Under the pieces are notes generated by a model that was not told the origin of the DNA, searched no databases, and worked only from the letters and a program-made list of their open reading frames with translations. Shown piece after piece: positions 1 to 64,000 of a DNA stretch of 64,000 nucleotides. Where the stretch lies: positions 434,001 to 498,000 of the forward strand of contig NZ_JAJJMN010000002.1 of the NCBI RefSeq assembly GCF_020905335.1, written 5' to 3'. The position numbers and the translations under genes were made by a program. This DNA comes from Flavobacterium lipolyticum. Lineage in GTDB: Bacteria > Bacteroidota > Bacteroidia > Flavobacteriales > Flavobacteriaceae. Within the stretch, counting starts at the first letter, position 1. The number at the start of each line of letters is the position of its first letter.

Positions 1-2896
1 AACACATAATTGGAACGTACGTTGTTTGCCGTGACTTCAATAGAGGCCGTATCATCAAAACAGTTTAGAATTGAATTGGAGATTTTGTGGGTAGTATTTA
101 AGTTTTTATGTTCAATTTTGATATTAGGAATCTCATAAGAGCACTTTGCCTTATTGGTTGAATTGGGTCTGATGTACACCGTATAGGTTCCGGCAATTTT
201 TACGGGCAGATTTGTACTGGTCTGATAATTTATTTTATCCAGACTGTATTCATAGCCGGTTCCCATTGCCGGGCTATTGACAGTAATGTTGCCTGCTGTT
301 TGGCAAAAAATATTCTCAGAAGTTGCTGTTGGTACTATTTCGCCATAAACGTTGAAATAAAATGGAGCCGAACAATTAGTTCCGTAACTGAGTATGACAC
401 GATATTGTCCTTCTGAAGTAATCGCATAATTTCGATTATTATTGTTGTTTAAAGTATCCCACTGACAAGCTGTGGATTCATCAGGGCAAGTTGCGCCGGG
501 AATGAGAGCACAGTTACTTTTTTCCCATGTTATAGAGGACACTCCTTCGGGTATGTTCAGATTAATAGTTTTAACAGGGCTATTGGGACACAGATAAAAG
601 TTGGTTAACTCCTTAGCATTGTTAGCTGCACAAATGATCTTCTCACCAAAAGCTCCTCCCAGAGGATCCAGATCGGACATGATGAAAGGTTTGACTTCGA
701 TAATTTCTTTAAGTGTGGCGCAAGCCTGATTGGGTAGGGGGTTTGCAAAAGGAGTGCAGACCACATAATAAGTCCCTATAGCGTCTACAGTAATGGTTTG
801 ACCCGATTGAAACACAGGGATCCCCGATGGATTTTTGGACCAACTGTAGCTCGCAAATCCATTTTCTGCTGACAATATTGTATTAGGCGGACATAATAGG
901 ACTTCTGACTGTTTGTCGCAAAACAGTAAATTGCTTAATATGTTATTGGTTTTTCCATCTATATTTTCACAGTTATAAATTAAACCCGAGTCACCGTTAA
1001 AATGGGTTTGATTGACAACTCCCGTGAAGCTGGTAGAAACCTCATTCGTAATGGTCAGGTCGCAGCTCTGTTCAAAATTTGGATCTGAATCTAAAGTAAT
1101 ACAGGAAACGACCTTAACTCTGAATTCGATAACAGATGGGGTGCCGTCAATATTTACTAAACTGTCTGAGACTTCAAAAATAATGGTTCTCGTTTCGGGA
1201 TTATAGCCCGATAACTGATTGCCATTGGCATCATAAGTGACCACTGAACTTACAGTAACACCGTTGGGTAAACAGGTGAGGTCTTGCGGATAATTAAAAA
1301 TTACATTTTTAGGCAGAATGTTCTTAATTAAAACTTCTCTGGCATTGTCATCGCCATTATTGTTAAAGGTTATTTTATATTTTAAGTATTCTCCTAAATT
1401 GACAACCTCATTGTCTTTGACTTCAACATTATTTTCATTTGTAACCGTTTGTTTAATGACAATATTTGGTTGTACAATATCTATTGCTAAAGTGACTAAT
1501 GAAACGGCATAAGCATCTCCGGCGGTCGTTAATTGAAGGTCGAGCGATGTTTGACCGTTCCGTAAATACCCTTTATTGATATTGATGAGATCCATATCAA
1601 AACCGAAGGTATTTAATCTGGAAGGGCTTCTTTTGGTGATGTATTCGGCACCAGGTATGACCGGACTATCTGTAAATAAAGGGGCAGATGGAATGGTTAT
1701 CGAAGAATTAAAAACATTCCTCACATCATTAAGCTCATTAAAAATAGATTTGAACACCGGCTTTCCATTGCTGCCTATCGTTTTGATGTTCAGATAGTCA
1801 CCCAGGTAAGCCAATTCGCCCTCCTGAGAAACAATACCTATAGTGGCCTTTACCGGTTCGGGACCTGCGGGGGTGATAAATCCGTCAACGGTAAAATTGA
1901 GTTCCGTCAGTTCTCCCTGATTTGCATCTCTTTGAACTCCGACAAAACCATCAAAAGTGACAATTTTTTTACTGGGCTGTGTGATGTCTTCATACACAAT
2001 TACTAATGTCCAGCCGGAAGTAGAACCTAAAGTCCTTCTTCCTTTGGTTGCTTTAACATTTGCAACAAAATAATTACCATTAGGATCTCCAAATTCTTTT
2101 AAGCGATTTGTAACGTCTGCGTAACACAGGTAAGGAGCATTTCTAAAACTTTCACGTATGTTGGTTTCATTTAAACCGTCGAAAATGATTTCATCTGCTG
2201 TTATGTCCTGATAATTGGTATCCCAAGGACGTTTAAACTTAACTTTTTCCCAATCGTCTAAACGTTTTGTCCCTGAAAAGTTGTTTTCGTTATTAGGGTT
2301 AAATTTCCTGCTCCTGTCGTTGATATAAACGGCCTGCCAGTATAAACCGGCATATATAATCTTTTTACAGGCGCTCTCAATATGGAGTTCAGCACTACTC
2401 GAAGCAAAGGTGCTGTTATCGTTATCGATATCAATATACTCCATGCTTTTTCGATTATTGGCTAATCCATCTTCCTTATCTTCACCATCTAAGTCAGGAT
2501 CGATCTTCCAAGGACTTCCATTGGCCTGATTGGTATATACCGCATTCGAATTGGCCTGAGCAGTCAAAACCGCTAAATTAGTGGGTATGGGCGATCCCAG
2601 TACCATAACAGCATCTGTTCGTGTTACACCGAGCATTGTATTGCCAATAAGTACAAGATTTCCTTTAATTGATTGATTGGTATATCTCGCCTTAAATTTT
2701 TTACCTTCTTGTCCGTAACCACTTGAAAAGATGAGGACCAAAATTAGCGTTTGAAGAAACTGAGGGGAAAGAAAACGTATTTGCTTTTTACCTGATACGA
2801 TTTTTTTTCTTTTGCTATTTACGAACCACAAATCTGGTATTGTAATTACTTTCGATGATCTCAATAGTAATCGGGTCAAGATAGATTTTTTCATAA
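1..2896 (-). CDS. Large secreted adhesin-like protein, 3' end outside the window
   Basis: An open frame of 965 codons runs from an ATG at 2894-2896 to the left edge without a stop. A hydrophobic stretch near residues 46-58 (FLQTLILVLIFSS, followed by GYGQ) looks like a signal peptide, but it sits about 45 residues in, behind a basic N-terminal extension. After it comes a beta-rich, Asn/Thr-rich extracellular region. Residues about 470-570 resemble a DUF11-type repeat (VVNLGEYLKYKITFNNNGDD). Later parts resemble PKD/SprB-like modules with spaced cysteines. These features are typical of T9SS-exported gliding adhesins with gliding-associated C-termini, but the C-terminus lies outside the window, so the sorting domain cannot be seen. 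The start could lie further in, though no other good ATG precedes the signal segment. It points away from the neighbouring genes and appears to be alone. Confidence 0.8.
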
Positions 2897-3156
2897 TTAT
2901 AGAGTCAATTTTAAAACAATTAAATCACTATCAAATTGAGTCGTCATTATTTATTGAATGTTTGCAGGTGACGATTTTTTATCTCATTTAATTTTTTTCC
3001 ATCATAATTGATGATTAGAGTCAGTTTCGTATTTGCATTATTCTATTTTAGAATTATCATGTTCCTGTTACTGTTGCTCTAATGTATAAGTATCCTTGTT
3101 TGCGTAAATGGGTATTCGTTTGCATCTTAGTTCAAATGCATGCATTATTAGTGATT

Positions 3157-3543
3157 TCAGAAAGTGCTATCGCATTTTCTGTCAGCAAGAAATTCGTTGT
3201 ATATTAAATTTTTGATATTAGTTGCTATTTCATTTTTTTTCAATGAAATATCGAGTACAAACACATTATTGAGCCGGCTCATTTTTTTTAGTACTTCAAT
3301 CTGGTCTGAGGCAACAACTATGGGAATGTGTTTTACATAAAGCTGCATAAAATCATACAAATCCATATCGGAGTAAAAAACAAAAAAAACGAAGCAAAAA
3401 TCTTTTTCGACTAAATTGAATTCCTCATTTTTTTTATTCTTTTTTAGAATTGCAAAGTCAAAATTTTTGCCGAATTTATATTTTAAAAAATTGGCAAAAT
3501 AATGCTGACTGTCATAAACTAGTATTTTCGTTGATTTCATCAT
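3157..3543 (-). CDS. Small receiver-like protein, no output domain
   Basis: 128 residues from the ATG at 3541-3543. An upstream TTG at 3567 would add eight residues, but KILVYDSQHYFANFLKYKF is a typical beginning of a response-regulator-like fold. A run of hydrophobic strands follows (CFVFFVFYSD, then IPIVVASD, then VFVLDISL), matching the alternating pattern of a CheY-type receiver. The acidic pocket and phospho-acceptor Asp are not clearly placed; YSDMD is the only candidate. There is no DNA-binding domain. It lies between the secreted protein gene on the left and a membrane AraC regulator on the right, all on the minus strand but widely spaced, so it is probably monocistronic. Function is unknown; a degenerate stand-alone receiver is inferred from the fold pattern only. 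Confidence 0.6.
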   Translation of the reverse strand: MMKSTKILVYDSQHYFANFLKYKFGKNFDFAILKKNKKNEEFNLVEKDFCFVFFVFYSDMDLYDFMQLYVKHIPIVVASDQIEVLKKMSRLNNVFVLDISLKKNEIATNIKNLIYNEFLADRKCDSTF

Positions 3544-3567
3544 AGTATGATTTAGGAGGCTAAACAA

Positions 3568-4192
3568 ATTGCTATTATTAAATTAACGACTTTAAATTTT
3601 TTTCATCTGTAAGTGATGCCCCTTGTGTTACTGTATAGCGACACATTCGAATGGACTTTTGATAGATAAAAAATAAACACCCAATAACGATATGAAACTT
3701 TCTTTAATTCTAAAATCTCAATTGAACTATCGTAAATTTTGTTACCTAATGATTTTTAAAGAATTGAAGAATTTTAATTACTAATCATAAGTACTAACGA
3801 ATTCATAATTAGTCAATCATTTCAAAGGTGTACGGAACAAGTGCTTCCAAAAAGTTTAAAAGTTAGTTTTCCGGAAAGCAAAAGAATATATTCTATTAAT
3901 AATCGTGCAACATCATCAAATTTTTAATCTGAACTTTAGCATTGTACCTTTAGTAGAATAATATTCTCTTTATCATATCAAATGTAGCAACTAGATTATT
4001 TTTTAAGGTTTTTTGAGCACCGGAATAAGTCTCAATTTATAAAACGAGACTGTTAAGTAAGCTCTTCGGTGGGATATACGCACGAAATACAGAAACTCAG
4101 AAAGCAAAAAAACTTTCCTTTTTTAATATCGTGAGATAAAGAAAGAATCATCGTAAATAATAGTATGAAATTTTGAGCTTTTATACCCAAAA
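3568..4192. other. Gene-free AT-rich interval
   Basis: About 620 bases between the receiver-like gene and the terminator of the AraC gene. All frames are broken by stops and no convincing hairpin or RNA gene was seen. It probably holds the promoter of the receiver-like gene, but no clear TANNTTTG box was placed. Confidence 0.5.
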
Positions 4193-4229
4193 AAAGCCCT
4201 CAAACAGTCAGTAACTTTTTGAGGGCTTT
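4193..4229 (-). terminator. Intrinsic terminator of the AraC-family gene
   Basis: Arms AAAGCCCTCAAA (4193-4204) and TTTGAGGGCTTT (4218-4229) pair perfectly over 12 bp. Read on the minus strand, the hairpin starts eight bases after the stop of the AraC gene and is followed by a T run. Confidence 0.85.
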
Positions 4230-4236
4230 CAAACAA

Positions 4237-5403
4237 TTATACGGGATTGTTTTTAAAATATTCGGAAGGAGTTTTACCGGTAGCAATTTTAAATGCTTTA
4301 AAAAAGCTGTTCTTAGAATTAAAACCAGCTTCAGCTGCGATACCTTCCAGTGAAAATTGTGACCAGGCTGGATCGTACCGGTGTTTAATGATATAATCGA
4401 TACGGGAATTATTAATGAAACTGACGAAATTTGTACCAAATTCTTTATTAATGACTTGTGACAAATGATGAAGCGGAATGTCTAAATCAGTAGACATATC
4501 TGTTAAAGAGTAATTTTTTATGAGAAATATTTTTTCATTTTGAATTAGTAACTCAATTTTTTCCTTGTATTCTTTAGTTTTTAAATCAGGTAATTTAAAA
4601 GTTTTGGGATTGATTATTTCCTGTTCGTTTTCTGCTTTAGCTTTAATGTAATTATCCTTGTAGTTCAGTCCATATAATATAGTAGGTTTAAAAAACAGAA
4701 ATACCACAATCGTGAGTATAAAAATTACAGGGGTCATAATTAGAAGGTCCCGGTAGATCTCTTTTTTATAAAGTAGTATTCCAATAATCGGCGTAAATAT
4801 GGATATTAAATGAATCCCAATGTGTCTCGTTAGCCAAAACCAAATATGATTGTTTCGGGTAATCCACAAAGGATTGTTTTTATAAAATTTTATAAAGAGA
4901 GGAATTGTTAAAAGGATATAGAAAAGATAGCTGCCCATTTTTAAAAAAACATGGACATTCATGGGTAAAACAAAATAGGGAAGTTGATAGAAGTGATTAG
5001 GATCTAAGAGATACTTGGTTAACAAATACTGTTTTCTTTCAACATTTAGTAGATAGAAGGGAACCAGCTCCAGAAAATGTAGTAATGCTGGTACAAAATG
5101 AAGATAATCTTTTTTGGTAATTTTTTTTGTCTTTTCGAGGATTGATTTTGTATACAAGTAAACAGTACATCCAGGAAGATAATGCAAGGGAAAACAGAAA
5201 ATCCAAAGGTAAGCATGTTTAAGCAGGGGGAATTTATCCTGAAAAAAAGTCCAGGGCGCAATAACCAGTATGCAAAAAATAAGACAAATTAGCATCAAAA
5301 ATTTGTAGTAGACATGAAATTTGTTCTGAAAGAAAATAATTAGAAAACATATCGCACTTAAGAAACAAGCGAAATAGCATAAGTTTAATAGGATTGTGTT
5401 CAT
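4237..5403 (-). CDS. Membrane-anchored AraC-family transcriptional regulator
   Basis: 388 residues. The first about 240 residues contain six to seven hydrophobic segments (for example LLNLCYFACFLSAICFLIIF, and later VIFILTIVVFLFF), so the protein is anchored in the inner membrane. A linker (about 245-285) leads to a C-terminal AraC/XylS double helix-turn-helix at about 285-385, with the recognisable LSQVINKEFGTNFVSFIN and AAEAGFNSKNSFFKAFK pattern. In Bacteroidota this 7TM-plus-AraC layout is common among one-component regulators thought to sense envelope or extracellular cues; the ligand here is unknown. It is transcribed alone and has its own terminator directly downstream. The large adhesin starts 1.3 kb away in the opposite direction, so regulation of the adhesin is possible but not shown. 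Confidence 0.85.
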   Translation of the reverse strand: MNTILLNLCYFACFLSAICFLIIFFQNKFHVYYKFLMLICLIFCILVIAPWTFFQDKFPLLKHAYLWIFCFPLHYLPGCTVYLYTKSILEKTKKITKKDYLHFVPALLHFLELVPFYLLNVERKQYLLTKYLLDPNHFYQLPYFVLPMNVHVFLKMGSYLFYILLTIPLFIKFYKNNPLWITRNNHIWFWLTRHIGIHLISIFTPIIGILLYKKEIYRDLLIMTPVIFILTIVVFLFFKPTILYGLNYKDNYIKAKAENEQEIINPKTFKLPDLKTKEYKEKIELLIQNEKIFLIKNYSLTDMSTDLDIPLHHLSQVINKEFGTNFVSFINNSRIDYIIKHRYDPAWSQFSLEGIAAEAGFNSKNSFFKAFKIATGKTPSEYFKNNPV

Positions 5404-6668
5404 TTTTTGATTAATGATGTAACAATTAAAAACGAAAATATTTGCATAGTTCCGGATTTAATCGCTAGGTGGTTAGGGGTTTTTATAGGTTTGTGGAACG
5501 TGTTTTTTATGAACGGTTAATAGGAGTACTGTAATTTTGACTAAGAGTCAGGATTGAAAAGGCATTGAAAGGCTCCGTAGTTTTTTCCGGAATAAAATGG
5601 ATACCATGAATTTTGGAAAAATGTTTTAATCCTTTTTTGTGGCGTACTAAAAAGGTGCAGTTGAGGTGACGTTTTTTTTGAGTTGTTTGTCATGGTTTGA
5701 TTTTGGTTTTTGGTTTAATGCTTAGAGTAAGTCTTATTTGAATAGGCTAAACAACTTTTTTATCAGAGAGCAAACAGTTAGATGTTTGTTGCCGAATGTT
5801 TTTGAAAGGGGGTATACCATATGCTTTACTTTTACTTATAGTTATAAAATGAAATTAACTTGAAACAGTAGGTATTTTCTGTAGATTATAGCCGTAGAAC
5901 GTACTGTTTTGCAAGATGAAGAATTACTTATAAGAAACCTTTTCAATTTCATTTTATAAATTTTGAAGAATGTATGTTGAGAAAATCCTTGTAGTGATTT
6001 GATATTCAGTAAAATAGTCTTTAAAACCAGAAAAGAAATCAACTTATTTTGTGCTTGTATTTTCGATAACTCTTAAAAATTACCTCTTATCCTATTGAAT
6101 TTACTCCTTTTATATTTGCGAATTTACCTTCGCTTCATGAGGCTTTGTCAGAATATATTTTCACTGCATAAAGTTTTGTCAGAATTTATCTTTTAAATAA
6201 TTTACTCAAGTTTATTATAAATATTCTATGCAATTATAGGGTCAAATATATATGATTATTTTTATTAATTGCAAGTACTCAAATCAATATTATTTTAAGA
6301 AAAAGTTTCAATATTTAACCTGTGAAAGTCGCTTTTATTGTGAAAATAGATGCATTAATTCTTTATACAAGAACTTTGAACTTGAAGTGAAGCATCATAT
6401 TTGAATTATTTAATGTTTAAATAAAAAGTTTGTAACTATCTGTAAAAGTGGTAAATAAGTACTATCTACTTTTTTTTACCTATTTCAAAACAGTCTCATT
6501 TTATAAACCGATACTACTCTGTTGCGAATAAAATGTTTAAAAAAATGGTCTGTTCTTAATTTTGGAATACAAAATTGCATTTGCCTAATTTTTTAAGATG
6601 TGAATCTAAGAGCAGTGCAAAAGAAATTAAACTTCGAAATGACCATTTTATTTAAACAGATTTGATAT
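5404..6668. other. Long gene-free interval upstream of the giant adhesin
   Basis: Over 1.2 kb between the divergent AraC and adhesin genes. No frame has protein-like composition; a 66-codon minus-strand frame at 5842-6042 looks random. A motif TTTGTCAGAAT occurs twice, starting at 6144 and 6175, 31 bases apart, in an otherwise AT-rich tract; it could be a regulator site. A TAGGTTTG box at 5486-5493 matches the Bacteroidota -7 consensus but is far from any start. Confidence 0.5.
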
Positions 6669-9600
6669 ATGAAAAACTTTACTCCAAAAAGCTTCAATTT
6701 TCTTAAGCCTGTCTTTTTACTTTTTTTATTAGGCATTTCTTATCAACTGGAAGCACAGACTTGTGCCGGGCTTAATTCCATCTATCAAACCAGAGGAGGG
6801 ACTGGAACTACAGTAAATATATTTGAGTATAATTTGCCATTACAGCGGTTCAATGCCTTAAGTACTTCCGTTACTACGGGAATTACCTCTGGAGCTGCTT
6901 CGGCTTACAATTCTAACACAGGATATTTGTATATCAATGGTGATGGTACTGATCCATTACATGATGTTAGGGTTTTTGATCCGGCCGCTGGCTTTGGCTA
7001 TGTAGGAAAGATTAGCCTTAATTTAATGGGGACACAAGATATTTATGCCAATATGTTTTCAAGAGGTGACTATATCTATTTCAGGGATGAGGCGAAGAAT
7101 ATTCTAACAAGATTTAATGTCAATCAGCCTTTTGTCGGAGGAGTTTTCAGCGTTAATGTTGAACAGATACCACTTACGAATAACATGGGAGGAGCCTATT
7201 CGGCCAATGATTATACGTATTATAACGGAAAATTTTATGGAATTGCAGGAAAAGGAACTAGTCCACGAACAGAGTGTTTTTTAATTATTATCGATGAAGT
7301 TGCTCAAACTCTTGAGAGCAGAGTATTGAAGCTGACAGATTCTAATGTTTCCCATAGGTTCGGGAATACCATTGGAAATGATTTTGGTGCAGTTTGGATT
7401 GATTCCAAAGGTGTCATGATGTTTTTTAATAATGATACGGGAAATGTTTACTTACTTAAAGATGTAGATCTTCCGGGATCAACTAATATTAACTGGGTTC
7501 TTCCATCCAATACCTCGTCCGATAATGACGGGTTTGGATGTGAAAGTATCGATTTGTTCACGCCTATTATAGCCATAGGAGGTATTTGTTCTCTGCCTGG
7601 TACGGCGACTATAACGAACTACTTGAATAATGCAAGTGAATACGAATATAGATTTTATGAATATCCTAGTGGAACTCCGGTTAGCGGTGTAACAACTTCA
7701 TCAGCGGGAGTAATAAGCGGGTTAAATTACAATCAGGCTTATACCGCAGCTTTATATATTATTGGGGCTGATTATACTTCGAGCCCGTCAGAAGTTTTTA
7801 CAATTCCAAGTATTACAGGACCAACTGCTGATGCAGGTTCCGATTTTACTAAAAACTGTACGATAAATGTTACGGGGAAACAAATTGGAATGGTAGCAGA
7901 GCCTGGAGTTACTTATTCCTGGTCTCCCTCAACTGGATTAGATTTTAATAGTCCGTATTCCAGTTCAAATCCATTTGCGAATCCATCAGTAACAACAACT
8001 TATGAGTTAACGACGACGAAATCAGGTTGTTCTAAAACAGATACGGTAGTTGTTACAGTAGATACAACTCCACCGGCAACTCCGATAGTAACCGTAGTAA
8101 ATAATTGTGGTAATTCTGTACTATCAACAACGGCTCTGGGTACATTGTTGTGGAGCAATGGGCAAACGGGTTCAAGTATTACGGTGACTGATTCAGCAAC
8201 TTATACCGTAACGACAACAGCTGCTAATGGTTGTGTGAGTGCAGCTGGAAGCGGTGTTTCGGCACCAAACGCGAACCCTGCAGCACCAACGGCCAGTGTA
8301 ACGGTTCAACCAGACTGTTTAACTCCAACAGGAACCATTGTAGTTACCGCTCCGGCTCCTGCGGCTAATGTGACTTATACCGTAACAGGTACCGCTCCGG
8401 TAACTCCTGCGGTGACACGGTCTACGACTACCTTTGCCAATTTGGCTCCGGGTACTTACGCCGTAACGACCACTAATACCACTACAGGCTGTGTTTCGTT
8501 ACCTACCAATTTAACCATCAATGCCGTTCCGGGTAACCCTGCAGCGCCAACAGCCAGTGTAACGGTTCAACCAGACTGTCTAACTCCAACAGGAACCATT
8601 GTAGTTACAGCTCCGGCTCCTGCGGCCAATGTAACGTATACTGTAACGGGTACCAGTCCGGTAACCCCTGCGGTAACGCAGTCTACGACTACCTTTGCTA
8701 ATCTGGCTCCGGGTGCTTATGCCGTAACGACCACTAATACCACTACAGGCTGTGTTTCATTGCCAACGAATTTAACCATCAATGCCGTTCCGGGTAACCC
8801 TGCAGCACCAACGGCCAGTGTAACGGTTCAACCTGATTGTTTAACCCTTACGGGTACCATTGTAGTTACAGCTCCGGCTCCTGCGGCCAATGTGACTTAT
8901 ACTGTAACGGGCACCAGTCCAGTAACCCCTGCAGTGACACAGTCTACGACTACCTTTGCCAATTTAGCTCCTGGTACTTACGCCGTAACGACCACTAATA
9001 CCACTACAGGCTGTGTTTCATTGCCAACGAATTTAACCATCAATGCCGTTCCGGGTAACCCTGCAGCGCCAACAGCAAGTGTAACGGTTCAACCAAACTG
9101 TTTAACTCCAACGGGTACCATCGTAGTTACCGCTCCGGCTCCAGCGGCCAATGTGACTTATACCGTAACAGGTACCAGTCCAGTAACTCCTGCGGTGACT
9201 CAGTCTACGACTACCTTTGCCAATTTGGCTCCGGGTACTTATGCCGTAACGACCACTAATACTACTACAGGCTGTATTTCGTTACCTACCAATTTAACCA
9301 TCAATGCCGTTCCGGGTAACCCTGCAGCACCAACGGCCAGTGTAACGGTTCAACCTGATTGTTTAACCCTTACGGGTACCATTGTAGTCACAGCTCCGGC
9401 TCCTGCGGCCAATGTGACTTATACTGTAACGGGCACCAGTCCAGTAACCCCTGCAGTGACACAGTCTACGACTACCTTTGCCAATTTGGCTCCTGGTACT
9501 TATGCCGTAACGACCACTAATACTACTACAGGCTGTGTTTCGTTACCAACCAGTTTAACCATCAATGCCGTTCCAGTTCCACCAGTAGCGCCAACCGCAA

Positions 9601-12600
9601 GTGTAACGGCTCAGCCAGACTGTTTAACCCCTACGGGTACCATAGTAGTTACAGCACCGGCTCCTGCAGCCAATGTAACGTACACCGTAACGGGTACCAG
9701 TCCGGTGAGACCTGCGGTAACGCAGTCGGGTACTACTTTCGCCAATCTGGCTCCGGGTACTTATGCCGTAACGACCACTAATACCACTACAGGCTGTGTT
9801 TCATTGCCAACGAATTTAACCATCAATGCCGTTCCGGGTAACCCTGCAGCGCCAACAGCCAGTGTAACGGTTCAACCTGACTGTTTAACTCCAACAGGAA
9901 CTATCGTAATTACCGCTCCGGCTCCTGCGGCTAATGTAACTTATACTGTAACGGGCACTAGTCCGGTAACTCCTTCAGTGACAAAGTCTACGGCTACCTT
10001 TGCCAATCTGGCTCCTGGTACTTATGCCGTAACGACCACCAATACCACTACGGGTTGTGTTTCATTGCCTACAAATCTAACCATCAATGCCGTTCCGGGG
10101 AATCCGGTAGCACCAACTGCGAGTGTAACGGTTCAACCAGACTGTTTGACTCCAACAGGCACCATTGTAGTTACTGCTCCGGCTCCTGCGGCTAATGTGA
10201 CTTATACCGTAACAGGTACCAGTCCAGTAACTCCTTCGGTGACACGGTCTACGACTACCTTTGCCAATCTGGCTCCGGGTACTTACGCCGTAACGACCAC
10301 TAATACCACTACAGGCTGTGTTTCATTGCCAACGAATTTAACCATCAATGCCGTTCCGGGTAACCCTGCAGCGCCAACAGCCAGTGTAACGGTTCAACCT
10401 GACTGTTTAACTCCAACAGGAACTATCGTAATTACCGCTCCGGCTCCTGCGGCTAATGTAACTTATACTGTAACGGGCACTAGTCCGGTAACTCCTTCAG
10501 TGACAAAGTCTACGGCTACCTTTGCCAATCTGGCTCCTGGTACTTATGCCGTAACGACCACCAATACCACTACGGGTTGTGTTTCATTGCCTACAAATCT
10601 AACCATCAATGCCGTTCCGGGGAATCCGGTAGCACCAACTGCGAGTGTAACGGTTCAACCAGACTGTTTGACTCCAACAGGCACCATTGTAGTTACTGCT
10701 CCGGCTCCTGCGGCTAATGTGACTTATACCGTAACAGGTACCAGTCCAGTAACTCCTTCGGTGACACGGTCTACGACTACCTTTGCCAATCTGGCTCCGG
10801 GTACTTACGCCGTAACGACCACTAATACCACTACAGGCTGTGTTTCATTGCCAACGAATTTAACCATCAATGCCGTTCCGGGTAACCCTGCAGCGCCAAC
10901 AGCCAGTGTAACGGTTCAACCTGACTGTTTAACTCCAACAGGAACTATCGTAATTACCGCTCCGGCTCCTGCGGCTAATGTAACTTATACTGTAACGGGC
11001 ACTAGTCCGGTAACTCCTTCAGTGACAAAGTCTACGGCTACCTTTGCCAATCTGGCTCCTGGTACTTATGCCGTAACGACCACCAATACCACTACGGGTT
11101 GTGTTTCATTGCCTACAAATCTAACCATCAATGCCGTTCCGGGGAATCCGGTAGCACCAACTGCGAGTGTAACGGTTCAACCAGACTGTTTGACTCCAAC
11201 AGGCACCATTGTAGTTACTGCTCCGGCTCCTGCGGCTAATGTGACTTATACCGTAACAGGTACCAGTCCAGTAACTCCTTCGGTGACACGGTCTACGACT
11301 ACCTTTGCCAATCTGGCTCCGGGTACTTACGCCGTAACGACCACTAATACCACTACAGGCTGTGTTTCATTGCCAACGAATTTAACCATCAATGCCGTTC
11401 CGGGTAACCCTGCAGCGCCAACAGCCAGTGTAACGGTTCAACCTGACTGTTTAACTCCAACAGGAACTATCGTAATTACCGCTCCGACACCTGCGGCTAA
11501 TGTGACGTATACTGTAAGAGGTACCAGTCCGGTGAGACCTGCAGTGACACAGTCTACGACTACCTTTGCCAATCTGGCTCCGGGTACTTATGCCGTAACG
11601 ACCACTAATACTACTACAGGCTGTGTTTCATTGCCTACAAATCTAACCATCAATGCCGTTCCGGGGAATCCGGCAGCACCAACGGCCAGTGTAACGGCTC
11701 AGCCAGACTGTTTAACCCCTACGGGTACCATAGTAGTTACAGCACCGGCTCCTGCGGCCAATGTGACTTATACCGTAACAGGTACCGCTCCGGTGAGACC
11801 TGCGGTGACACAGTCTACGACTACCTTTGCCAATCTGGCTCCGGGTACTTATGCCGTAACGACCACCAATACCACTACAGGCTGTGTTTCATTGCCTACA
11901 AATCTAACCATCAATGCCGTTCCGGGTAACCCTGCAGCGCCAACGGCGAGTGTAACGGTTCAACCAGACTGTTTAACTCCAACAGGAACTATCGTAGTTA
12001 CCGCTCCGGCTCCTGCGGCTAATGTAACTTATACTGTAACGGGCACTAGTCCGGTAACTCCTTCAGTGACACAGTCTACGGCTACCTTTGCCAATCTGGC
12101 CCCGGGTACTTACGCCGTAACGACTACCAATACCACTACAGGCTGTGTTTCGTTACCAACCAATTTAACCATCAATGCCGTTCCAGTTCCACCAGTAGCA
12201 CCAACCGCAAGTGTAACGGATCAGCCAGACTGTTTAACCCCTACGGGTATCATAGTAGTTACAGCACCGGCTCCTGCAGCCAATGTAACGTACACCGTAA
12301 CGGGTACCAGTCCGGTGAGACCTGCGGTAACGCAGTCGGGTACTACTTTCGCTAATCTGGCTCCTGGTACTTATGCCGTAACGACAACCAATACCACTAC
12401 AGGCTGTGTTTCATTGCCTACAAATCTAACCATCAATGCCGTTCCGGGTAACCCTACAGCGCCAACAGCCAGTGTAACGGTTCAACCTGACTGTTTAACT
12501 CCAACAGGAACTATCGTAATTACCGCTCCGGCTCCTGCGGCTAATGTAACTTATACTGTAACGGGCACTAGTCCGGTAACTCCTTCAGTGACACAGTCTA

Positions 12601-15600
12601 CAACTACCTTTGCCAATTTGGCTCCTGGTACTTATGCTGTAACGACCACCAATACCACTACAGGCTGTGTTTCGTTGCCTACGAATTTAACCATCAATGC
12701 TGTTCCGGGTAACCCAGTAGCACCAACGGCGAGTGTAATCGTACAACCTGATTGTTTAACTCCAACGGGAACCATTGTAGTTACTGCTCCGGCTCCTGCG
12801 GCCAATGTGACTTATACCGTAACAGGTACCGCTCCGGTGAGACCTGCGGTGACACAGTCTACGGCTACTTTTGCCAATCTGGCTCCGGGTACTTATGCCG
12901 TAACGACCACTAATACTACTACAGGCTGTATTTCGTTACCTACCAATTTAACCATCAATGCCGTTCCGGGTAACCCTGCAGCACCAACGGCCAGTGTAAC
13001 GGTTCAACCTGATTGTTTAACCCTTACGGGTACCATTGTAGTCACAGCTCCGGCTCCTGCGGCCAATGTGACTTATACTGTAACGGGCACCAGTCCAGTA
13101 ACCCCTGCAGTGACACAGTCTACGGCTACCTTTGCCAATCTGGCCCCGGGTACTTACGCCGTAACGACTACCAATACCACTACAGGCTGTGTTTCGTTAC
13201 CAACCAATTTAACCATCAATGCCGTTCCAGTTCCACCAGTAGCACCAACCGCAAGTGTAACGGATCAGCCAGACTGTTTAACCCCTACGGGTATCATAGT
13301 AGTTACAGCACCGGCTCCTGCAGCCAATGTAACGTACACCGTAACGGGTACCAGTCCGGTGAGACCTGCGGTAACGCAGTCGGGTACTACTTTCGCTAAT
13401 CTGGCTCCTGGTACTTATGCCGTAACGACAACCAATACCACTACAGGCTGTGTTTCATTGCCTACAAATCTAACCATCAATGCCGTTCCGGGTAACCCTA
13501 CAGCGCCAACAGCCAGTGTAACGGTTCAACCTGACTGTTTAACCCTTACGGGTACCATTGTAGTCACAGCTCCGGCTCCTGCGGCCAATGTGACTTATAC
13601 TGTAACGGGCACCAGTCCAGTAACCCCTGCAGTGACACAGTCTACGACTACCTTTGCCAATCTGGCTCCGGGTACTTATGCCGTAACGACAACCAATACC
13701 ACTACGGGTTGTGTTTCATTGCCTACAAATCTAACCATCAATGCCGTTCCGGGGAATCCGGCAGCACCAACGGCCAGTGTAACGGCTCAGCCAGACTGTT
13801 TAACCCCTACGGGTACCATAGTAGTTACAGCACCGGCTCCTGCGGCCAATGTGACTTATACCGTAACAGGTACCGCTCCGGTGAGACCTGCGGTGACACA
13901 GTCTACGGCTACTTTTGCCAATCTGGCTCCGGGTACTTATGCCGTAACGACCACCAATACCACTACAGGCTGTGTTTCCTTGCCAACGAATTTAACCATC
14001 AATGCCGTTCCGGGTAACCCTGCAGCGCCAACGGCGAGTGTAACGGTTCAACCAGACTGTTTAACTCCAACAGGAACTATCGTAGTTACCGCTCCGGCTC
14101 CTGCGGCTAATGTAACTTATACTGTAACGGGTACCGCTCCAGTGACTCCTGCAGTGACACAGTCTACGGCTACCTTTGCCAATCTGGCCCCGGGTACTTA
14201 CGCCGTAACGACTACCAATACCACTACAGGCTGTGTTTCGTTACCAACCAATTTAACCATCAATGCCGTTCCAGTTCCACCAGTAGCACCAACCGCAAGT
14301 GTAACGGATCAGCCAGACTGTTTAACCCCTACGGGTATCATAGTAGTTACAGCACCGGCTCCTGCAGCCAATGTAACGTACACCGTAACGGGTACCAGTC
14401 CGGTGAGACCTGCGGTAACGCAGTCGGGTACTACTTTCGCTAATCTGGCTCCTGGTACTTATGCCGTAACGACAACCAATACCACTACAGGCTGTGTTTC
14501 ATTACCAACGAATTTAACGATCAATGCCATTCCAGTTCCACCAGTAGCGCCAGTGGTAACTGTTGTTGATAATTGTGATGGCACATCTACTTTGTCAACT
14601 ACAGCTTTAGGTTCTTTATTGTGGAGCAATGGAGCGACAACATCAAGTATCACGGTATCTATAGCTGGGACGTATAGCATTACTGCTACTGTTAACGGTT
14701 GCACAAGTCTTGCCGGTTCGGGTGTGGCTACACCAAGAATAACACCAAGAGCTTTTGAGATAACACGTTTACAACCAAACTGTACAAGAACAAGTGGTAC
14801 TATTACCATAAAAATTCAAAATGCAGGCGATACTTATAGTTTTGATAACGGTAATACTTTTAGCGCAAATAACATTAAAGAAGGACTTGCAGCAGGGACT
14901 TATCTTGTGATTGTAAGAAGTGCTTTGGGTTGTCAATCAGAAGCAGTGCCCATTACGATAAGTAATAGTGAATGTCCGGGTATTGCTATTATAAAAAAAT
15001 CACAATTTGTAGATGAAAATCAGGACGGATATGTACAAGTTGGGGAAACTATTAGATATAGTTTTGAAGTTAAAAATACAGGTAACACACCTTTAACCAA
15101 TGTAATGGTAACGGATAATTTACTAGGATTAGTTTTGTCCGGAAGCCCAATTAATTTAGGGATTGGCGAAATAAACACTACAAATTTTAGCGGTGTTTAT
15201 CGCATTACTCAGGCCGATATTGATTTTGGATCGGTTGTTAATCAGGCTATGGCAGAGGGAACAACTCCTTCTAATACTAAAGTTAGTGATCTTTCTGATG
15301 ATAACAGCTTCTTAGAAAATGATCCTACTATTCTCGCCATACAAGACTGTAATGTTGAAGTATTCAACGCTGTTTCTCCAAATTCAGATGGAATTAATGA
15401 TGAGTTTCTTATTAAAGGTTTAACATGTTACCAGAATAATACAGTTGAAATTTATAACCGTTGGGGAGTTAAAGTATTTGAGACAACTAATTATGGTTCT
15501 AATGAGAATTTTTTCAGAGGTTATTCAGATGGCAGAACAACAATTTCCAGAAATGAGAAATTACCGGATGGAACTTATTTCTATATTCTAAAGTATGTTG

Positions 15601-15653
15601 ATAACGCTTCTAAAATGCATGATAAGTCTGGTTATTTGTATTTAAACAACTAG
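6669..15653 (+). CDS. Giant repeat-rich T9SS adhesin with type B C-terminal domain (SprB-like role)
   Basis: 2994 residues. A signal peptide (about 1-30, ending QLEAQ) is followed by a propeller-like N-terminal region (about 31-300, reminiscent of DUF6923), then PKD/Ig-like modules. Residues 536-2623 are 24 uninterrupted copies of an 87-residue Thr/Pro/Ala/Val-rich unit with two fixed cysteines (unit positions 15 and 73). Next come further Ig-like modules, a DUF11-type domain (about 2775-2895) and a C-terminal domain (about 2900-2994) with the signature VSPNSDGINDEF, IYNRWGVKVFE and LPDGTYFYIL. That signature is the gliding-motility-associated type B sorting domain, which sends proteins through the type IX system and usually needs a SprF/PorP partner; exactly such a gene follows 46 bases downstream. 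By analogy with SprB it is likely a surface filament for adhesion or gliding, but the sequence is not clearly SprB itself. Confidence 0.9.
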   Translation: MKNFTPKSFNFLKPVFLLFLLGISYQLEAQTCAGLNSIYQTRGGTGTTVNIFEYNLPLQRFNALSTSVTTGITSGAASAYNSNTGYLYINGDGTDPLHDVRVFDPAAGFGYVGKISLNLMGTQDIYANMFSRGDYIYFRDEAKNILTRFNVNQPFVGGVFSVNVEQIPLTNNMGGAYSANDYTYYNGKFYGIAGKGTSPRTECFLIIIDEVAQTLESRVLKLTDSNVSHRFGNTIGNDFGAVWIDSKGVMMFFNNDTGNVYLLKDVDLPGSTNINWVLPSNTSSDNDGFGCESIDLFTPIIAIGGICSLPGTATITNYLNNASEYEYRFYEYPSGTPVSGVTTSSAGVISGLNYNQAYTAALYIIGADYTSSPSEVFTIPSITGPTADAGSDFTKNCTINVTGKQIGMVAEPGVTYSWSPSTGLDFNSPYSSSNPFANPSVTTTYELTTTKSGCSKTDTVVVTVDTTPPATPIVTVVNNCGNSVLSTTALGTLLWSNGQTGSSITVTDSATYTVTTTAANGCVSAAGSGVSAPNANPAAPTASVTVQPDCLTPTGTIVVTAPAPAANVTYTVTGTAPVTPAVTRSTTTFANLAPGTYAVTTTNTTTGCVSLPTNLTINAVPGNPAAPTASVTVQPDCLTPTGTIVVTAPAPAANVTYTVTGTSPVTPAVTQSTTTFANLAPGAYAVTTTNTTTGCVSLPTNLTINAVPGNPAAPTASVTVQPDCLTLTGTIVVTAPAPAANVTYTVTGTSPVTPAVTQSTTTFANLAPGTYAVTTTNTTTGCVSLPTNLTINAVPGNPAAPTASVTVQPNCLTPTGTIVVTAPAPAANVTYTVTGTSPVTPAVTQSTTTFANLAPGTYAVTTTNTTTGCISLPTNLTINAVPGNPAAPTASVTVQPDCLTLTGTIVVTAPAPAANVTYTVTGTSPVTPAVTQSTTTFANLAPGTYAVTTTNTTTGCVSLPTSLTINAVPVPPVAPTASVTAQPDCLTPTGTIVVTAPAPAANVTYTVTGTSPVRPAVTQSGTTFANLAPGTYAVTTTNTTTGCVSLPTNLTINAVPGNPAAPTASVTVQPDCLTPTGTIVITAPAPAANVTYTVTGTSPVTPSVTKSTATFANLAPGTYAVTTTNTTTGCVSLPTNLTINAVPGNPVAPTASVTVQPDCLTPTGTIVVTAPAPAANVTYTVTGTSPVTPSVTRSTTTFANLAPGTYAVTTTNTTTGCVSLPTNLTINAVPGNPAAPTASVTVQPDCLTPTGTIVITAPAPAANVTYTVTGTSPVTPSVTKSTATFANLAPGTYAVTTTNTTTGCVSLPTNLTINAVPGNPVAPTASVTVQPDCLTPTGTIVVTAPAPAANVTYTVTGTSPVTPSVTRSTTTFANLAPGTYAVTTTNTTTGCVSLPTNLTINAVPGNPAAPTASVTVQPDCLTPTGTIVITAPAPAANVTYTVTGTSPVTPSVTKSTATFANLAPGTYAVTTTNTTTGCVSLPTNLTINAVPGNPVAPTASVTVQPDCLTPTGTIVVTAPAPAANVTYTVTGTSPVTPSVTRSTTTFANLAPGTYAVTTTNTTTGCVSLPTNLTINAVPGNPAAPTASVTVQPDCLTPTGTIVITAPTPAANVTYTVRGTSPVRPAVTQSTTTFANLAPGTYAVTTTNTTTGCVSLPTNLTINAVPGNPAAPTASVTAQPDCLTPTGTIVVTAPAPAANVTYTVTGTAPVRPAVTQSTTTFANLAPGTYAVTTTNTTTGCVSLPTNLTINAVPGNPAAPTASVTVQPDCLTPTGTIVVTAPAPAANVTYTVTGTSPVTPSVTQSTATFANLAPGTYAVTTTNTTTGCVSLPTNLTINAVPVPPVAPTASVTDQPDCLTPTGIIVVTAPAPAANVTYTVTGTSPVRPAVTQSGTTFANLAPGTYAVTTTNTTTGCVSLPTNLTINAVPGNPTAPTASVTVQPDCLTPTGTIVITAPAPAANVTYTVTGTSPVTPSVTQSTTTFANLAPGTYAVTTTNTTTGCVSLPTNLTINAVPGNPVAPTASVIVQPDCLTPTGTIVVTAPAPAANVTYTVTGTAPVRPAVTQSTATFANLAPGTYAVTTTNTTTGCISLPTNLTINAVPGNPAAPTASVTVQPDCLTLTGTIVVTAPAPAANVTYTVTGTSPVTPAVTQSTATFANLAPGTYAVTTTNTTTGCVSLPTNLTINAVPVPPVAPTASVTDQPDCLTPTGIIVVTAPAPAANVTYTVTGTSPVRPAVTQSGTTFANLAPGTYAVTTTNTTTGCVSLPTNLTINAVPGNPTAPTASVTVQPDCLTLTGTIVVTAPAPAANVTYTVTGTSPVTPAVTQSTTTFANLAPGTYAVTTTNTTTGCVSLPTNLTINAVPGNPAAPTASVTAQPDCLTPTGTIVVTAPAPAANVTYTVTGTAPVRPAVTQSTATFANLAPGTYAVTTTNTTTGCVSLPTNLTINAVPGNPAAPTASVTVQPDCLTPTGTIVVTAPAPAANVTYTVTGTAPVTPAVTQSTATFANLAPGTYAVTTTNTTTGCVSLPTNLTINAVPVPPVAPTASVTDQPDCLTPTGIIVVTAPAPAANVTYTVTGTSPVRPAVTQSGTTFANLAPGTYAVTTTNTTTGCVSLPTNLTINAIPVPPVAPVVTVVDNCDGTSTLSTTALGSLLWSNGATTSSITVSIAGTYSITATVNGCTSLAGSGVATPRITPRAFEITRLQPNCTRTSGTITIKIQNAGDTYSFDNGNTFSANNIKEGLAAGTYLVIVRSALGCQSEAVPITISNSECPGIAIIKKSQFVDENQDGYVQVGETIRYSFEVKNTGNTPLTNVMVTDNLLGLVLSGSPINLGIGEINTTNFSGVYRITQADIDFGSVVNQAMAEGTTPSNTKVSDLSDDNSFLENDPTILAIQDCNVEVFNAVSPNSDGINDEFLIKGLTCYQNNTVEIYNRWGVKVFETTNYGSNENFFRGYSDGRTTISRNEKLPDGTYFYILKYVDNASKMHDKSGYLYLNN
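8274..14537 (+). repeat. 24 tandem 261-bp units inside the adhesin gene
   Basis: Units begin at 8274 + 261n (n = 0 to 23) with no insertion or deletion at all. Typical unit landmarks are NPAAPTASVTVQPDC at the start and GCVSLPTNLTINAVPG at the end. Higher order is visible. Units 7-8, 9-10 and 11-12 form three almost identical 522-bp dimers (from 9840, 10362 and 10884). Units 16, 20 and 24 (from 12189, 13233 and 14277) are near-identical and mark a four-unit, 1044-bp super-period. This points to recent unequal crossing-over. The array is more GC-rich than its surroundings. Confidence 0.97.
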
Positions 15654-15699
15654 TTCAGGTTAATTTTCTTTCCCTACTTATAATTTAAAATATACGAAA

Positions 15700-16611
15700 A
15701 TGAAGATTAAAATAATAGTTTTAGCGCTTATATCCTTTGCCGGTTATGCTCAACAAGATGCTCAGTTCACACAATATATGTACAACACCATAAGTATTAA
15801 TCCGGCCTATGCGGGGTCCCGTGGAGCTTTAAGTATTTTCGGACTGTACCGCACCCAGTGGATTGGGCTTGACGGAGCTCCGGAAACAAGCAGTTTTTCG
15901 GTTAATACACCAATAAATGGCAGTAACTTAGGAGTAGGAGTTTCCTTTGTAAGTGATAAAATTGGTCCCACGAATGAAAACGCAATATCAACTGATATAT
16001 CTTACACGATCCGCACATCAGCAAATTTTAAGCTCTCTTTTGGTATCAAAGGAACAGCCAATTTGTTTAATCTGGATGTTAACCGATTGCATCCTGCCAG
16101 TCAGGGAGATCCAAAATTTCAAAACTTAACCAATAAATTTTATCCAAATGTAGGAGCAGGGGTTTACTGGCATTCCGATAAAGCTTATGTTGGTTTGTCT
16201 GTGCCCGGATTTATTGAAACCAATCGATATGATGATAACGATGTGGCGATTTATAAAGATAAAATGAATTATTATTTAATGGCCGGTTATGTATTTGATT
16301 TAGATCATTATCAATACATAAAGTTTAAACCTGCCGTACTGACTAAAGTAGTTGAAGGTGCTCCTCTGCAAGTAGATGTTTCTGCCAATTTTATGTTTAT
16401 GGACAAGTTTGTAGCCGGAGTGGCTTACAGATGGAGTGCCGCAATGAGCGCCATGGTGGGCTTTCAAATTAGTGATGGAATGTATATTGGCTATGGTTAT
16501 GATTACGAAACCACCAATTTAAACAATTACAACTCAGGATCACATGAAATCTTTCTGCGTTACGAATTTTTAAGAAAAAATGATCGAATAACGACACCGA
16601 GATTCTTCTAA
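15700..16611 (+). CDS. SprF/PorP-family outer-membrane protein, adhesin secretion partner
   Basis: 303 residues with a signal peptide (IIVLALISFAGYAQQ) and the family N-terminal signature DAQFTQYMYNTISINPAYAGSRG. The rest is a chain of amphipathic strands ending in an aromatic strand (EIFLRYEFLRKNDRI), as expected for a beta-barrel. PorP/SprF-family proteins sit in the outer membrane; SprF is needed for export and surface attachment of SprB, whose gene it follows in Flavobacterium johnsoniae. The same order is seen here, 46 bases after the adhesin stop and followed by TPR and OmpA-type genes, so this copy probably serves the giant adhesin specifically. Family assignment is strong; specificity is inferred from position. 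Confidence 0.9.
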   Translation: MKIKIIVLALISFAGYAQQDAQFTQYMYNTISINPAYAGSRGALSIFGLYRTQWIGLDGAPETSSFSVNTPINGSNLGVGVSFVSDKIGPTNENAISTDISYTIRTSANFKLSFGIKGTANLFNLDVNRLHPASQGDPKFQNLTNKFYPNVGAGVYWHSDKAYVGLSVPGFIETNRYDDNDVAIYKDKMNYYLMAGYVFDLDHYQYIKFKPAVLTKVVEGAPLQVDVSANFMFMDKFVAGVAYRWSAAMSAMVGFQISDGMYIGYGYDYETTNLNNYNSGSHEIFLRYEFLRKNDRITTPRFF

Positions 16612-16708
16612 ATACTATAATTAAAAAGGTTGTACAGAAAGAAAAAATATAGCATTTAAATATTAGTGGTACTTCAAAAAGTAGGCAATATTCATTTAAA
16701 ACGATATT

Positions 16709-17392
16709 ATGAAAAATCATTTACTCCTTTATTATACAACAATAGTTAGTATGTTTTCATTCAATTGTTTTGCGCAAAATGTCAGTAATCTTTATTTGAA
16801 TCAAAAGAAAATTGGAGATTCAAAAACGAATGTCCTGGCCATGACAGACAAAAATTATCCCGGGAAAAAAGTTGCATATTATCACGTTGAAGAAATCATT
16901 AATGTAAAATTTGGGAGTCACAAGACAACCTATGATGTGACTGATCCTGAACTAATAAACACAAATAATCTGGGGCCTAACAACACTCGTACTATAACGC
17001 CAAAGTTTGCCAATGCAGAAAATAATACTTTAAAATTAAAAGCTGCCAAATCAAGGGTAATCGAAGATTCATCTGCTATTACAACAACGGAGATTAAGAA
17101 AAAGAAAAATGTTTCTGTTTATATCGATGTGATAAAAACATATGAAAGAATGTATAATAAAGGTTACAGATCGGTCGATATGCTGAAAAAAACAGGAAAT
17201 GCTTATTTTTTTAATGGAGACATGGATAGCGCCGCCAAAAGCTATGCAGATTTATTCAAAATGACTTCTGACTTAGAGCCTGAATATTATTATCGTTTTT
17301 CGCTTTCATTACGATCAGTTGGAGAAAACGATAAAGCGAATGAAATGCTTAAAAAATTTAATGAATTATCCGGGAATACTGCCAGAGAGTAA
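16709..17392 (+). CDS. Exported TPR-type protein, partial paralogue of the next gene
   Basis: 227 residues with a signal peptide (residues about 1-24, ending CFAQ). Residues about 25-125 are Asn/Lys-rich and unlike known domains. Residues about 127-225 (YIDVIKTYERMYNKGYRSVD ... EPEYYYRFSLSLRSVGENDK) align closely with residues about 35-120 of the OmpA-type protein encoded 55 bases downstream. The shared part has the helix-pair pattern of TPR repeats. The gene lies inside the adhesin-SprF-OmpA unit, so it probably acts in the periplasm or at the outer membrane with them. It may be a duplicated TPR head that gained a new N-terminus and lacks the peptidoglycan-binding OmpA part. Function is unknown beyond that. 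Confidence 0.75.
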   Translation: MKNHLLLYYTTIVSMFSFNCFAQNVSNLYLNQKKIGDSKTNVLAMTDKNYPGKKVAYYHVEEIINVKFGSHKTTYDVTDPELINTNNLGPNNTRTITPKFANAENNTLKLKAAKSRVIEDSSAITTTEIKKKKNVSVYIDVIKTYERMYNKGYRSVDMLKKTGNAYFFNGDMDSAAKSYADLFKMTSDLEPEYYYRFSLSLRSVGENDKANEMLKKFNELSGNTARE

Positions 17393-17447
17393 GTCAGATT
17401 GAATAATAGAGACCACTCATAAATATTACCCTAAAAAATAGTAAAAC

Positions 17448-19382
17448 ATGAAAAATTTTATACTCTTTTGCCTCACAATACTATGTTTTTTGCCATCAAA
17501 CACTTATTCGCAACAGAAGAAAGTAATTGCTGCGGATAAAAAATACAATAGTTACGCTTATATCGATGCCATTAAAACATATGAACGTTTAGCCGAAAAA
17601 GGATACAGCTCTGAAGACATGCTTAAGAAACTGGGGAACTCCTTGTATTTCAATTCAGAATTTGAAAAAGCTGCAAAATGGTATGGTAAATTATTTGCCA
17701 TGAATGTGGAAATAGAACCGGAATACTACTATCGTTATGCACAATCATTAAAATCTACCGGCGATGTGGTCAAAGCCAATCAGATGCTTGATTTGTTCAA
17801 TCAAAAAGCAGGAAATGACAGACGAGGTAAACTTTATGAAGAGGATAAGAATTATATTGATGAAATTAAAGCCAATACAGGCATCTATAAAATTAGCGAT
17901 CCCGGAATAAATAGTAAATACTCCGATTACGGGACTGCATTTTATAACAACAAGATTGTTTTTACTTCGGCCAGAGATACGGGTAGTTTGGGACAACGCA
18001 AGCACAAATGGACCAACGAAAGTTTTACCAATCTGTACGAATCGGATATAGATCAGGATTTTAAAGCGGAGAAACCGAAAAAGATTCAGTCCAAAATAAA
18101 TTCGAAGTATCACGAATCTACACCAGTGTTTACAAAGGATGGAAAAACAGTGTATTTTACACGAAACAACTACATTAATGATAAAAAAGGGAAAGATGGA
18201 ACGAACACTACCTTGATTAAAATATACAAGGCCACGTTTGAAAATGGAGATTGGGTAAATATCACAGAACTTCCATTCGACAGTAACGACTATAGTACCG
18301 CACATCCCGCATTGAGTCCGGATGAGAAAACATTATATTTTGCATCAGATATGCCCGGAACATTTGGACAATCGGATATTTTCAAAGTTAGTATCAATAG
18401 TAATGGAGGATTCGGTACTCCGGTTAATCTGGGGAAAAGTATCAATACGGAGGGAAAAGAAACATTCCCTTATATTACAGATGAAAATGAAATCTATTTT
18501 GCTTCAGACGGACATCCCGGTCTTGGAGGCTTGGATGTTTTTAGTGGAAAAATCAATGAAAACGGTGTAAGTGATATTCAAAATATTGGCGCAGATATCA
18601 ATTCAGTGCGGGATGATTTTGCTTTTATAATCGACACCAAATCTCAAAGAGGTTTTTTCTCCTCCAATAGAGAAGGAGGGAAGGGGGCTGATGATATTTA
18701 TGAATTTTTGAGAACAAAAAAGGTAACTTGTACTCAGGAATTGTATGGTGTAATAACTGATGTTGGCACCGGCGAAATTTTACCAAACACCAAATTAACC
18801 TTATTTGATAGCCAGTTTAATGTAGTAGGAACAACTTATTCAGATGAATCCGGTAACTATACTTTCTCTGTCGAGTGTTTGAAAACGTACCATGTGAGGG
18901 CTGAAAAAGAGAAATATTTGACTAAGGAATTAAGCGTTACCGTATCAAATGAAACAGGAAAAACAAACTTGCCAATTACCCTTGAAAAATTAGGATGTAC
19001 GGTAACAATTGGCGATGATTTAGCGAAATGTTTTGGCATAAAAATGATCTACTTTGCCTTAGATAAATCAGACATCAGAGCGGAGGCAGTACTGGATCTT
19101 GAGAAAATTTTAGATGTTTTAAAACAGTATCCGGAAATGAAACTGGATATACGTTCCCATACCGATAGCCGTCAGACTCACAAATATAACGAGGGATTAT
19201 CTGACAGAAGGGCGAAATCGACTATTAAGTGGTTAGTTCAAAATGGAATAAATCCGAGCAGATTAGAAGGTAAAGGATATGGAGAAACACAACTGATAAA
19301 CGGATGTTCTGATGGTGTAAAATGTACAGAAGAAGAGCATCAGGCTAATAGACGTAGCGAATTTATTGTTGTTGCTTTATAA
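17448..19382 (+). CDS. OmpA-family protein with TPR and PD40 repeats
   Basis: 644 residues: signal peptide (about 1-22, ending TYSQQ), a TPR pair (about 35-120), a PD40/WD40-like propeller (about 150-420, with repeated patterns such as HPALSPDEKTLYFASD and TDENEIYFASDGHPG), a carboxypeptidase-regulatory-like beta domain (about 430-515), and a C-terminal OmpA domain (about 535-644) with the peptidoglycan-binding pattern DIRSHTDSRQTHKYNEGLSDRRA and NRRSEF. Proteins of this layout commonly follow SprF/PorP genes and anchor outer-membrane adhesin machinery to the cell wall. It is the last gene of the adhesin unit; a strong terminator lies 65 bases after its stop. Confidence 0.92.
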   Translation: MKNFILFCLTILCFLPSNTYSQQKKVIAADKKYNSYAYIDAIKTYERLAEKGYSSEDMLKKLGNSLYFNSEFEKAAKWYGKLFAMNVEIEPEYYYRYAQSLKSTGDVVKANQMLDLFNQKAGNDRRGKLYEEDKNYIDEIKANTGIYKISDPGINSKYSDYGTAFYNNKIVFTSARDTGSLGQRKHKWTNESFTNLYESDIDQDFKAEKPKKIQSKINSKYHESTPVFTKDGKTVYFTRNNYINDKKGKDGTNTTLIKIYKATFENGDWVNITELPFDSNDYSTAHPALSPDEKTLYFASDMPGTFGQSDIFKVSINSNGGFGTPVNLGKSINTEGKETFPYITDENEIYFASDGHPGLGGLDVFSGKINENGVSDIQNIGADINSVRDDFAFIIDTKSQRGFFSSNREGGKGADDIYEFLRTKKVTCTQELYGVITDVGTGEILPNTKLTLFDSQFNVVGTTYSDESGNYTFSVECLKTYHVRAEKEKYLTKELSVTVSNETGKTNLPITLEKLGCTVTIGDDLAKCFGIKMIYFALDKSDIRAEAVLDLEKILDVLKQYPEMKLDIRSHTDSRQTHKYNEGLSDRRAKSTIKWLVQNGINPSRLEGKGYGETQLINGCSDGVKCTEEEHQANRRSEFIVVAL

Positions 19383-19447
19383 TTTACCAGAAGTGTAATC
19401 AAAAAAAAATAGAAACATTTATTTGGAAGATTATGTTTTTATGGACA

Positions 19448-19484
19448 AGTAGCTGTCTCAAAATTTGAGACGGCTACTTTTTTT
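19448..19484 (+). terminator. Intrinsic terminator of the adhesin unit
   Basis: Stem arms AGTAGCTGTCTCAAA and TTTGAGACGGCTACT (one G-T type mismatch) with almost no loop, followed by seven T. It closes the adhesin-SprF-TPR-OmpA unit. Confidence 0.9.
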
Positions 19485-19573
19485 ATAACAGTTTGTTTTA
19501 ATCAGCGGCTTAGCACTAAATAACAGTTTAGTAAAAGTAATAATAGATTTTAGATGTTGAAGATTACAACAGC

Positions 19574-19825
19574 TTAATCTTCATTCACAGCGACAAACAA
19601 TTGGCTAAACAGTTGGGCATCTATGTCTGAAACAGCTTTAATCTTGACATGTCGCATCGTTTTTCCGGTACTCTCTAAAAACCCATTAGGGCCATTGAGT
19701 TTTTCAATATTTCTGCTAAAACCAAGATTGACATGATTCGTGTTGGTTTGTAGGTAAGCAAAATCTTTAGTTGACTTAAAAACGGGTCTGCTCCACTTGT
19801 ATTCCTGAACTACACCATCAACAGT
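19574..19825 (-). pseudogene. DUF1801-family remnant, 5' part missing
   Basis: 83 codons open on the minus strand ending at the TAA at 19574-19576. The reading begins right after an in-frame TAG (19826-19828) with no start codon. The protein text (EYKWSRPVFKSTKDFAYLQT, then TGKTMRHVKIK) matches the C-terminal half of DUF1801/YdhG-type small proteins, whose N-terminal half is absent. It is therefore a truncated remnant. The loss lies directly beside a terminator and tRNA fragment, consistent with a breakpoint created by insertion of accessory DNA. An intact, different DUF1801 gene is at 61678-62040. Confidence 0.7.
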
Positions 19826-19887
19826 CTAAAAGAAAAAAAACTATGAGTCTTAGGATTTGCAGGTTTTATAATGTTTTCTTAGGTCAT

Positions 19888-19920
19888 AAAAAAGTCCTGA
19901 AATGTTTCAGGACTTTTTTA
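19888..19920 (-). terminator. Bidirectional terminator hairpin next to the tRNA fragment
   Basis: AAGTCCTGAAA and TTTCAGGACTT pair perfectly around a two-base loop, with A and T runs on both sides. On the minus strand it would directly follow the tRNA 3' end at 19921, as terminators often do. Confidence 0.85.
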
Positions 19921-19941
19921 TGGGGAGAGCAGGATTCGAAC
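19921..19941 (-). other. tRNA 3'-end fragment, candidate attachment site
   Basis: Read on the minus strand the sequence gives the T-loop GTTCGAATC, a T-stem 3' strand CCTGC and an acceptor-like TCTCCCCA. The bases before the T-loop do not pair with the T-stem and no anticodon arm follows, so only the last about 20 bases of a tRNA are present. This is the pattern left when an element recombines at a tRNA 3' end. The tRNA identity cannot be told. A terminator lies immediately downstream. Confidence 0.5.
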
Positions 19942-19994
19942 ATTAAGCTTGAAACCCTTGCCTATACTACATTCGTTAATTTTTTTAATCACTT

Positions 19995-20017
19995 TGCCAC
20001 GATTTTGCCGCGAAACT
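19995..20017 (+). repeat. Left copy of a 23-bp near-repeat (candidate att-like site)
   Basis: Core TGCCACGATTTTGCC followed by GCGAAACT. A copy with 20 of 23 identical bases, same orientation, lies at 29346-29368. The two enclose 9.3 kb of accessory genes. The motif itself contains TGCCRCRA twice, 12 bases apart. Confidence 0.5.
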
Positions 20018-20387
20018 TAGAATTATCAATTTACAAGAACTCTATCTTGTTTTAAATGAGTAAGATAATTCTATTTGTATCTAAAAATAGGCAACTTTTT
20101 TGATAAATGCGGGAAATTAACAACTTAATATATTCGAACTTAGACTTCTTAGAGCCTTATTGGGTTGGTTTTTTGCTTTGTGTTATTAGTAAGAACTTGC
20201 TAATTTATACTGTTTTCTACCCCAAAGCAAAAAAGGCGGTTTCATCTCTTCCGAAGTAATTACCAATAATACCTAGGTGGGAATTATTAGTAAAAGTGCA
20301 ATATTTAAGTTTTCAAAATTAGAATACAAAAATAATAAACAATTGTATATAAGGAATTTATTTGTAATTTCCAAAAACACATCTCCT

Positions 20388-20416
20388 TTTGTTTTGTAGG
20401 ATATTTTGTATCTTTG
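20388..20416 (+). promoter_or_regulatory. Bacteroidota-type promoter for the short PID-type gene
   Basis: TTTG at 20388-20391 and TATCTTTG at 20409-20416 are 17 bases apart, matching the TTTG / TANNTTTG consensus. The predicted transcript would start about 90 bases before the ATG at 20514. Confidence 0.5.
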
Positions 20417-20513
20417 AATAAATAGATTACTAAGCCTAATTATTGTCATACCAAGAATAGAATAGTAAAAAATTACAATTTAATTAGTTTCACACCTCTT
20501 AATCATACGTAAT

Positions 20514-20705
20514 ATGAAAGTTAAATCGTTAAAATTGGTAGTAATTCTTCTTTTTATTTCGCATAATAACATAGCTGCGCCATCGCCCCCAGTACCACAA
20601 CCGCAATCTATACCTCCACCAGTTGGAGATCCTGTACCAATAGACAACGAAATTTCGATATTATTTCTAAGCGGAATAATACTTGGAGCTTTTTTTTTTA
20701 ATTAA
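20514..20705 (+). CDS. Short PID-type exported membrane protein ending in a poly-T tract
   Basis: 63 residues: signal peptide (LKLVVILLFISHNNIAA), a Pro-rich spacer, the motif VPIDNEISI, and a C-terminal hydrophobic helix (ILFLSGIILGAFFF). Short Flavobacterium proteins with a Pro-rich spacer, a PID motif and one C-terminal helix usually end in a basic tail. Here the frame stops inside the helix at a run of ten T. With one T fewer the frame would continue as LIKKRKSI, giving the expected basic tail. So either the tract is miscounted, or it switches the tail on and off by slippage. It precedes two further exported-protein genes. Function is unknown. Confidence 0.6.
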   Translation: MKVKSLKLVVILLFISHNNIAAPSPPVPQPQSIPPPVGDPVPIDNEISILFLSGIILGAFFFN

Positions 20706-20770
20706 AAAAAGAAAAAGCATCTAATATATAGTTTTAGTAAATAAACCCTATTAATCTTAAAGTTAAAGTA

Positions 20771-22555
20771 ATGAAGATCATAATTCTATTTATTTCCCTG
20801 TTGATTAATTCAAAATGTATCTCACAAATTTATTTCAGTCCAAATACGAACATGTATGTAAAGAATGAAGTGTTATATGTTCAACAGGGTATCAACTTAG
20901 CTTTGAATTCTAATCTCTACCTACGTAATAATTCACAATTGTTGCAGGGAACAATAGGGAATTCAACTAATTCGGGATTGGGTACATTGTCAGTTTATCA
21001 AAGGGGAACTTCAGATAATTTCGATTACAATTATTGGTGTTCTCCTGTTGGAAACGCCTCTAATTCATCCGGAAATGAAAACTTTGGTATTACATTGCTG
21101 AGCAGACCTACCACAGCAATTGCTTCAGTAGTATCAACAATTTTACCCGTAAGTAATTCCGATGGAACTTCCAATCCTCTGGCAATAGCACCTAAATGGG
21201 TTTATAAACTCATAAATGCTAATAATTATTCACAATGGGTTTTTGTTGGGGGATCTACCATTTTAGCACCTGGCGAAGGTTTTTCAATGAAAGGAACAAG
21301 TGGAACTGATTCAACAGATCCTGAGGGAACTGGTGTTACAAATAACCCCGGCGGATCCCAAAGGTATGATTTTAGAGGAAAACCAAATGATGGCAATATT
21401 ACTATTTCCTTAGGGGCTAATAATGCCACTTTAACAGGAAATCCATATCCTTCAGCTTTACATTTAAATGCTTTTCTCTTAGATCCTTCTAATGCAAATA
21501 CAGGTGGTATTGCTTACTTCTGGGAACAAGATAAGACAGTAAACACACATACTTTAGTAAATTACAAAGGAGGCTATGGCGCATATTCTCCAATCGGTTT
21601 AGGTTCCAATGGTGTATATGTACCGGCCACTTTCAATACATATAACCCGGATGGCTCAGTGAACAATACTGGACTGTCTTCCGGACTTGTAATACAAAGA
21701 AAATATTCTCCAATTGGCCAGGGGTTTGTAATTAGTGCGACCGCTAGCGGAACTGCGACGTTTAAAAATGCCCATAGGGCATTTTACAAACAAGGAAGTG
21801 GTTTGTCACAATTTGAAAAACATATTCCTAAAGAAAAAAGTACTAAAGGAATCGAAGTTACTGAGGAGATTTCATATTTGAAATTGAATGTTATAATCAA
21901 TAATGAATTTACCAGACAATTAGCCCTTGTATTTGTCTCTCGCGCAACAGATGGAGTTGATATTGGTATTGATGCGCTTGGTATGGATGAACTTCCCAAT
22001 GATGTGAACTTTTTAATAGAAAATAATAATTATATCATTCAGGGTTTAAATTTCGATGCTGAAAAAAAAATCCCCATAATCGTAAAAGCAACTACCAATA
22101 CTACCTTTAAATTCAAGATTCCCGAGGTAATAAATTGGGAAGCTTCGCAAATGATTTACCTCTATGATGCACTGAATAATTCTTTTCATGACATAAAAAA
22201 TGGAATGTACGAGGTAAATCTTGAAAAGGGCGTTTATACAGATCGTTTTAAAATTACATTCAAAGACGATAAAACACTTAATACCAGTGACAAAAACTAT
22301 AATCCGTTTTTCATTAATCAGGATAATATCAATAATAGCTTAAAAGTATCTAATCCCAAAAATCTTTCTTTAAGAACATTTAAGCTTTATGAAATAACCG
22401 GGAAAGTTATTCTGCATAAAGAAAATCTGGGAACAGAACAAAATTATATTTTTTCAACCAATGGATTAAGCAATGGAGTTTATATTGCCCAATTTTTAAC
22501 CCTGAATAATGAAAGATTCACGGAGAAAATAATCATTTTAAACTCTAAAAATTAA
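20771..22555 (+). CDS. Secreted protein with a divergent T9SS type A sorting domain
   Basis: 594 residues. A signal peptide (IIILFISLLINSKCISQ) is followed by a long beta-rich passenger region rich in Asn, Gly and Thr (about 20-505). The C-terminal about 80 residues (LKVSNPKNLSLRTFKLYEIT, GKVILHKENLG, LSNGVYIAQF) follow the type A Por-secretion pattern, although the usual strongly conserved GVYFVKI-type end is diverged. The passenger resembles the large uncharacterised secreted proteins often found in Flavobacterium and carries no visible catalytic motif. It lies 65 bases after the short PID-type gene and 52 before another exported protein, so the three may be co-transcribed. Confidence 0.75.
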   Translation: MKIIILFISLLINSKCISQIYFSPNTNMYVKNEVLYVQQGINLALNSNLYLRNNSQLLQGTIGNSTNSGLGTLSVYQRGTSDNFDYNYWCSPVGNASNSSGNENFGITLLSRPTTAIASVVSTILPVSNSDGTSNPLAIAPKWVYKLINANNYSQWVFVGGSTILAPGEGFSMKGTSGTDSTDPEGTGVTNNPGGSQRYDFRGKPNDGNITISLGANNATLTGNPYPSALHLNAFLLDPSNANTGGIAYFWEQDKTVNTHTLVNYKGGYGAYSPIGLGSNGVYVPATFNTYNPDGSVNNTGLSSGLVIQRKYSPIGQGFVISATASGTATFKNAHRAFYKQGSGLSQFEKHIPKEKSTKGIEVTEEISYLKLNVIINNEFTRQLALVFVSRATDGVDIGIDALGMDELPNDVNFLIENNNYIIQGLNFDAEKKIPIIVKATTNTTFKFKIPEVINWEASQMIYLYDALNNSFHDIKNGMYEVNLEKGVYTDRFKITFKDDKTLNTSDKNYNPFFINQDNINNSLKVSNPKNLSLRTFKLYEITGKVILHKENLGTEQNYIFSTNGLSNGVYIAQFLTLNNERFTEKIIILNSKN

Positions 22556-22607
22556 AAGTAATTACTCAAAATAGACAACAGAAAAAAATAACTAATACCA
22601 AAAAAAT

Positions 22608-24101
22608 ATGATCAACAAACCTGCTCTTAGAAATCATAAAATGTTCTTAGTGTTTCTCTTTCTTCTCTTTGGATTTATAGCTAATGCGCAAGTCGGAATT
22701 GGGACAATAACGCCAAATTCCAGTTCAATACTAGACGTTACCTCTACTACACAAGGATTACTTACGCCCAGAATGACAACTGCTCAAAGAACTGCGATCA
22801 CAACTCCGGCTGATGGTCTTATAGTCTATGATACGGATTTAAAAGTTTTTTACTATTATTCAGCAGGCAGCACTTCATGGATGCCGTTAAGCAGTGGAGT
22901 ACAGGGAAGGATCAATTTTAAACGTATAAAATCTACGGATAATTTAGCCACTATTTTAGCTGATGAACTTGCCGCCGGAGGTGGCTCCAAATATCTTTTG
23001 AATTCCAGTACATTATATGAAATTAACGGTAATGTTACTTTTAATTTTCCTATTGACCTAAATAATGCTTATTTACAGGGAGTGGATTCCAATCAAGATG
23101 TTATTATCAGATCATCAGGAAATATTTTTGAAGGTGCCAACGGAGGAACTATAAAAGGTCTAACTTTTCTTGCTACCGCCGGAAACGTATTTAATCTTAG
23201 TGGAGCGGCGACTCAAAACTTAATATTCAGAGACTGCATAGTAGCTAATTCTAACTCTGTAGGAAGTATATCAGGCTTTGGATTGGTTTTTTTAAGTATC
23301 ATTCAGTTCTCGGGAAATACAAATGGAATAACATACAACAATATCACGCAATTATTACTTAGTAATTTGGGATGGTTCAGCAACAATTCGGGGACTTATG
23401 AAAAACTAACCGGAACTTTTACTCTTGTAGAAAAACAAGGTGGCTTCAGTCAGGTCAATGGTACTGCTATTGGATTTGATGTATCTTCAAATCCAACAAT
23501 ATCAGGAGATGCTGTCTTAGAAACAGTTGTTTTTACCGGTACCAACACTAGCGGATATGTAAAGCCCTACACTGCCGGTACGTATAGCGGATACAACTTT
23601 ACCAACAGCTGGAACGTACGATGTTCTGGAATTCCTACCGAAACTGACGCCAGTTCTGTAGCCGATTTCACTATGGATTATCCTGTTGGCTCCGGTGCTT
23701 CTACAAGCTTTAATACATCGAATCCAAGTAATATTGTTAAAGTTAATGGGAATTCAACATCTTATAATTTATTTAGATTTTCCTTAGATGCACCAACAAA
23801 TAATAATAACAGATTGAGATATATGGGAAAAAAGAAACGAATTTTTCAGGTTACAGGCTCTATTTCCTTTCAAGTATCCTCAGTAGGGACCTATATAATC
23901 TATATTGCAAAGAATGGAACAGCTTTAACACAGAATAAAATTTATGGAAGAGGAGTAGCAATAAATGACATTATCGTCCTTCCTTTAAATGCTTCTGTCG
24001 AACTATTAACAAATGATTATCTTGAAGTTTATGCCCAACGATTCACAGGAGGAATAACTGACGCTATAATTGTTCCTAATATGACATTAACTGTTAAATA
24101 A
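22608..24101 (+). CDS. Exported beta-helix-like protein with VGIGT-type N-terminus
   Basis: 497 residues. After a signal peptide (FLVFLFLLFGFIANAQ) the mature protein starts VGIGTITPNSSSILDVTSTT, then QGLLTPRMTTAQR. This head is common to Bacteroidota exported proteins resembling phage tail-fibre heads. The middle (about 120-280) has short repeated strands rich in Asn/Gly, as in parallel beta-helices. The C-terminal part (about 370-497) looks like a jelly-roll (YIIYIAKNGTALTQN, YLEVYAQRFTGG). No T9SS sorting domain is visible, so its export route after the inner membrane is unclear. It is the last gene of the three-gene exported-protein group. Confidence 0.7.
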   Translation: MINKPALRNHKMFLVFLFLLFGFIANAQVGIGTITPNSSSILDVTSTTQGLLTPRMTTAQRTAITTPADGLIVYDTDLKVFYYYSAGSTSWMPLSSGVQGRINFKRIKSTDNLATILADELAAGGGSKYLLNSSTLYEINGNVTFNFPIDLNNAYLQGVDSNQDVIIRSSGNIFEGANGGTIKGLTFLATAGNVFNLSGAATQNLIFRDCIVANSNSVGSISGFGLVFLSIIQFSGNTNGITYNNITQLLLSNLGWFSNNSGTYEKLTGTFTLVEKQGGFSQVNGTAIGFDVSSNPTISGDAVLETVVFTGTNTSGYVKPYTAGTYSGYNFTNSWNVRCSGIPTETDASSVADFTMDYPVGSGASTSFNTSNPSNIVKVNGNSTSYNLFRFSLDAPTNNNNRLRYMGKKKRIFQVTGSISFQVSSVGTYIIYIAKNGTALTQNKIYGRGVAINDIIVLPLNASVELLTNDYLEVYAQRFTGGITDAIIVPNMTLTVK

Positions 24102-24314
24102 TTTTTTTAATTTGAATTAGTGTCATGTTTTCGTAACAATTTATAATAGATGAATATGCAAACAAAAAGTAATGGATAAGTAGAGTTGTCTCTAGTTTAA
24201 TTTAACGAAAATTAAAGAGATAAATACTATGTCTACCAAAAGAGATAACAGTCTGACTATGAGTATAGTGTATGCAAAAAGTAATATCAGTTAAAATATA
24301 ATTTTATTTAGAAA

Positions 24315-24347
24315 AAGTCTATGAGATATGAAATATCTCATAGACTT
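24315..24347 (-). terminator. Perfect 15-bp hairpin, candidate terminator
   Basis: AAGTCTATGAGATAT and ATATCTCATAGACTT pair perfectly around a GAA loop. The minus-strand side is followed by a short T run (GACTTTTTC), so it best serves the minus-strand gene ending at 24465 and may also stop the plus-strand gene ending at 24101. Confidence 0.7.
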
Positions 24348-24464
24348 CTGGTATTACAGGGCATTTGAACTATAGTTAAGCCATTATTGGATTTACACCT
24401 GTGCGATAGCGAATAGACGTAGTAAATTATTCTAATTGCATGTTAATTGTTAGCTGTTGTTTTT

Positions 24465-24863
24465 TTATAAGTTGCATACCTCTCTCGCTACGATATCCAT
24501 AAAAGATTCAGGATAGATTTTTTCCAATCTTATTACAGCGTTTTCTGATTTTTCGATCTTTCCTTTTTTGTCATAAGTGATTACCTTAATTAAATTGTAG
24601 GTTTTCTCCAAACATTTTAATTCGATCAGCATCAATTCACGATTTCCGCCAAAGAAGAGTTCCTTTAATTCGGCATTTTTAATTGGCCGTATGGGAACAG
24701 TATGACTTATCCAGAATTTTAAATAATCACTATCTTTTTCAGGAGATGTGATATAGATTTTCTCGCCGTCGTTGTCCTTGGCAATAAATTTAAAGTCCTT
24801 GTCAGATTGACAAAAACAAATTAGCGGTAAAAGAAAAGTAATGACCAAAGGAAAGTTCTTCAT
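24465..24863 (-). CDS. Small exported protein of unknown function
   Basis: 132 residues with a signal peptide (FPLVITFLLPLICFC followed by QSD), which may be a normal cleavage site or a lipobox-like LICFC. The mature part alternates charged and aromatic residues (DKDFKFIAKDNDGEKIYITS ... ELMLIELKCLEKTYNLIKV) and is probably a small beta-rich periplasmic domain. It is isolated on the minus strand, with long gene-free flanks and a strong hairpin 120 bases downstream. I do not recognise the family. Confidence 0.65.
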   Translation of the reverse strand: MKNFPLVITFLLPLICFCQSDKDFKFIAKDNDGEKIYITSPEKDSDYLKFWISHTVPIRPIKNAELKELFFGGNRELMLIELKCLEKTYNLIKVITYDKKGKIEKSENAVIRLEKIYPESFMDIVAREVCNL

Positions 24864-25256
24864 ATAAATATGCTTTTATAAAATAACTGCTAGCTTTCTT
24901 GTTCTTGACAAGGTTGAAGAATAACTATGCGTTTTTTCGGTTTTATACAATTTTCTTAAATACAAAAGTAATTTTCCATTAAGGCAATTGCCAAAATTTT
25001 TTCTAGCAGCTGTTGACGATAGTGTTCTTTTGTTTGTTTATGCTTTCCGGCTATAAGTACAATTGTTTTTGTTTATTTTTAGGAAACGCACCTTAATTAT
25101 TACAGATATCGAAGAGTTCATTCACGTACTTTCCATAAAAACTCTATTGCTGTAATCAGTTGATTTTTATTGCAATAGAAAATATTCACCTGAATGCATA
25201 GCCCCTATCTGAACAAATCAAATAGGGCTCGTTGATCGTATAGAAGTAAGGGGAAA
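24864..25256. other. Gene-free interval with a possible coding scrap
   Basis: On the minus strand a 38-codon open stretch without a start (text includes IAGKHKQTKEHYRQQLLEKI) looks protein-like and may be the tail of a lost gene; it could not be identified. An imperfect hairpin with AGCCCCTAT / ATAGGGCT arms lies near 25200-25230 just beyond the fumarylacetoacetase gene. Confidence 0.35.
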
Positions 25257-26249
25257 TTATTTCTTTTCGTATTTTTTTACTCTTTGATTAATTTTACCAA
25301 ATAGGGAATCACCGACTGCATTTTTCATTTCAATTTCAATTTTGTCTCCAAATTTCATAAATGGAGTGGAAGGTTTTCCGTCTTTTATGGTTTCCAGACA
25401 TCTGATCTCAGCAATACAGCTGGATCCCGTTGGACTTCCCTGATTGGCCACCGTACCTGAACCAATAACTGTGCCGGCCATTAATGAACGGGTTTTTGCA
25501 GCATGGGCAATTAATTCGCCAAAATTAAAGGTCATGTCGACGCCTGCATTGGGAGCCCCTACAATTTCATCATTTAATATTGATATCAATGGTAAGTGCA
25601 GTTTACCGTTAATAAATTCGTCTTTTAATTCATCTACAGAAATGATAACAGGAGCAAAAGAAGTCCAAGGTTTGGATTGATAGAATCCGAATTGTTTAGA
25701 GAGTTCATTGGGAATTAGGTTTCTGAGTGAAACATCGTTTATTATTGTTACAAATTTAATATGATTTAAGGCATCTTGAGCACTTACACCAGCAGGAACA
25801 TCATCAGTGATTACAGCAACTTCAGATTCAAAATCAATTCCCCACTCTTCATTTTCAATCTCTATGGCATCATAAGCTCCAATAAAAGCATCCGAGGCTC
25901 CCATATACATTAGAGGATCTGTCCAAAAAGATTCAGTAAGCTCTGCGTTTCTTGCTTTTCGAACAAGTTCGACATGAGTAACATAGGCGCTTGCATCTGC
26001 CCAGTGATAAGCTCTTGGAATTGGAGCTAGAACACGCACGCTTGTAAAATCAAAACTACCGATTGTTAATTTGCCAGAGTTTAGTTGCTGGTAAATATCT
26101 TGAAGTTTCTTTTCATTGATTGGCCAGTTATCGATTGCCTGTTGCATGGTTACGGCAATTTCAGTAACGCGGATGGCTTTTGTCAGTTCTTTATTTACAA
26201 CAACCAATTCTCCATCTCTGGTGTTATTATCTATTGATGCTAGTTTCAT
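25257..26249 (-). CDS. Fumarylacetoacetate hydrolase family protein
   Basis: 330 residues from the ATG at 26247-26249 (MKLASIDNNTRDGELVVVNK). A longer frame reaching 26393 starts with residues unlike the family. The C-terminal two thirds carry the FAH fold signatures: HVELVRKARNAEL, the acidic metal-binding segment YDAIEIENEEWGIDFESEVAV, and GTVIGSGTVANQGSPTGSSCIAE. FAH-family enzymes use a divalent metal to cleave carbon-carbon bonds of acyl-pyruvate-type substrates, for example fumarylacetoacetate in tyrosine breakdown. In Flavobacterium such genes often lie near homogentisate dioxygenase, but no tyrosine-degradation gene is seen here, so the substrate is open. It is a single-gene unit in a region otherwise rich in accessory genes. 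Confidence 0.85.
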   Translation of the reverse strand: MKLASIDNNTRDGELVVVNKELTKAIRVTEIAVTMQQAIDNWPINEKKLQDIYQQLNSGKLTIGSFDFTSVRVLAPIPRAYHWADASAYVTHVELVRKARNAELTESFWTDPLMYMGASDAFIGAYDAIEIENEEWGIDFESEVAVITDDVPAGVSAQDALNHIKFVTIINDVSLRNLIPNELSKQFGFYQSKPWTSFAPVIISVDELKDEFINGKLHLPLISILNDEIVGAPNAGVDMTFNFGELIAHAAKTRSLMAGTVIGSGTVANQGSPTGSSCIAEIRCLETIKDGKPSTPFMKFGDKIEIEMKNAVGDSLFGKINQRVKKYEKK

Positions 26250-26754
26250 TATAATACTTCGTTTAGTTTTTTTATTCGTTTTAAGTTTAACTGATTCATT
26301 ATTAGTTGTCAAAAGTATTTGACGAAGTTTTTGATGTTTAGAACGAATATATGAAATAAAGATACATTTACAGCTACTCCATAATAAATTCAATTTTTAT
26401 AAAATAATAGCTATTCTTGGATTGAGCCCAACATAAAAAAGAGAACAATGTAATTTCCGGTTCTGTCGCATTCTGGAATAACTTTTATCTAAATAAAGAT
26501 AGATTCTAATGCAACAGATAGTAGCGGCAGATTTAAACATAAAGATTATAATCAAAATTGACACACAGGGTATATTATTATCAAATTTGTAGAAGGAAAT
26601 ATAGATAGACTACAAAAATCAATTTTTAAATTTAGATAGGGGGCTTTCTAATAAAAGATTGCAATTTTTCAGTATGCCAGTTTTTACTTTTTTTACACAT
26701 CTACGTCATTATATTTCTTAAATTCACGGAAGACATACATCTTAATTTTAAGAA
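26250..26754. other. Gene-free interval between the FAH gene and transposases
   Basis: About 500 AT-rich bases. It should hold the FAH promoter and the left edge of the transposase region, but neither a TANNTTTG box nor a terminal inverted repeat matching the DNA after 29052 could be placed with confidence. Confidence 0.4.
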
Positions 26755-27852
26755 ATGAAAAAAGCTAAAATTTATGACCGTAATTTCAGAGTAAATGCAG
26801 TTAAATTAGGGCTTGAAACAAATCTTTCTAAAGCTGCAAAAGAGCTTGGTATAGCTCCTACCAATATCTATAGGTGGCAAAATGAACTTCAAAAATATGG
26901 TGAAGAAAGTTTTTGTGGACCAGGTCATTTTAGAACCCCTGAACAAAAAAGATTTTCCGAACTTAAAAGAACACTTAAACAAAAGCTTAAGGATACAGAA
27001 ATTGAAATTGAAATTTTTAAGAAAGCAAGTAAAGATATCTTTGAAGGGAAACCAATGATTTTTCATTTTATTGAAAACAATTTAGATATATATCCGCTTT
27101 GGAGAATGTGTAAAGTTTTAGGTATAAGAGAGAATACGTATCATAAATGGAAAAATCAAATAATATCTCCAAGGCAACGCCAAACAATTTTATTGCAAGA
27201 AGAAATAACTTCTATATTTCATGAATATAAAAGCATGTATGGCAATGCAAAGATTTCAGCAGAGTTACAAAGTCGGGGCTTCAAATTATCACGTTCTCGA
27301 GTTACTCTCTACATGAAAAAACTAGGTCTTTCTAGCAAGGTTAGAAGAAGAGATAAAGCGACATCGAGTAAATTTTATAATCCTTGTGTTTTTTCCAATG
27401 TTCTCAATCGACAATTTATAGCTGAAGAACCTTCTCAGATTTGGGTTTCGGGAATAACCAACATAGAAACAATGAACGGATTTTTGTTTCTAACAATTAT
27501 TATGGATTTATTTGACAAAAAAATTATTGGATGGAGTTTGAGTGATGGATCAACAATAAAAGAAACTTCTATCCCTTCTTGGGAAATGGCGGTTGATAAT
27601 CGAAAAATAAAGAAGGGGTTAATATTTCATTCTGATCGATCTCCTCAATACGCTAATAAGTTGTTTACCGATAAATTAAAATCTTGTAAAGAAATCAGAC
27701 AAAGCATGAGCCGAACAAGGAATCATTTAGATAATGTGGTACCTATAAGTTTTTTTACTTCCCTTAAATCTGAACTAGTCGCTTTAAATATGCTTCTGAC
27801 TAAAAAACAAATGGAAGAAAAAATACTTGAATATATTGAAAATCCGCATTAA
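26755..27852 (+). pseudogene. IS3-type transposase, inactive copy
   Basis: 365 codons in one frame combine an OrfA-like HTH head (AAKELGIAPTNIYRWQNEL) with an OrfB-like integrase core. Compared with the intact neighbour at 27892, the first catalytic Asp is replaced by Gly (WVSGITN against WVSDITH). The second motif reads FHSDRSPQY instead of FHSDRGVQY. The frame ends at ENPH just where the neighbour continues with WYNKKRRHSFLGY. It has thus lost one acid of the DDE triad and its C-terminus and should not transpose. The two copies differ too much for a recent duplication. It lies 39 bases before the second copy in the same orientation. Confidence 0.8.
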
Positions 27853-27891
27853 AAAAGAAGCCGTTTTTTACGAATAATTAAACTTCAGAAT

Positions 27892-29052
27892 ATGAAAAAA
27901 TACGAACGTTCTTTTAAAGTATATGCGGTTAAATTAAGTTATGGCAGAGGAAAGGGGCAAATTGAAAATCTTGAAAAAGAGCTGGGGATAACTCGAGGTT
28001 GTTTAAATAGATGGCGGAAAGACTTTAAAAAATTTGGAAAAGGAAGTTTTTGTGGAGGTGGTTACTTAAAATTAACTCCTGAACAAGCCTTAATTACTAA
28101 TCTTGAAAAAAAGCTCAAAGAATCACAGCATACACTGGAAATTTTAAAAAGTGGAAGTAAATACGTTTCTCAAGGAAAAGCAATGATTAAACAATTCATT
28201 GAAAACAATAAATCTAAATTCTCAATTTTAAAGATATGTACCGTGTTAGAAGTGTCGAGAAGTACATATTACTGGAGAAAAAAACATGAACCTACAAATA
28301 CGAAAATTCGAGTAAATTTATTAAAAGAGGAAATTACAGCTATATTTTATGAATTTAAACATACGTATGGTTGCATAAAAATTACTAAAGAACTTGAAAA
28401 GAGGGGATTTAAAATACACAGCTCGCGAGTATCACTATATATGAAAATGCTGGGACTTCGAAGAAAAGTCAAAAGAAAATATAAGGTCACAACTGATTCA
28501 ACTCATAATCATTATGTATCTCCAAATGTATTAAATAGAGAATTTAGAGTTAATGAACCTTCTAAAGCTTGGGTTTCCGATATTACACACATACAAACAA
28601 CGAACGGCTATCTATACCTTACCATTGTTATGGATTTATTTGACAGGAAAATCATTGGATGGAGTTTAGGCGATCGATTGAGCACTAAACAAACTACCTT
28701 GCCTGCTTGGGAAATGGCGGTTAAAAACAGGAAAATTGCTAAAGACTTAATTTTTCATTCTGATAGAGGTGTTCAATATGCCAATAAAATTTTCACCGGT
28801 ACTTTAGACTCCTATAAATGTGTTCGGCGTAGTATGAGTCGGAGACAAAGTCATTATGATAATGCCGTTTCTGAAAGTTTTTTCAATTCTTTTAAAGCTG
28901 AGTTAATTAATGGAAATAAACTCCTACCGAGGAACCAGATGAAAATGAAAGTATATGAATACATTGAAAATTGGTACAATAAAAAAAGAAGACATTCATT
29001 CTTAGGTTACAAGACGATCGAAGAGTTTGATAAAATTAATAATTTAATCTAA
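27892..29052 (+). CDS. IS3-type transposase, single-frame OrfAB, motifs intact
   Basis: 386 residues. The N-terminal HTH (LEKELGITRGCLNRWRKDFK), a coiled-coil linker (about 65-95), an HTH_21-type segment (IFYEFKHTYGCIKITKEL) and the rve/DDE core are in one frame. The DDE acids are visible in WVSDITHI, FHSDRGVQY and SFFNSFKAEL, followed by the C-terminal WYNKKRRHSFLGYKT signature. IS3 elements usually split OrfA and OrfB and join them by -1 frameshifting, so the natural fusion is unusual. No clear terminal inverted repeats were found around the pair, so whether this is still a mobile unit is open. Confidence 0.85.
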   Translation: MKKYERSFKVYAVKLSYGRGKGQIENLEKELGITRGCLNRWRKDFKKFGKGSFCGGGYLKLTPEQALITNLEKKLKESQHTLEILKSGSKYVSQGKAMIKQFIENNKSKFSILKICTVLEVSRSTYYWRKKHEPTNTKIRVNLLKEEITAIFYEFKHTYGCIKITKELEKRGFKIHSSRVSLYMKMLGLRRKVKRKYKVTTDSTHNHYVSPNVLNREFRVNEPSKAWVSDITHIQTTNGYLYLTIVMDLFDRKIIGWSLGDRLSTKQTTLPAWEMAVKNRKIAKDLIFHSDRGVQYANKIFTGTLDSYKCVRRSMSRRQSHYDNAVSESFFNSFKAELINGNKLLPRNQMKMKVYEYIENWYNKKRRHSFLGYKTIEEFDKINNLI

Positions 29053-29345
29053 AAGTTCCAGATCAATTATTCGTTAAGTATTAAAGATCTCTTTCTTAGT
29101 AGTTTCAGTTCCATTAGATTGTAAAAGAACTGAACTAGCAAGTTGCTTTGTAATTTGTAACCACACAGATTTTAAATTCCAAAGAGCCCTTTTTTCTAGT
29201 TGTCTGTATAGTATCAAATTTTTAAAGAGTTGAATTATTTTACCCTCGTTTCTTTAATAATTTATGTAACTAAAAAAACAATCTCGTATTTTTTTAAACC
29301 TCCTTAGCTTTTGTGGTAAAGATGGAGGTAACTCCAATACCAATG

Positions 29346-29368
29346 TGCCGCGATTTTGCCACAAAACT
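29346..29368 (+). repeat. Right copy of the 23-bp near-repeat (candidate att-like site)
   Basis: Core TGCCGCGATTTTGCC followed by ACAAAACT, 20 of 23 bases identical to 19995-20017 and in the same orientation. Lies between the transposase pair and the mobile region. Confidence 0.5.
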
Positions 29369-29505
29369 CAAAAAAAACATGTCTTTTGTGGTTAGTAGTG
29401 ATATATGAATTTGTATCTTATATGTACTTCAAAAGCATTTTAATTTACTTAATAGTACAAAACTAATTTCTGGGAGTGAAATTCGCAACAGGCTTTTCTA
29501 CACTC

Positions 29506-29538
29506 AAAGTCCATTTTTAAAAAATGGACTTTTTTTTT
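29506..29538 (+). terminator. Intrinsic terminator
   Basis: A 13-bp stem of AAAGTCCATTTTT with its complement, almost no loop, followed by a long T run. No gene directly upstream explains it; the nearest is the transposase ending at 29052. Confidence 0.7.
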
Positions 29539-29809
29539 GCCCTATTTTCAGTCTTTTTCTTGTAAGTATTTACTGTTTTTATGTCCCGTCAAGTGACCTC
29601 TACGATACAATTTGCAAACCACCATTTTTTTGATGATTTGACGAGACTTTTACGTGTTAATGTACCAGATGTTAATATGTTTGAATACAGCGATTTAAGT
29701 GTATCCGCTTAATTGATTACTTTGTTTCTTGAAAAATATAATAATCCTAAAATTTAGAAAATTAATAAGATGTATAAAACAATTTTTACATCTATAAAAT
29801 TTACATACT

Positions 29810-30151
29810 ATGAAACGATATAGATTTGAAGATTTGCCTGATATTATTGGAGAGCTACTCTTGAAAATGAACAGTATTGAAAAACTTTTACTAGAAAATA
29901 AAGTAAATAATGTTGTCGCTGATGATGATTTGTTAACTATTTCTGAGGCGGCCAAATTATTAAAGTTGTCTGTAGCCACTATTTATACAAAAGTGTGTAG
30001 AAATGAGATTCCCGCCAATAAACAGGGTAAGCGTCTCTATTTTTATCGTGGAGAATTATTAAATTGGATAAAATCGGGTCGAATTAAAACTATTACTGAA
30101 ATACAATTAGAAACTGAAACTAAATTTAATTCAAAAAATATATATAAATAA
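29810..30151 (+). CDS. Helix-turn-helix (excisionase/AlpA-like) protein
   Basis: 113 residues. Residues about 43-90 form a MerR/excisionase-like winged helix (LTISEAAKLLKLSVATIYTK, then VCRNEIPANKQGKRLYFYRG); an N-terminal helical segment (about 8-35) precedes it. Proteins of this size next to tyrosine recombinases in Bacteroidota act as recombination directionality factors or regulators. It converges on the integrase at 30200-31342 and shares with it the terminator at 30153-30187. It belongs to the HTH group also represented at 47042-47329. Confidence 0.75.
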   Translation: MKRYRFEDLPDIIGELLLKMNSIEKLLLENKVNNVVADDDLLTISEAAKLLKLSVATIYTKVCRNEIPANKQGKRLYFYRGELLNWIKSGRIKTITEIQLETETKFNSKNIYK

Positions 30152-30152
30152 A

Positions 30153-30187
30153 CAAGAAAGACATTGGCCGAAGTAATGTCTTTCTTG
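30153..30187. terminator. Bidirectional terminator between converging HTH and integrase genes
   Basis: CAAGAAAGACATT (30153-30165) and AATGTCTTTCTTG (30175-30187) pair perfectly over 13 bp around a nine-base loop. It sits between two converging genes. Confidence 0.8.
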
Positions 30188-30188
30188 C

Positions 30189-30201
30189 TTCACGTTATTT
30201 T
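30189..30201 (+). repeat. Isolated copy of the 14-bp array repeat
   Basis: TTCACGTTATTTT is a 13-base exact match to the repeat that forms the 44-bp-period array at 37931-38076, in the same orientation. It overlaps the integrase stop and directly follows the terminator. Confidence 0.6.
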
Positions 30202-31342
30202 ATTTTAAACTTATCCTCAAAGAAGCTTCTCTCTTCTTCTCATCAATTATTTTTGTGTATATCTGCGTAGTTTTTACACTCTTGTGACCAAGCATTTTAG
30301 AAACAGTAAAAATATCAGTTCCTGAGAATATCTGCAATGTTGCATAAGTGTGTCGAAAACAATGGAATGTAATATGTTTTGTAATTCCAGCTAGAGCAAT
30401 CCAAACAGGCAGTACTCTATCTACGTCCCATTTTTTTAAACCTTCAAATACTTTGTCATCTTCATTTGTTCTTTCGCCAAGGATTTCAAATGCCTCGTTT
30501 GAAATAGGCATAGTCTGAAGTCCTTCAGTTTTCTTTTGCTTAAATCTGATATAAAATCCGTCATCTTCCATATATTGGACTTCAGACCATGTAAGTTTGG
30601 CTATGTCTGAATATCGAAGCCCAGTCAATGTAGAGAACATAGAAATATTATACACAATCATATTTGAACATGGCGTTGCGAATAATTTCTTGGCTTCACT
30701 AAGTGTTAAAAAATTTCGCTGTGATTCCTTTTCTTTAATAGAATCAATTCCTGAATTAATATCATTTCTTAATTTTCCTTCTTTATAAGCTCTTTTAAGA
30801 GTAGTCTTAAGTTTGTTGTGATAGGAAAGGGCAGTATTTTGAGATAATGTTTCTCCTGTATTTCTTCTGCTTTTAGCTTTTAAGAGATATTCTTTAAAAT
30901 CATTCATCAGTATTACTGTCGTATTTTTAAAGCTAATATCTTGGTTTATAAGGAATGCTTCAAAGTGTGCTATAGCGCTATTCCAAATCTGCCTGTTGTT
31001 ACCTTCTTTTCTATCAGCAAAATTTTTGAAATACTCCAGAAATGATCCTCGTCCAATTCTTTTAAACTCCAGTTGCTCTTTCTCAAATTCAGAATATATA
31101 TCATCTTTACGAAGTTCATTTTGTCTGCGAATGTGAATTAATTCGGCCGTATGAAGATTCTCAATATTTGCGATCTTTTGAATTTGATTCTTTGGCTTTT
31201 GAAAAATATATATTTTTAGGAATTCCCGTCTTGTAAGCTTGTTTGTTTCAGTGTTCAGCAACGGCGGATAAAAATCCAGGTAAAGTGATATTTTTCCTTT
31301 TGAGATCACTTTTTTTCTTAATGATACATTAATCTTTTTCAT
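30200..31342 (-). CDS. Tyrosine recombinase (integrase), second copy in the region
   Basis: 380 residues with the Bacteroidota layout: an N-terminal arm-binding domain (about 1-85), a SAM-like core-binding domain (about 100-200) and a catalytic domain (about 212-370). Catalytic residues are visible: Arg in TGLRYSDI (243), His and Arg in HCFRHT (327, 330), His in LGHKS (353) and Tyr in QIYTKI (362). It overlaps by four bases the HTH/zinc-finger gene upstream, which implies co-expression. It is related to, but clearly different from, the integrase at 48160. It may belong to an older element placed in tandem beside the 17-kb element. The left end of that older element is not clear. Confidence 0.92.
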   Translation of the reverse strand: MKKINVSLRKKVISKGKISLYLDFYPPLLNTETNKLTRREFLKIYIFQKPKNQIQKIANIENLHTAELIHIRRQNELRKDDIYSEFEKEQLEFKRIGRGSFLEYFKNFADRKEGNNRQIWNSAIAHFEAFLINQDISFKNTTVILMNDFKEYLLKAKSRRNTGETLSQNTALSYHNKLKTTLKRAYKEGKLRNDINSGIDSIKEKESQRNFLTLSEAKKLFATPCSNMIVYNISMFSTLTGLRYSDIAKLTWSEVQYMEDDGFYIRFKQKKTEGLQTMPISNEAFEILGERTNEDDKVFEGLKKWDVDRVLPVWIALAGITKHITFHCFRHTYATLQIFSGTDIFTVSKMLGHKSVKTTQIYTKIIDEKKREASLRISLK

Positions 31343-31902
31343 ATTCTTTCTACATTAAATAAAATATCAATATCTTTTTTCGCAACGTAATTAAACTTTC
31401 CTATTGCATACTTGGCTATTCCATGCTTTTGAATGAGCGTATAAAGCCCTCCGGGTGATATTCCAAACTTCTGTTGAATTTGTGTTATATTATAACAATT
31501 GGCAAGTCCTGGAAATTCTTGAATAGGCCTTAGTAAAGATTCCTCCAGTGGAATGGAGAAAAAGCTATCCATATCACATCTTCGAATAACCGTTCTTGTT
31601 CCAAACTTGGCGATATCAAGCTCTCCTCTAGAGATAATTCTGTAAATGGTCCTCCTGCTTATTCCAAAGAGAAGGCTTGCCTGATTCACGCTAATGAAAT
31701 CCTTGGTTTTAACTATTTCAAGATTAGGATTTTTGGCAATTTCAGTCTGTCTGTTACTTTCTGTAATTTTTGACTGCCTTGTTCTTGATTTGTAGGCTCT
31801 GGAACCGCATTTAAGCGAGCAATAGAGCGTTTTTGTGGTGCGCGCTGTAAATTCTTCTTTACAGAAATCGCAGATTCTGGTAATCTTAATGTTTGAACTC
31901 AT
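31339..31902 (-). CDS. Zinc-finger plus HTH protein, integrase partner
   Basis: 187 residues. The N-terminus has two CxxC-like pairs (RICDFCKEEF and LYCSLKCGSRAYKSR), a treble-clef zinc finger. Residues about 72-125 are an excisionase-like helix-turn-helix (SVNQASLLFGISRRTIYRII). A second HTH-like segment (about 140-185: TQIQQKFGISPGGLYTLIQK) follows, so two DNA-binding heads are joined. The ATGA overlap with the integrase start marks a two-gene operon. It probably controls integration or excision, or the expression of the integrase. Repeated AGGTACAAA sites about 95-105 bases upstream are candidate operators. Confidence 0.8.
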   Translation of the reverse strand: MSSNIKITRICDFCKEEFTARTTKTLYCSLKCGSRAYKSRTRQSKITESNRQTEIAKNPNLEIVKTKDFISVNQASLLFGISRRTIYRIISRGELDIAKFGTRTVIRRCDMDSFFSIPLEESLLRPIQEFPGLANCYNITQIQQKFGISPGGLYTLIQKHGIAKYAIGKFNYVAKKDIDILFNVERI

Positions 31903-31978
31903 AGAAATGTGACTTTAAGTGTCCCACTGCGACTATGTGTGTCTCTATGTGCCATCATATGGCCAAAAAAAAATATTT

Positions 31979-32016
31979 TTTGTACTTCGTTTTTTGAGGT
32001 ACAAAGAAGGTACAAA
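31979..32016 (-). promoter_or_regulatory. Candidate operator or arm sites upstream of the HTH-integrase pair
   Basis: AGGTACAAA occurs at 31997-32005 and 32008-32016, exactly 11 bases (one helical turn) apart, with an inverted TTTGTAC at 31979-31985. Such spacing suits cooperative binding by the HTH protein or integrase. Confidence 0.5.
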
Positions 32017-32061
32017 TTTAAACAAAACATCACTTAATATCCAAAAGAAAAAGTAATTAAA

Positions 32062-32102
32062 AAACGAGTTAAAATATTGTTTATAAATACTTTAACTCGT
32101 TT
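32062..32102. terminator. Perfect 12-bp inverted repeat with a long loop
   Basis: AAACGAGTTAAA (32062-32073) and TTTAACTCGTTT (32091-32102), 17-base loop. AT-rich and without a strong T run, so it may be a weak terminator or a structural boundary just outside the left end of the 17-kb element. Confidence 0.5.
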
Positions 32103-32124
32103 GTTTGTAGTTGTTTTGTCCTGC

Positions 32125-32138
32125 TACTTTCCAATACA
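32125..32138 (-). other. Left core-like attachment repeat of the mnmE element
   Basis: On the minus strand TGTATTGGAAAGTA, against TGTATTGGGAAGTA at the end of mnmE. One mismatch in 14. Confidence 0.65.
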
Positions 32139-32179
32139 ATAAGTAATATTGCTTAATTTTAAAGGGTTTAGAAGAGTAG

Positions 32180-32197
32180 AGGTGTACATAGGGTGTA
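32180..32197 (+). promoter_or_regulatory. Left arm-like integrase site
   Basis: AGGTGTACATAGGGTGTA, 15 of 18 bases identical (all differences are transitions) to the site at 49320-49337, same orientation. It lies 41 bases inside the left core. Confidence 0.6.
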
Positions 32198-32325
32198 GTT
32201 ATTTGATTAAGGATATAGTAATTAATGGTAGTAAAAAAGAATGCTCTTGCTTACGTTTAATTTCGGTAAAACTAGGTGCGATAAAAACAATAATTCTCTT
32301 AAATCTATAAAAGGCTATAAACGCC

Positions 32326-33306
32326 TTACTTGCTATTGTTTATGTTTTTTAGCTTAGTCACTATTTCTCGATATTTTTCGTCATAGATAATTTGTTTTTT
32401 TAAAGGATTAAATAAAATTTTAAAGCTTTGATTTAGGCATGTAATGATTCCGCTCAATTGAGGGTTATTGTAAAATTCTCCAAGAATTGTCCATTCTTTA
32501 CCTAAATTCAACTGTTTAAATTCGGGAATGTATTTTACTTCTTCATAGTCAATTAATATCGCTGATTTTCCTTTAAAATATTCTTCGAATTCGTCATGGT
32601 TAACTCCAGTTCCAAAATCTATGTCAATACATAGAAAGTATGGCATGTTGAATGATTCAATAATTTCATTGTACTTAGTTAACTTTTTTGTTATTTCGTT
32701 CGGATAAGAATTTTGTTCCTGTTCAATTTTTCCAATTTTGTATTCTATTGAATTTATATTTCCCCAACAACTTACAAATTGGTGATTAGAGTTATTTGAT
32801 AAAACTGTGAAATAAAAATTTTCACTTATCAAAATTTTATCTCCAATTTTAGGTTTACTCTTAAAAATCCACTCACTAAGTTTAGTGACAATTGACTTTA
32901 TATTGTAGGTTTCGGGTTCGAAATATTCTTGAATAAATGAAATGCGGATTATATAATGGGCCTGAATTTTTTTAATATGTTCAATTAGTGAATTTTCGAA
33001 ATCACTTCTTATTTGATCTGATTTACTTTGACCAAGTCTATAAACGTCACAGATTATTTCCGATGTAGAACAGTTTAATGTCCAATCGGGTGTTTTCGAA
33101 TTTATTTTTTTATCATAAATAGACTCAATATGCAATGCATTAAATAATTCGCCAAATTTAATTTCTGAAATTGTCGACAAGAAATTTCTTTTATCTTTTT
33201 CAATTTCCAATTTTTTAATTAACCTCCTTTTATTTATTTCCGAAAATTTTGATAGGCGCCCAATTATGTCAGGGTGGTATTCTTTATAAAGTTCTAATAA
33301 TGACAT
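32326..33306 (-). CDS. Unknown cargo protein, possibly nuclease-like
   Basis: 326 residues. No signal peptide or membrane segment. The segment about 45-95 (ISEIKFGELFNALHIESIYD, then TPDWTLNCSTSEIICDVYRL) has the strand order of a PD-(D/E)XK nuclease fold: a Glu on a helix, then PDW, then a D-x-Y motif where D/E-x-K would be expected. The key Lys is therefore missing or displaced. The C-terminal half (about 200-326) has aromatic-rich strands (PYFLCIDIDFGTG). It is the cargo gene nearest the left end of the element, with long gaps on both sides, and is transcribed alone. The nuclease idea is weak; the family is not recognised. Confidence 0.6.
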   Translation of the reverse strand: MSLLELYKEYHPDIIGRLSKFSEINKRRLIKKLEIEKDKRNFLSTISEIKFGELFNALHIESIYDKKINSKTPDWTLNCSTSEIICDVYRLGQSKSDQIRSDFENSLIEHIKKIQAHYIIRISFIQEYFEPETYNIKSIVTKLSEWIFKSKPKIGDKILISENFYFTVLSNNSNHQFVSCWGNINSIEYKIGKIEQEQNSYPNEITKKLTKYNEIIESFNMPYFLCIDIDFGTGVNHDEFEEYFKGKSAILIDYEEVKYIPEFKQLNLGKEWTILGEFYNNPQLSGIITCLNQSFKILFNPLKKQIIYDEKYREIVTKLKNINNSK

Positions 33307-33451
33307 TTAAGTGATGGTTAAGACTTTTTTTTTATGACTTTTGCCGTTTTGCTGTTTTGAGAAATTTTCTCGCTTGATGAAAGTATATTTTAAAACGGCA
33401 GTTCCATAAGATTTGTAAATCTCTATGTAAGTTAACAGTTGGACGTTTAGA

Positions 33452-34306
33452 TTATTCTCTTAATGTATATGCTTTAATATCTGTCCCTGTAATTCTAAAA
33501 TCAGTCTTAGTGTCTAAATAGTTTGATATGCTAAAAGGTTCAATGTGACATTTGTTTAAATGATTGATTAGTTGATTTAGTAAAGTGCCGATACAATTTA
33601 CACCCGGTTTTTTAACTTCAATAAGTGTTTTTATCATAGAAGTTTCATCTTCCAGCATCGGAACTATAATTCCATCTTTAATTTCTCCAAATAAATAATA
33701 ACCATAATTTAAAACGTAAATATCATTTGGCATATATTTATGGTCATCACTAACTTCTAAATTTTCTATTTTTTCTTCGTCGATAGCAAAGATGAACGAA
33801 AACAATGGATTCTTAAATTTTCGTTCTGACGTCATGTTAATAAGATCGGAGATTAGTGTATTATTAGAAATTTTATTTCCAAATGCTGTATTACTAATTA
33901 GTTTACGTTGCATATCTTCTTTTAAATGTCTAATTTTTTTTCCAAATTCTATCGGGTCTTTGCTCCTCAAAGTTTTTTTTATCTCTCCAACAGCAAGAAC
34001 CGATTCAATAGGGTAGAATACAGTTTCATTGCTTGATTCAAAGAATTTAGGAGTATTTAATCTATCAAAAATTATGATATCAAATTGATTACTTACTTTG
34101 CCTTGGGAATTAATAATATGACCTTGTTTAACTAAATATCTTTCAGGTAAAAAAAGGCTTATTTTTTCGCGTATTAAATTTTCAACTTCATCACCTGAAG
34201 TTTTTATATTTCCAGCATTATGAATAGATTTAGACTTTCTTTTGGCTTCATTTATTTCACCAATTATATTTTCAATAATCTCTTTAAATTTTAATTCTTT
34301 AATCAT
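33452..34306 (-). CDS. DUF6602-type predicted nuclease
   Basis: 284 residues. Residues about 25-150 match the DUF6602 pattern: GDEVENLIREKISLFLPERY, then LVKQGHIINSQGKVSNQFDI, then an IIFDRLNTPKFF loop and PIESVLAVGEIKKTL. The D of QFDIIIFD and the E-x-K of GEIKK fit a PD-(D/E)XK active site. DUF6602 proteins are common in accessory and defence regions; their substrate is not established. The gene is a separate unit with long gaps on both sides, fitting cargo that was acquired piece by piece. Confidence 0.7.
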   Translation of the reverse strand: MIKELKFKEIIENIIGEINEAKRKSKSIHNAGNIKTSGDEVENLIREKISLFLPERYLVKQGHIINSQGKVSNQFDIIIFDRLNTPKFFESSNETVFYPIESVLAVGEIKKTLRSKDPIEFGKKIRHLKEDMQRKLISNTAFGNKISNNTLISDLINMTSERKFKNPLFSFIFAIDEEKIENLEVSDDHKYMPNDIYVLNYGYYLFGEIKDGIIVPMLEDETSMIKTLIEVKKPGVNCIGTLLNQLINHLNKCHIEPFSISNYLDTKTDFRITGTDIKAYTLRE

Positions 34307-34335
34307 ATTTTAATTTATTTGGTGGTTTTAAGGTT

Positions 34336-34457
34336 GTCTTAGCGTTAAGGTTCTCATTCTTCTTGATGTTTACAAGTTATGAAAACGGTTATTTTAAGCT
34401 TATCGAAAATAGGAATTAAAAACGATAATTCCACAGAACTTGCAAACAGCTAAAGAC
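34336..34457. repeat. Two-part imperfect inverted repeat after a cargo gene
   Basis: Outer arms GTCTTAGC (34336-34343) and GCTAAAGAC (34449-34457); inner arms TGTTTACAAGTTATG (34367-34381) and CAGAACTTGCAAACA (34434-34448, 13 of 15 paired). On the minus strand it directly follows the cargo gene ending at 34481. The layout recalls integron attC sites, but the consensus boxes are not exact. Confidence 0.5.
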
Positions 34458-34480
34458 GTATGTTATTATCAGTGTTTTAT

Positions 34481-35083
34481 TTATACTTTCCAAGCTATTG
34501 CTTTTATTGGAAACAGCTCAATTTCCCCTTTTTTTGTTTTCCATTCGAGTAGTTTTCCTTTTACGGTTAATTTAGCTTCTCCGTAAATTAAAAGTCTTTG
34601 TTGAGAAATGTGGGTAATTTGAATATTTGCGGAGTTGTGTTTGAGCTTCCCATTAATTGAAAGAACTACAGGATAATTCTCATTGTTAGTGTTAAATATT
34701 CCAGTAATTTCACCGTCTTCTGAATCTACTTCAATTTCGAAATCAATATAAGGCAATGGTTGTGGGGATGTAATATCACCTTCTGTTCCCCATTTTCCAC
34801 TTAGATATTTTCTTAATTTTAGTCTTTTCTTACTATAATTTTTATAAAAGAAGTAACTAACTAAGCTTAATGCTGTTATTATAGATAATATCAGAGAGAA
34901 AGTACTAATATAATCGGAGTATGTTATTTCTGAATTTTTATTTTCTAAACTTGTTGTTCTAATTTGTAAATCTTGTATTGTAGAACTTTTTAGTTTATTC
35001 AACTCTGATTTTATTTCATTAGATTTCTCAAGTACTAATATTCGATTTTGCAATTCTAAAATCAAAGAATCCCTTTCTCTCAT
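34481..35083 (-). CDS. Unknown coiled-coil membrane protein, cargo
   Basis: 200 residues. Residues 1-50 form a coiled coil (heptads in LILELQNRILVLEKSNEIKS). A single membrane helix follows at about 58-80 (FSLILSIITALSLVSYFFY), then a basic stop-transfer stretch (KNYSKKRLKLRK). A soluble beta-rich domain (about 90-200) contains WGTEGDITSPQPLPYIDFEI and repeated KLTVKGKLLEWK-like strands. No family is recognised. It lies downstream of AbiTii on the same strand, separated by an inverted repeat. A membrane-bound defence effector is one possibility from context only. Confidence 0.6.
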   Translation of the reverse strand: MRERDSLILELQNRILVLEKSNEIKSELNKLKSSTIQDLQIRTTSLENKNSEITYSDYISTFSLILSIITALSLVSYFFYKNYSKKRLKLRKYLSGKWGTEGDITSPQPLPYIDFEIEVDSEDGEITGIFNTNNENYPVVLSINGKLKHNSANIQITHISQQRLLIYGEAKLTVKGKLLEWKTKKGEIELFPIKAIAWKV

Positions 35084-35121
35084 CTATTTCTGTATTTTTG
35101 TTGCATTAGTGATAAAGTTTC

Positions 35122-35231
35122 GCGGTTTTGCGAGGTGGCAAACTTCGTAATCAAGTTCTTTAAGCTAAGGTATTTCTTGTAATAAATAAATGTGCGATTA
35201 GCAGCATAATTCAAAATCTCGTAAAAACCGC
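35122..35231. repeat. Imperfect inverted repeat after the AbiTii gene
   Basis: Arms GCGGTTTTGCGAG (35122-35134) and CTCGTAAAAACCGC (35218-35231). On the minus strand it begins 16 bases after the AbiTii stop with CTCCTAACAGCGG. Same attC-like layout as after the next cargo gene, with different sequence. Confidence 0.55.
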
Positions 35232-35246
35232 TGTTAGGAGCAGTAT

Positions 35247-36119
35247 TTACAAATAGTCTTGAAGCTTTTCTATAATTACGGGTAATTGTAATTCCATTCC
35301 TTTTTCAACCACTTTAGTAGATAATTTACCAAGCCAATTTAGAACTTTCTTTCCAATTCCTTTTTTGTCTTCTTGTTCAAGAATACCTTTTAATTCATTT
35401 GTTTCGTTAGAATCTACACCTAATTTTTGAAGTTCATTAATAAGTTCTTCAATTTTTTGATCAGCAACTATACTCTGATTTATATTATCACCAACTGCGA
35501 TATTTGAGTTTGAATTATTACCATAAATATTTTGAGTAATTATATTTTGGACTTTCTGATTATTAGCATTCGAATCTACATAATCATTTTCTAAGTTCGG
35601 AAATTTTTCATTGAGTTCTAAAAGAGTATCAAGTAATCTTTGTTTTGTTTGTTCCAATATATAATCTATTTGTGATAATTGAATTCTTCTTTTGATAGCA
35701 ATTATACTGTCACCTTCGTCTGTCATTTTTTTGAAGTGATTTGTCAAATCCATTGGGAAATATTCATAGCCATATTGATTTTTTCCGCTTTGACTTTGTC
35801 CAAGTTCTAAAGTACCAATGCTTTGAGTAATTCTCATTTCATTAAAAGAATGGTCGCCAGCTAAATCTTTAATTGAAGTTACATCCATAGGAATCGTTTT
35901 TGTTCCTTGAAAAGGAATTGATACTTCAGCATAAATATCACAGGGAATAATTCTATGTTTTGGTAATTTGCGACCTTTGTAGCCTCCATTAATTTCTCCG
36001 ACAAGCCATTCTTTAAAATCGTTATTATTTATTTTATAGGCAATAATTTTTGCTCTTGTCAGAGCTTGGCTTAAACTTATTTTGTCAAACGTTAAATCTT
36101 CAATGAGTTGTTTTATCAT
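35247..36119 (-). CDS. AbiTii-domain abortive-infection protein
   Basis: 290 residues. The N-terminus (about 1-90) matches the AbiTii domain: IEDLTFDKISLSQALTRAKI, then NNNDFKEWLVGEINGGYKG. The middle (about 150-185) is helical. A Gly/Asn-rich strand (NIYGNNSNSNIAVGDNINQS, about 203-222) follows, of the type that often links sensor and effector parts in defence proteins. The C-terminus (about 230-290) is helical with an amphipathic stretch (KKVLNWLGKLSTKVVEKG). AbiTii domains are associated with abortive infection against phage; the mechanism is not established. Its upstream region is a copy of that in front of the HNH-like gene at 36598, so both may respond to the same signal. Confidence 0.75.
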   Translation of the reverse strand: MIKQLIEDLTFDKISLSQALTRAKIIAYKINNNDFKEWLVGEINGGYKGRKLPKHRIIPCDIYAEVSIPFQGTKTIPMDVTSIKDLAGDHSFNEMRITQSIGTLELGQSQSGKNQYGYEYFPMDLTNHFKKMTDEGDSIIAIKRRIQLSQIDYILEQTKQRLLDTLLELNEKFPNLENDYVDSNANNQKVQNIITQNIYGNNSNSNIAVGDNINQSIVADQKIEELINELQKLGVDSNETNELKGILEQEDKKGIGKKVLNWLGKLSTKVVEKGMELQLPVIIEKLQDYL

Positions 36120-36156
36120 CAGGCTTTCTTTAAAATTGTCACTAACTTATTTATTC

Positions 36157-36535
36157 GAGCTATACAGTGGCTCCACTAAGACCAAAATGAATTGTCTTTA
36201 CATCATAAGTCAATATTTCTTTCTAGCGAATATAGGAAATATCTTTATTAATTTATTTACTGTTTTAAAGATAAATTATACTATTTATTTATATAGTATA
36301 TTTTCAAATTAGAAGCATTTTTTTTATGATTTATAAAACCAACAGGAAACAAAATATTCATAAAAAAGTCCGAAAAAGATTTGATATAAAAGTAGAATAT
36401 AAAAAAATCCTACCGAAGCAGGATTTAAAATATAGTTACTTAAGGTATAACCCTATAATCATTAAGGCTAGCACAAAAAATAACTCAACTAACCATTTAA
36501 TCATATCTGTTTTCGTATCAGATAAACCTTTTGCT
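36157..36535. repeat. Leader module, copy 1 (upstream of AbiTii)
   Basis: Roughly 380 bases closely similar to 37427-37813 in the same orientation. Shared landmarks are a GAGC...GCTCC mini-hairpin, ATATAGGAAATATCTTTATT, TATTTATATAGTATATTTT, AAAAAAGTCCGAAAAAGA, a UUCG-loop terminator and a small TM reading frame. It fills the gap between the AbiTii and HNH-like genes; no full gene is in it. Confidence 0.8.
36405..36426 (-). terminator. UUCG-loop terminator in leader copy 1
   Basis: On the minus strand AAATCCTGC, loop TTCG, GTAGGATTT, followed by a T run. Ends the small TM remnant. Confidence 0.8.
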
Positions 36536-36540
36536 AAAAC
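36436..36540 (-). pseudogene. Remnant of a small single-TM protein
   Basis: 34 open codons before the TAA at 36436-36438 (LAKGLSDTKTDMIKWLVELF, then FVLALMIIGLYLK), bounded upstream by an in-frame stop. It matches residues about 13-46 of the intact protein at 37721-37861 but lacks the N-terminus. A 22-residue product from the internal ATG at 36504 is possible. Confidence 0.65.
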
Positions 36541-36597
36541 TTACAACTTAAATTAAGCCAATTGCCCAAATCTATTGTAGCAAGTATTAGCGGTAGT

Positions 36598-37356
36598 TTA
36601 TATATTAAAAAAGGTATTCAAAAATTCCACTTCTTTTCCATTTGGTAGGTGCATTGTAATCATCTCATTTTCTTTCAATGAAAGTTTTTTTATTACTTCA
36701 GTGATTTTGTGTTCTGGAGAATTCACATATATCATAAATTGTAAGCTATCCATTAAAAACATATAACCATTTAAACCTGATTTTGTTTTAATCCTCCTCG
36801 GTTCTGCGATTAAATTTTCAAGGTTGTTATTAGCTCTCATAAACGATGTAATAACTATTGGATATTCATTCTCTGATACTTTTTCATTATTCAAAAGTAT
36901 ATTTCTAATTCTTTCTTCGTGTTTTTTACCAAGATTTACGTGATTAAAAAACGGTCTATTAGTGACACTTGCTCTCCATAGAATGGATAAATAGAAATTC
37001 TTTATTTTAGTATAATCAAAATTTTTACAAATGCTATATTCTGCACCATCATTAGGATTTTGATAGTTTTCGCATTTTGGTGAAACATCTATAGGTAATT
37101 CACCACCATATATCGCTTTTTGAGAATAGGATTCATATATTCCTCCAAGAATTTTATTGTCGCAATTTTCACATAAAATATTTCTATCATAATCTTCAAT
37201 TTGCGTTTTTTTGGTTTTAAATTCTTTTGAGTCTAAATTATATATTACTTGATAAAATGCATTTTCATCATTTTTCATTTTTTTGAACATAAATTTTGGT
37301 ATAATATGAGACTTTACCAATTTACCTTCACTTTCACATAATTTGCAAATATTCAT
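36598..37356 (-). CDS. HNH-like zinc-binding protein, cargo
   Basis: 252 residues. The head ICKLCESEGKLVKSHIIPKF resembles HNH-type domains (CxxC then SHIIP), and a second knuckle ILCENCDNKILGG (about 60-72) can complete a zinc site. Many accessory-region proteins share this head; a DNA or RNA nuclease role is plausible but the catalytic Asn/His set is not fully clear. The remainder (about 100-252) is a mixed fold with ending MITMHLPNGKEVEFLN. Upstream it carries the same leader as AbiTii, and a small TM gene precedes it, so it looks like a cassette with its own control region. Confidence 0.65.
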   Translation of the reverse strand: MNICKLCESEGKLVKSHIIPKFMFKKMKNDENAFYQVIYNLDSKEFKTKKTQIEDYDRNILCENCDNKILGGIYESYSQKAIYGGELPIDVSPKCENYQNPNDGAEYSICKNFDYTKIKNFYLSILWRASVTNRPFFNHVNLGKKHEERIRNILLNNEKVSENEYPIVITSFMRANNNLENLIAEPRRIKTKSGLNGYMFLMDSLQFMIYVNSPEHKITEVIKKLSLKENEMITMHLPNGKEVEFLNTFFNI

Positions 37357-37426
37357 ATAAAACTTTTATATTTTTGTAATACGATTTCTCCGATTCTGAC
37401 GATAAATTACCTCTAAATTATTTACT

Positions 37427-37813
37427 GGAGCTATAAAATGGCTCCAAGAAGACTAAAATTAATAATCTTTATGTCATAAGTTTGCACTTATTTCAAGCTA
37501 ATATAGGAAATATCTTTATTTAATTTATAGCTACTTATAGATAAAATATACCAATTATTTATATAGTATATTTTTAAAATTAAGCCATATTTTTAAAGCG
37601 AAGCGTGGGTAGAATTATTACGAAAGAGATAAACGAAATATTTATAAAAAAGTCCGAAAAAGAATTGCTTTAAAAGTTAGAATATAAAAAAATCCTACCG
37701 AAGTAGGATTTAAAATATAGTTACTTAAAGTATAGGCCTATAATCATTAATGCTAGCACAAAAAATAACCCAAGTAACCATTTAATCATTTCAGTTTTTG
37801 TATTTGCGAAATC
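37427..37813. repeat. Leader module, copy 2 (upstream of the HNH-like gene)
   Basis: The partner of 36157-36535. It contains GGAGC...GCTCC, the shared AT-rich blocks, a UUCG-loop terminator and most of an intact small TM gene. The duplication encloses the HNH-like gene, so recombination between copies could delete or swap it. Confidence 0.8.
37690..37711 (-). terminator. UUCG-loop terminator in leader copy 2
   Basis: On the minus strand AAATCCTAC, loop TTCG, GTAGGATTT, then seven T. It lies ten bases after the stop of the small TM gene. Confidence 0.85.
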
Positions 37814-37861
37814 TTCTTTTGATGCTAAATATCTAGTACTCTTTTTTATCTTTTTATTCAT
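37721..37861 (-). CDS. Small single-TM protein, 46 residues
   Basis: ATG at 37859-37861, stop at 37721-37723. The protein starts MNKKIKKSTRYLASKEDFAN, then TKTEMIKW, and ends in one membrane helix (LLGLFFVLALMIIGLYFK). It has an intact relative at 38534-38680 and a truncated one at 36436-36540, and each lies directly upstream of a cargo gene on the same strand. The conserved pattern (RxL.S/T-K/R-E/Q-D then a helix) and repeated position argue that it is a real gene despite its size. It could be a membrane sensor, toxin or antitoxin; nothing in the sequence decides. Confidence 0.65.
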   Translation of the reverse strand: MNKKIKKSTRYLASKEDFANTKTEMIKWLLGLFFVLALMIIGLYFK

Positions 37862-37930
37862 TTAAGAGTTGATTTGGTAGTTATAATTTTATTTTTTTTA
37901 ATTCCACGAGTGCAAATGTGCATCCTTTAA

Positions 37931-38076
37931 TTTCACGTTATTTTTGATTGGCCAGCTGTAAGCGCTTTTTGTGTTTTCACGTTATTTTGCCTTTATGCAG
38001 CTCGTCCCTGGTTCTCATTTTAACGTTGTTTTGTGCATTTGAAGAAAGGATCCGGAACAGGTTTTCACGTTATTTT
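37931..38076 (+). repeat. Short-repeat array: four 14-bp repeats at exact 44-bp period
   Basis: Repeats TTTCACGTTATTTT at 37931, 37975 and 38063 and TTTAACGTTGTTTT at 38019. The three 30-bp spacers (37945-37974, 37989-38018, 38033-38062) are unrelated to each other and have about 47-53 percent GC in a region near 30 percent. The 44-bp period is not a multiple of three, so this is not a protein repeat. Downstream, CGTGAAA (38112-38118) is complementary to the repeat. CCATAAC / GTTGTGG (about 38124-38141) forms a hairpin followed by five T, so a plus-strand transcript could end there. No cas genes are in the window. Confidence 0.75.
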
Positions 38077-38242
38077 CTTATCCATTTAAACAATTCTTTT
38101 CATAGATTCAGCGTGAAAAATCACCATAACCCATGTTGTGGTTTTTGTTCTGCACTAAATTCCCAAGCAATCATCTTTTAAGAACATTATTTAGGACTTG
38201 CTCAGTCCAAATAATTTGTATCATAAATTATACTCAACATAC

Positions 38243-38512
38243 TTATTTGAAGTGTTTAGAGAATCTTGATTTTATTTTTGCCATCGCTTGTTCGTGAGAA
38301 TGTACTCTGCCATTTGCAACATCATCGAAAGCTTCATCTAATGCATTAAGTTCAGGCATCGGATGTTTTTTGTCTTCATAATCTTTAACTAATAAACATA
38401 AAATTTTTAGTTCATCATCTTCGGGAGTATTAGGTTCAGCGTGAAAGATTTCAATCATTCTTTTAACTGCTTTTACGTGCTCTTCTTCTGTTTTTATTGC
38501 TTTCCAGTTCAT
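38243..38512 (-). CDS. Antitoxin-like small protein
   Basis: 89 residues. The first part (MNWKAIKTEEEHVKAVKRMI, then EIFHAEPNTPEDDELKILCL) matches the N-terminal helical part of HigA-type antitoxins. The end (FDDVANGRVHSHEQAMAKIK) resembles the C-terminal toxin-binding tail seen in several type II antitoxins. The HTH normally found in HigA is absent, and no toxin gene is adjacent: upstream is a small TM gene (21 bases away), downstream the short-repeat array. It may be an orphan antitoxin or one whose partner is the small TM protein. Confidence 0.6.
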   Translation of the reverse strand: MNWKAIKTEEEHVKAVKRMIEIFHAEPNTPEDDELKILCLLVKDYEDKKHPMPELNALDEAFDDVANGRVHSHEQAMAKIKSRFSKHFK

Positions 38513-38533
38513 TTTAAGTTTTATTTAAATAAT

Positions 38534-38680
38534 TTAGTTTAGTAAAATGATAGCATATAAACCAAATATCATTAATAAAAGGGTAATAAATATGCCTAGC
38601 ATCCATCTTGATTGCTCTTTAAAGCCTTTTTTTAAATCTTGTCTAGTGACTAAGTGTCTCGGGTCGTTCTTTACTGTCAT
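38534..38680 (-). CDS. Small single-TM protein, 48 residues
   Basis: ATG at 38678-38680, stop at 38534-38536. The text begins MTVKNDPRHLVTRQDLKKGF and continues KEQSRW, then one membrane helix (MLGIFITLLLMIFGLYAIIL). It is a relative of the 46-residue protein at 37721: RHLVTRQD aligns with RYLASKED, followed in both by a Trp and a helix ending IxGLY. It sits 21 bases upstream of the antitoxin-like gene and may be co-transcribed with it. Confidence 0.6.
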   Translation of the reverse strand: MTVKNDPRHLVTRQDLKKGFKEQSRWMLGIFITLLLMIFGLYAIILLN

Positions 38681-38729
38681 CTTTTAAAAACATGATTTAA
38701 AACTTGTTTTGAATTTTAATCTTAACAAA

Positions 38730-39635
38730 TTAAGATAACCAGTCATATTCACCATTTAAGTATGTGTCTAAATTATTTAAAACCATATCTATGTGCTTAA
38801 TCCAAATATCGTCAATTATTTTTTCTTTCTTGAATAAATCGTATTTTAAAAATAATTTTTTTGAACTATTAATGATGTTAGAACAAGCCATTCCAGTACT
38901 GTCAAACCAGTAATATTCCTCAAAAATTGATTCTTTTTTATTTGAAGTAATCAAAACATAGGAATCTTGTTTGAATTTTTCTTCTAATAGTTTTAGATCA
39001 TAAAAAATTTGTTTATCATACTCATCATTATGATTTAAATGAATTGATTGTTTATGTTCACTTAGTAAATGATCTACTTCTAAACAAAAAATATAAAGCT
39101 CCTTATTTATTCTTACGAAATAAAAATCATCCCAACAAGAATACCCCCAAAGATTCCTTATTAAACAATCTTTGTTTTCTTTTTCATAAAAAATAGTACA
39201 TGTACTCAGTCTAAAAATTTCTGAGTCATCATTTATTGTTATATTGGAATTATTTTTGCTTAAAGTAAAATTTTTAATTTGATGAAATTTTTTAGATTTG
39301 ACTTCTCTTTTATTTATTAAGCTTTGTGTATCAATACTATATAATTTCCAATCGATGTCAATTGTGAATGAAAATTTATTATTATTATTAAGTTTGTTGT
39401 TATACTTTGGTTTTAAATCGTTTATCAAATATCTTTCCTTAATCTTCATATCATCGGATGATACACCTTGATGGTACAGAATTTTATGTGATTCCAAAAT
39501 ACATTCTTCACTTAAATTCCCGTGCTGACTCAAAAAATGTTGTTTTTCAATTCTTACTGCTAAATGTATAGAACTTCCGATGTATAAAACATTGTCATCT
39601 ATATCTAAAAACATATATACAAAATATCCTTTCAT
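38730..39635 (-). CDS. GIY-YIG nuclease-family protein, cargo
   Basis: 301 residues. The first about 95 residues carry a GIY-YIG fold: GYFVYMFLDIDDNVLYIGSS stands for the two motif strands, followed by helix residues and KIKERYLINDLKPKYNNKLN, where the Glu and the terminal Asn are typical. The remaining 200 residues (rich in Lys, Asn and Asp; YYWFDSTGMACSN near 240) are not recognised and may bind the target. GIY-YIG enzymes cut DNA; in mobile elements they serve as homing or restriction-type nucleases. It is probably a stand-alone gene. Confidence 0.75.
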   Translation of the reverse strand: MKGYFVYMFLDIDDNVLYIGSSIHLAVRIEKQHFLSQHGNLSEECILESHKILYHQGVSSDDMKIKERYLINDLKPKYNNKLNNNNKFSFTIDIDWKLYSIDTQSLINKREVKSKKFHQIKNFTLSKNNSNITINDDSEIFRLSTCTIFYEKENKDCLIRNLWGYSCWDDFYFVRINKELYIFCLEVDHLLSEHKQSIHLNHNDEYDKQIFYDLKLLEEKFKQDSYVLITSNKKESIFEEYYWFDSTGMACSNIINSSKKLFLKYDLFKKEKIIDDIWIKHIDMVLNNLDTYLNGEYDWLS

Positions 39636-39661
39636 TACTCAAATGTTATGTTAAAAAAGAA

Positions 39662-39699
39662 ACGCTTTCTCAATTAAACAAATTTAACTGAAAAAGCGT
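39662..39699 (-). terminator. Terminator of the lipoprotein gene
   Basis: ACGCTTTCTCAATTAAA (39662-39678) pairs with TTTAACTGAAAAAGCGT (39683-39699) with one or two mismatches. On the minus strand it is followed by a T-rich run. Confidence 0.75.
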
Positions 39700-39713
39700 A
39701 TTTATTATCCCGT

Positions 39714-40208
39714 TTATTCAGATTCAAGATAGTATGTTACTATTCTGTTAGTATAACGTTCGTCGTAGAAACTAAATTTAAGTGCTTGTTTTCCGTCCCT
39801 GTAGCTGACAAAAACATCTGTAAGTTCTAAAAACTCACTTTCTTTTTCTCCTTTGTGAAATATTTCCATAGAAATAGTTTTTTTTGCCTTGTCATAACTG
39901 TAATTAAAATAATCGTCGGAAGGCTCTAGAGCATTGCTACAAATATCAGAACCATCAGCCCAAATTCCTTTGTTACCATTGTTAAATGAAAAAGTATCAT
40001 CAAAACGACAATAGCCACGGTCTTTTTCTTTACTCATATCTGTATTAGCAACTCCATCGTTGTCTAAATCAACAGGTAAATCTGTTATAATTGATTTAAT
40101 TTTGTAAGAGCCTGCTAGTTTTGGCTCTAAAACATCTACTTCTTTGGTGCAAGCCATTAAAGAAAATATTATCATTAACATTCCGATTTTTCTAATATTT
40201 TTTTTCAT
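39714..40208 (-). CDS. Lipoprotein, lipocalin-like
   Basis: 164 residues. Signal with lipobox (IGMLMIIFSLMACTKE, Cys 20) and a beta-rich mature part beginning LAGSYKIKSI, then strands (YCRFDDTFSFNNG, FLELTDVFVSYRDGKQALKF). The LxGxYK start and strand pattern recall the lipocalin-like family common in Bacteroidota. It is preceded by a beta-barrel gene (38-base gap) on the same strand, so the two are probably an envelope pair carried by the mobile element. They could affect surface properties or phage entry; that is only context. Confidence 0.75.
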   Translation of the reverse strand: MKKNIRKIGMLMIIFSLMACTKEVDVLEPKLAGSYKIKSIITDLPVDLDNDGVANTDMSKEKDRGYCRFDDTFSFNNGNKGIWADGSDICSNALEPSDDYFNYSYDKAKKTISMEIFHKGEKESEFLELTDVFVSYRDGKQALKFSFYDERYTNRIVTYYLESE

Positions 40209-40245
40209 CTTTATTATATATAATTATATTGTTTATTTAATCTAT

Positions 40246-40791
40246 TTAATTGGTATAATATCTTAATCCAATTCCTGCAAACGGAACAAATTTTCCTAAA
40301 TCTGAATTAGCATGATAATACTCGTTTACTTTTATGAAAAGCGTTGTTCTATCATTAATAAGGTAGTCAAAGTCTAATCCCACATAAGCTCCGTAAATGA
40401 ATTTTGATTCGTCCAAAATCAAACTTCCATTGCTTAAATTTAAATCTTTATTACCGTTCACTATTTCGTAGCCAAGTACTACACCGCTCCCGAAGACGAT
40501 CCCAAATTTTCTGTTTTGAGTAAGATACAGCGGAACAGAATAACCCAAATTAAGCGTAATGTCGTTGTAACCTATCTTATTTTCTCCGATTTTGTATTTA
40601 GCATCGGTTGCAAGAATAGAAGCTGAAATTGAATTTCTGTCGTTAATAAAATAATTATGACTAAGCATAACACCATAACCGTCCTGTGTTGCCCCAATGC
40701 TAACACCAAAAGCATTTTTGTAGGTTTGGGAATAGCCTTTCGTAAAAGCTGATAGTAATAATACCCCAAGAAATAATTTAGTTTTTTTCAT
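40246..40791 (-). CDS. Outer-membrane beta-barrel protein
   Basis: 181 residues with a signal peptide (KLFLGVLLLSAFTKGYSQ). The mature part consists of amphipathic strands with aromatic girdles (VMLSHNYFINDRNSISASIL, GIVFGSGVVLGYEI, FIYGAYVGLDFDYLIN) and a C-terminal strand ending GIGLRYYTN, as in small eight-stranded barrels. It lies 45 bases after the coupling-protein gene's start region on the same strand, just ahead of the lipoprotein gene. Its role in the mobile element is unknown. Confidence 0.8.
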   Translation of the reverse strand: MKKTKLFLGVLLLSAFTKGYSQTYKNAFGVSIGATQDGYGVMLSHNYFINDRNSISASILATDAKYKIGENKIGYNDITLNLGYSVPLYLTQNRKFGIVFGSGVVLGYEIVNGNKDLNLSNGSLILDESKFIYGAYVGLDFDYLINDRTTLFIKVNEYYHANSDLGKFVPFAGIGLRYYTN

Positions 40792-40836
40792 GTGTAATTG
40801 ATTTTAATTTATAAAAATTGATTTGAATACTTATTT

Positions 40837-42753
40837 TTAGCTTGATATAATTTCTTTGCATTCTGCAATGATTTTAAAGTAATTCTCTTGCATCATACTT
40901 TCGCTTATTGGGATTTTCTGATTGATATATTTCCCTTTTATTTCGTCTCTTAAAAATTGAGTTTTTAAAAACTCTCGTGGACTTCCTTCAGCTATAATCC
41001 CGTAGAATTCTCCTTGCGCTAAATTGACTATGTCGCTAATTTTTACGCGATTTCGTTCCTGTATATTTTCGCTAGTTCCTGAACTGGTATTACTTCCTAA
41101 ATGCACAAACTTTCCACTAGTTCCATCGCCAGTACTTTTTGACGTAAATACTTCATCTTTCTTACTAAATAGATTTTGAACCATTTCAGAAGATTTGCCA
41201 CTAACAGACCTACCGAAAAATTGCGAGCCTAGGTTCGAGATAATTACCTGAGCTTTTTCTTCACTGTATTTATCCGATAATTGGCTATAATCTTGCACTC
41301 CGAATATTGTAGCAATTTTATTACTTCTTGCGGTAGCGGGAATTTGTTCAATATTTGGAATGAACACCGTTGGAGCCTCGTCTAGCAATACAACTGATTT
41401 TTGTTGATCAGGTTTATTCATCTGCTTAAGTGCTACAGAAATGATAAGGGAAATCGCAGGAGTGTAAACATTCGGCAACGTAGAATCGTTCCCAAGACAA
41501 AGGAATTGAGGTTTTTCAGGATTGTTTAAATGCAAATCAATATCGTTACTCGAGAGAATCCAAAAGATATCAGGAGTATTCAGAACCGACAAAGCATTTT
41601 GAAGAGTTGAAAGCATTCCTGCAACTGTACGCTCCGAACCTCTATCAATAGATTCTCGTAATGAAGCTATCATACCGCCAGCTTCATAATCTTCAGATAT
41701 ATTTTGAACTAAAACATCAATTGGTGTTTGTACTATAAATGATATCACATGTGGCAATGTGCATATATCGGGGTGCTTTTGTCTCAACCACCAAATGACA
41801 GATGCTAAAATGTTTTTAGCACTACTAAGCCAAAAATCCATTTTCTTAATTGATTCAGGTAAAAGATTGTTTATAATGACCTGACTGTACTCATTTGCAA
41901 TAGCTGCTTTAGTTAAATACATTGGATGAATAGGATTTACTCTATCGCTCAGTAAAGGATGCTTAAAATCAATATTTTTAACCTTTATTGAAGTGTTTTC
42001 ATAACTCAAGTAAACTTTTTCAGTCAATTCAGGGCTTTTGAAATCATATAATATTCCCGAAAACTCTTTTAGCCCAATTTGTTGAATAATCGGTTCAAAA
42101 ATTGATGCTGATTTTCCTGAACCTGCTCCACCCTGAATATAGATTCCCCTGTACGGATTATCTAAGTTTATTAAACCTTGATTTGTTTTAAATGTGAAAG
42201 AATCTTCTTTTTCGGACTTTTTTATATTATTAAATTTCTCAGTTTGATTTGGCTTGGTTCTATTTTTAAACTTTAATAGATAAACCGTATATAGAATAGG
42301 AGTTAGACAGATTATTGCTCCAAAATTTCCAATAAGTGTGCTAAATAATTTTCCTAATAAAGTAATTAAAAAGATTATTAAAATGTTATTGATTAAAGTG
42401 CTAATAATTATTCTAGGAAATCGCTTTTGTTTCGCATGATAAAATGAAACATAAACTATCGAGGGAATACATAAAATCACTCCAAAGTTTGCCCAATATG
42501 GCATCTTATTAGCTATAAATTTTGAAAACAGATACAAGAAGTTATTATACCCATTTGCGAAGTAATTGGGCTTTAGTTCTTTTAATTGAAAATTATAAGA
42601 ATCAGTCCACAAATTAGTTATAGAAAACCCAAACAAATGAGTTTCCAAAAGTATTACACTTGACACTACAGAGAAAATAAAAATTATTTTCAATATTTTC
42701 CACATAATGCCTAAGAGCGAGTTTCCTTCTTGAATGCCTATACCGTGATCCAT
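40837..42753 (-). CDS. VirD4/TraG-type coupling protein (T4CP)
   Basis: 638 residues. Membrane helices lie near residues 20-40, 88-105 and 118-160. Walker A GGAGSGKS is at 208-215, and the Walker B region is VVLLDEAPTVFIPN. TraG/TraD signatures follow (ARSNKIATIFGVQDYSQLSD, then IISNLGSQFFGRSVSG). Coupling proteins bring relaxase-bound DNA to a conjugation channel and power transfer. Here no channel genes are present, so a helper element must supply them. The start is two bases after the stop of the small coiled-coil gene, so it belongs to the mobilization operon. Confidence 0.92.
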   Translation of the reverse strand: MDHGIGIQEGNSLLGIMWKILKIIFIFSVVSSVILLETHLFGFSITNLWTDSYNFQLKELKPNYFANGYNNFLYLFSKFIANKMPYWANFGVILCIPSIVYVSFYHAKQKRFPRIIISTLINNILIIFLITLLGKLFSTLIGNFGAIICLTPILYTVYLLKFKNRTKPNQTEKFNNIKKSEKEDSFTFKTNQGLINLDNPYRGIYIQGGAGSGKSASIFEPIIQQIGLKEFSGILYDFKSPELTEKVYLSYENTSIKVKNIDFKHPLLSDRVNPIHPMYLTKAAIANEYSQVIINNLLPESIKKMDFWLSSAKNILASVIWWLRQKHPDICTLPHVISFIVQTPIDVLVQNISEDYEAGGMIASLRESIDRGSERTVAGMLSTLQNALSVLNTPDIFWILSSNDIDLHLNNPEKPQFLCLGNDSTLPNVYTPAISLIISVALKQMNKPDQQKSVVLLDEAPTVFIPNIEQIPATARSNKIATIFGVQDYSQLSDKYSEEKAQVIISNLGSQFFGRSVSGKSSEMVQNLFSKKDEVFTSKSTGDGTSGKFVHLGSNTSSGTSENIQERNRVKISDIVNLAQGEFYGIIAEGSPREFLKTQFLRDEIKGKYINQKIPISESMMQENYFKIIAECKEIISS

Positions 42754-42755
42754 GA

Positions 42756-43091
42756 TTATAGTGTTTTAAATGTTAATATTAGCAGTACTGAAAGCAATAA
42801 GATTATTGCTAAAGACAGTAAAATGTAAATCCCTAATTTTTGCTTTTTGTTTTCATTCTTCTGATTGTGCTGCATCTCTTGAATTTGATTTTTTTGAGCT
42901 GTAAACAGCTGATTCCAGTGCGATATAATTTCTTCAAGGCGGTCAGTTCTTGGCTGTATTTCAATTTTTTCCGCTTTTTCCATACAGATAGAAAATTCCT
43001 GTACTAAACTTGATTGTTCTGAAACTAGTTTTTCTAGTTTTTTGGTTTCATCAGCGATGATTTCTGCTATTATTTCGATGTTTTTACTCAT
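42756..43091 (-). CDS. Small coiled-coil membrane protein of the mobilization operon
   Basis: 111 residues: a helical, Glu-rich region (about 1-80, EIIADETKKLEKLVSEQSSL) followed by a C-terminal membrane helix (LGIYILLSLAIILLLSVLLI). It overlaps the relaxase by four bases and nearly touches the coupling-protein gene, so it is co-translated with both. Similar small proteins sit at this position in Bacteroidota mobilizable elements; a role in linking relaxosome and coupling protein is inferred from position. Confidence 0.7.
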   Translation of the reverse strand: MSKNIEIIAEIIADETKKLEKLVSEQSSLVQEFSICMEKAEKIEIQPRTDRLEEIISHWNQLFTAQKNQIQEMQHNQKNENKKQKLGIYILLSLAIILLLSVLLILTFKTL

Positions 43092-44194
43092 ATCCCGTAA
43101 TCTTGTTCTAATTTTAAATTATTGTTTGGTTTATCTATTTGAGCATCTTCAATTTTTTGAAGATTTTTAGCGTATTCAATGTCTTTTGAAATTGACTCTA
43201 AGCGTTGTTCTTCAGTATTTTTTAGTTCAATTTCTGCCATTGGTTTAAGAACTGTTTTCAGGTATTTAAATTCCTGTTGTGACATTTTCTGTTTTCCCAC
43301 TGCCTGAGAAACTGATTTACTTCCGTTCCTGCTCAATTGACTTATTTCTTTTTTAATTCCTTTTGGAATTGTATTGCCTAAGTTTTTATTGAGATAGCTT
43401 TTTGATATCTGCTTGCTCTGTACACGTTTCAGGGTGGTATCGAGATTATGATTTAAGTCGTTTTTTAAGCCACTTTTTATCAAATTGCTAGCAGACATAG
43501 AACGGTGTATTTCACTTGCTTTAAAGTCTTTTTTTGTTTCCTTATCTAAAATCCTGAAACCTTGAATCTGCCCTTGTTTATTTATGGTTGGTTTTACTTC
43601 TAATCCTTTTAAATCCATTTGATTAATCCAATTTTGAAAGCTTTGAGGATTTTGCTTTAAAACCTCCTGATGCTTTTTATAGATTTCCGCTTTGATTTCT
43701 TTTAGCTCATTTCTGTTTTTTTCAATGTTTTGAAACATCTTGTCCCTTGCTGAAATCAATCCTTTTTCTTTCGCTATTTCATTAGCTTTTTGAGAAGTCT
43801 TTTTTCCAATAAAGGAGTCATTATAGGCATTGCCTTTGTTGTCAATTCGGTTTACATATATATGTAAATGGTTGTGGTCTCTATCTTTATGAACGTAGGC
43901 AATATGCTGGTGCTCTTTTAAATTCATCTTTTCAAGATAACTTTCGGTGATTTGCTTAAAATCTTCGTTTGTTAATTTTCTTCCGTCTTCAGGCTCTGGA
44001 CTTAGTACAACTGAGAGAGTATTTAGTCTCGTATTAGAATTTAGATTTTGATATACCTTAAACTCATTTTCAATTTCTAATCCAGTACTACCAATTACAT
44101 TGTGCCTAGTGATTTCTTCGGCATTCAATTTGTCTTTTCCATAGTCAATTGCATTTGATGTGTGTCCGATGCTTTTAGCTTTGCCTACCATCAC
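43088..44194 (-). CDS. Relaxase/mobilization nuclease
   Basis: 368 residues. The N-terminal domain (about 1-125) has the three relaxase motifs: NAIDYGKDK near the start, TRLNTLSVVLSPEP, and the metal-binding histidines in HKDRDHNHLHIYVNRID (His 107, 109 and 111). The C-terminal half is helical and basic. Relaxases nick the origin of transfer and lead the strand into the recipient. The gene overlaps mobC by 20 bases upstream and the coiled-coil gene downstream, and is of the MobB/MobP type usual in Bacteroidota. Confidence 0.9.
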   Translation of the reverse strand: MMVGKAKSIGHTSNAIDYGKDKLNAEEITRHNVIGSTGLEIENEFKVYQNLNSNTRLNTLSVVLSPEPEDGRKLTNEDFKQITESYLEKMNLKEHQHIAYVHKDRDHNHLHIYVNRIDNKGNAYNDSFIGKKTSQKANEIAKEKGLISARDKMFQNIEKNRNELKEIKAEIYKKHQEVLKQNPQSFQNWINQMDLKGLEVKPTINKQGQIQGFRILDKETKKDFKASEIHRSMSASNLIKSGLKNDLNHNLDTTLKRVQSKQISKSYLNKNLGNTIPKGIKKEISQLSRNGSKSVSQAVGKQKMSQQEFKYLKTVLKPMAEIELKNTEEQRLESISKDIEYAKNLQKIEDAQIDKPNNNLKLEQDYGI

Positions 44195-44498
44195 TAAAAA
44201 TTTTTAAAACTGAATCAGTTTGTTTAACCGTTTTCATTACCTCAGAGGCAAACAAAGAATCTTTATCTTTTAGAAGGTTATTAATTTTGACAAAACCATT
44301 TCGTATGTAATGTAGATTCTCAAAAGCTTTTAATTCTTCCTCTGTAAAAACAGATTTGTTTTTACGTTCTAAGGCTACCATTCTGCAAAAACTAGCAGTA
44401 TTCATTTTTCGATTTTTTGCCTTTTTTTCAATGATTTTCTTCTCAATGGTTGTAGTTCGGAACATTATAATTTTTGTTCTTGCTTGACTCATAATCAT
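44175..44498 (-). CDS. MobC/MobA-like relaxosome accessory protein
   Basis: 107 residues; a start at Met 3 (44492) is also possible. The first 45 residues fit a ribbon-helix-helix fold (IIMFRTTTIEKKIIEKKAKN, then MNTASFCRMVALERK), and the remainder fits the MobC pattern (ENLHYIRNGFVKINNLLKDK). MobC proteins bind oriT and help the relaxase open it. The gene starts right beside the candidate oriT at 44499-44733 and overlaps the relaxase gene. Confidence 0.85.
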   Translation of the reverse strand: MIMSQARTKIIMFRTTTIEKKIIEKKAKNRKMNTASFCRMVALERKNKSVFTEEELKAFENLHYIRNGFVKINNLLKDKDSLFASEVMKTVKQTDSVLKIFSDGRQS

Positions 44499-44733
44499 GA
44501 TTTTTAATTGTTGTGTTTTTCATTTGCGACCATCGGGAGAAAATGCAAGATATGTTTGTAGCGATAGCGGAAAACACATCTTGAAATTCTAAACTTTGCG
44601 TATATCACTATGCGCATATAAATTCGGATGAATCTTTGAAATGGATTATTTTCCGTTTGGAAAACCTTTTACTTCTAAATTGATTTTTCAGTGAAAATGT
44701 CCTTTAAAAGTAGCTTGAATGTAAATTTTTACA
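44499..44733. other. Candidate origin of transfer
   Basis: Gene-free gap between mobC and the helicase gene. It contains a perfect palindrome TATGCGCATA (44609-44618) and an inverted repeat TTTTCC-GTTT-GGAAAA (44649-44664). Position upstream of mobC-relaxase and the presence of paired repeats are typical of oriT; the nick site cannot be told. Confidence 0.5.
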
Positions 44734-46140
44734 TTAGGCATTTTGCATGTCTTCAGAACATTCAACATCAATAAATTTAGTTTTACATGCAACCCATTTA
44801 AGCATTGTCGTATTAGTTGAGCCACCACGATATTTAGCAAAAATCACTTCACTATTTGCACCTTGGGTTATCAACGATTGCATTGATGAATCATAATCAT
44901 CTTCGTTGATTTCTATTTTATAATACTCAGGGCGGTAAAGAAATTGAACAATATCGGCATCCTGCTCAATCGCTCCGCTTTCTCTAAGATCGGATAAAAT
45001 CGGACGTTTATTTGGGCGAGATTCTACACTTCTGCTCAATTGAGATATAGCAATTATAGGTATATTCAACTCTTTGGCTAATCGTTTTAATCTGCGGGAG
45101 ATAGATGATATTTCACCCTCTCTATTACCTTTTACTGTTCGGTCAGACATTAGTTGTAAGTAATCTATAATCAATAATTTTATATCATTTTTGCGAACCC
45201 ACATCTTAGCCTGTATTACGATGTCATTGATATCCGTTTTACCACTATCATCAATGTAAAAAGGATAGTTATTCATCCTTTCTTGATGATGCGTGTAACT
45301 GACAAAATATTCAAGACACTCAAATCCTTTTGTCAATAATTGTGTTAAATGAAAATTTGTGTCTATCGCTATCGCACGAGCTGTCAATTGCTGGATTGAC
45401 ATTTCAAGTGATATCATACCAACTGGATTATTAATTTTACAATTTTCAATTGCACATTTCAAGACGTAAGATGTTTTCCCCATTCCTGGACGCGCAGCTA
45501 TAATAACCAAATCTTGATTACGATATCCTCCAGTATATTTATTAAGTCTTCTAAACCCCGTATGTGCGCCTACAAGCTTTACTTTTTCTTTGTTCGAAGT
45601 AAGTAACTCAATCTCTTTTTTAAGATTTTGTAATGCAATGGGAAAAGTTATTGTTTGTCTACCAGTAGAAATGAAATCCTGCACCTTATCAAATTCAGAT
45701 TGCCAACGTTGCATCAATTCAAAAATGTCTGTTGTTTCATTGTGCGCTAGTGCGATGATATGATTTGAAAACACAATTGTTTGACGTGCCATAAATTTTT
45801 GTAGAACCAATCTACAGTGATAATCGATATGTGCTGACGAAGCAATTTTTTGCGTTAATTCAATCAAGTATGAATCACCTCCAGCTAACTCTGATTTACC
45901 AATTCGTCTCAATTCTACTGCAACCGTCAACATATCAATAGGATTTCCAGCATTGTACAAGTTTAAAATCGCTTCGAAAATATATTTATGAGCGTCTTTG
46001 TAAAAGATATCAGGCTTGGAGATTATTGAAAGGGCCTCATCAACTCCTTTTGAATCGATTAACAACGCACCTAAAACAGCGCATTCGATATCTACGGATT
46101 GAGGTAGTGACTTTTCTTTTTCTAAACTTTTCTTTTCCAT
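44734..46140 (-). CDS. DnaB-type replicative helicase on the element
   Basis: 468 residues: N-terminal DnaB domain (about 12-110, VDIECAVLGALLIDSKGVDE) and RecA-like C-terminal domain (about 190-455) with Walker A ARPGMGKTS (216-224), the Walker B segment LLIIDYLQLM, and SQLSRSVESRPNKRPILSDL, which contains the DnaB Q and arginine motifs. The host will have its own dnaB elsewhere, so this copy probably unwinds the element after Rep or relaxase action. It begins one base after the Rep-like gene ends, so the two are translationally coupled. No intein or truncation is visible. Confidence 0.88.
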   Translation of the reverse strand: MEKKSLEKEKSLPQSVDIECAVLGALLIDSKGVDEALSIISKPDIFYKDAHKYIFEAILNLYNAGNPIDMLTVAVELRRIGKSELAGGDSYLIELTQKIASSAHIDYHCRLVLQKFMARQTIVFSNHIIALAHNETTDIFELMQRWQSEFDKVQDFISTGRQTITFPIALQNLKKEIELLTSNKEKVKLVGAHTGFRRLNKYTGGYRNQDLVIIAARPGMGKTSYVLKCAIENCKINNPVGMISLEMSIQQLTARAIAIDTNFHLTQLLTKGFECLEYFVSYTHHQERMNNYPFYIDDSGKTDINDIVIQAKMWVRKNDIKLLIIDYLQLMSDRTVKGNREGEISSISRRLKRLAKELNIPIIAISQLSRSVESRPNKRPILSDLRESGAIEQDADIVQFLYRPEYYKIEINEDDYDSSMQSLITQGANSEVIFAKYRGGSTNTTMLKWVACKTKFIDVECSEDMQNA

Positions 46141-46141
46141 A

Positions 46142-46825
46142 TTAAAAACCTCCTATTTTATCATTTGTTTGATTTGGATTCAATGAGATTACTTGGGTAT
46201 CGTATTTTGATTGGTTATCAATCCAATTTCGCGCGTACTTTTTAAAACGACCTGAAATCACACTTAAATCCAATTTTAATTTTTCTTGCTCAACGGTTGC
46301 ATCAAACATTTCCGTGAACTTGACAAAGTCATTAATTTGATTTTTATATTGCATCAGAACTTCGAATTGAGAAGGATAATTTTCTTCTAAAAAAGAGAGA
46401 GCGGTTTCTTCTCTATTCACTGTATTATTAATTGTATTATTCATCCTTATATTAGAAGTGACTTTTTTGTCACTAGGTATTGACTTTTTAATCACTAGGG
46501 TAGTGCTTTTTTTGTCACTAGGTCGTGACCTTTTTGTCACTAGGTTATTCCTAGAATTTGATAAAAATATTTGGCGCTTGTTTCCGTCATTTTTAAAAAC
46601 TTTAAGAGAAATATATCCCCTTGAAACAAGCTGTGAAATCCATCTAGAAATTGTTTTATGATTAACTTTATATAATCCTGCAAAATAATCGTTCCTAGCC
46701 CAGCAAAACCCGTCGCGATTACACAATGCAGTTATTTCTCCATACAATAATTTTGCATTTGGCTTTAACTTTTCATCATAACGGACATTAGCTGGAATGA
46801 TGGCGAAAAAATTAGGTTGTTCCAT
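46142..46825 (-). CDS. Replication initiator-like winged-helix protein with embedded iterons
   Basis: 227 residues. The first 75 residues (FFAIIPANVRYDEKLKPNAK, LLYGEITALCNRDGFCWARN, then HKTISRWISQLVSRGYISL) follow the winged-helix pattern of RepA_N-type and related initiators. The middle (about 95-130) is a low-complexity basic stretch with repeated SDKK and LVTKR/LVIKK blocks, encoded by the 21-bp repeats at 46457-46544. The C-terminal half is helical (FKKYARNWIDNQ), like DnaD-type ends. RepA_N plasmid initiators carry their origin inside the rep gene, which matches the repeat position here. The DnaB-type helicase gene follows immediately. Confidence 0.75.
   Translation of the reverse strand: MEQPNFFAIIPANVRYDEKLKPNAKLLYGEITALCNRDGFCWARNDYFAGLYKVNHKTISRWISQLVSRGYISLKVFKNDGNKRQIFLSNSRNNLVTKRSRPSDKKSTTLVIKKSIPSDKKVTSNIRMNNTINNTVNREETALSFLEENYPSQFEVLMQYKNQINDFVKFTEMFDATVEQEKLKLDLSVISGRFKKYARNWIDNQSKYDTQVISLNPNQTNDKIGGF
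46457..46544. repeat. Four 21-bp iteron-like repeats inside the rep gene
   Basis: Copies at 46457, 46479, 46502 and 46524, consensus AGTGACTTTTTTGTCACTAG plus a final G, spaced 22, 23 and 22 bases. Each contains an internal dyad, GTGAC-TTTTTT-GTCAC (perfect in the first copy). The array is a candidate initiator-binding site or origin. Confidence 0.8.
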
Positions 46826-46843
46826 CGGGCTTGTCTGATTGAA

Positions 46844-47026
46844 CTATCTTTCTTGAAGATTGTTGGTGATTGCTTTAGCATAAAGAATAATGACACAGCT
46901 ATTAAGCAACATTACTAAAGACCTTAATAATGGATAAGCCGAATAACTAAACAAGAATAATTGGTATACAGCAAGGGTCGAAAAAATGATTAGTAGAATA
47001 ACTAATCGAATGTTTTTAGTTTCCAT
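46844..47026 (-). CDS. Tiny two-helix membrane protein
   Basis: 60 residues, mostly two membrane helices (IRLVILLIIFSTLAVYQLFL and LLRSLVMLLNSCVIILYAKA) ending NLQER. It lies 18 bases upstream of the rep gene and 15 bases downstream of the HTH gene on the same strand, so it is part of that operon. No family is recognised. Confidence 0.55.
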   Translation of the reverse strand: METKNIRLVILLIIFSTLAVYQLFLFSYSAYPLLRSLVMLLNSCVIILYAKAITNNLQER

Positions 47027-47041
47027 AAAATATTGATTTAG

Positions 47042-47329
47042 TTATTTTTTTGTAGAATTAGTATATGAGACAGCCTCTTGCTCAATTTGAGAAATTGATT
47101 TAGACTTGTTTTTCATTAACCATTCATCAATCTCCGTTTTTGTAAAAAAGAGGGTTCGATTGTTGGGTTTAGAGTAGGGGAGTATATTATTATGTACTAA
47201 TTTGTATACATAACTTTTTGAAAACCCAGTGTAGTTTACAACATCATCAACAGTAAAGATTTGTTTTGATGTACCGATTATAAGAGTTTCTAATCGGTTT
47301 AATTTTTGAATAATAGCATTGCTTTCCAT
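47042..47329 (-). CDS. Excisionase-like HTH protein
   Basis: 95 residues. Residues about 22-75 form an excisionase/MerR-like winged helix (FTVDDVVNYTGFSKSYVYKL, then VHNNILPYSKPNNRTLFFTK). It heads the replication operon of the element and lies near the integrase, so it may act as a directionality factor for excision or regulate rep. The ending SISQIEQEAV resembles that of the HTH protein at 29810, suggesting the same family of element regulators. Confidence 0.8.
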   Translation of the reverse strand: MESNAIIQKLNRLETLIIGTSKQIFTVDDVVNYTGFSKSYVYKLVHNNILPYSKPNNRTLFFTKTEIDEWLMKNKSKSISQIEQEAVSYTNSTKK

Positions 47330-47424
47330 AAGTGATATGTTTTATCGTTATGGTAGCAAATGTCTCTAGTGGAAAGCTGTAATAGGTTGATATGTTATGA
47401 TTATCAACCTATTTTTTTTAAATA

Positions 47425-48156
47425 TTAACCTAAAAATATTGATTCAATCAATTCTTTCTTTTTTGCGCCATTTAAATTTTTACTTTTTGAAGAACTTATT
47501 GAAGCAGGGGTAGCTGTTACATTTTTAATAATAAATATTTGTAGAAATTTAGGCATAGTTAGTTTTAATGATTTATTCTTTAATAGCTTTTGGAAATCTT
47601 TCGTTTGAATGTTGTCCATGTGCAACTTAAAAATTGGCTCTTTTGGTAAAACACCTTCACTCAGTGTTTTTACAAAAAGATTTTTATCCATAATACTTTC
47701 ATTATCTTTTATTACTTCTATAAAGTCATACTCAACTAATTTGTCAAATATTTTTTCAAGTTCTAGGACTGTGTATTTATTTTCGAAATCTTGAATAGAT
47801 TTATTAATTGAGTCGTTTTTAATATTTGAAGACACACCGTTCTTGGCTCTTTCTTTAGAACCTATTCTGTAAATTAAATACATAGAGACTGTCAATAATA
47901 TTAATATTGTCATATATGGGATTGTTAAATACAATTCATTCGAAGCTGTAAGTAACTTACGGCTTAAAATGAGAGCTAAATAAAACAATCCTATAAAAGC
48001 ACCTGTAATTACCCTATCGTAATTTGAATTCCAAGTGATTTTTTCATTTTTAAAATATTGTATAATTAGTGGATAATAATACCTTAGAATTAAACCAAAT
48101 TGCACTAAAAGATTAAGTAGAATTGAAATAACAATAATGTAGCCTATAATTTTCAT
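47425..48156 (-). CDS. Membrane protein of unknown function next to the integrase
   Basis: 243 residues. The N-terminal half has four hydrophobic segments (IIGYIIVISILLNLLVQFGL; GAFIGLFYLALILS; LTIPYMTILILLTVSMYLIY). The C-terminal half (about 115-243) is soluble, helical and charged (TVLELEKIFDKLVEYDFIEV). No known domain is recognised. It starts three bases after the integrase stop and is therefore probably co-transcribed with it. Such genes in the int operon can be entry-exclusion or regulatory genes, but this is context only. Confidence 0.65.
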   Translation of the reverse strand: MKIIGYIIVISILLNLLVQFGLILRYYYPLIIQYFKNEKITWNSNYDRVITGAFIGLFYLALILSRKLLTASNELYLTIPYMTILILLTVSMYLIYRIGSKERAKNGVSSNIKNDSINKSIQDFENKYTVLELEKIFDKLVEYDFIEVIKDNESIMDKNLFVKTLSEGVLPKEPIFKLHMDNIQTKDFQKLLKNKSLKLTMPKFLQIFIIKNVTATPASISSSKSKNLNGAKKKELIESIFLG

Positions 48157-48159
48157 TTT

Positions 48160-49287
48160 TTAAATATTAATGTTAGGAATTAAGTTAGCTGCTTCTTTCA
48201 TCTTAGAATCAATGATTTTGGCATAAATTTCAGTTGTTTTTAGTTCTTTATGACCTAATCGTTTCGAAACGGTGTAAATGTCTGCTCCATTTTCTAAAAG
48301 CAGTACTGCATTGGTATGCCTGGCACTATGAAATGTAATATGTTTTGTTAGTCCTGCTCTCATACACCATCTTAATATTTCAGCATTAAAATGAGCTCCA
48401 TACTTTAAACCTTTAAAGACTCTCTCGGATGGACTTTCTCTTTCTCCAAGTAATTTTCTTGCTTCATTTGAAATATATAGATATTCGACTCCATCTGTTT
48501 TTTCTTGTCTAAAATTTACTCGGCTAATATCTCCCTCGTCTCTTACTTCTTTCCAAGTGAGGGTGTTTATATCTGACCATCTTAAACCAACTAAACAAGA
48601 AAAAATGAAAGCTCTTTTAAGAACATCATATTTACAAGTAGCTTTGTTCATAGCTACTAACTCATTATAAGTTAGATATTCTCTTTGACTTTCTCCTTGC
48701 TCAAAACTTTTTACTTTTTTTACAGGATTTGTAGTAAGATAGCCATCTTCAAAAGCGGAGCGTATTGCTGCTTTGAATTTATTGTAGTACGAGTATTTAG
48801 AGTTTTGAGATAATGGAAGATTACTTTTGGTTTTGGCATCTTTATCGAGATAATTTCTGTATGCTTTTACAAATTCTTCGTCTACTTCATTAAAAGTTGT
48901 ATTTGGACTGCAGAATCGCTTTAAATGTAGAAAAGAAGCTGTCCAGTTTCCGTAATTCTTTGGGGAGTCAACTCGCTCTTCTGCTTGATTACTGTAATAC
49001 TCTAAAAAGAGCGTTTTAGATTTTGTATTGTTTTTAATATCAAATTTTCCTTGAAAGTATTCCGCTTTTCTAATCGAAAGTATTTGCTCGCCTAAAACCT
49101 CAATCTCTTTATTCTCTTTTTTTTCGTTTGCAGTTTTAGGCTCTTGATGTGGATATAATTTTAAGTATTCAAAATCTCTCAAATGAACACGCTTACCATC
49201 TGCGTTAGCGGTTGATCCTTTGTAGTATTCTAGATATAAACTATATCTACCATTTTGCAGTTTTTTCTTCTTTAAACTAATTATCAT
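48160..49287 (-). CDS. Tyrosine recombinase, integrase of the mnmE element
   Basis: 375 residues from the ATG at 49285-49287 (MIISLKKKKLQNGRYSLYLE). An upstream ATG at 49341 would add 18 residues, but that stretch consists of the repeated arm-type sites. Layout: arm-binding N-terminus (about 1-80), SAM-like core-binding domain (about 95-190), catalytic domain with VGLRWSDI (Arg), HSARHT (His and Arg), LGHKE (His) and EIYAKI (Tyr). The gene lies 150 bases from the end of mnmE and reads away from it, the usual place for an integrase next to its attachment site. It is the likely catalyst for the 17-kb element. Confidence 0.92.
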   Translation of the reverse strand: MIISLKKKKLQNGRYSLYLEYYKGSTANADGKRVHLRDFEYLKLYPHQEPKTANEKKENKEIEVLGEQILSIRKAEYFQGKFDIKNNTKSKTLFLEYYSNQAEERVDSPKNYGNWTASFLHLKRFCSPNTTFNEVDEEFVKAYRNYLDKDAKTKSNLPLSQNSKYSYYNKFKAAIRSAFEDGYLTTNPVKKVKSFEQGESQREYLTYNELVAMNKATCKYDVLKRAFIFSCLVGLRWSDINTLTWKEVRDEGDISRVNFRQEKTDGVEYLYISNEARKLLGERESPSERVFKGLKYGAHFNAEILRWCMRAGLTKHITFHSARHTNAVLLLENGADIYTVSKRLGHKELKTTEIYAKIIDSKMKEAANLIPNINI

Positions 49288-49337
49288 AAGGTGTACATTT
49301 TTACACCTTATTTTTGACAAGGTGTACGTGGAGTGTA
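49288..49337. promoter_or_regulatory. Right arm-like sites and integrase operator
   Basis: AAGGTGTA and TACACCTT form an inverted repeat (49288-49309) just before the integrase start. AGGTGTACGTGGAGTGTA (49320-49337) matches the left arm-like site at 32180-32197. Integrase binding here could both assist recombination and repress the gene. Confidence 0.6.
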
Positions 49338-49436
49338 ACAAATGTACAAACTAAAGATAATACAAGAAAGTAAAAATCAAGTTAAATCAATGGTAGTCAA
49401 GTAAAAGAAAGTAATGGAAACTTAAAGAAACGGCAT

Positions 49437-50837
49437 TTACTTCCCAATACAGAAATTCGCAAATATATTCCCTAACAATTCATCGTTGGAAACCTGGCCG
49501 GTAATAAGACCAAACTGGTACAGGGCTTCGCGTATGTCAAGTGCAATCAGATCGCTTGAAAGATTAGTTTCCAGACCAAATTTTACTTTCTGAATTTCAT
49601 CCAGGGCTTTAAGTAGAGAATCGTAATGCCTTGTATTGGTTACGATAGTTTCATTATTACGTAGTGCTCCTGTGTTGACATAAGAAAGCAATTGCTCTTT
49701 TAATTCTTCCACTCCAATATTTTCTTTAGCTGAAATTTTTAGAAGTTTTAAGTTTAAAGTTTCAAGTTTTTGATTGATGTTCCCGATTTCATTTTCACTC
49801 AATAAATCAACCTTGTTAACCACTACTAATATTGGTTTAAGTGGGTATTTGTTTTTAACTTTTTCAATTTCTACAATATAGTCAGAACCTGAAACCTGGA
49901 ACCTGAAACCATCAAACAAAAAGACGACAAGCTGTGCCTGATCGATTTTTTCGAAGGTTTTTTTAATTCCGATGCTTTCTACCACATCTTTAGTCTCACG
50001 GATTCCTGCCGTATCAATAAATCTGAAACCAATTCCGCCAATCACTAACTCATCTTCGATGGTGTCGCGTGTGGTTCCCGCAATGTCAGAAACAATGGCG
50101 CGCTCTTCGTTTAATAAGGCATTGAGAAGAGTAGATTTACCTACATTGGGTTCTCCTACAATAGCAACCGGAATTCCGTTTTTGATCACATTACCAACGG
50201 CAAACGAATCAATCAGACGTTTTAGAACAAATTCGATTCTATTCAGTAACTCATGAAATTGGGTACGGTCGGCAAATTCTACATCTTCTTCTGCGAAATC
50301 CAGTTCCAGCTCAATTAAAGAGGCAAAGTTTAGTAGCTCTTCACGAAGTTTGGCTATTTCATTACTGAAACCACCACGCATTTGCTGCATAGCGATTTGG
50401 TGAGACGCTTCATTATCAGATGAAATCAAATCAGCAACTGCTTCTGCCTGCGATAAATCAAGTTTTCCATTTAAAAAAGCTCTAAGGGTAAATTCCCCCG
50501 CATCAGCCATTCGACACCCTTTTCGCAACAATAACTGAATAATTTGCTGTTGGATATACGTCGAGCCATGACATGAAATTTCAATCGTATTTTCTCCTGT
50601 ATAAGAGTTAGGCCCTTTAAAAACAGAAACCAATACTTCATCAAGTGTTTTCGAATCGTCCACAATATGGCCTAAATGCAAAGTATGGGTTTTCTGGAGT
50701 GTTAAGTCTTTGTTTTTTATGGATTTAAAAACCGAATTCCCAATGACAATAGCATCGGAACCTGAAATACGGATGATCGCAATAGCTCCAGCCCCGGATG
50801 GGGTAGCCAATGCAACTATAGAATCTTGATTTATCAT
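49437..50837 (-). CDS. mnmE: tRNA uridine-5-carboxymethylaminomethyl modification GTPase MnmE
   Basis: 466 residues from the ATG at 50835-50837 (MINQDSIVALATPSGAGAIA); the longer frame lacks family similarity. It has the N-terminal folate-binding TrmE domain, the central helical domain and a GTPase domain with GEPNVGKST (G1), DTAGIRET (G3) and NKVD (G4). It ends in the family's catalytic FCIGK. With MnmG it modifies wobble uridines of tRNAs. Two short repeats of intergenic type are embedded in the GTPase domain: GGTTTCAGGTT-like DNA (49885-49910) coding DGFRFQVSGSD, and an AAGTTTTAAGTTT tract (about 49743-49773) coding LETLNLKLLK. The gene is intact although a mobile element is inserted right at its stop. 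Confidence 0.96.
   Translation of the reverse strand: MINQDSIVALATPSGAGAIAIIRISGSDAIVIGNSVFKSIKNKDLTLQKTHTLHLGHIVDDSKTLDEVLVSVFKGPNSYTGENTIEISCHGSTYIQQQIIQLLLRKGCRMADAGEFTLRAFLNGKLDLSQAEAVADLISSDNEASHQIAMQQMRGGFSNEIAKLREELLNFASLIELELDFAEEDVEFADRTQFHELLNRIEFVLKRLIDSFAVGNVIKNGIPVAIVGEPNVGKSTLLNALLNEERAIVSDIAGTTRDTIEDELVIGGIGFRFIDTAGIRETKDVVESIGIKKTFEKIDQAQLVVFLFDGFRFQVSGSDYIVEIEKVKNKYPLKPILVVVNKVDLLSENEIGNINQKLETLNLKLLKISAKENIGVEELKEQLLSYVNTGALRNNETIVTNTRHYDSLLKALDEIQKVKFGLETNLSSDLIALDIREALYQFGLITGQVSNDELLGNIFANFCIGK
49438..49451 (-). other. Right core attachment repeat (end of mnmE)
   Basis: On the minus strand TGTATTGGGAAGTA, coding the final CIGK of MnmE and most of its stop. The wider end TTCTGTATTGGGAAGTAA equals, to my recollection, the trmE 3' target used by SGI1-type islands. 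Confidence 0.65.
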
Positions 50838-50840
50838 GCT

Positions 50841-50848
50841 GCAAAGGT
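50841..50848 (-). promoter_or_regulatory. mnmE promoter -7 box, nearly leaderless
   Basis: TACCTTTG on the minus strand fits TANNTTTG and ends only three bases before the ATG, so the transcript would start at or next to the start codon. Confidence 0.5.
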
Positions 50849-51018
50849 ATAAAAAAAGCCATAAAGTTACGAACTCAAAGAAGAGTTGATTAGGAGACTT
50901 CCCGTCTTTCAAATGTCAATTTTAGTAATTTTTTAAATGTTAAAATACTGATAATTATCAGTTTGATTTGTGTTTAGAATGTTTAAATTTGAGAAACAAA
51001 CCTTTAATCTCAAGCAAA

Positions 51019-51852
51019 ATGAAAAAGATATTATTTCCCACAGATTTTTCTGAAGCGGCGACAAATGCTTTTGTCCATGCCTTAGAATTTGCCAAAATTG
51101 TAAACGCCGAATTAGTTTTGTTGCACACTTTTGAGATTCCGGTTTACGATAGTCAGTTTTTTCCCGAAAATTACGCCTCGATTTACAGCTCAATCGAACT
51201 GGCAAAGTTTGAAATGTTTAAAGATGAGATTCCAAAGCTCAGAACTATTGCCGCGGAACGAAAATTAGATCACATTGTAATCAAACATCGTTTGATGGAC
51301 GGTGATTTGATTTTTAATTTGAAAAATGCAGTAGAAGAAGATCATATAGATTTTGTGATAATGGGAACTTCGGGTGTTTCAGACTGGACAAAATTTTTCC
51401 TCGGATCAAATACAAGTTCTGTAATTTCGGAAGTCAAAGTACCCGTTTTGTGTATTCCCGCAGATGCAAAGTTCAAAAAAATAAAAACAATTGGTTTTAC
51501 AACCCGCTATCGTGAAAAAGACAAGGCCGAGCTTCGAAAAGTGCTGGAAATAGCTAAGAAAACAAATGCTAAAGTAAAAAGTCTATACGTTAGAGCATCA
51601 AACACAGATGTTTCTGATGCCACAATTAAAGAATGGGATAAAGAATTTGCTCATGAAAATGTAGAGTTTTTGGTCTTGCCAAGTGATGAAGTAAAAGAGA
51701 CTATTCTCGATTTTGTACTGTATAAAGATGTAGACGTTCTGACGGTTATTACACACAAAAAATCTTTCTTTGAAAGTATTTTCGAATCCAGTTTCAGTAA
51801 AAAAATAACTAAGGAGGTTTCGATACCGGTTTTGGTTATGCATGAAAGCTAA
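51019..51852 (+). CDS. Universal stress protein, tandem Usp domains
   Basis: 277 residues from the ATG at 51019 (MKKILFPTDFSEAATNAFVH). The first Usp domain (1-150) has the ATP-binding-like ending VIMGTSGVSDWTKFFLGSNT, then the SVISEVKVPVLCIP pattern. The second (about 155-277) is more diverged and ends KKITKEVSIPVLVMHES. Tandem Usp proteins are cytoplasmic stress proteins with unclear function; the domain pair is typical of Bacteroidota. It is divergent from mnmE and separated from it by 180 bases, and lies upstream of a MutS-like gene on the same strand. Confidence 0.9.
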   Translation: MKKILFPTDFSEAATNAFVHALEFAKIVNAELVLLHTFEIPVYDSQFFPENYASIYSSIELAKFEMFKDEIPKLRTIAAERKLDHIVIKHRLMDGDLIFNLKNAVEEDHIDFVIMGTSGVSDWTKFFLGSNTSSVISEVKVPVLCIPADAKFKKIKTIGFTTRYREKDKAELRKVLEIAKKTNAKVKSLYVRASNTDVSDATIKEWDKEFAHENVEFLVLPSDEVKETILDFVLYKDVDVLTVITHKKSFFESIFESSFSKKITKEVSIPVLVMHES

Positions 51853-51892
51853 AATCAAAGACTAATTAGTGCTGGAATGTGAGTGTAAAAGC

Positions 51893-51900
51893 TATATTTG
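51893..51900 (+). promoter_or_regulatory. -7 box for the MutS-like gene
   Basis: TATATTTG, 20 bases before the ATG at 51921; no good -33 TTTG was found. Confidence 0.45.
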
Positions 51901-51920
51901 TGTTTCATTAATTTATAAGA

Positions 51921-53693
51921 ATGGAAGCCTATCACAATAAAGTTGAATACTATACAGCACTCTTTAATAAAATCAACAAAAAATACAACAGCATTAGTAT
52001 ACTGCGTCTTTTAAGCGTATTTCTGTGTTTGTTTTTATTGTTTTACTACATAAAAACGAATGAAATACTTTACGTAGCTTTTGCTTTTCTATCTTTTGTT
52101 GGTTTTCTTTTTTTAATGCGTATTCATTCGCATTTATCTTTCAAAAGAGAACATACAAAGGCAATTCTAAAACTAAATAAGAATGAAATTGCCTATTTGA
52201 AAAGAGAAAAAATCCCTTTTGAGAACGGAATCGAATTCAATGATTTTAGTCATCCGTATGCTTACGATCTGGATATTTTTGGAGAGCATTCGTTATTTCA
52301 AAATCTAAACAGAACGGCTACTTATATCGGAAAAAAAACACTGGCAAATCAATTACTGAATTTGTCTTGTAATCAAACTATTCTTGAAAATCAGGAAGCA
52401 ATCGAGGAATTGAAAACTAAAATGGATTGGCGTCAGGATTTTTTGGCCTTGGCAATGATTAGTTATGATACAAAGAATTCTTATGATGCTTTAATTTATT
52501 GGAAATCATTTCAAAATAATATATTACCTAAAGTTTTAATTGCGCTATCTGTTATTCTTCCAGTCTTGTTTTTTGGCTTTTTGGCAGCCTATTTTGTTAC
52601 TTCAAAAACAATTTTATTATCGTATCTGACCTATGTTTTTATTGCCAATATGATTGTTTTGGGAAATTCTTTTAAACGGATTCAGTCAGAGATTGCGAAG
52701 GCTGATAATGTGGATAAAATTATTAAGCAATATAGTTTACTGGTTCAGAAAATTGAGACAGAAACTTTTCAGTCAAAAAGATTGATTGATTTACAGCAGG
52801 AGCTTATTTTTAAGAATGCAACGGCGAGTAAACATTTAAAAGATCTTTCGGAACTGTTTTCCAGGATGGATACGATCAACAATTTTGTAACGGCAATGGT
52901 TTTTAACGGCATGTTTTTATTCAATTTACATGTTTTAAAAGCGCTTTTGAAATGGAAAGAAAACTATTCTGAAAAATTGGAGCAATGGATTAATATTGTT
53001 GGCGAGTTTGAAGCACTGAACAGTTTAGCTAACTTATCGTATAATAATCCTGATTTTGTGTTTCCTGAAATCAATTCCGACTATAAAATTGGATTTTCAA
53101 ATTTGAGTCATCCTTTGTTAAATTCGGTAACAAGAGTAGGGAATGACACTCACTTTTATCCTGAATCTTTCATGATTTTAACAGGTTCTAATATGTCGGG
53201 TAAAAGCACTTTTTTAAGAAGTTTAGGAATCAATATGGTGCTCGGAGGAATTGGCTCAGTAGTTTGTGCTTCAAATGCTAACATACATCCACTTCCTGTT
53301 TTGGTTTCAATGCGACTGTCCGATTCGTTAGCTGATAGTGAATCGTACTTTTTTGCTGAAATTAAACGTTTGAAGCAAATTATGGACGCTCTGGAAGAAC
53401 GCCCTGCTTTTGTTTTATTAGATGAAATTTTGAGAGGGACAAACTCCGATGATAAACGAAACGGAACAATCGAAGTCGTTAAAAAGGTAATCGCTAAGAA
53501 TGCAATTGGTGCGATTGCTACACACGATATTGAGGTGTGTCTGACAACAAATGAATATCCTCAGGTCTTAACCAATCAGTGTTTTGAAGTAGAAATTAAA
53601 GACAATGAACTCCATTTTGATTATAAGCTGCGCAATGGGATTTGTAAAAATAAGAGTGCAACTTTCCTAATGAAGAAAATGGGAGTAATATAA
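51921..53693 (+). CDS. Membrane-associated MutS-family ATPase
   Basis: 590 residues. Two hydrophobic pairs (about 28-65 and 205-245) suggest membrane attachment, unlike true MutS. The C-terminal MutS ATPase domain has Walker A TGSNMSGKST (421-430), the signature LSDSLADSESYFFAEIKRLK and Walker B FVLLDEILRGTNSDD, then TH(D) in AIATHDIEV. The mismatch-recognition and connector domains of MutS are missing. In Bacteroidota such MutS-like proteins are common and their role is not settled; mismatch repair should not be assumed. It converges with the DsbA-family gene, with a palindromic repeat between. Confidence 0.85.
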   Translation: MEAYHNKVEYYTALFNKINKKYNSISILRLLSVFLCLFLLFYYIKTNEILYVAFAFLSFVGFLFLMRIHSHLSFKREHTKAILKLNKNEIAYLKREKIPFENGIEFNDFSHPYAYDLDIFGEHSLFQNLNRTATYIGKKTLANQLLNLSCNQTILENQEAIEELKTKMDWRQDFLALAMISYDTKNSYDALIYWKSFQNNILPKVLIALSVILPVLFFGFLAAYFVTSKTILLSYLTYVFIANMIVLGNSFKRIQSEIAKADNVDKIIKQYSLLVQKIETETFQSKRLIDLQQELIFKNATASKHLKDLSELFSRMDTINNFVTAMVFNGMFLFNLHVLKALLKWKENYSEKLEQWINIVGEFEALNSLANLSYNNPDFVFPEINSDYKIGFSNLSHPLLNSVTRVGNDTHFYPESFMILTGSNMSGKSTFLRSLGINMVLGGIGSVVCASNANIHPLPVLVSMRLSDSLADSESYFFAEIKRLKQIMDALEERPAFVLLDEILRGTNSDDKRNGTIEVVKKVIAKNAIGAIATHDIEVCLTTNEYPQVLTNQCFEVEIKDNELHFDYKLRNGICKNKSATFLMKKMGVI

Positions 53694-53724
53694 TTGTAGA
53701 TTGTAAAATGTGAGATGTGAAATG

Positions 53725-53780
53725 TAGATTGTAAGTTGTCCCTCTGAGCGAAGTCGAAGAGCGGACCAACTTACAATCTA
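53725..53780. repeat. REP-like palindromic hairpin between converging genes
   Basis: TAGATTGTAAGTTG (53725-53738) and CAACTTACAATCTA (53767-53780) pair perfectly over 14 bp. The loop contains CTCTGAGCGAAGTCGAAGAG, itself nearly palindromic. This loop text is common between genes in Flavobacterium, as far as I recall, and may serve as a bidirectional terminator. Confidence 0.75.
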
Positions 53781-53792
53781 AAAATCTATAAT

Positions 53793-54422
53793 TTATTTCT
53801 GTACTTCTTTGATTGTATTTACAAAAGCTTCAACTGGCTGAGCTCCCGAGATCGCATATTTTCGATCAAAAACAAAAAACGGAACTCCTTGTATGCCCAT
53901 ATTCTGCGCCTGAATAAGATCAGTGTGTACATCACTGATATAAAGTTTTTCATTTTCAACCGCTTCTTTGACTTCATCCGCATTTAAACCTGCTTTCACA
54001 CCAAGTTCAATCAAAGTTTCGGGATCATTTAAGTTTCTTCCTTCTGTAAAATAAGCTCTAAAGAAAATTTCCTCCATTGCATCGGCAAGATTTTTGGTCT
54101 TAGCCAACTGAATAATGCGATGTGCCGACAATGAATTTGAAACTATCGCTTTATCAAAATGATAGTCTAAACCAACGCTTTTAGCATGTTCTACGACACC
54201 TTTGTGCATTTCGATGGATTGTTCAACAGAGATCCCTTTTCGTTCAGCAAGAAACGTATAAACGTCTTTATCTGTTTGTGCTTCAATAGTAGGATCAAGC
54301 TGGAAACTTTTCCATTCAATTTCAAACTCGTCATTAGGAAATTCAGCTAAAGCTGTTTCCAATTGTCTTTTTCCGATATAACAAAACGGACACATGATGT
54401 CCGACCAAATTTCTATTTTCAT
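53793..54422 (-). CDS. DsbA-family oxidoreductase (FrnE/HCCA isomerase-like)
   Basis: 209 residues. A thioredoxin fold with the CPFC motif (Cys 11, Cys 14 in SDIMCPFCYIGKRQ) and a long helical insertion; near the end GIQGVPFFVFDRKYAISGAQ contains the cis-Pro loop typical of the family. No signal peptide, so it is cytoplasmic. FrnE-like members act in thiol redox reactions or stress protection; the substrate cannot be told. Monocistronic on the minus strand. Confidence 0.9.
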   Translation of the reverse strand: MKIEIWSDIMCPFCYIGKRQLETALAEFPNDEFEIEWKSFQLDPTIEAQTDKDVYTFLAERKGISVEQSIEMHKGVVEHAKSVGLDYHFDKAIVSNSLSAHRIIQLAKTKNLADAMEEIFFRAYFTEGRNLNDPETLIELGVKAGLNADEVKEAVENEKLYISDVHTDLIQAQNMGIQGVPFFVFDRKYAISGAQPVEAFVNTIKEVQK

Positions 54423-54477
54423 TTTGTAAAGTTAAAAAAATGTTTCAGATTTCAGGCTTTGGTTTATTACGAATTTA

Positions 54478-54581
54478 ACCGCAAAGTTCGCTAAAGGATT
54501 ATGCCAAGCTCACGAAGCTTTGCGCTCTTTGTATTTGTGAGTATAAATTAAATAAAAAAAAAACTTTGCGTGCTTTGCGGT
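54478..54581. repeat. Dispersed CTTTGCGGT-type repeat
   Basis: ACCGCAAAG (54478-54486) and CTTTGCGGT (54573-54581) face each other with several internal CGCAAAG/CTTTGCG pieces. A related element is at 58899-58957. No gene lies in this 54423-54650 gap. Confidence 0.6.
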
Positions 54582-54650
54582 AAAACCTACTCAATCCATA
54601 ATTATATTTCAACTTGTAACCTGAAACCTGAAACGAAAAATCTCAAAAAT

Positions 54651-54684
54651 AAAAAACCGCAACTCTTTTTGGGAATTGCGGTTT
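54651..54684 (-). terminator. dnaN terminator
   Basis: AAACCGCAA (54654-54662) pairs with TTGCGGTTT (54676-54684). On the minus strand the stem is followed by a run of six T. It is 110 bases after the dnaN stop. Confidence 0.75.
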
Positions 54685-54792
54685 CTAGGTATAAAAAATG
54701 GTTGGTTAATAGCGATGTTGTATTTTTTTTACAATGATATGTCTTTAATTTGAAACTAAAAAAGATCTCTGTAACAAAAAGAAGTTTTGATG

Positions 54793-55911
54793 TTAACTAT
54801 TTAACATTACCGGCATTACTAACATCGTAACAGTTTCTCCTTCTTCTAAACCGTCTACCGGAGTTAGGATACCTGCTCTGTTAGGTAATGACATTTCCAA
54901 CATAATCATATCGGATTGTAAGTTAGTCAGCATTTCAGTTAAAAAACGTGAGTTGAAACCAATTTGAAGATCATCTCCCTGATAATCACAAGTTAGTCTT
55001 TCCTCTGCTTTGTTAGAGTAATCGATGTCTTCTGCAGAAACATTTAATTCAGCTCCGGCAATTTTTAATCGAATTTGGTGTGTCGTTTTGTTAGAGAAAA
55101 TGGCCACACGTTTCACCGAGCTTAAAAACAAAGAACGGTCAATCATTAATTTGTTTGGATTTTCTTTTGGAATTACCGCTTCATAATTAGGGTATTTTCC
55201 GTCAATCAAACGACAGGTTAAAATATAATTGTCAAATGAGAAAGTCGCATTTGAATCGTTGTATTCAATTTTTACTTCAGCATCAGAAGTTCCCAGGATA
55301 CTTTTTAAAATATTCAAAGGTTTTTTAGGCATGATAAAATCGGCTACCTGAGATGCTTTTACATCTGTACGGGCATATTTCACCAATTTATGAGCATCAG
55401 TTGCTACGAAAGTTAATCCTTCTGGTGAGAATTGGAAGAAAACCCCCGACATTACCGGACGTAAATCATCATTTCCGGCAGCGAAAATAGTTTTACTTAC
55501 AGCAGTCGCCAAAACATCAGCAGGAACAAGCGTTACAGATGGTTCTTCAAGACTTACCGATTTTGGAAATTCTTCTCCTGCAGCGTATGCTAAAGCATAT
55601 TTTCCGGAGTTTGAACTAATTTCAACGGTATTGTTTTCTTCAACAGTAAAAGTTAAAGGCTGTTCCGGGAACGTTTTTAAAATTTCAAGCAAAAGTTTAG
55701 CTGGTACAGCAACACTTCCTTTACTTGTAGAATCGATTGACAACGTAGCAGACATGGTAGTTTCAAGATCTGAAGCCGAAACGGTCAGTTCGCTGTTGTT
55801 TAGTTCAAATAAAAAGTTGTCTAAAATTGGCAACGTATTGTTACTGTTAATTACACTACCTAAAACTTGTAATTGTTTTAATAAGTACGAACTCGATACT
55901 ATAAATTTCAT
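54793..55911 (-). CDS. dnaN: DNA polymerase III beta subunit (sliding clamp)
   Basis: 372 residues, normal family length. Three clamp domains: N-terminal MKFIVSSSYLLKQLQVLGSV with ILDNFLFELNNSELTVSASD, a middle domain with LRPVMSGVFFQFSPEGLTFV and ATDAHKLVKY, and a C-terminal domain ending in ETVTMLVMPVML, the usual clamp end. The clamp tethers DNA polymerase and binds partners in a hydrophobic pocket. In this window it is not near dnaA but directly downstream of gldG on the same strand, with its own promoter-like box between. Confidence 0.97.
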   Translation of the reverse strand: MKFIVSSSYLLKQLQVLGSVINSNNTLPILDNFLFELNNSELTVSASDLETTMSATLSIDSTSKGSVAVPAKLLLEILKTFPEQPLTFTVEENNTVEISSNSGKYALAYAAGEEFPKSVSLEEPSVTLVPADVLATAVSKTIFAAGNDDLRPVMSGVFFQFSPEGLTFVATDAHKLVKYARTDVKASQVADFIMPKKPLNILKSILGTSDAEVKIEYNDSNATFSFDNYILTCRLIDGKYPNYEAVIPKENPNKLMIDRSLFLSSVKRVAIFSNKTTHQIRLKIAGAELNVSAEDIDYSNKAEERLTCDYQGDDLQIGFNSRFLTEMLTNLQSDMIMLEMSLPNRAGILTPVDGLEEGETVTMLVMPVMLNS

Positions 55912-55971
55912 CTCTATTGTTTTATTTTTTTGCTCTTTTCTTTAGTTTTTTCTCAACTAAGATAGGTTTTA

Positions 55972-55979
55972 CAAATATA
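55972..55979 (-). promoter_or_regulatory. dnaN promoter -7 box
   Basis: TATATTTG on the minus strand, about 60 bases before the dnaN start and 40 after the gldG stop. It would separate dnaN from the gldFG unit. Confidence 0.5.
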
Positions 55980-56019
55980 TCGTAAACAATCTTAATTTGT
56001 GCATTTTTTTTATTAACAT

Positions 56020-57705
56020 CTAGTTACTGTATTTTCTTTTTCGGATGTAAGTAAATGCCAGTCCGAAAATCAATAAAATTAGAATTGGAAGTCCGATAGT
56101 TATGAATTGTGTGAGTGTATAATTTTCATAAACTTTCTCTTTGTCTAATAATGGCAGACTGACATCTTTACTTCTAATGTTAATAAGTCCTGTATCATCC
56201 AGTAAATAATTAATACAGTTCATCATAAAATCTTTGTTGTCGTATAGATTTCCGGTACGCTGATCGTAGCCCAATTCAACCGGCATCATATTTTTGTCGA
56301 GTTGATTTCTGGCCAGATCACCATCGGCTATTACGATCATTTTGTTTGGTTTTCCTTTTGCTAAAAACGAGCTTTCTTTGAAAGGTAAAACTCGATTTTC
56401 AAAAGCGGAGTGGAAGGATCCTTCTAATAAAACCGAAAGCGAAATGTTTCCTTTGTTTGCATAATCCTGCGGAGTTGTTTTTTCTGTAACGCTATTTAAA
56501 GTAATAGGAGCCGGAGTTCCGATTGCTTTTGAATAAGGAGAGGATTGTAGTAAAACCGTTTTTTTGATTCCGTTTTTCAAAGTATCGATCGGACTAGCGA
56601 AATCAAATTTGATTCCCCCCAGATTTTTAACGATCGGATGTTGACTGCCTGGCTGCACCAGAGGAGCATACTTCCATATAAAATCCTGGTATTGTGTAGC
56701 GCTTCCTTGTTCACCTGTAGCCAGTTTAAGCGGACTTCCTTGTTCGTCCTTGATCAGATCAGGATTGATTCGGATTCCGTATTTAAAAAACATATCGTTA
56801 AGATTCAGATCTCTGGGATAAGCCAGAGTTGCTCCCGCCTGGTTGTACAAGCTGTCCATATCAGCGGCAACCTGATCAATTAACCATAAAGTTTTGCCTC
56901 CATTCATGATGAATTGGTCTAAAACCTGTTTTTCCTCATCCGTGAAAGTTTCGGTTGGCTTTGAGATAATGGCTAAGTCATACTTTTTTAGGGCCGCTAA
57001 AGTTCCTGTTGGGTTTTGTCTCACAGAATCTAATGTAAACGGACCGATATAATAGCTTTCGCGAATTTGCTGGAGCATTTTGGCAATGTGAATTTCGTTC
57101 AACTCACCATTTCCTTTTATGATGGCTACCTTTTTTTGTCTGTCTTTACTAATTTTATTGATCGCATCTGCAATCGAATATTCTAAATGCTGAATCGATC
57201 CGATTACTTTTTGCGTTGTTGAAGCTCCCATGATGTTTTTCAACAATGGAATATTAACTTCTTTGTTATTGTAAACTGCAACAGCCCACGGAAAAACCAT
57301 AGCCTGCGATTGTTTTCCTTTATCGTCAACCGTAATGTTTATAGGGGTAAGACCTTTTTGATACAGCGATTTAATAACGTCCATGCTTTCGTCTTCGTTT
57401 TCCAGAGGATTAACGAATTCAAAAACAATATTACTGTTGTAGGCTTGAAATTCTTCCAATAACTGACGCGTCTCTTGCTGAAGACGTCTGAAGTCTGCCG
57501 GAAGTTCGCCCTGCATATAAATTTTAATCGATAGCGGATTCTTTACCTGTTTTACGATTTGTAAAGAAGTTTCAGATAAAGTATAACGTTTGTCTTTGGT
57601 TAAATCGAATCGGTGAAAGAATAAGCTTCCCAATACATTTAAAGCGATTAAAACAAAAACGGTGATGCCTAATGTCTTAACATTATGTTGAGTAGATAAC
57701 TTCAT
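56020..57705 (-). CDS. gldG: Gliding motility protein GldG (ABC-type transporter component)
   Basis: 561 residues. An N-terminal helix (TLGITVFVLIALNVLGSLFF, about 11-30), a large extracytoplasmic region with the Gldg/ABC-2-associated pattern (RFDLTKDKRYTLSETS, PLSIKIYMQGELPADFRRLQ), and a C-terminal helix (FITIGLPILILLIFGLAFTY, about 534-553). GldA, GldF and GldG form an ABC transporter needed for gliding in F. johnsoniae, with GldF as membrane component and GldG as exported partner. gldF lies upstream and overlaps by one base. The ATPase gene gldA is not in this window; it also lies apart from gldFG in F. johnsoniae. Confidence 0.93.
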   Translation of the reverse strand: MKLSTQHNVKTLGITVFVLIALNVLGSLFFHRFDLTKDKRYTLSETSLQIVKQVKNPLSIKIYMQGELPADFRRLQQETRQLLEEFQAYNSNIVFEFVNPLENEDESMDVIKSLYQKGLTPINITVDDKGKQSQAMVFPWAVAVYNNKEVNIPLLKNIMGASTTQKVIGSIQHLEYSIADAINKISKDRQKKVAIIKGNGELNEIHIAKMLQQIRESYYIGPFTLDSVRQNPTGTLAALKKYDLAIISKPTETFTDEEKQVLDQFIMNGGKTLWLIDQVAADMDSLYNQAGATLAYPRDLNLNDMFFKYGIRINPDLIKDEQGSPLKLATGEQGSATQYQDFIWKYAPLVQPGSQHPIVKNLGGIKFDFASPIDTLKNGIKKTVLLQSSPYSKAIGTPAPITLNSVTEKTTPQDYANKGNISLSVLLEGSFHSAFENRVLPFKESSFLAKGKPNKMIVIADGDLARNQLDKNMMPVELGYDQRTGNLYDNKDFMMNCINYLLDDTGLINIRSKDVSLPLLDKEKVYENYTLTQFITIGLPILILLIFGLAFTYIRKRKYSN

Positions 57706-58430
57706 TACGCTTTAAAAGATTTTAATTGATAAACAGTAAACGAGAGGAACAATGCGGTGATGCTTAAAAAATAAATCACATCACGAGTATCGATTACACC
57801 GCGGCTCATACTTTTAAAATGGTCCTGCATTCCAAATACTGAAACAATAGCAGAAGATCCGGGAATCAGTGATGCGAGTCCTTCAAAACCAAAATAAAGA
57901 AGAAAACACAGAAAAACAGCTATGATAAAAGCAACGATCTGATTTTCGGACAGGGTAGAAGTAAAGATTCCGATTGCCGAATAAGCAGCAATTAAAAACA
58001 ATAGTCCAAAATAAGAACCGATAGTACTCCCCATATCAATATTTCCTTCGGGAGCACCTAAACTTGAAATGACTTTCACGTAAATAAGTGTTGGAACGAT
58101 GGCCAAAACGATTAATAAGAAAGAGCCTAGAAATTTTCCGTTTACAATTTCCCAGATCGATAGAGGTTTGGTTAATAACAATTCCAGTGTCCCCTGTTTT
58201 TTTTCATCAGAAAAACTTCTCATGGTAACGGCCGGAATCAGAAAAATCATAATCCACGGAGCCAGAGTGAAAAATGGCGTTAAATCAGCATAACCCGTAT
58301 TTAAAATATTGTAGTCGCCTTCAAATACCCATAAAAATAGTCCGTTGCTGATTAAGAAAATGGCAATGACTAAATAGCCTATAGGAGAGCCAAAAAAGGA
58401 TTTTATTTCTCTTAAAATGATTGATTTCAT
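57705..58430 (-). CDS. gldF: Gliding motility ABC transporter permease GldF
   Basis: 241 residues with six membrane helices (for example GYLVIAIFLISNGLFLWVFE, FFTLAPWIMIFLIPAVTM, FLLIVLAIVPTLIYVK, IVAFIIAVFLCFLLYFGF). The ABC-2 signature MRSFSDEKKQGTLELLLTKP links to the ATPase. Start codon of gldG overlaps its stop. It pairs with GldG and, from elsewhere, GldA. The presence of gldFG supports that the organism glides or descends from a glider. Confidence 0.94.
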   Translation of the reverse strand: MKSIILREIKSFFGSPIGYLVIAIFLISNGLFLWVFEGDYNILNTGYADLTPFFTLAPWIMIFLIPAVTMRSFSDEKKQGTLELLLTKPLSIWEIVNGKFLGSFLLIVLAIVPTLIYVKVISSLGAPEGNIDMGSTIGSYFGLLFLIAAYSAIGIFTSTLSENQIVAFIIAVFLCFLLYFGFEGLASLIPGSSAIVSVFGMQDHFKSMSRGVIDTRDVIYFLSITALFLSFTVYQLKSFKA

Positions 58431-58494
58431 GTATAACGTTTATTCGTTTATTTGTTTAATCGTTGGTTTGTTTTTGGCGCTTGAAATATCTTAA

Positions 58495-58872
58495 TTATTT
58501 TTCGTGTGAGATTCTTAAAATTTTTGAATTTCGAGCATCAATTATAATTAAAAAAGCACCTCCTTTAGAATTTTTAGGCAAAGTTCCAGTGATAAACCAG
58601 TAGTATTTATCTAAAAAGTATATTTCATAAGGTCTTTTTTCAATTATATTTTGTTTTCCATAAATACTAAATAAAACTGATTCTGCGATTTTAACTGCAG
58701 TATTTTTGTCTTTCAAAAGTATCCTTTCATTATCAACATAGTTTTCTCGTGTTTCTTCGGATAATGTTATTTCTAGCTCTTTTTGTGCATATTCTTTTCC
58801 TAGAAGTAGGCGTTTATTTTGCGAATAAGCGTTAAAAGAAAATATTAAAAACAATAAGAAAAAATATTTCAT
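58495..58872 (-). CDS. Exported NTF2-fold protein
   Basis: 125 residues from the ATG at 58870-58872 (MKYFFLLFLIFSFNAYSQ, signal peptide). The longer upstream frame runs into repeat DNA and has a basic, non-family start. The mature part has AVKIAESVLFSIYGKQNIIE, then KRPYEIYFLDKYYWFITGTL and GGAFLIIIDARNSKILRI, the pattern of the NTF2-fold immunity-protein family (YhhH-like). Members are annotated as possible immunity proteins but many are plain periplasmic proteins; no toxin gene is nearby. It is 64 bases downstream of the gldF start on the same strand. Confidence 0.75.
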   Translation of the reverse strand: MKYFFLLFLIFSFNAYSQNKRLLLGKEYAQKELEITLSEETRENYVDNERILLKDKNTAVKIAESVLFSIYGKQNIIEKRPYEIYFLDKYYWFITGTLPKNSKGGAFLIIIDARNSKILRISHEK

Positions 58873-58898
58873 AATTAGATTTGTTTTAAGTCGCTTTC

Positions 58899-58957
58899 CT
58901 TTGCGAACTTTGTGTTTTGCCAAAGCTTTTAAGCACGATCTTTGTGTTCTTTGCGGT
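58899..58957. repeat. Dispersed CTTTGCGGT-type repeat, second copy
   Basis: CTTTGCGAACTTTGTG ... ATCTTTGTGTTCTTTGCGGT: same building blocks as 54478-54581. A run of GAAACATGAAACATGAAACC-like DNA follows at about 58992-59018. Confidence 0.6.
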
Positions 58958-59029
58958 TAAACAGTTCCAATTTTCAAATCCAGTATAGAACATGAAACAT
59001 GAAACATGAAACCTGAAACTATTTTTTAT

Positions 59030-59326
59030 TTAGTTCAGAATCATCAGCTTATCCACACTCCAGGCTTCCGGTTTGGCATTAAACAATTGCTTTGTAAAAC
59101 TCCAAACCGTATTAAAGAGTTCAGATTGTCTGTAATTTTCTAAATCTTCTTCAGTTTCCCAGTAGCTGTAAGTGAAAAATATGCATTTATTATTTTTATC
59201 CTGATACAACTCTAAAAAACGATTTCCATTCGCTTCTCGTATTTTATTTTTCACACTTTCGAAATTCTCCAGAAAATCGGGGATTTTTTCTTCATGAAAA
59301 CTCATTTTTACTATTCGAACAAACAT
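59030..59326 (-). CDS. Antibiotic biosynthesis monooxygenase (ABM)-family protein
   Basis: 98 residues with the ferredoxin-like ABM pattern: MFVRIVKMSFHEEKIPDFLE, GNRFLELYQDKNNKCIFFTY and WETEEDLENYRQSELFNTVW. ABM-fold proteins bind small aromatic or haem-like ligands; most bacterial members of this size are uncharacterised. It is isolated, with repeat-rich gaps on both sides. Confidence 0.8.
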   Translation of the reverse strand: MFVRIVKMSFHEEKIPDFLENFESVKNKIREANGNRFLELYQDKNNKCIFFTYSYWETEEDLENYRQSELFNTVWSFTKQLFNAKPEAWSVDKLMILN

Positions 59327-59512
59327 TTTTTTTATTTTAGATTTTAGATTGTTGATTTTAGATTTTTAAATATCTAAAGATTTTACAGGTGCGCAAAAAT
59401 ACCAAAATTGATTGTTCTTTTGATGAAAAAAAATAAATTCCAAAAATGAAACTTTAAATTTTAAATCTTCGGTACTTTTAGATGTAAAAATTAGATTGGA
59501 AATTCAAAAGTA

Positions 59513-60340
59513 TTACAAGAACTTAATCGTAATAACATCTCTGTAATTTAATCCTAAAAGGCTATTCGCTGAACCCACTTTAGAAGGATTGCTTCTAAAA
59601 ATGGCGATTTCAAGGAATCCGGCTTCGTTAAAAATAGCCAGTTTCTCTCCTTCGTAAGTTTTTATGGGGTATTTATCAGAGCTGGCAATGGCAGAGTAAT
59701 TGGGTAAAATGGCTTTGATACTTTTGGGTTTCATAACAATTTCATAGGCCCGACCTTTTGCAACTTCTGTAAACTGCCTTTTCGAAATGTTGGTTACCAC
59801 GTTCCCGAAATGGTCAATGTAAATCACGTATCCTTTTATAGAGTTGTTGTCGCCGGCAACTACGGGCTGTAACTCTGTAATTTGCTTGATTTCTTTAATT
59901 TCTTTGCCAATAACATTAAGTAAGCCCCCTTTGGAAATGTGACAGGCGACCTTAATAAAAATATCCAAATCGCTAAATTCGCTCGGAAAGCGGTCGTGTA
60001 TGTTGATGGCAACAATTTTTTGCGGAACAATTTTCTGCGTAAGCATACTCAGAATACCATTATCGGCACAAATAAAGTAATGATCGTTCCATTGCATGGC
60101 AATATGCTGATTTTCTTTATTACGTTCGATATCTACTCCAATTAAGTGAACGGTTCCTTTTGGGAAACTCAAATACGAAGCGCCAATAACGTAACTTGCT
60201 TCGGCTGTGTTAAATGGGTCAATGTCATGCGAAATGTCAACAAGTGTAACCTCTGGATACTCAGATAATATTTTACCCTTTAGCGAACCAACAAAGTGGT
60301 CTTTTAAGCCGTAATCGGTAGTGAGGGTAATTATTGACAT
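59513..60340 (-). CDS. S-adenosylmethionine hydrolase (DUF62 family)
   Basis: 275 residues. The N-terminus has ITLTTDYGLKDHFVGSLKGK with the SAM-binding Asp 9, then VDISHDIDPFNTAEASYVIG, YFICADNGILSML and YVIYIDHFGNVVTNISKRQF. These are the conserved blocks of SAM hydroxide adenosyltransferases, which split SAM with water into adenosine and methionine; halogenating relatives carry an extra loop that is not visible here. The gene is divergent from phoH, 240 bases away. Confidence 0.88.
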   Translation of the reverse strand: MSIITLTTDYGLKDHFVGSLKGKILSEYPEVTLVDISHDIDPFNTAEASYVIGASYLSFPKGTVHLIGVDIERNKENQHIAMQWNDHYFICADNGILSMLTQKIVPQKIVAINIHDRFPSEFSDLDIFIKVACHISKGGLLNVIGKEIKEIKQITELQPVVAGDNNSIKGYVIYIDHFGNVVTNISKRQFTEVAKGRAYEIVMKPKSIKAILPNYSAIASSDKYPIKTYEGEKLAIFNEAGFLEIAIFRSNPSKVGSANSLLGLNYRDVITIKFL

Positions 60341-60357
60341 AATTTTGTTTATAACTA

Positions 60358-60392
60358 TTGGTAGTATTTAAATCTAATTTTCATTAAATTTG
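60358..60392 (+). promoter_or_regulatory. Candidate phoH promoter
   Basis: TTG at 60358-60360 and TAAATTTG at 60385-60392, 24 bases apart. A transcript from here would have a leader of about 180 bases that includes the structured segment at 60463-60509. Confidence 0.45.
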
Positions 60393-60462
60393 AGAAATGC
60401 AAAGCTAGTAATAGTAATTGCAAAAAGGAAGAAATGAAAAGACAAATTGCAATTATTGGCCT

Positions 60463-60509
60463 GAGTTTTCAGTCTCGGTCACGCCAGCCGAAAACTCCAG
60501 CCGAGACTG
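60463..60509 (+). other. GC-rich interleaved inverted repeats in the phoH leader
   Basis: GAGTTTTC (60463-60470) pairs with GAAAACTC (60490-60497), and CAGTCTCGG (60470-60478) with CCGAGACTG (60501-60509). The order 1-2-1-2 is that of a pseudoknot. CCAGCCGA is also present twice (60484 and 60498). A 34-codon ORF from ATG 60434 to TGA 60536-60538 (contains QSRSRQPKTPAETATKK) overlaps. I have seen similar text in Flavobacterium intergenic repeats, so a dispersed repeat is as likely as a riboregulator. Confidence 0.5.
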
Positions 60510-60579
60510 CGACGAAAAAAAGACCCGACAACTACTGATTTATAAAAACTGATTTATTTTTAATTTAAAACTATCTCAT

Positions 60580-61530
60580 TTGAACGAAAGAATTATTGAG
60601 CTCATAGACATCGCTCCAAAAGACTTTTGGGGTGCTCAGGATACGCATCTTGAAATCATTAAAAAGTATTACCCAAAGCTTAAAATAGTAGCGAGAGGGA
60701 CCACTTTGAAGGCATTTGGCGAGAAAGAAGTTTTAGATGAATTCGAAAAAAGATTCCAGAGGCTTATGCTTCATTTTACCCGATACAATAACATTGACGA
60801 CAATGTGATCGAACGGGTAATTATGAGCGATGGACAAGATGAAAAAAAAGCATACGATCATGACAAAATATTAGTTCATGGTGTTGGCGGAAAAATCATT
60901 AAAGCCATGACGCCTAACCAGCAGTTATTGGTAGATACCATCAAAAAAAATGATATGGTATTTGCCGTTGGACCTGCCGGAACCGGAAAAACGTACACGG
61001 GTGTTGCAATGGCGGTAAAAGCGCTTAAAGACAAGGAAGTAAAAAGGATCATATTGACGCGACCGGCAGTAGAAGCAGGGGAAAACCTGGGATTTTTACC
61101 CGGCGATATGAAAGAAAAATTGGATCCTTATATGCAGCCTCTTTATGATGCGTTGCGCGACATGCTTCCCAACGAAAAACTCGAAGACTACATTTTGAAA
61201 GGAATTATTCAGATTGCACCATTAGCCTTTATGCGTGGGCGCACACTTGATAATGCTTTTGTAATTCTGGATGAGGCACAGAACACCACACATTCACAAA
61301 TGAAAATGTTCCTGACCCGTATGGGGAAAAATGCTAAATTTATGATTACAGGTGATCCCGGACAGGTCGATTTGCCACGCAGAACTATTTCCGGTCTGAA
61401 GGAAGCACTTTTGGTACTGAAAGACATTGAAGGTATCGGAATTATTTATCTCGATGATAAAGATATTGTACGTCACCGATTAGTCAAAAAAGTAATTGAC
61501 GCTTACAAGCAGATCGAAAATCACGACTAA
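60580..61530 (+). CDS. phoH: PhoH-family ATPase
   Basis: 316 residues, starting at a TTG (60580-60582); no ATG gives the right N-terminus (NERIIELIDIAPKDFWG). An N-terminal KH-like segment is followed by the PhoH ATPase domain with Walker A GPAGTGKT (131-138), RPAVEAGENLGFLPGDMKEK and Walker B FVILDEAQNTT, ending GLKEALLVLKDIEGIGIIYL and DIVRHRLVKKVI. PhoH proteins are nucleotide-binding proteins linked to phosphate stress and RNA metabolism. A strong terminator follows. In Flavobacteriia it is often next to purC; that gene is not in the window here. Confidence 0.93.
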   Translation: MNERIIELIDIAPKDFWGAQDTHLEIIKKYYPKLKIVARGTTLKAFGEKEVLDEFEKRFQRLMLHFTRYNNIDDNVIERVIMSDGQDEKKAYDHDKILVHGVGGKIIKAMTPNQQLLVDTIKKNDMVFAVGPAGTGKTYTGVAMAVKALKDKEVKRIILTRPAVEAGENLGFLPGDMKEKLDPYMQPLYDALRDMLPNEKLEDYILKGIIQIAPLAFMRGRTLDNAFVILDEAQNTTHSQMKMFLTRMGKNAKFMITGDPGQVDLPRRTISGLKEALLVLKDIEGIGIIYLDDKDIVRHRLVKKVIDAYKQIENHD

Positions 61531-61586
61531 GTTTAATTATAGTGAAATGTTAAATGTAAATCGTAAAATGTGTTTTAACATTTAGT

Positions 61587-61642
61587 AATATTCGTTTTAT
61601 ACCTAATCTTTAATAGGAGAGGTGTAAAACGAATATTTTTTT
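61587..61642 (+). terminator. phoH terminator
   Basis: AATATTCGTTTTATACCT (61587-61604) and AGGTGTAAAACGAATATT (61620-61637) pair almost perfectly over 18 bp, followed by a T run. Confidence 0.9.
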
Positions 61643-61677
61643 AAATCAAGGTATGTAGATTTTAAATTAAATGGGGA

Positions 61678-62040
61678 ATGAAAGAAGTTGACAATTTTTA
61701 TGAAAAACTTGAAGAACCCGGGAAAGGAGTCTTTTTGGCCTTAAAAGAGATTATCTTAAGACAAGACAAAGAGGTTACTCATGTTTTAAAATACGGGATG
61801 CCTTTCTTCTGTTACAAAGGAAAAATGTTTTGTTACTTATGGACGCATAAAAAATACAAAAAGCCATATATCGGAATTGTAGAAGGGAAACACTTTGATG
61901 AACCTTTTTTACTTCGGGAAGCCCGATCCAGAATGAAAATTATGCTTTTTGATCCTGAAGAAGATTTACCTGTAGAAAGAATTGAACAAATTATAGAACA
62001 AGCTCTCCATTTATACAAAACCGGAATTATTAAAGTTTGA
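61678..62040 (+). CDS. DUF1801 (YdhG-like) family protein
   Basis: 120 residues. VTHVLKYGMPFFCYKGKMFC and PYIGIVEGKHFDEPFLLREA fit DUF1801, a small alpha/beta family related to the iron-chaperone-like YdhG fold; no catalytic residues are known. Cytoplasmic, single gene. It differs from the remnant at 19574-19825, which belongs to another subfamily. Confidence 0.85.
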   Translation: MKEVDNFYEKLEEPGKGVFLALKEIILRQDKEVTHVLKYGMPFFCYKGKMFCYLWTHKKYKKPYIGIVEGKHFDEPFLLREARSRMKIMLFDPEEDLPVERIEQIIEQALHLYKTGIIKV

Positions 62041-62178
62041 ATATTTAAAATGGAATAGTTAACGTAATAGTTAAATATATAATAAACTTGCTGTTTTTGA
62101 AGCTTTCGAAGCCCATAATTTTTGCTCTTCTGCGAGCAAAGCCGTAATTTTGTCATTCATAAATACCTGAATTTTAAT

Positions 62179-63009
62179 ATGACGAAGCTTAAAAATATAA
62201 AAGTTGTAGTAACCGATTTAGACGGAACGTTACTCAACCCTCAACACAGAATATCAGACTATACCAAATCCATTTTTCAGGAACTTCACCATCAAAATTA
62301 TCTTATTGTCGTAGCTACAGGCCGTCATCATTTAGATGCGATGGCTATTATTGAAACACTTGAAATTCCCGTTTATCTGGTGAGCTCAAACGGAGCAAGG
62401 ATTCATTCTCCTGAAAGAGAAGAGCTTTTTGCGTTCGATTTAAAAAGTGATGTGGTAAAAGCGGCTTTAGATGTCGAGATTGATCCTGAAATTACAGTAG
62501 TTTTATTCAAAGAAAATGTTTGGCAGACGAATAGAATTAATGAGCGACTAAATGCTTTTCAGGCCGAATTAAAATACCGTCCTGAATTGGTAGATTATAA
62601 AACGCTGGAAGATTTTGCAGCCATTAAAATTTTCTTCTCACATGAGAATCATGAAAAACTGGTAGCCCTAAAAGAGGCAATTTTGGCAAATTCAGCCAGT
62701 GATTTACATCATGCATTTAGCTTGCCAACCTGTTTGGAGTTCATGGACAAATCGGTTGATAAGGCTGTGGCAATTGAGCGTGTTTTAGAAAAAGAAGGAT
62801 TTTCTTTAGAAGAGGCAGTCTCTTTCGGTGATGGTTTTAACGATGTGCAAATGTTAGCTGCAACCGGAAAAGGTTTAATTATGGGTAATGCTCCGGCCTT
62901 ACTAAAAGAAACTTTGCCTGACTTGGAGGTAATTAAAACCAATGCAGAAGACGGTGTTGCCAATTACATCGCTTCTAAGATTTTGAGTAAAGAAGTTGTA
63001 ATGGATTAA
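62179..63009 (+). CDS. Cof-type HAD-family phosphatase
   Basis: 276 residues from the ATG at 62179 (MTKLKNIKVVVTDLDGTLLN); upstream codons are unlike the family. HAD motifs: DLDGTL with nucleophile Asp and acid Asp (12 and 14), VATGR (motif II), the cap domain in between, a conserved Lys near VDKAVAIERVL and FGDGFNDVQML (motif IV). Cof-type enzymes dephosphorylate sugar phosphates, FMN or similar small molecules; the substrate cannot be predicted. Ends with its own terminator. Confidence 0.92.
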   Translation: MTKLKNIKVVVTDLDGTLLNPQHRISDYTKSIFQELHHQNYLIVVATGRHHLDAMAIIETLEIPVYLVSSNGARIHSPEREELFAFDLKSDVVKAALDVEIDPEITVVLFKENVWQTNRINERLNAFQAELKYRPELVDYKTLEDFAAIKIFFSHENHEKLVALKEAILANSASDLHHAFSLPTCLEFMDKSVDKAVAIERVLEKEGFSLEEAVSFGDGFNDVQMLAATGKGLIMGNAPALLKETLPDLEVIKTNAEDGVANYIASKILSKEVVMD

Positions 63010-63069
63010 AAATAAGAATTTGCTGTATTGTTTTAAACTTTAAACAGTTTTACAATCAAAGAATCTGAA

Positions 63070-63102
63070 AGTCTTCAAAATAGGTTTTGAAGGCTTTTTT
63101 TT
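63070..63102 (+). terminator. Terminator of the HAD phosphatase gene
   Basis: AGTCTTCAAAA and TTTTGAAGGCT (one G-T wobble), five-base loop, followed by eight T. Confidence 0.85.
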
Positions 63103-63164
63103 ATCTCTTTGAACGATTGGCTGTTTGAAGTTGTAAAAACATTTTTTTAGTAAGTTTCAAAGTG

Positions 63165-63172
63165 TATTTTTG
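63165..63172 (+). promoter_or_regulatory. -7 box for the S9 peptidase gene
   Basis: TATTTTTG, 20 bases before the ATG at 63193. No clear -33 TTTG at the right distance. Confidence 0.4.
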
Positions 63173-63192
63173 TTTTATCAAAAAACTATACC

Positions 63193-64000
63193 ATGACAAA
63201 AAACATCTTTATTCTTGCCTTTTTTATGCTATCGATCCCGGGCAATACCCAAACTCTGAAATTAGAAGAAATAATGAAAGGGGAAGGTTTTACTGGAAAT
63301 CAACCCACTTACGGACGCTGGTCTTTAGACGGTAAAAAAGTATATTTCGAATGGAATCCAACCAATGATTTGGGCGCAAATACCTATTCCTGGCAAAAAG
63401 GAGCAGCAAAGCCAACTTTGGTAGAGCCAAAAGAAGCTGCTTTTTCTAAGCTGGATTTTAAAAGAAAACCAACTTCAGACGTAGTGTATTACAGTGACAA
63501 AGGAGGTTTGTACTCGTATTCCATCAGTACAAAAACAGTTAAGAAAATTATTCAGCAAAGCACTCCGGTATCCAATGTTGAACTTGGTGCGGCTGCAGGG
63601 ATTGTTTTCTTTGAACAGAATGATAACATTTTCAAGTACAATGCAAAAGAAGGAACCGTTTTGCAGTTAACAAACTTTAAAAAAGGAGTAAAAAAGGAAA
63701 AAACACCTGATAAAGAGTCCTTCTTAAAGACACAACAAAAAGAACTGTTTCAGTTCGTGAGAGATGCTGCGGCTAAAAAACAATGGAATCTTGCCAAAAG
63801 CAAAGCCGTTAAATCTGATTTTGCAAAGGAATATTTTTATGGAAAAGACAACTTTTACAATTTAAAAGCAGATCCAAACGGAAATTTTGCCACTTTTAGT
63901 TTGGTGGAAGAATCAGACAATAAAAAAGAAAAAATGGAGGTTTTTATAACAGATGATGGTTATAACCAAACTCCTGATACAAAAGGAAAAGTGTCGACAG
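63193..64000 (+). CDS. S9 (prolyl oligopeptidase/DPP-IV-type) peptidase, 5' part
   Basis: 269 codons visible before the right edge. A signal peptide (NIFILAFFMLSIPGNTQ) and the start of a beta-propeller (TYGRWSLDGKKVYFEWNPTN, VVYYSDKGGLYSYSISTKTV, GNFATFSLVEESDNKKEKME) match the N-terminal domain of exported S9 peptidases of Bacteroidota. The catalytic alpha/beta-hydrolase domain with Ser-Asp-His lies outside the window, so the assignment rests on the propeller and signal. Expected role: hydrolysis of short peptides in the periplasm. Confidence 0.75.
   Translation, partial: MTKNIFILAFFMLSIPGNTQTLKLEEIMKGEGFTGNQPTYGRWSLDGKKVYFEWNPTNDLGANTYSWQKGAAKPTLVEPKEAAFSKLDFKRKPTSDVVYYSDKGGLYSYSISTKTVKKIIQQSTPVSNVELGAAAGIVFFEQNDNIFKYNAKEGTVLQLTNFKKGVKKEKTPDKESFLKTQQKELFQFVRDAAAKKQWNLAKSKAVKSDFAKEYFYGKDNFYNLKADPNGNFATFSLVEESDNKKEKMEVFITDDGYNQTPDTKGKVST

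Follow-up and report, generated by a model that had tools for sequence, protein, structure and literature searches.

A phased repeat array with restriction-site-rich spacers in Flavobacterium lipolyticum as an orphan copy of a gp16-linked module of small phages

The window, i.e. the whole 64,000-nt stretch of Flavobacterium lipolyticum DNA analysed here, contains a short array of 14-bp direct repeats between a 46-aa small membrane-protein-like gene (37721..37861, minus strand) and an 89-aa gene assigned to PHROG 10398, of unknown function (38243..38512, minus strand). The repeat TTTCACGTTATTTT was found at 37931, 37975 and 38063 and a variant with two changes, TTTAACGTTGTTTT, at 38019, giving the four copies with an exact 44-bp period that a first-pass annotation of this DNA had described. 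All four lie on the minus strand in the sense of the gp16 genes introduced below: R1 (37931..37944), which in that sense reads AAAATAACGTGAAA, R2 (37975..37988), the altered R3 (38019..38032) and R4 (38063..38076). The spacers between them have a GC content of 0.473, compared with 0.267 for approximately 2 kb on either side, in agreement with the same annotation, which had also called them unrelated. The latter was correct in so far as S1, S2 and S3 could not be aligned to one another, but it overlooked a common vocabulary of palindromic restriction sites, namely TGGCCA (37949-37954), CAGCTG (37953-37958) and AGCGCT (37961-37966) in S1 (37945..37974), AGCT (37999-38002) and CCTGG (38007-38011) in S2 (37989..38018), and GGATCC (38048-38053, including GATC) and TCCGGA (38051-38056, including CCGG) in S3 (38033..38062).

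Several smaller features adjoin the array. Ahead of R4 in the gp16 sense lies a short flank, ATGGATAAG (38077..38090, minus strand), which resembles the end of the gp16 gene on a gp16-bearing contig (TTGGATTAAAAA in L049) and could conceivably be a remnant of such a gene. A 19-nt fragment (38103..38121, minus strand) is 89% identical to part of the adjoining 89-aa gene, and a similar flank accompanies the copy of the array in F. collinsii. On the other side, a flank with GTGCAAATGTGCA (37901..37930) is common to copies L046 and L047. The hairpin with a T-run noted earlier downstream of the repeats was also recovered, as a terminator-like element on the plus strand (38123..38142); a scan around the block gave two terminator-like sites in 2 kb against 0.5 ± 0.7 in shuffled sequences. 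Inspection of the block edges by eye for a duplication, as expected of an attachment site, revealed none.

The exact 14-mer occurs three times in the 5.77-Mb genome, each time within the block, which exceeds chance, and allowing one mismatch adds 12 copies outside it (15 matches in all). One of these, CTTCACGTTATTTT at 30188-30201 of the window, is located directly behind the stop of a tyrosine recombinase gene (30200-31342), in the same orientation to that gene as the array repeats have to gp16, an arrangement that may be due to chance. From their translations, we take the surrounding genes to be part of an integrated mobile element with a putative relaxase, DnaB-like helicase and tyrosine recombinase, and an AbiTii protein was recognised by Pfam on the same putative element. 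A search of this genome for gp16 returned none at E up to 0.1, which makes the block an orphan copy; a decayed partial copy of the block is present elsewhere in the same genome.

Homologous blocks were readily found in other members of the genus. Among 299 Flavobacterium genomes, 12 were matched: the block together with its spacers was present in G004, G187, G159 and G276 (80–86% identity over the matched part), and seven genomes gave short weak matches only; a scan for paired repeats around four of these seven (L039-L042) revealed no array. A pattern search covering 84,980 species, each represented by one genome, produced 11 loci, of which eight were real and all from Flavobacterium (F. tructae, F. 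potami, KMS, three from F. frigidimaris, F. plurextorum and F. collinsii). Pattern matches outside the genus (L043; L048, L052 and L053) proved on inspection to be T-rich simple repeats and were dropped. With the block of locus L054 as query, 12 of 398 genomes were matched at E ≤ 0.001, and seven were accepted (G000, G004, G159, G187, G235, G276 and G396, with G235 divergent); three matches (L062, L063 and L065) were inspected and taken as short chance matches, and two further matches, L064 and L066, lie outside the accepted and inspected sets. The draft genome G374, of the same species as the window, gave no match to this query.

The order of units, S1-S2-S3 or S2-S3, was constant across nine aligned family copies occupying differing genomic contexts. 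R2 was the same in all nine, S1 was also present in L044, L046, L047, L049, L050 and L054, and copies L045, L051 and L060 begin at R2. In L067 (genome G396) one unit has been deleted, leaving an S2/S3 hybrid spacer and a 43-bp spacing. In L054 (389-931) the stop codon of what we read as a traO-like gene directly precedes the array, with no gp16 gene between the two.

The likely source of the array became apparent from the divergent genome G235 (locus L070), in which two divergent arrays lie inside a 7.2-kb prophage whose capsid protein shares 39% identity with its counterpart in phage phiCjT23. This prophage is bounded by 28-nt direct repeats with 89% identity (L070 5006-5033 and 12252-12279) that appear dif-like in our reading, and dif integration is described for such prophages in the accessible text of the phiCjT23 paper (PMC9719478). 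One of the two arrays is directly behind an 80-aa gene. Homologues of this gene were found in three more genomes and on L049, a plasmid-like F. frigidimaris contig of 8 kb, each directly followed by similar repeats with other spacers. By tblastn, the 80-aa gene is the last gene of the ssDNA phage FLiP, ORF16/gp16, annotated as a hypothetical protein. The FLiP genome itself has an array directly 3′ of gp16, and the first two of these repeats recur in the FLiP-2 record, just ahead of its end. L049 bears gp16 and has the same repeat, the same S1-S3 and the same 44-bp period as the window block; the end of its array that corresponds to R4 overlaps the gp16 stop codon.

In another genus, a gp16 homologue (L080/L138) is accompanied by six repeats whose motif differs (GATAACAAAA and variants). 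A further locus, L148/L150, was located after the hypothesis had been set down and carries the expected array of three repeats spaced 54 and 44 bp, the first over the stop codon and the second degenerate and positioned by eye, with two CTGCAG, one CCWGG, one CCGG and no GATC. Collectively, repeats follow gp16 in all eight bona fide loci read as DNA; the first repeat overlaps the stop codon in seven of them and lies just before it in L138. Two elements, the G235 prophage and contig L136, have a second array with no adjoining gp16, so that ten arrays are available in total. The second array of L136 (3083-3195 of a 3.4-kb contig) has kept its spacing and a GAGTTG/CAACTC stem and is without CTGCAG, GATC and CCGG. 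The array repeat that we propose as the gp16 target is AATAACGT. Eleven of 37 aligned gp16 homologues (81 were found in the database) end in IT, LT or MT, as expected if the stop codon sits inside a repeat ending in ACGTGA.

Genome searches with profile A3 (80 + 199 genomes) added one true locus, L148; scans of viral contigs with the gp16 alignment returned FLiP alone, and none was found in plasmid records. A FLiP-type capsid gene is present in 26 loci, some of them cut by contig ends; two of these contain gp16, and just one, the gp16-bearing L070, has a 120-bp stretch with four of the four-word sites (GATC, CCGG, CCWGG and CTGCAG); six other best stretches among gp16-less prophage loci were read, none of them an array. 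Weak gp16 matches L081-L084, L143 and L149 had no array on inspection and were set aside as outside the family, and four more, L139-L142, fall outside the inspected set. Two of the former, L143 and L149, represent a separate small protein family (MIKKSTYIRSFT..) with a weak match to the gp16 profile.

These data provide good support for the window block as a gp16-type array in orphan form, belonging to a module that small phages and a plasmid-like element of Flavobacteriaceae carry. In this module, which is equally well supported, a gene encoding a probable DNA-binding protein of ~80 aa is followed by three to six repeats at approximately whole helical turns, separated by site-rich spacers. 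A row of recombinase sites gained by stepwise insertion, one of the early proposals for this locus, finds no support, the unit order being constant in nine copies and the same architecture recurring behind gp16 genes in phages.

Repeat spacing was highly restricted. The 24 repeat-to-repeat distances in the ten arrays (eight behind gp16 and two second arrays) take values of only 31, 43, 44, 54 and 55 bp, and a helical phase as good as this was reached by 72 of 20,000 sets in which five distances were drawn at random. Such near-whole-turn spacing points to double-stranded DNA with protein on one face. In a predicted structure (pLDDT 92), the N-terminus of FLiP gp16 is extended and is followed by a 14-residue helix and then a long one, which is probably the topology of a ribbon-helix-helix (RHH) monomer with a coiled-coil tail. 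The best Foldseek rows for the monomer model were mostly RHH or similar DNA-binding proteins, including NikR, ArtA, CopG, FitA and ParD, but with E values of 1.7 and above, leaving the RHH fold probable and no firmer; Pfam gave no family above cut-off for the gp16 homologues. The earlier suggestion of a row of regulator sites is thus supported in part, by the spacing and by the position of eight of the ten arrays directly behind the gene for a small protein of RHH-like topology.

Spacers were strongly enriched in palindromes. In 22 spacers (720 bases, window copy excluded, with those of L138 cut at approximate repeat bounds), palindromic 4-mers numbered 54 against 32.8 ± 4.6 and palindromic 6-mers 26 against 9.0 ± 2.8, counts that were reached in 0 of 2000 dinucleotide shuffles in either case. 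With single-base shuffles, 51 of 2000 reached the 4-mer count and none the 6-mer count. Five-base palindromes with a free centre were not enriched as a class (38 versus 43.4). Among all strand-pooled 4-mers, CCGG and GATC ranked highest when the 792 bases of 24 spacers were compared with the 60,633 bases that make up the remainder of these elements, and palindromes with four GC bases were enriched 9.2-fold while four-GC non-palindromes stood at 1.0. Counts inside and outside the spacers were 11/50 for GATC, 11/31 for CCGG, 12/12 for CCWGG and 10/6 for CTGCAG, corresponding to densities 17, 27, 77 and 128 times those of the remaining sequence, with the reservation that related arrays and overlapping sites make these counts non-independent. 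Six non-palindromic control words had observed/expected (O/E) ratios of 0.55–1.03 outside and 0–5 copies inside.

Each array has roughly one each of GATC, CCWGG, CCGG and CTGCAG. For instance, both genomic CTGCAG sites of FLiP fall inside its 114-bp array, and the sole GATC, CCGG, CTGCAG and CAGCTG in the 8000 bases of L049 are all in the array. The window block has one GATC, one CCGG, one CCWGG and no CTGCAG, i.e. three of the four words of gp16-type arrays. All nine family copies have one GATC, one CCWGG and one CCGG, and six have one CTGCAG; the usual place of this word is in S2, where the window copy reads ATGCAG, and in L060 (G276) it has been lost from S2 and one is present in S3. Departures from the consensus in the nine copies affected 12 of 288 cells at sites, 47 of 431 at other spacer positions and 13 of 369 in R2-R4. 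Seven of 36 site positions were variable, compared with 23 of 54 other spacer positions (p = 0.025 in Fisher's test, on related rows; 5 of 89 mask shifts were as low). The low departure at sites and the relocation of CTGCAG in L060 suggest, on weak statistics, that the sites themselves are what is maintained. Unlike the repeats themselves, sites showed no clear helical phase relative to the repeats (R about 0.2, n = 54) and their order varied between arrays, which does not favour a second protein docking at fixed places.

Avoidance of several of these words was evident outside the arrays. In 21 of 26 capsid-bearing prophage loci of the FLiP/phiCjT23 type (inner 5.6 kb of each), the O/E ratio was 0.13 for GATC (0.60 in host flanks), 0.23 for CCWGG (1.49), 0.44 for CCGG (1.85), 0.13 for GGCC (1.39) and 0.92 for CTGCAG (2.67). 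FLiP-type prophages avoid GATC, CCWGG and CCGG, three of the four array words. The prophage with the largest array, of six repeats (L138, 7132-7360), showed no avoidance of these three words against its own composition; its GATC count was 27 with 27.1 expected, and its host flank was denser (28 with 14.9 expected).

From the observed conservation, gp16 linkage, phasing, enrichment and avoidance, we infer a mechanism in which gp16 holds the array as a lure for restriction enzymes; we favour it tentatively as the most likely one. Dimers of gp16 would bind the repeats on one DNA face, and their coiled coils would hold the array clamped in a compact nucleoprotein knot. Restriction sites would remain exposed in short loops, so that enzymes of many specificities could be drawn to one prepared spot, where they might bind without a productive cut, or where cut ends might be held together and resealed. 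More broadly, the idea that gp16 and its phased array form a protein-clamped site catalogue that baits or senses host restriction-modification, a DNA decoy used in counter-defence, seems to us evenly balanced between right and wrong. The window copy would have been captured onto the integrated mobile element without gp16, and may be a relic or a site served by gp16 in trans. Since its repeats are intact except R3, it is possibly still gp16-competent; we speculate that it could bind the gp16 of an incoming phage, maybe as a host-side decoy for gp16.

A number of observations weigh against a lure. CTGCAG and AGCT occur in arrays though overall they are not avoided (O/E of 0.92 for the former, and of 1.13 and 0.86 for the latter in two counts), and GGCC, CGCG and CTAG are seldom or never seen in arrays despite being below expectation. 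Host flanks, too, fall short of the expected GATC count. The L150 element avoids GATC (1 observed, 30.9 expected) but has none in its array, and CCGG is present in the array though not avoided (16 observed, 8.3 expected); the second array of L136 (L136B) has lost most of its sites. Finally, most array-bearing elements still avoid sites outside the array, so any protection would be incomplete, and the L138 prophage, which has the richest array, lacks avoidance when judged by its own composition, though sites are denser still in its host flank.

RHH proteins are known to act at parC or plasmid operators, ParR/parC being the combination of an RHH protein with centromere repeats. The present module resembles such systems in that a mobile element encodes a small RHH-like protein next to direct repeats in helical phase, and an array bound by gp16 for partition, repression or termination, with the spacer palindromes serving a second dimeric factor or a structural role and their restriction likeness a by-product, is a serious if rather unlikely contender. 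The RHH-like topology, the order of gene then array and the helical phasing all agree with it, as do the position of the L049 array just before a parA gene on a plasmid-like contig and a recurrent GATC-T-tract-CCWGG motif in several spacers, which could reflect common descent or a protein site. FLiP is also reported, in the accessible text of PMC13269007, to be present in some cells as a circular dsDNA element. However, here the repeats come at the gene's 3′ end (across the stop codon in seven of eight loci) and the spacers are packed with restriction sites, whose identity, order and position differ among arrays, with no clear helical phase. Three of the enriched words are strongly depleted in related prophages, which a second operator would not predict, and no parA is named in the FLiP annotation, though most FLiP genes are hypothetical.

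Improbable, in our estimation, is a methylation sensor, in which the array offers about one site per common methyltransferase and gp16 reads host modification to tune replication, latency or expression. It would account for the roughly single copy of each site per array and for their rarity elsewhere in most elements, but the sites lie between the repeats, not on them, and at any phase, and we know of no link of these sites to gp16 binding. Still harder to credit is a sacrificial cut site, at which a cut in a spacer is mended when the flanking direct repeats anneal, with loss of one unit and its sites: the shortened L067 with its hybrid spacer and the three copies that start at R2 would fit, while the retention or gain of sites and the helical phasing are left unexplained.

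The guide-RNA array first proposed for this locus, or a CRISPR-like one, can hardly be correct: short direct repeats with unique spacers of constant length, and a CRISPR-DR5 match below threshold (23.5 of 40 bits, E 2.5) at 37676-37715, 215 bp from the block, speak for it, but S1-S3 are conserved across several Flavobacterium species with no turnover, the outcome that the first-pass annotation had itself named as refuting it, neither the block nor its spacers matched any of 50,697 phage and 72,556 plasmid records (in which those very near the window genome are possibly absent), the block gave no Rfam match at E up to 5, the repeats are only 14 bp long at a spacing that tracks helical turns, and no cas genes were noticed nearby.

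Loss of restriction sites in phages is well known. A small DNA-binding protein beside phased repeats would alone be ordinary; the novelty lies in the site content of the spacers, of a sort that we know from no other system. FLiP-type ssDNA phages, other small prophages and a plasmid-like element have shed several sites almost everywhere, yet roughly one copy of each has been kept in a regular array that is linked to a small protein dedicated to it, gp16. Restriction-site avoidance is described for phages (PMC6286503) and plasmids (PMC10359461), where, in the accessible texts, the selective pressure is the same and the words are similar; here, unlike in plain avoidance, the avoided sites are gathered in one place, which goes beyond mere loss. 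The words 'cluster' and 'decoy' have no occurrences in the main text of PMC6286503. In the open-licence literature, a search for such arrays, clustered sites or restriction decoys found only an account of IncP-1β plasmids (PMC3590792), in which restriction sites are likewise grouped on a mobile element, between Tra1 and Tra2, as possible insertion hotspots; the accessible part of that account has no phased repeats or partner protein. FLiP gp16/ORF16, which we identify as the partner protein of these arrays, features in the accessible texts of the phiCjT23 paper (PMC9719478), with prophage hits to gp16 and its position after the replication gene, and of the FLiP-2 paper (PMC13269007); searched on repeats and restriction, the main texts of both make no mention of the array.

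Should the array act on restriction enzymes, it would represent a new class of DNA-based counter-defence; should it read methylation, it would be a host-state sensor. The hypothetical ORF16 of FLiP gains a probable binding site, as judged from sequence, and since FLiP is a cultivable phage, either function is directly testable.

Other repeated sequences were seen in the same material. On L049 (1-3300), a 94-nt promoter-like sequence occurs in six dispersed copies before small cargo genes, which suggests a cassette-like gene array. In the window, a 22-bp unit (AGTGACTTTTTTGTCACTAGGT) is repeated four times in tandem at 46457-46545, and a 261-bp unit 24 times in tandem (86% matches) at 8274-14533, perhaps encoding a repetitive surface protein.
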